Assembly (NCBI GenBank): GCA_030628225.1
Contig: DAOVRJ010000034.1
Span: 1-14,578 of the forward strand
DNA length: 14,578 nucleotides
Source of the DNA: Candidatus Zixiibacteriota bacterium
GTDB lineage: Bacteria; SM23-81
Direction of reading: 5' to 3'
A program made the position numbers and the translations under genes. The notes below the pieces were generated by a model. The model saw nothing but the letters and a program-made list of their open reading frames with translations. It did not search any database and was not told where the DNA came from. Positions 1 to 14,578 of this stretch are shown one piece after another (the first letter of the stretch is position 1; each line of letters begins with the position of its first letter).

Positions 1-858
1 ACATGGAACCCGAACCTGCCAAACACCGGCACCTACGACGTTCATGCCTACTGGGTCCAGGGAGGCAACCGGGCTCCCGACGCCCCCTACATCATCCATC
101 ACACCGGCGGGGCAGACACCGTCCGGGTGGACCAGCGACAGAACGGGGAGCGATGGAACAAATTGGGCTCCTACACATTTGAGGCGGGAACGGCCGGCGA
201 TGTCACCATCACCAACGAGGCCACCAGCGGGGTGATCGTTGCCGATGCCATCAGGCTGGTAGAGGTGTTCACCGCGGTGCCCCTGGTCCATCTGGCTGCC
301 CATGAGCAAAACGGCCGGGTGGTGCTTAGCTGGATCCTGGACCCGGACATTGCCGACATCGGCTGCAACCTATACCGCGACACATCCCCCCACGGTCCCT
401 TCCACCGGCTCAACGGCCGGCTGCTATCCGGGCGGACCCCGGGGGAATATGTGGACTCCAACGTCTGCAGCGGGAACAGCTATTTCTACCTGCTGGGCGT
501 TCTGTCGGGGACAAACCGGGAGAAACTATATGGCCCGGTGGAGATCACCTTGACCCAATCTCCTCTGGCCAAGCAGTTCGCCCTGGATGCGAATTACCCG
601 AACCCCTTCAACGCGAGCACCCGCATTCGCTTTGCCGTCCCCCCCGGTGACGGTCCTCTGCCGGTCAGCCTGAAGATCTACAATGTTCTGGGACAGGAGG
701 TGCGAACTCTGCTGGACCAGGTTAAAGGGCCGGGCCAGTACACTGTCTGGTGGGACGGACGGGACAAAGGCGGCCGGGAGGCGGCCAGCGGCGTCTATTT
801 CTGCCGTCTGCGCGCCGGCAAAAACCAGCGGGTGCGCAAGATGCTCATGGTCAGATGA
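1..858 (+). CDS. Secreted protein, C-terminal part: golvesin-like, fibronectin-III-like and T9SS-type sorting domains (5' end outside window)
   Basis: The frame is open from base 1 and ends at TGA 856-858, so these 285 residues are the C-terminus of a longer protein; its catalytic or N-terminal part is not visible. Residues about 1-83 match the golvesin / xanthan-lyase ligand-binding type domain: a W-x-P-x-L-P-x-x-G-x-Y start, an 'RVDQRQNGERWNKLGSY' core and a 'VIVADAIRLVE' end. Residues about 84-183 look like a fibronectin-III-like domain ('GCNLYRDTS ... EYVDSNVCSGNSYFYLL'). Residues about 189-285 form the sorting domain with NYPNPFN, 'LKIYNVLGQEV', WDGRD, 'ASGVYFCRL' and a basic R-K-M-L-M-V-R end. 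Such domains direct proteins through type IX secretion to the cell surface or outside. The same tail type occurs on the next gene, 69 bases downstream, so the two are probably co-exported. Enzyme function cannot be inferred from the visible part. Confidence 0.85.
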   Translation, partial: TWNPNLPNTGTYDVHAYWVQGGNRAPDAPYIIHHTGGADTVRVDQRQNGERWNKLGSYTFEAGTAGDVTITNEATSGVIVADAIRLVEVFTAVPLVHLAAHEQNGRVVLSWILDPDIADIGCNLYRDTSPHGPFHRLNGRLLSGRTPGEYVDSNVCSGNSYFYLLGVLSGTNREKLYGPVEITLTQSPLAKQFALDANYPNPFNASTRIRFAVPPGDGPLPVSLKIYNVLGQEVRTLLDQVKGPGQYTVWWDGRDKGGREAASGVYFCRLRAGKNQRVRKMLMVR

Positions 859-927
859 ACGCTTGGACAACACTGTTGACCGGCACATTGGATGGACATC
901 ACGGATAATCTCGGCAGGGAGGATTCG

Positions 928-3372
928 ATGTTTCCACAACGATTTACGATCATGCTAGTCATCCTCTTCGGGCTCTTGGCCTCAGCGGCCCGGGCAGGGG
1001 ATTTGAGCGGGCTGAAGTTCTGTCTTGACCCGGGGCACGGCGCCTATCCCACCATCAAACCCTTCGAGACCATCATCAACATGAAGGTTGGCTTCTATCT
1101 CCAGGAATATCTGGAGTCGGCCAACGTGGACACGGCCATCCTCACCCGTACCGACAACATCCAGAACCCCTCCCTCACCGAGCGGGAGTACATCGCCAAC
1201 TCCAACAATGTGGACTGGTTCAACTCTATTCATCACAACGCATTTCAGGGGACCAGCAATTACACGCTTGTGCTCTACGAAGAGCTCTCCGGTGGGCAGC
1301 CCCAATGGCCGGAGGCGGTGACCATGAGCGAGATCATGGCCGACGACCTCTGGCATGCTCTGCGCACCACCACCTGGTACGCCCGCGGCGACCGGAGTTT
1401 CCTCGGGTTTAACCTGGGAGTGTTGAACGATCTGCAGATGCCAGGGGAGCTCACCGAGGCTTCCTTCTTCGACTACACCGCCGAGAAGAACCGGCTGCGC
1501 AACGACGACTATCTGAAAATGGAGGCCAGGGCCCTGTTCACATCTTTTCTGGATTACTACGACGCCGATCCCCTGGTTACTGGAAACCTCTCCGGGATCG
1601 TCTCCGATGAGGAAACGGAAGAGCCTGTCAACGGGGTGACCTGCACCCTGTGGCCGGATAGTCTGGTATACGCCACCGATGACTCGGCCAACGGCCTGTT
1701 CGTTTTCGATGATCTGGCCCCGGGCACCTACTCGGTGACCGTTGAGAAGGGGGGCTACAACGCGGAAATCGACAGTCTGACGGTCAACGCCAACAGCTTT
1801 GACCGTCTGGACTTTGAGCTGGTCAACGAATTACCGCCCACGGTGGTGAGCACGGTCCCCGATTCCGGGGATACCGCGGTCTTCGTGTTCGGGAACATTC
1901 AGGTGACCTTCAGCCGGACCATGGACCAGCCCACCACCGAGGCTGCTTTCCTAATCCTTCCCGACGCTGGTGGTACCTTCAGCTGGGATGCAAACAAAAA
2001 ACAGCTATCCTTCGATCCCCACGATTACCTGCAGGCGTCCACGGACTATCAGGTGACCATCGACTCGACGGCGCGGGACATCTACGGCCATTATTTCGAC
2101 GGCGATGGCGATGGCGTCGAGGGTGATCCCTATATCTTCAGCTTTCGAACCGCGCGGCTGGACACCACCGGTCCCTCGGTTGTTTTGACCGCGCCGGCCG
2201 ACGGCGCCTTGGACGTCCCGGTGGATGTGGCCATTTCCGCGGAATTCGACGAGTTTCTCGATCCCGCCACCATCATCCCGCAAAATGTGATCCTCAGGGA
2301 CGCCGCCTCCGTGCCCGTGGCCCGAAGCTATGACTACCAGGAACTGGACACACACGGGATCCTGTTCATCTACCCCACCAATTCGCTCAATCCCGGCGAA
2401 ACATACACCGTGACCCTGAACACCGGATTGCAGGATCTGTTCCTAAATAACCTCGATCAAAGCTACGAGTGGTCCTTCACCACCAGCGCCCAGTCATACG
2501 AGTTCACCACCATCGACGATTTCGACGATGGAACCAGCCCCTGGTGGGACCCCGAGGGCAGCGGCAGCACCGCCGGTACCATCGCCGACAGCACCACTTT
2601 CCTGGCCGACACCGCGGTGGTCAATCCCGGCACCGGGAGCACCGCCTCCGGCCGGTTGAAGTACGAATGGAACACCTCGAGCAGCGACTGGCTGATCCGT
2701 GTCTATTTCCCTCCCCCCTCCTCGGATGCTGTCCATTTCGACACCACCTATGCCCTGCAGGTCTACCTTTACGGTGACGGCAGCAATAACAAGTTCCGCT
2801 TCTGCGTGGACGACCATCTGCCCTCTACCCACGCCGACTATCACGAGGTGAGCGAGTGGGTGACCATCGACTGGGTGGGCTGGCGGCTGGTCCAGTGGGA
2901 TCTGGGCTCAGACTCGGTGGGAAGCTGGATCGGCAACGGGATATTAGAGGGCACCATGCGGGTGGATAGCTTTCAGATGACCTATAATAATGAGGGCGGA
3001 GCGGCCAAAGGGACCATCTACCTGGACGATCTCCGGCTGGCCAGGGCTGTGACCGGCGTGCAGGACCCAGGGGTGACGGTCCAGGCGATGCCAGCCGGCT
3101 TCCAGCTCAATCAGAACTACCCTAATCCCTTCAACCCCGAGACCAGCATCCGCTACTGGCTTCCGGAAGGGGGCCGTGTCCACCTGCGAATCTTCAATGT
3201 AACGGGGCAAACGGTGAGAGGCCTGGTGGACGAAAACCAGCCGGCAGGAACCTATGCTGTCCGCTGGGATGGACGGGACGATCGTGGCCTACCCGTGGCC
3301 AGCGGGGTGTATTTCTGTCATCTGCAGACCGGCCGGTTTTCCAAAAGCTGCAAGATGACCCTTATGCGTTGA
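928..3372 (+). CDS. Secreted N-acetylmuramoyl-L-alanine amidase (Amidase_3) with Ig-like, CBM-like and sorting domains
   Basis: Predicted zinc amidase that cleaves the bond between MurNAc and the stem peptide of peptidoglycan; 814 residues from ATG 928. The frame is open from 892, but ATG 928 has a strong ribosome binding site (AGGGAGGA, about 917-924) and begins a signal peptide (hydrophobic residues 8-18, A-R-A|G cleavage near 23). In the Amidase_3 domain (about 28-215) the zinc ligands H37 (DPGHG), E47 and H102 (SIHHNA) and the catalytic E177 (LTEASF) are all present. Then follow a carboxypeptidase-regulatory-like domain (about 219-298), two Big_5 Ig-like domains (about 302-410 and 414-520), the first with an acidic DGDGDGVEGD loop that could bind calcium, a beta-rich carbohydrate-binding-like region beginning T-I-D-D-F-D-D-G (about 527-707), and a sorting domain (about 725-814). 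It is far longer than a housekeeping Ami protein because of these surface domains. It may act on its own wall, in remodelling, or on other cells' walls; the sequence does not decide. Confidence 0.88.
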   Translation: MFPQRFTIMLVILFGLLASAARAGDLSGLKFCLDPGHGAYPTIKPFETIINMKVGFYLQEYLESANVDTAILTRTDNIQNPSLTEREYIANSNNVDWFNSIHHNAFQGTSNYTLVLYEELSGGQPQWPEAVTMSEIMADDLWHALRTTTWYARGDRSFLGFNLGVLNDLQMPGELTEASFFDYTAEKNRLRNDDYLKMEARALFTSFLDYYDADPLVTGNLSGIVSDEETEEPVNGVTCTLWPDSLVYATDDSANGLFVFDDLAPGTYSVTVEKGGYNAEIDSLTVNANSFDRLDFELVNELPPTVVSTVPDSGDTAVFVFGNIQVTFSRTMDQPTTEAAFLILPDAGGTFSWDANKKQLSFDPHDYLQASTDYQVTIDSTARDIYGHYFDGDGDGVEGDPYIFSFRTARLDTTGPSVVLTAPADGALDVPVDVAISAEFDEFLDPATIIPQNVILRDAASVPVARSYDYQELDTHGILFIYPTNSLNPGETYTVTLNTGLQDLFLNNLDQSYEWSFTTSAQSYEFTTIDDFDDGTSPWWDPEGSGSTAGTIADSTTFLADTAVVNPGTGSTASGRLKYEWNTSSSDWLIRVYFPPPSSDAVHFDTTYALQVYLYGDGSNNKFRFCVDDHLPSTHADYHEVSEWVTIDWVGWRLVQWDLGSDSVGSWIGNGILEGTMRVDSFQMTYNNEGGAAKGTIYLDDLRLARAVTGVQDPGVTVQAMPAGFQLNQNYPNPFNPETSIRYWLPEGGRVHLRIFNVTGQTVRGLVDENQPAGTYAVRWDGRDDRGLPVASGVYFCHLQTGRFSKSCKMTLMR

Positions 3373-3373
3373 T

Positions 3374-3400
3374 CTTTCTGGTTCTCAAACCTCAAGAAAG
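3374..3400 (+). promoter_or_regulatory. Possible hairpin covering the UspA ribosome binding site
   Basis: CTTTCT (3374-3379) and GGTT (3380-3383) can pair with AACC (3388-3391) and AGAAAG (3395-3400), with a 4-base loop and a 3-base bulge. The 3' arm overlaps AAGAAAGG (3394-3401), the best ribosome binding site for the next gene, so folding could limit its translation. The structure was found by eye and is A/T-rich, so its stability is uncertain. Confidence 0.3.
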
Positions 3401-3409
3401 GCTTGTCGG

Positions 3410-3829
3410 ATGTTCTCCAAAATCTTGCTGGCCACCGACGGCTCGGATAATGCCCTGCGGGCGGCTCATCAGGTGGCCCGCATGGTCAAGAAACAGCCCG
3501 CCAAAGTGATGATGCTCAGCGCGGCCTATGTGCCCTCCATGTATCTGGACGACATCGGACCTGAGCTGGCGGAGAGCTTTGTGGATGAGGCGCGTCAGGC
3601 GCTGCAGTTCACCGAGGAAGTCTTTACCAAGGAAAAGCTGACTTGTGAAACCAAATTGGTTCGCGACCTTCGCCCCGCCGATGCCATTCTGCAGGAGGCC
3701 GAAAAGGGTAATTACGACCTGATCGTTATGGGATCCCAGGGGCTGAGCGCGAAGGAGGCCCAGCGATTGGGCAGCATCAGCCGGGAGGTGACCGAGCATG
3801 CTCACTGTTCGGTGTTGGTGGTCAAGTGA
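3410..3829 (+). CDS. Universal stress protein, UspA family
   Basis: 139-residue single-domain universal stress protein, the usual length for the family. The N-terminal strand 'KILLATDGSDNALRAA' carries the conserved Asp (D10) of the nucleotide site. The C-terminal half has the ATP-binding signature G108-2x-G111-9x-G121-S122, then 'SREVTEHAHCSVLVVK', the standard last strand. It should therefore be an ATP-binding UspA-like protein (MJ0577 type) in the cytoplasm. Such proteins are induced under stress or growth arrest, and their molecular role is often unknown. The start is ATG 3410, with AAGAAAGG 8 bases upstream. It begins 37 bases after the amidase stop, so transcription with that gene is possible, although a cytoplasmic stress protein has no clear link to a secreted amidase. 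Confidence 0.92.
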   Translation: MFSKILLATDGSDNALRAAHQVARMVKKQPAKVMMLSAAYVPSMYLDDIGPELAESFVDEARQALQFTEEVFTKEKLTCETKLVRDLRPADAILQEAEKGNYDLIVMGSQGLSAKEAQRLGSISREVTEHAHCSVLVVK

Positions 3830-3844
3830 GAGGAGACCAGAAGT

Positions 3845-3873
3845 TCGTGTATCGGTTCGAAACCGATTCACGA
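3845..3873 (+). terminator. Hairpin just after the UspA gene, possible terminator
   Basis: TCGTG-T-ATCGGTT (3845-3857) and AACCGAT-T-CACGA (3861-3873) form a 13-bp stem with one T:T mismatch and a CGA loop, starting 15 bases after the UspA stop. No clear T-run follows, so it is not a textbook intrinsic terminator. It could be a processing or mRNA-stabilising hairpin, or part of the repeat block that follows. Confidence 0.4.
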
Positions 3874-3951
3874 GTCTCGAGTCTCGGTCTTTCAGAGGGG
3901 GTAGCGGAGGACAGCGAGGCTGGCGGCGGGCCGCGCGAGCAGCAAGGACCG

Positions 3952-4023
3952 TATGGCCGCAGGCCATAGCCAGCCGGTGCCGCGAAGCGGCACGCTGGCT
4001 GCAGCGAGGGGGAAGCTTCCCCC
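3952..4023. repeat. Cluster of three perfect hairpins (REP-like or structured element)
   Basis: Three palindromes follow each other. (1) TATGGCC-GCA-GGCCATA, 3952-3968. (2) AGCCAGC-cg-GTGCCGC-GAA-GCGGCAC-GCTGGCT, 3968-4000: two perfect 7-bp arms, a 2-base bulge on one side and a GAA loop. (3) the perfect palindrome GGGGGAAGCTTCCCCC, 4008-4023. They lie in a GC-rich stretch starting near 3895. Possible identities are a REP-type palindromic element, a small non-autonomous mobile element, or a structured RNA or 3' UTR. No second copy occurs in the window, so dispersal cannot be judged. Confidence 0.6.
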
Positions 4024-4096
4024 TTCCAAAACAAGTTTTAGAGTTAAATGCGTTTGGCGAGTTATTGAGTTACCACCCTACCGAGCGCGGAGTTCG

Positions 4097-4188
4097 GAAC
4101 TCGGAACGCGGAACTGAAAAGCGAAAATATAGTTATCAATGGTGGAGGGGGGTGGCACTCCGAGCTCCGCGTTCCCAGCTCCGAGTTC
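4097..4188. repeat. Long imperfect inverted repeat
   Basis: GAACTCGGA (4097-4105) is the exact reverse complement of TCCGAGTTC (4180-4188), and ACGCGGAACT (4106-4115) matches AGCTCCGCGT (4163-4172) at 9 of 10 positions. A 7-base bulge (4173-4179) lies on the right side. The 47-base loop holds an A-rich run and a G-rich segment (GGTGGAGGGGGGTGG, 4141-4155). A large hairpin or cruciform is possible. It sits between the hairpin cluster and the 9-bp tandem repeat. Confidence 0.55.
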
Positions 4189-4207
4189 AAGAAGCTCCCA
4201 GTCCCGA

Positions 4208-4295
4208 ACTCTCCAAACTCGCTCCACTCTCTCAACTCGCTAAACTCTCTTAACTCTCCAAACTCTCAACTCTCTCAACTCTCTTAACTCTCTTA
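4208..4295. repeat. 9-bp tandem repeat, consensus ACTCTCTYA, about ten units
   Basis: Units read from 4208: ACTCTCCAA, ACTCGCTCC, ACTCTCTCA, ACTCGCTAA, ACTCTCTTA, ACTCTCCAA, ACTCTCA (a 7-base unit), ACTCTCTCA, ACTCTCTTA, ACTCTCTTA. The last unit ends 7 to 8 bases before the AAGGA ribosome binding site of the lipoprotein gene, so the array lies in its 5' leader or promoter region. The top strand is pyrimidine-rich with almost no G. Array length may vary between strains and alter spacing or expression; that is inference. Confidence 0.75.
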
Positions 4296-4316
4296 ACTTA
4301 AAAAGGACGGTTGCCC

Positions 4317-6611
4317 ATGAACATCACTCATCCCACTAGCGGTTCTGTCTGTCTGGCTCTTCTGATCATCCCCATCCTGCTCACCTCCTGCGCCATCATC
4401 GGCGGCAGACCCAGAGGCGTTGGACTTGCCGGAAAAACCATCGTTCTGGACCCGGGCCACGGGGGCGAACAATTAGGGGCCGTGGGCCTGAACGGACTGG
4501 AGGAGAAAACCCCCAACCTGGACGTCAGCAAAAAGCTAAAGAAGATGCTGGAGAAGGACGGGGCCAAGGTGTATCTCACCCGCCAGCAAGACGACCAGAC
4601 GGTGTCCCTGAAAGACCGCGTGACCTTCACCAAAAAGAAGAAGGCCGATCTGTTCGTCTCCCTGCACCACAATGCCAATGCTCAGGTAGACCGGACCACC
4701 GACCGCTCGGAGCTCTATTACTCCTGGTGGAGCGACGGCCCATCCCGGGACGTGGCCAACCAGCTCTACTCTTCCTTTCACAAACATATCGGGCTACCCC
4801 AGCTACCCGTCCGGCCGGCCATCTACTATGTCACCAAACATAACGATGAGCCCTGTGTTCTGGGCGAGCCGTCGTATCTCAGCAATCCCGAGAGGGAGGC
4901 CAAGTTGAAAACCGAAAGCCATCAACAAGAAGAGGCTGAGGCTTACTACGAGGGAATCAAAAATTACTTCGACGGGGGCATTCCGCGGACCGAGGAGCTT
5001 CAGATCAACGATGATGTGACCGAGACAGGGATGCTGACCGTTCAGGCCACCATCCTGGATGAGCAGGGCGGTTCGGGCATCGATCCGGCGACCATCGAGC
5101 TGAAGATCGATGACCAACCCCTCCCCCACCACTTCGATCACGGGACGGGGAAATTGACGGCTGCCTCCCCACAGCCCCTGGCCAGCGGCCGGCACACTTT
5201 ATCTCTCATGGCCCGCAACCGGCGGGGCAACGCCACCAGCCCGGCCCGGAAAGAGTTCACTGTGACCATACCGCCGGCCACACTGCAACTGGCTTGCGCG
5301 CCCAGCTGGGCTCCTGTCAAGGGAGCATTTGGCATCCAGGTTCGGGTTTCGGTCACGGACAAAAACGGAAACCCGGCAGCCGACGGCAGCAAAGTCTCTT
5401 TTGTCACCGACCGGGGCACGCCCGGCTCCTCAGAGGATAGCACCACGGGAGGGCGTGCCGGAACCTACCTGACGGTGAAAGACCCCCGGGGGAAAGCGCT
5501 CATCTTTGCCACCTGCGGAAACCTTTACGACCGCGTGGAGGTTCAGTTCGACTCCACCTGCAGCTCTCTGGTCACCGGTACCGTCACCAACGGCCAGGAT
5601 GGTCCTCCCCTGGCCGGGGCCTGGGTTAAACTGGGCGACCGGATGGTCCGCACCGATGAGAACGGCCATTTTCTATTCGAGGATGTGAAGTCAGAACCTC
5701 ATCCTCTGCGGGTGCAGTGTCCTGGTTATCGGAGCCATGAGGATAAGCTCAGGATCAGAAAAAAGACCGGACTGAACCAGAATATCGTTCTGCAGCCCCT
5801 GTACGGCGGTCTGCTTGTGGACAAATCGGTGGCCATAGATGCCGAGGGCGGCGGGGATGAGCCCGCGGCCGTGGGACCGGCAGGTCTGAAGGCCTCGGAC
5901 GTCAACCTGCGGGTGGCCCAGTACCTTCGCGAATATCTGACGGCAGCCGGTGCCACCGTCCACATGACCCGCACCCGGTTCGTCGAAACCCTGGACCCGG
6001 TGGTCAGAACACGTTTTATCCGCGACCTCAAGCCCCACAAGATGATCTCCATCTCCCACAGTAACCCTTACATGGATAAGGACGGCTCGCGCTGCTTCCA
6101 TTTCTATACCGACAAGGAGGGCGGAGCTCTGGCCCAGAAAATCCAGAAGCACCTGGTCTCTTATCTGGGCACACCCGATCTGGGCGTTGCCGAGTGGTCC
6201 TCATATTTGATGATCGAGGCTTACGTGGACCGGACACTGGTGACCCCCACGGTAGTCACAGATCCCACAGCGGAGCATAGGTTAAAGGACCCGGTTTATC
6301 TGCGCCGCGAGGCTTATGCCATCTTCTGCGGTTTGCTGGAGGATTTCGGCCTGCAGGTGACAGCCACCGGGACCATCGCTGGAACCATCACCGACGGGAA
6401 GAACAAGGCCATCGAGGGTGCCCTGGTGATCCTGGATGACGCCTTCGTTCAGCAAACGGGACCCGACGGCGCCTACCGGTTCGTCTGCGTAGAACCGGGC
6501 ACCAGGACCATCTCCGTCCACCGAAGCGGCTACACATCCACAAAGCAAACCCTTAAAGTGGCTCAGAATCAAGAGGCCAGCGGGAGCTTTCAGATGGCCG
6601 AGAAAAAGTGA
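4317..6611 (+). CDS. Lipoprotein with tandem Amidase_3 domains, the second catalytically dead
   Basis: 764 residues from ATG 4317, chosen because AAGGA (4303-4307) lies 9 bases upstream; the in-frame TTG 4311 is too close. A lipoprotein signal ends in the lipobox L22-T-S-C25, so the mature protein should be membrane-anchored and act in the periplasm or at the surface. The first Amidase_3 domain (about 38-225) keeps zinc ligands H48, E63 and H117 and catalytic E184, so it should hydrolyse peptidoglycan amide bonds. An Ig-like region (about 230-320), a Big_1-like domain (about 322-415) and a carboxypeptidase-regulatory-like domain (about 418-495) follow. The second Amidase_3 fold (about 497-690) aligns well but has G511, A526, S580 and D649 at the four catalytic positions. 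A last regulatory-like domain spans about 692-764. The dead copy may bind wall or regulate the first. No sorting domain is present. Confidence 0.9.
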   Translation: MNITHPTSGSVCLALLIIPILLTSCAIIGGRPRGVGLAGKTIVLDPGHGGEQLGAVGLNGLEEKTPNLDVSKKLKKMLEKDGAKVYLTRQQDDQTVSLKDRVTFTKKKKADLFVSLHHNANAQVDRTTDRSELYYSWWSDGPSRDVANQLYSSFHKHIGLPQLPVRPAIYYVTKHNDEPCVLGEPSYLSNPEREAKLKTESHQQEEAEAYYEGIKNYFDGGIPRTEELQINDDVTETGMLTVQATILDEQGGSGIDPATIELKIDDQPLPHHFDHGTGKLTAASPQPLASGRHTLSLMARNRRGNATSPARKEFTVTIPPATLQLACAPSWAPVKGAFGIQVRVSVTDKNGNPAADGSKVSFVTDRGTPGSSEDSTTGGRAGTYLTVKDPRGKALIFATCGNLYDRVEVQFDSTCSSLVTGTVTNGQDGPPLAGAWVKLGDRMVRTDENGHFLFEDVKSEPHPLRVQCPGYRSHEDKLRIRKKTGLNQNIVLQPLYGGLLVDKSVAIDAEGGGDEPAAVGPAGLKASDVNLRVAQYLREYLTAAGATVHMTRTRFVETLDPVVRTRFIRDLKPHKMISISHSNPYMDKDGSRCFHFYTDKEGGALAQKIQKHLVSYLGTPDLGVAEWSSYLMIEAYVDRTLVTPTVVTDPTAEHRLKDPVYLRREAYAIFCGLLEDFGLQVTATGTIAGTITDGKNKAIEGALVILDDAFVQQTGPDGAYRFVCVEPGTRTISVHRSGYTSTKQTLKVAQNQEASGSFQMAEKK
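5805..6386 (+). other. Pseudo-amidase domain within the lipoprotein
   Basis: This segment encodes residues about 497-690. It retains the fold signatures 'NLRVAQYLREYL ... GATVHMTRTR' and an I-S-I-S-H-S-N strand, but D-P-G-H-G-G of the active domain became D-A-E-G-G-G. By hand alignment the replacements are H48 to G511, E63 to A526, H117 to S580 and E184 to D649. All are in frame and the surrounding code is intact, so this is a diverged domain rather than a decaying gene. Confidence 0.75.
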
Positions 6612-6651
6612 CGCCCTCATCTGTCGCTTCCCTCAACCTTCTGAACAGCCC

Positions 6652-6680
6652 TTGACTTATCGCTGAAAAATCTCTATTTT
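6652..6680 (+). promoter_or_regulatory. Sigma-70-like promoter for the VOC gene
   Basis: TTGACT (6652-6657) and TATTTT (6675-6680) are separated by exactly 17 bases, giving a start site near 6687 and a leader of about 100 bases before ATG 6786. The match is good in the -35 box and moderate in the -10. If the host uses Bacteroidetes-type promoters, this could be a chance match. Confidence 0.45.
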
Positions 6681-6691
6681 TTGCAAGAACC

Positions 6692-6720
6692 CGGCAACGA
6701 AATTCTCGCCCTTCGTTCCG
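6692..6720 (+). promoter_or_regulatory. Leader hairpin upstream of the VOC gene
   Basis: CGG-(C)-AACGAA (6692-6701) pairs with TTCGTT-CCG (6712-6720): nine base pairs with a single bulged C and a 10-base loop, just after the predicted transcription start. It could protect the 5' end or act in regulation. No T-run follows, so a terminator for the lipoprotein gene is less likely. Confidence 0.3.
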
Positions 6721-6785
6721 ACCAATGCCGACCCCATCCTGCTGAAATCGATGCTGGTTCATCCCCTTCAGATAAGGAGCCAGAG

Positions 6786-7187
6786 ATGCTGAAAATCCAC
6801 CATCTGGGCCTGTGGGTGAAGGATCTGACCCGTTCCGACCAATTCTATCATCAAGTTATGGGATTTGATAAGCAGTACGACTATCGGATCCCCTCCGAGA
6901 TCATGAGCCAGATCTTTGGCCGGGAGGTGGCCTGTCAGGTGGTGGTTTACCGCCGGGACGAGGTAGCTCTGGAGCTGTTCCAGCCCGACGGGAAAATGAC
7001 GGATCCCGACCAGACCTCTCTTTCCTCAGGCATCAATCACTTCAGCCTGAAGGTTCCAGACAAGCGGGTTTTCTGCCAAGAGGCCAAAGAAAAGGGAGCG
7101 CAGCTTATCGAGGTGCCCCGGGGAGATAGCTGTATCTACTTCATTCAGGACCCTGATGGCATCCTCATCGAGATAAAGGAGAAGTGA
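6786..7187 (+). CDS. VOC superfamily (glyoxalase / bleomycin-resistance fold) protein
   Basis: 133 residues, a typical length for a two-module VOC metalloenzyme. The frame is open from 6681, but ATG 6786 has AAGGAG (6774-6779) 6 bases upstream and starts directly with the family's first strand, 'MLKIHHLGLWVKDL'. The four metal ligands fall in their usual places: H6, E63 (VALELFQP), H85 (INHFSLKV) and E129 (ILIEIKEK). 'FYHQVMGF' and 'IQDPDGILIEI' are classic. It is therefore expected to bind a divalent metal and carry out a glyoxalase, epimerase, dioxygenase or resistance-type reaction in the cytoplasm; the substrate cannot be read from the sequence. The preceding lipoprotein ends 174 bases upstream and a promoter candidate lies in that gap, so it is probably its own transcription unit. 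Confidence 0.9.
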   Translation: MLKIHHLGLWVKDLTRSDQFYHQVMGFDKQYDYRIPSEIMSQIFGREVACQVVVYRRDEVALELFQPDGKMTDPDQTSLSSGINHFSLKVPDKRVFCQEAKEKGAQLIEVPRGDSCIYFIQDPDGILIEIKEK

Positions 7188-7371
7188 GGGAACTCGCCTT
7201 TTGTGCCGGAAAACGGGGTTAATTCCAGCTGATAGAAATTCCCCTTAACCATCAGCCAGACTGATTGGTGACAAACACTCGCAAACAAGAAAACTGCTGC
7301 TTTTGAGATAGTATTTTTCCTCATGGCGCCTATAAGGTCATATTTAACTCGTACAATATGGTGTTTACCGA

Positions 7372-7423
7372 ACTGTACGGTGATTTATCGGCCGAAAACC
7401 GATGTGACCGCCATCTGTACAGT
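7372..7423. repeat. Nested inverted repeat upstream of the PAS/GAF gene
   Basis: ACTGTAC (7372-7378) and GTACAGT (7417-7423) are perfect outer arms. Inside lie CGGT (7378-7381) with ACCG (7407-7410), and ATCGG (7387-7391) with CCGAT (7399-7403). The three nested pairs could form a branched hairpin, or the outer arms could be an operator for a dimeric regulator. The element is about 100 bases before the start codon. Confidence 0.4.
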
Positions 7424-7476
7424 GCGAGTCATCGAATTTTTCTTGATCAGACATGCCCTTTTCGGGATTTTCAGAA

Positions 7477-7482
7477 TATAAT
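7477..7482 (+). promoter_or_regulatory. Consensus -10 box (TATAAT) for the PAS/GAF gene
   Basis: A perfect TATAAT lies 40 bases before ATG 7523. The position 17 bases upstream reads TGCCCT, not a recognisable -35, and there is no extended -10 TG. An activator-dependent promoter is possible, or a chance match. Confidence 0.35.
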
Positions 7483-7522
7483 CGCCAGGTAAAAGTGCTG
7501 CCCATTTGGGGAGGCGAACAAG

Positions 7523-10500
7523 ATGAAAGATGAAAAAAAGACCAAGAAGCAACTCATCAAGGAATTGATGGGGTTGCGCAAAGAGCTTTCCAAGCTGCTA
7601 AAGCCGGAAACCGGCCACAAACGAACCAAGCAGGCGCCCGGGGAAAGCGAGCAAGGCTTCAGAGCTCTGGCAGAAAATGCCAACGACGGCATCCTGATAT
7701 CCACGGACACAGGCCTCTATGTTTACGCGAACAGGCGGGCCGCCGAGATAACCGGCTATACCATCCCGGAACTGCTCAAGATGAGCATAAAGGATCTGAC
7801 GCATCCGGCTGAAACCAAAAAGGTGACGGAAAGACACAGAAAAAGACTCAAGGACAAGCCCACTCCCCGGCAGTATGAGACCGTCATCGTCCGAAAAGAC
7901 GGCACAAGCGTGTCCATAGAGATAACCACAGCCAAGACTACCTGGCAGGGGCAACCCGCCGGTTTGGCCATCTTCCGCGACAGCACCGAGCGCAAGCAGG
8001 CCGAGGAGAAACAACGGGAAACCGAAGAAAAGTACCGTGTGCTGTTTGAGACGGCTAAAGACGCCGTATTCCTGTTTGATGAGGCGGGGAGGTTCGTGGA
8101 TGTCAATCGGGCGGCCTGCGAATCGCTCGGCTATAGCAAAGAGGAATTGTTAAAACTGAGCAACAAGGAGATTGACGCCGATCACAGGGGATACGAAGCG
8201 TTCATAAAAGTTCGGGAAGGACAATTGAAGGGAATGACGTTCGAAGTAAACCAGCGGAGGAAAGACGGAACGCTCGTACCCGTGGAGATCACTGGAAGTT
8301 TCTTCACCAGTGGCGATCAATTACTCTCTCTGGCGATTGCTCGCGACATCACCGAGCGCAAGCGAGCCGAGGAGGAGTTGAAAAAACACCGGGATCGGCT
8401 TGAGGAGCTGGTAGAAGAACGCACAACTGAACTCAAAAAGACAAACGAGCAACTGAAACGTGAAATAGAAGAGCACAAATGGGCTGAGGAAGGGTTGCGG
8501 GAGAGTGAAGAAAGGTTTCGTAATCTAACGGAACACATTCCAGGAATATCTATACAAGGATATAAAATTGACGGAACGGTCATTTATTGGAACAAAGCAA
8601 GCGAGGAAGTTTACGGTTACACGGCCCACGAAGCGCTGGGGAAAAATCTTGGTGATCTGATCATTCCACCGGACTTAATGCCACTTTTCAAAGAATCTCT
8701 TAAGTTGGGAAGAATGGTGAAGAAATCCGGAGAGTTTCTTCAATCTGGTGAATTGATGTTACTGCATAAAAAAGGCCATCTAGTCCCTGTATTCTCAATA
8801 CATACGGCTGTCTATATTGAGGGTAAAGAGCCTATACTCTTTTGTATTGATGTTGATTTGTCAGAGCGAAAAAGAGCAGAGGAAGAACTGAAAAACTCGC
8901 AGGAGCGTCTGCAGATAATGTTCGAATACGCACCGGAAGCTTACTTTTTGATCGACGAAGAGGGAGTTTTTGTTGATTGCAACCGGGCCACAGAAGACAT
9001 CAGCGGTTATACAAAGCAAGAATTGATCGGAAAGAACTTCTTGGAATTGAATCTCATCCCGCCAGAGGAGCAGTCCAAAGCAACTACCCTGCTGGCCGAA
9101 AGCGTTATAAGGCAACCCGTGGGCCCGATCGAATTTACCGCCAATCGAAAAGATGGCAGCCAGGTCGCCCTGGAGATCAGCGCATTTCCAGTGGAGATCA
9201 AGGGTCAAACCCTGGCCTTGACCATCGCCCGCGACATCACCGATCACAAGCTGGCCGAGGAGGAAATAAGGGTCAGCGAAGAGCGTTTTCGCAACACCTT
9301 CGAGCAGGCTGCCGTGGGAATCACGCATGAGACGCCGGATGGGAAATTTCTGAGGATCAACCGGCGGTTCAGCGAGATCGTCGGATACACGCGGGAGGAA
9401 CTGCGCGCGCTCACGTTCCGGGACATCACTCATCCCGACGACCTTGATACTGATCTCGAGTATATGCGTAAGATTCTGGCCGGTGAAATTTCAACATACT
9501 CGATGGAGAAACGCTACATCCATAAGGACGGTTTTACCATATGGGTAAACATGACCGTGTCTTTGGTGCGCGATCCGGCGGGCGAACCGAGCTACTTCAT
9601 CTCCGTTGTGGAAGACATCTCCGAGCGCAAAGCGGTGGAAGAAGAGCTGATCCGCTCGGAGGACAGGCTGAAGATACTCTTCGAATACGCGCCGGAAGGG
9701 TATTATCTGACCGATCTAGAGGGCAACTTCGTTGATGGCAACAGAGCCGCAGAACAGATCAGCGGTTATTCTAAGCAAGAGCTGATCGGAAAAAGCGCTT
9801 TGAAATCGAAACTCATCCCGGCAGAGGAAATTCCGAAAGTGGCTGCCCTGATGGCCAAGAATGCTCAGGGGCAGCCCACCGGCCCGACAGAGATCATCAT
9901 AAATCGGAGAGATGGCAGTCCGGTTAAATTGGAGATCAGCTCATTTCCAGTGGAGATCGAAGGTCAAACTCTGGTTTTAAACGTCGCCCACGACATCACC
10001 GAGCGCAAACGGGCAGAGACGGTTCAACGGGTGTTGTATCAAATTTCCAACGCAGTGCACACAACCGAGGACCTCCCGGAGCTGTTTGGAGTAATTCGTC
10101 AGGAGCTGAGCGCCATTCTGGACACCGAGAATTTCTATATCGCCCTCTATAATAAAGAAAACGACACCATCTCTCTCCCCTACTTTGAAGATGAAAAGGA
10201 CCGGTTCGAGACCTTCCCCGCCGGGAAGACGCTCACCGCATACGTTATCAAGAACGACAGACCACTTCTGGCCACCTGGGAACAGACCGAGGAGCTGATC
10301 CGGTCCGGCCAGGTGGATACCTTCGGAACACCCTCAAAGGTGTGGCTGGGAGTTCCTCTGAAAGCAAGGGGCGAGATAATCGGCGTCCTGGCGCTTCAGA
10401 GCTACAAGGATGAGGCTGCCTTTGATGAAAAGGATCTGGATATCCTGAAATTCGTGTCCAGCCAGATCGGGCTGTCCATCGAGCGCAAGCGGACTCAGGA

Positions 10501-13500
10501 GACGCTGCTGGAAAGCGAGGAGACGGCACGGGCACTGCTGAACGCACCCTTGGATTCGTCAATACTGATGGATACCAAGGGAATCATCCTGGCCATGAAC
10601 GAAATCGCGGCCAGAAGATTCGGTAAACCTCTGGACGAGTTAATCGGAGCATGCGGTTATGACATCGGCATCGCTCCCCCCGATGTGGTCAAATTTAGAA
10701 GAGCACAAATTGGCAAGGTCATTCGCACTGGTAAACCCGTTCGCTTCGAGGATGAGCGTGAGGGAATCATTTTTGACACCGGCATCTACCCCGTCTTCGA
10801 CGCGCGAGGAAAGGTTGCACGCTTAGCAATCTTTGGCCGCGACATCACCGAACGCAAGCGGCAGGAATTGCAATCCAAAATGAGGGCACAGCTTTTAGAT
10901 AAGTTGCGGGGCGTCAAAAGTATAGACGCCTGTCTGCAATTAGGCTGCCAGGCAATCCGCGATGCCGGACTGTTTGAGCGAGCGGTATTGACCCTGAACG
11001 ATGAAAAATTCGTCATCACACATCTCGGCCAGGTGGGTTTGGACCCGAAAATCGTCAAACAGGCCCGCAACGCGTCTCCGCCTGATGATGATCTAAGGAA
11101 AAGGATGATGCAGAAAGAGTTCCAGATAAGCCACTCTTTCTTTATTCCCCAAGAAGCCACGGTGGATTTCGCAAGAACAAGCCGATATGTACCTCAGCAA
11201 AAAGGGCAGAGCACAACAAACAATTCTTGGAAACCTGGCGATGAGCTGTTCGTGCCCATCATCGGCAAAGAGGGCTCGACAGAGGGATATCTTTCTGCCG
11301 ACACCCCAATGAACGGAAAGCGGCCGGACCGGGAAAGCATCCTTTTTCTGGAAGACATCGTCGACATCGTCGCCCGGCAAACACATGAAATTCAGAACAT
11401 GATGAACTTGCAGAAGAGCGAGGAGAAGTTCCGAACCCTGTCAGAGGAGATCGCTGATGGCGTTGCTGTTACTGTTGATGGCAAATACTACTGGGTAAAC
11501 CAGGCCTTTTCGGAGATATTCGGATACACGAAGGAGGAGCTGATCGGCAGGGGAGTGGATTTCCTGATAGTGCCCGAAGAAATCCCCTCGTTGACCCAGC
11601 GGATGAAAAATCGTCTGGCCGGAAAGCAAGTCCTCTCCCGCTACGAAAGCGTAGCCAAACGGAAGAACGGCAAAAGGATCGACATCGCGGTTTCGGCAAA
11701 GAAAATAATTTTCGAGGACAAACAGGCCATTCAATTGGTGATCAGGGACATCACCGAGCGAAAACAGGCGGAGCAGACTAACCGCCGTCTCGCCGAAATT
11801 GTTCGCAATGCCAGCGATGGCGTGGTTCTCACCGACCCGCTGGGCCGGACGCTTTACGTCAACCCTGCTTTTGAAAAGATGAACGGCCATGTGCAGAGCG
11901 AGCTGCTGGATCAGGACCCGGTGGATCTGATCGTCACGGATGATAAAACCGCCATCGCCAATGAGATACGCACTGCGGTCAGAACAAAGGACGAGTGGGC
12001 AGGAGACTTGCTTTGCCGTCGCAAGAGTGGTGAAATCTATCCTATTGAAAGCCGGGTCTTTGCTATCCGAAACGCAAAGGGCGATCTCGTGGAGATAGCG
12101 GCCATCCAACAGGACATCTCCGATCGCAAGCAAGCGGAGCAGGCGCTGCGTAAGAGCGAGGAGAAACACCGCACGCTCATTGAGACTTTAACCGATATCG
12201 TCTTTACTTTGGATAAGGAGGGAAAGTTCACATATCTTAGCCCAAGAATTGAGGAGGTTACTGGCTTCCCTGGCCAGGATTTTATCGGACATCCTTTCAC
12301 TGAAATCATTGCCCCGGAATACATAGATTCAACGGTTGACCGCTTCAGACGGGGGCTTGCTGGCGAAAAGATCCCACTTTACGAGATCGAGCTTTTGCGT
12401 AAAGATGGCAAAAAGGTCCCCATAGAATTAAATGTGAGCTCACTTTTGGATGCTGAGGGCCAGGTCATCGGCAGGATCGGTACCGCCCGCGACATCACCG
12501 AGCGCAAACAGGCGCAGGAAACCTTGCGGTTGTTCTCCAGGGCCGTTGACAGTTCAGTTGATGGCATAGCCATGGGCAACTTAGAGAACAGGATCGCCTA
12601 TGCGAACGATGCATTTGTCAGAATGTTTGGCTATTCCAGGGAAGAGCTGATGGGCAAGAAGATTCACTCCCTCTACTCCAAGGATCAGATGCTAAAGCTG
12701 AAGGATGCCCTTAAAACGACGTTGGAAGGTGGCTGGACAGGAGAACTGGTTGCCAGAAGAAAGAACGGTGAATTCTTTCCAATTCTGATCTCCTCTTCAA
12801 GAGTGTTGGATGATGAGGGAAAAACTGTTGCCCAGATGGCCAGTCACCTGGATATCACCGAGCGCAAACAGGCGGAAGAGACCCTGCGGGAGTCGGAGGA
12901 GAAGTTCCGGGATATCGCCGAAAACGTCTCCGATATGATATTCAGAACGGATACCAATGGCCGCGTTACCTACATGTCCCCCGCTGTCGAAGATATAGCC
13001 GGATACCGGCCCGAGGAATGTGTCGGCAAGCTCTTCCACGTCTTCGTGAAAAAGAGAGATATTCCCCGAGCTATTGTCAGCTTCTCCGGAACGTTAAAGG
13101 GCAAGAAAGTCCGGGCTCTGCAATTGGACATGCTCAGAAAAGACAAAACTGTATTTCCGGCTGAGTTGTCGGAGACGCCCATTACCAAAAACGGAAAAAT
13201 AATCGGAACTCAGGGAATCATCGGAGACATCAGCGGCCGTGTACGGTCGACTGCGCAATTGGAGAAATCCGAAGAGAAATACAGAAAAATAGTAGAGCTG
13301 GCCCCCGATGGCATCATCACCCTGGACCGGGAAGGGGTGGTGAAATCCTGCAATACCGCTTTTCTGAAGCGGTTCGGCATCTCCGAAGACGACATTCTCG
13401 ACTTGCACTTCTTCAAAAGCCCACGTGTGCCGGAAAAGGATCGTGCAAGATATCACAAGATGTTCAATTCCATCATGAGCGGCAAAGCTCCGAAACCATT

Positions 13501-14578
13501 TGAGATCGAATGGAAGGATAAGAATGGAAACACCCGTTTCGTGGAAATTCACGTGAATCTGATTAAAAAAGGCCGCACGAAAACTGGCCTTCAGGCCATC
13601 GTCAGAGACATCACCGAGCGCAAGCGAGCGGAGGCAGTTCAACGAACGCTGCATCGAATTGCCGACGCGGTCCACACCACCGAGGACCTGCCCGGACTGT
13701 ATAAGGTGATTCACGGTGAGCTCGGCCTTATTTTGAAGATCAAGAATCTGGCCATCGCCCTATACGACAGAGAAAGAGACATGCTCTTAGTTGAGTACCA
13801 CGTGGATAAGAAGGACCGGTTCGAAGGGGTTGTTCCTGCCGGAAAAACGCTCACGGCTTATGTCATCAAAAATGACAAACCCCTTCTTGTGACGCACAGG
13901 AAAATTAAACAGATGGTCCGGGCCGGCCAGGTAAAACCCATTGGAGCGCCCACAAAGATCTGGTTGGGGGTTCCTCTGAAAGCAAGGAACAAAACAATCG
14001 GTGCTCTCGTGATTAACGATTACACTGATGAGAACGCCTATGATGAAAAAGACCTGGCGCTCTTGCAACTTGTGTCCGGTCAGATAGCACTTACCATCGA
14101 GCGCAAGCGAGCGGAGGAGGAGCTGAGGGAGAGTGAGGAAAAGTTCAGGGCCATAAGCTCTTCGGCCCAGGATGCCGTTGCTATGATGGACAACGAAGGA
14201 AATGTTACCTTCTGGAACGAGGCGGCAGAGAAAATGTTCGGCTATTCGCAACAGGAGATACTGGGCAAGGAGCTGCATATCATTCTGGCACCACAGCGCT
14301 ATCACGAAGCATATAAAAGGGGATTCAAACAATTCAGGAGGACAGGACGAGGATCTGCAGTTGGAAGGACACTCGAATTTACGACCATCAAAAAAGACGG
14401 GACCGAGTTTCCCGTGGAGCTGTCCATGTCGGCGGTGAAGGTGAAGGGCAAATGGAATGCCATCGGCATCATCCGCGACATCACCGAGCGCAAGAGAGCC
14501 GAGGAGGCTCTGCACAGAGAAGAGCTGCAATATCGCACCACCATCGATTCTATGGGCGAGGCGATACACGTAGTAGAC
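7523..14578 (+). CDS. Giant multi-PAS/GAF sensor protein (3' end outside window)
   Basis: Open for 2352 codons with no stop at the window edge. The start is ATG 7523, with GGGGAGG 8 bases upstream. A basic, coiled-coil-like N-terminus (1-45) is followed by PAS1 46-160, PAS2 171-286, coiled coil 287-331, PAS3 332-456, PAS4 463-582, PAS5 589-709, PAS6 716-833, GAF1 834-995, PAS7 996-1116, a GAF-like domain 1117-1298, PAS8 1299-1418, PAS9 1419-1542, PAS10 1543-1668, PAS11 1669-1788, PAS12 1789-1913, PAS13 1914-2038, GAF3 2039-2201, PAS14 2202-2330 and the start of PAS15. Most PAS units show N-x-A, a G-Y/F-x-x-x-E-L stretch, a K-D/N-G turn and a D-I-T/S-E-R-K end. No transmembrane segment or LOV-type cysteine motif was seen, so it should be cytoplasmic. 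Such proteins usually end in a histidine kinase, GGDEF or similar output, not visible here. Ligands cannot be assigned. Confidence 0.93.
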   Translation, partial: MKDEKKTKKQLIKELMGLRKELSKLLKPETGHKRTKQAPGESEQGFRALAENANDGILISTDTGLYVYANRRAAEITGYTIPELLKMSIKDLTHPAETKKVTERHRKRLKDKPTPRQYETVIVRKDGTSVSIEITTAKTTWQGQPAGLAIFRDSTERKQAEEKQRETEEKYRVLFETAKDAVFLFDEAGRFVDVNRAACESLGYSKEELLKLSNKEIDADHRGYEAFIKVREGQLKGMTFEVNQRRKDGTLVPVEITGSFFTSGDQLLSLAIARDITERKRAEEELKKHRDRLEELVEERTTELKKTNEQLKREIEEHKWAEEGLRESEERFRNLTEHIPGISIQGYKIDGTVIYWNKASEEVYGYTAHEALGKNLGDLIIPPDLMPLFKESLKLGRMVKKSGEFLQSGELMLLHKKGHLVPVFSIHTAVYIEGKEPILFCIDVDLSERKRAEEELKNSQERLQIMFEYAPEAYFLIDEEGVFVDCNRATEDISGYTKQELIGKNFLELNLIPPEEQSKATTLLAESVIRQPVGPIEFTANRKDGSQVALEISAFPVEIKGQTLALTIARDITDHKLAEEEIRVSEERFRNTFEQAAVGITHETPDGKFLRINRRFSEIVGYTREELRALTFRDITHPDDLDTDLEYMRKILAGEISTYSMEKRYIHKDGFTIWVNMTVSLVRDPAGEPSYFISVVEDISERKAVEEELIRSEDRLKILFEYAPEGYYLTDLEGNFVDGNRAAEQISGYSKQELIGKSALKSKLIPAEEIPKVAALMAKNAQGQPTGPTEIIINRRDGSPVKLEISSFPVEIEGQTLVLNVAHDITERKRAETVQRVLYQISNAVHTTEDLPELFGVIRQELSAILDTENFYIALYNKENDTISLPYFEDEKDRFETFPAGKTLTAYVIKNDRPLLATWEQTEELIRSGQVDTFGTPSKVWLGVPLKARGEIIGVLALQSYKDEAAFDEKDLDILKFVSSQIGLSIERKRTQETLLESEETARALLNAPLDSSILMDTKGIILAMNEIAARRFGKPLDELIGACGYDIGIAPPDVVKFRRAQIGKVIRTGKPVRFEDEREGIIFDTGIYPVFDARGKVARLAIFGRDITERKRQELQSKMRAQLLDKLRGVKSIDACLQLGCQAIRDAGLFERAVLTLNDEKFVITHLGQVGLDPKIVKQARNASPPDDDLRKRMMQKEFQISHSFFIPQEATVDFARTSRYVPQQKGQSTTNNSWKPGDELFVPIIGKEGSTEGYLSADTPMNGKRPDRESILFLEDIVDIVARQTHEIQNMMNLQKSEEKFRTLSEEIADGVAVTVDGKYYWVNQAFSEIFGYTKEELIGRGVDFLIVPEEIPSLTQRMKNRLAGKQVLSRYESVAKRKNGKRIDIAVSAKKIIFEDKQAIQLVIRDITERKQAEQTNRRLAEIVRNASDGVVLTDPLGRTLYVNPAFEKMNGHVQSELLDQDPVDLIVTDDKTAIANEIRTAVRTKDEWAGDLLCRRKSGEIYPIESRVFAIRNAKGDLVEIAAIQQDISDRKQAEQALRKSEEKHRTLIETLTDIVFTLDKEGKFTYLSPRIEEVTGFPGQDFIGHPFTEIIAPEYIDSTVDRFRRGLAGEKIPLYEIELLRKDGKKVPIELNVSSLLDAEGQVIGRIGTARDITERKQAQETLRLFSRAVDSSVDGIAMGNLENRIAYANDAFVRMFGYSREELMGKKIHSLYSKDQMLKLKDALKTTLEGGWTGELVARRKNGEFFPILISSSRVLDDEGKTVAQMASHLDITERKQAEETLRESEEKFRDIAENVSDMIFRTDTNGRVTYMSPAVEDIAGYRPEECVGKLFHVFVKKRDIPRAIVSFSGTLKGKKVRALQLDMLRKDKTVFPAELSETPITKNGKIIGTQGIIGDISGRVRSTAQLEKSEEKYRKIVELAPDGIITLDREGVVKSCNTAFLKRFGISEDDILDLHFFKSPRVPEKDRARYHKMFNSIMSGKAPKPFEIEWKDKNGNTRFVEIHVNLIKKGRTKTGLQAIVRDITERKRAEAVQRTLHRIADAVHTTEDLPGLYKVIHGELGLILKIKNLAIALYDRERDMLLVEYHVDKKDRFEGVVPAGKTLTAYVIKNDKPLLVTHRKIKQMVRAGQVKPIGAPTKIWLGVPLKARNKTIGALVINDYTDENAYDEKDLALLQLVSGQIALTIERKRAEEELRESEEKFRAISSSAQDAVAMMDNEGNVTFWNEAAEKMFGYSQQEILGKELHIILAPQRYHEAYKRGFKQFRRTGRGSAVGRTLEFTTIKKDGTEFPVELSMSAVKVKGKWNAIGIIRDITERKRAEEALHREELQYRTTIDSMGEAIHVVD
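8909..10021 (+). repeat. Duplicated PAS units (PAS4 and PAS6) flanking PAS5
   Basis: PAS4 (8909-9268) and PAS6 (9668-10021) are about 60% identical by hand alignment, far closer to each other than to the PAS units around them. Shared stretches include F-E-Y-A-P-E, 'KQELIGK', 'FPVEI.GQTL' and N-R-x-D-G-S. PAS5 between them is of a different type (H-P-D-D, E-x-R-Y-x-x-K-D-G). This suggests duplication of a PAS unit, or of a two-PAS block, inside the gene. Confidence 0.75.
10022..10507 (+). repeat. GAF domain 1, paralogous to the GAF domain at 13637-14125
   Basis: Begins 'VQRVLYQISNAVHTTEDLP' and contains 'PAGKTLTAYVIKND', 'WLGVPLKAR' and 'SIERKR'. The domain at 13637-14125 has the same landmarks in the same order, with over half the residues identical by eye. 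Both follow a PAS unit ending D-I-T-E-R-K-R-A-E, so a PAS-GAF block was probably duplicated. GAF domains bind small ligands or cofactors; none can be assigned. Confidence 0.75.
10871..11416 (+). other. Divergent GAF-like domain
   Basis: Residues about 1117-1298 lie between PAS7 and PAS8 and have no PAS landmarks. They contain R-A-V-L-T-L, an 'ISHSFFIP' motif, 'WKPGDELFVPI', 'GYLSADTP.NGKRPD' and a final helix 'LEDIVDIVARQTHEI'. This combination resembles a GAF-like class found in multi-PAS kinases, in which a 'SYFIP' motif precedes 'GD.L.VP' and 'GY.S.D.P'. It differs clearly from GAF1 and GAF3. The family is assigned from memory of its motifs, not from a profile search. Confidence 0.5.
13637..14125 (+). 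repeat. GAF domain 3, paralogous to GAF domain 1
   Basis: Begins 'VQRTLHRIADAVHTTEDLP' and repeats 'PAGKTLTAYVIKND' and 'WLGVPLKAR' exactly as in GAF1 (10022-10507). The DNA also keeps identical stretches, such as GTTCCTCTGAAAGCAAGG, in both copies. It separates PAS13 from PAS14. Confidence 0.75.

Follow-up and report, generated by a model that had tools for sequence, protein, structure and literature searches.

A long PAS/GAF sensor array, most likely of a histidine kinase, truncated by a contig end in Candidatus Zixiibacteriota

Introduction

What kind of protein is encoded by a frame that strings PAS domain after PAS domain and then reaches the end of its DNA before any output domain appears? 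The question is raised by the second half of the window, by which we mean the whole 14,578-nucleotide stretch that was analyzed here. This stretch corresponds to the whole of contig C127, one of the 306 contigs in a draft genome of approximately 2.34 Mb. As argued below, the frame is likely to encode the sensory part of a single cytoplasmic multi-sensor protein of very large size, with only the C-terminal end missing; this protein is most likely a histidine kinase and possibly a hybrid one.

Results

Open reading frame and N-terminus

Positions 7523–14578 form a single unbroken frame of 2352 codons, from the ATG at 7523 through the last base of the contig, as had been claimed from the sequence earlier. 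The chance of that many stop-free codons, at the frame's own base composition, is about 10^-50, and the codon-position composition is steady all along the frame. The leader of the protein (Table 1) recurs in related form, with the pattern MKxxKKTK...ELxxLRxxI, at the start of two adjacent sensor genes on contig C85 of the same genome (PAS-PAS-GAF-GGDEF and PAS-GAF-PAS-HisKA) and of a same-family relative in G001:C22 (PAS-GAF-HD-GYP). Because of this recurring leader and the ribosome-binding site in front of the ATG, the N-terminus looks complete.

The highest mean hydropathy of any 19-residue segment (Kyte-Doolittle) was 1.37 in the visible protein, which was the part covered by the scan, and therefore this part contains no transmembrane helix of the kind that marks membrane-bound sensor kinases. 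Of the "soluble hub" in the original prediction, the hydropathy analysis thus supports the solubility; the hub is conjecture.

Domain content

Fourteen full PAS domains and three GAF domains are encoded in the frame, which also includes the beginning (approximately 20 residues) of a 15th PAS domain; this agrees with the earlier count. The TIGR00229 model (PAS S-box) matched 14 stretches of the protein (1123.6 bits) and PAS_9 matched 13, with units above the curated score, and the predicted structure of PAS9–PAS11 described below is consistent with the assignment. Fourteen C-terminal motifs of the D-I-T type were present, and an alignment of 14 rows confirmed every unit. PAS15 is represented by its start only, LQYRTTIDSMGEAIHVVD, the final 20-odd residues of the visible protein.

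Two GAF domains were detected by Pfam. The third GAF-like stretch, at residues ~1125–1295, gave no Pfam match at E<=1, but two of its relatives matched GAF (E-values of 1.7e-9 and 3.2e-6), and the top Foldseek matches of its AlphaFold2 model (pLDDT 77.6) were mostly GAF-domain structures. Thus, homologues and predicted fold together confirm this stretch as a divergent GAF domain below the detection level of Pfam. GAF3 is 56% identical to the GAF domain encoded on C85, to which GAF1 is more similar (Table 1).

Table 1. Features of the array gene, in positions of the window and residues (aa) of the encoded protein.
Feature	Positions	Strand	Residues	Basis or remark
GGAGG ribosome-binding site	7510..7514	+		8 bases 5' of ATG; read directly in sequence
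Open frame, 2352 codons	7523..14578	+		ORF reading; 3' end cut by contig end
N-terminal leader MKDEKKTKKQLIKELMGLRKELSKLL..., helical cap	7523..7654	+		common to sensors with differing outputs
PAS1	7655..7996	+	45-158	TIGR00229/PAS models, alignment
PAS2	8015..8362	+	165-280	TIGR00229/PAS models, alignment
Long coiled-coil linker PAS2-PAS3	8363..8494	+		linker measurement; spacing 57, not 18
PAS3	8495..8872	+	325-450	75% identical to PAS of G037 hybrid kinase
PAS4	8888..9250	+	456-576	61% identical to PAS6; internal duplication
PAS5	9266..9631	+	582-703	61-64% identical to PAS units of cyanobacteria and Anaerolineae
PAS6	9647..10009	+	709-829	alignment
GAF1	10025..10492	+	835-990	Pfam; 69% identical to GAF of own-genome C85 kinase
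PAS7, divergent	10505..10858	+	995-1112	Pfam PAS scan, alignment
GAF2, divergent	10895..11407	+	~1125-1295	homologues and predicted fold
PAS8	11411..11764	+	1297-1414	Pfam PAS scan, alignment
PAS9	11768..12130	+	1416-1536	Trp1492 aligned with Trp of FAD-type MmoS
PAS10	12146..12508	+	1542-1662	alignment, model
PAS11	12512..12868	+	1664-1782	Trp1738 aligned with FAD-type Trp of NifL, MmoS
PAS12	12884..13243	+	1788-1907	Pfam PAS scan, alignment
PAS13	13259..13624	+	1913-2034	Pfam PAS scan, alignment
GAF3, paralogue of GAF1	13640..14107	+	2040-2195	GAF1-containing stretch 69% identical in DNA
PAS14, FixL/DosP type	14123..14494	+	2201-2324	Tyr2264 at FixL heme His position
Start of PAS15	14510..14578	+	2330-2352	broken off by contig end

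Soundness of the assembly

An array of repeated domains could be chimeric, or show a wrong number of units, through misassembly. The source is a draft metagenome-assembled genome of 306 contigs, and its three PAS-rich genes (on C127, C85 and C168) all reach contig ends. However, the longest exact DNA repeat within the frame is 23 bases, with none of 25 bases or more, and pairs of PAS units share 19–38% of their residues, the exception being PAS4 and PAS6 at 61%. Collapse or expansion of repeats by the assembler is unlikely, judged from this divergence and from the shortness of the exact repeats. The codon positions are also alike throughout the frame, and the PAS6-GAF1 junction was found again in C85 and in G001. 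A misassembled array is thus very improbable, and the earlier concern about an artefact is lowered by the lack of long exact repeats.

Helical linkers between PAS units

Linker spacing was counted between the D of the D-I-T motif and the start of the PAS domain that follows. Among the 11 direct PAS-PAS linkers of the array, the spacing was 18 residues in eight, 14 in two and 57 in one. These are the three commonest spacings among 198 distinct linkers from 80 other loci (L043-L122), where 18 residues accounted for 81%. In that set, 193 linkers differed from 18 by 0, 3 or 4 modulo 7, as did 33 of the 38 linkers with a spacing other than 18; as related linkers are not independent events, these numbers describe a pattern rather than a probability. 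Strict heptad phasing, with differences of 7n only, was rejected because offsets of 3 and 4 also occur; these are compatible with a-to-d shifts. Across the phyla represented by the 80 loci, the spacings were strongly quantized, at 18, 14, 57, 11 and 25 residues.

In a predicted structure of PAS9-PAS10-PAS11, each PAS strand enters one unbroken helix that continues to the next PAS domain; the model is a monomer with high local confidence (pLDDT 90.6) and a poorly determined relative placement of the domains (pTM 0.50). Its best two-domain matches were the tandem PAS domains of dimeric FixL (TM 0.75–0.79 on the target) and DosP, and domain pairs also superposed on MmoS. The N-terminal part of the protein is thus a tandem PAS/GAF array whose helical linkers are phased, a feature of multi-sensor histidine kinases.

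Such PAS linkers have been described as parallel coiled coils, and the engineered kinase YHF integrates two inputs through one of them; tandem PAS proteins have been proposed to integrate their inputs by means of helical linkers in regular phase (PMC6798134). The original prediction offered a choice between a protein that integrates very many inputs and a long rod in which most units transmit. Since phased helical linkers are themselves the proposed means of integration, this either/or is probably false. The long rod is probably correct, given the linkers and the PAS9-PAS11 model; its exclusion of the integrator is not upheld. On our best reading, the protein would be a mechanically coupled rod formed by a dimer; some of its units would sense and all would transmit. 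The dimer and the flow of the signal are suggested by these comparisons.

Units that may sense

The PAS11 domain aligns with NifL and MmoS, with Trp1738 falling on their tryptophan, and PAS9 aligns with MmoS, with Trp1492 at the corresponding position. FAD-PAS domains are chiefly recognized by this tryptophan (PMC10468136), which lies in helix F and which both units have at the aligned position. PAS11 and PAS9 are therefore the best candidates for flavin binding, based on single aligned residues.

PAS14 is closest to FixL and DosP, and was for this similarity considered as a heme-based O2 sensor. The heme histidine of FixL aligns with Tyr2264 in comparison with both FixL sequences, and this function was rejected as the default; a unit in G037 that is 64–66% identical to PAS14 keeps the histidine. 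A LOV photosensor was likewise rejected, as the conserved cysteine (NCRFLQ) is missing and no NCRF motif occurs in the protein.

Relatives with 56–75% identity were found in other proteins for PAS3, PAS5, PAS14 and both Pfam-detected GAF domains, as compared to approximately 28–51% for the remaining units in the same sample. This contrast could separate sensors from transmitters, but we regard it as only a lead.

The missing 3' end and the likely output domain

As noted earlier from the sequence, no output domain has appeared when the frame ends. Since the window spans the entire contig, the 3' part of the gene is missing from PAS15 onwards, and the absence of an output domain is an effect of the contig end. 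The output domain sought in the original prediction was not recovered in the bin. The last 129 bases of the contig overlapped with no other contig of the bin, and searches of its 306 contigs with PAS, HisKA, HATPase_c and GGDEF models revealed none that starts with the rest of PAS15. Two 5'-truncated kinases were rejected as continuations of a frame that breaks inside PAS15: the one on C241 has a transmembrane start, and the one on C68 starts inside a GAF domain.

The C68 fragment (L124) continues as GAF-HisKA-HATPase and is accompanied by a REC-GGDEF gene. On contig C168 of the same genome (G000), a frame to position 10461 (L017) encodes four PAS domains and ends inside the start of a GAF domain. 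C168 and C68 may carry the two halves of one kinase gene.

No orthologue with a known output was found among 60 relatives, and no full-length orthologue among four genomes of the same phylum. The outputs behind relatives of single modules were GGDEF or HisKA (C85), HD-GYP (G001:C22) and HisKA-HATPase-REC (G037). With modules shuffled among different outputs, orthology cannot name the output of the array. We therefore turn to frames that are 3'-complete and contain five or more PAS domains; 35 distinct ones were present in the loci fetched through the array protein itself, a sample thus biased towards its relatives. A kinase ends 28 of them (19 by motif, nine by Pfam), GGDEF ends one, and six have no identified output, one of these six having been covered by the Pfam scan. 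The own-genome C85 gene whose GAF domain is 69% identical to GAF1 runs PAS-GAF-PAS-HisKA, and among the PAS proteins of bacteria, kinases are the most frequent (PMC10468136). Because 28 of the 35 complete arrays end in a kinase, a histidine kinase, possibly a hybrid one, is the most likely output.

A c-di-GMP enzyme (GGDEF, EAL or HD-GYP) in this position is suggested by the own-genome gene that shares the leader and ends in GGDEF, and by the closest same-family relative of PAS6-GAF1, which ends in HD-GYP. We consider it unlikely, given the single GGDEF end against the 28 kinases. The frame could also stop soon past PAS15 with no output, either as a broken gene or as a scaffold or split kinase acting in trans. 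Some array frames elsewhere indeed lack an output past the last PAS or GAF domain (L107, L064, L067), but they make up a minority of the arrays and could stem from frameshifts in draft assemblies, and the 2352 codons here are intact with steady codon statistics and no visible decay. Such an ending is decidedly improbable. The L107 example (12638-18514) is a Chloroflexi frame of 1959 residues with at least seven PAS domains, the last 517 residues of which contain GAF only before the stop; it is possibly an output-less array or a frameshift.

We give little credence to a broader alternative, in which several more PAS domains follow, making this the longest known bacterial PAS array, or in which the protein is an output-less scaffold rod that serves separate kinases in trans. 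The sensory part of a large histidine kinase is our preferred explanation.

Neighboring genes

Upstream of the array gene, there are genes for two secreted cell-wall amidases (Amidase_3) at positions 892-3372 and 4311-6611 of the window; the proteins also carry Ig-like or carboxypeptidase-regulatory domains. The 892-3372 amidase has a shortened motif (DPGHGAYPT...) and a lower Pfam score than the 4311-6611 amidase (DPGHGGEQLGAVG); its C-terminus is a sorting tail of the FlgD-Ig / type-IX-like kind. Positions 1-858 encode the 3' part of a Golvesin_C protein with a C-terminal tail of the same type (NYPNPFN...FlgD-Ig), as known from lineages that have a type-IX-like sorting signal. No RNA families were found within the window.

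Discussion

We propose that the protein forms a parallel dimer, with its two chains next to each other. Binding of small molecules or redox cofactors in some of the PAS and GAF pockets, with flavin in PAS11 and PAS9 as the best candidates, would cause a shift in the dimer. This shift would travel along the rod, through the phased helical linkers, to an output domain past the contig end. Units with no obvious ligand would mainly transmit. The array may have grown by internal duplication, as for PAS4/PAS6 and GAF1/GAF3, and by acquisition of modules from other sensors.

PAS proteins contain on average two PAS domains each, in agreement with the prediction that such sensors usually have far fewer units, and up to 19 in cyanobacterial kinases (PMC10468136); soluble kinases of Phytophthora contain 10, 15 and 21 (PMC3019232). 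The array is near the top of the known range yet within it: unusually long, but precedented and of an ordinary kind. The cyanobacterial multi-PAS histidine kinases (<=19 PAS, for example UniProt A0A1Z4MZL8; Xing, Gumerov and Zhulin 2023, PMC10468136) likewise place a very long array in one bacterial protein, but there the kinase domain is seen, whereas the array described here lacks its C-terminus and is interspersed with three GAF domains. The Phytophthora kinases share the absence of transmembrane domains and a tandem PAS array of similar size, but are eukaryotic and of known output, and GAF is said to be absent from oomycete kinases (PMC3019232). A Chloroflexi protein (L044, JACPVB010000065.1; 2853 residues, approximately 10 PAS, at least three GAF, HisKA-HATPase-REC) is likewise mixed and of comparable length, but complete and with fewer PAS domains. 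The fetched loci also included a Beggiatoa protein with approximately 11 PAS domains, a kinase and a receiver, and one with 12 PAS domains and a kinase (L048). Single units resemble known sensors: PAS14 is similar to FixL and DosP but lacks the heme histidine (Tyr2264), the tandem geometry is that of dimeric FixL, and PAS9 and PAS11 are similar to MmoS and NifL. These four proteins have one or a few PAS domains each, as compared to 14 full ones here.

The quantized spacings could help delimit signaling-helix phases in general. If the array is real in full, one soluble protein holds 14 of the 26 PAS units found by the Pfam scan in a genome of approximately 2.3 Mb. It would then be a natural system in which to ask how many sensor units can act on a single output through a coiled-coil rod, and which of the units sense and which only transmit; the linker statistics offer a simple quantitative approach to this.
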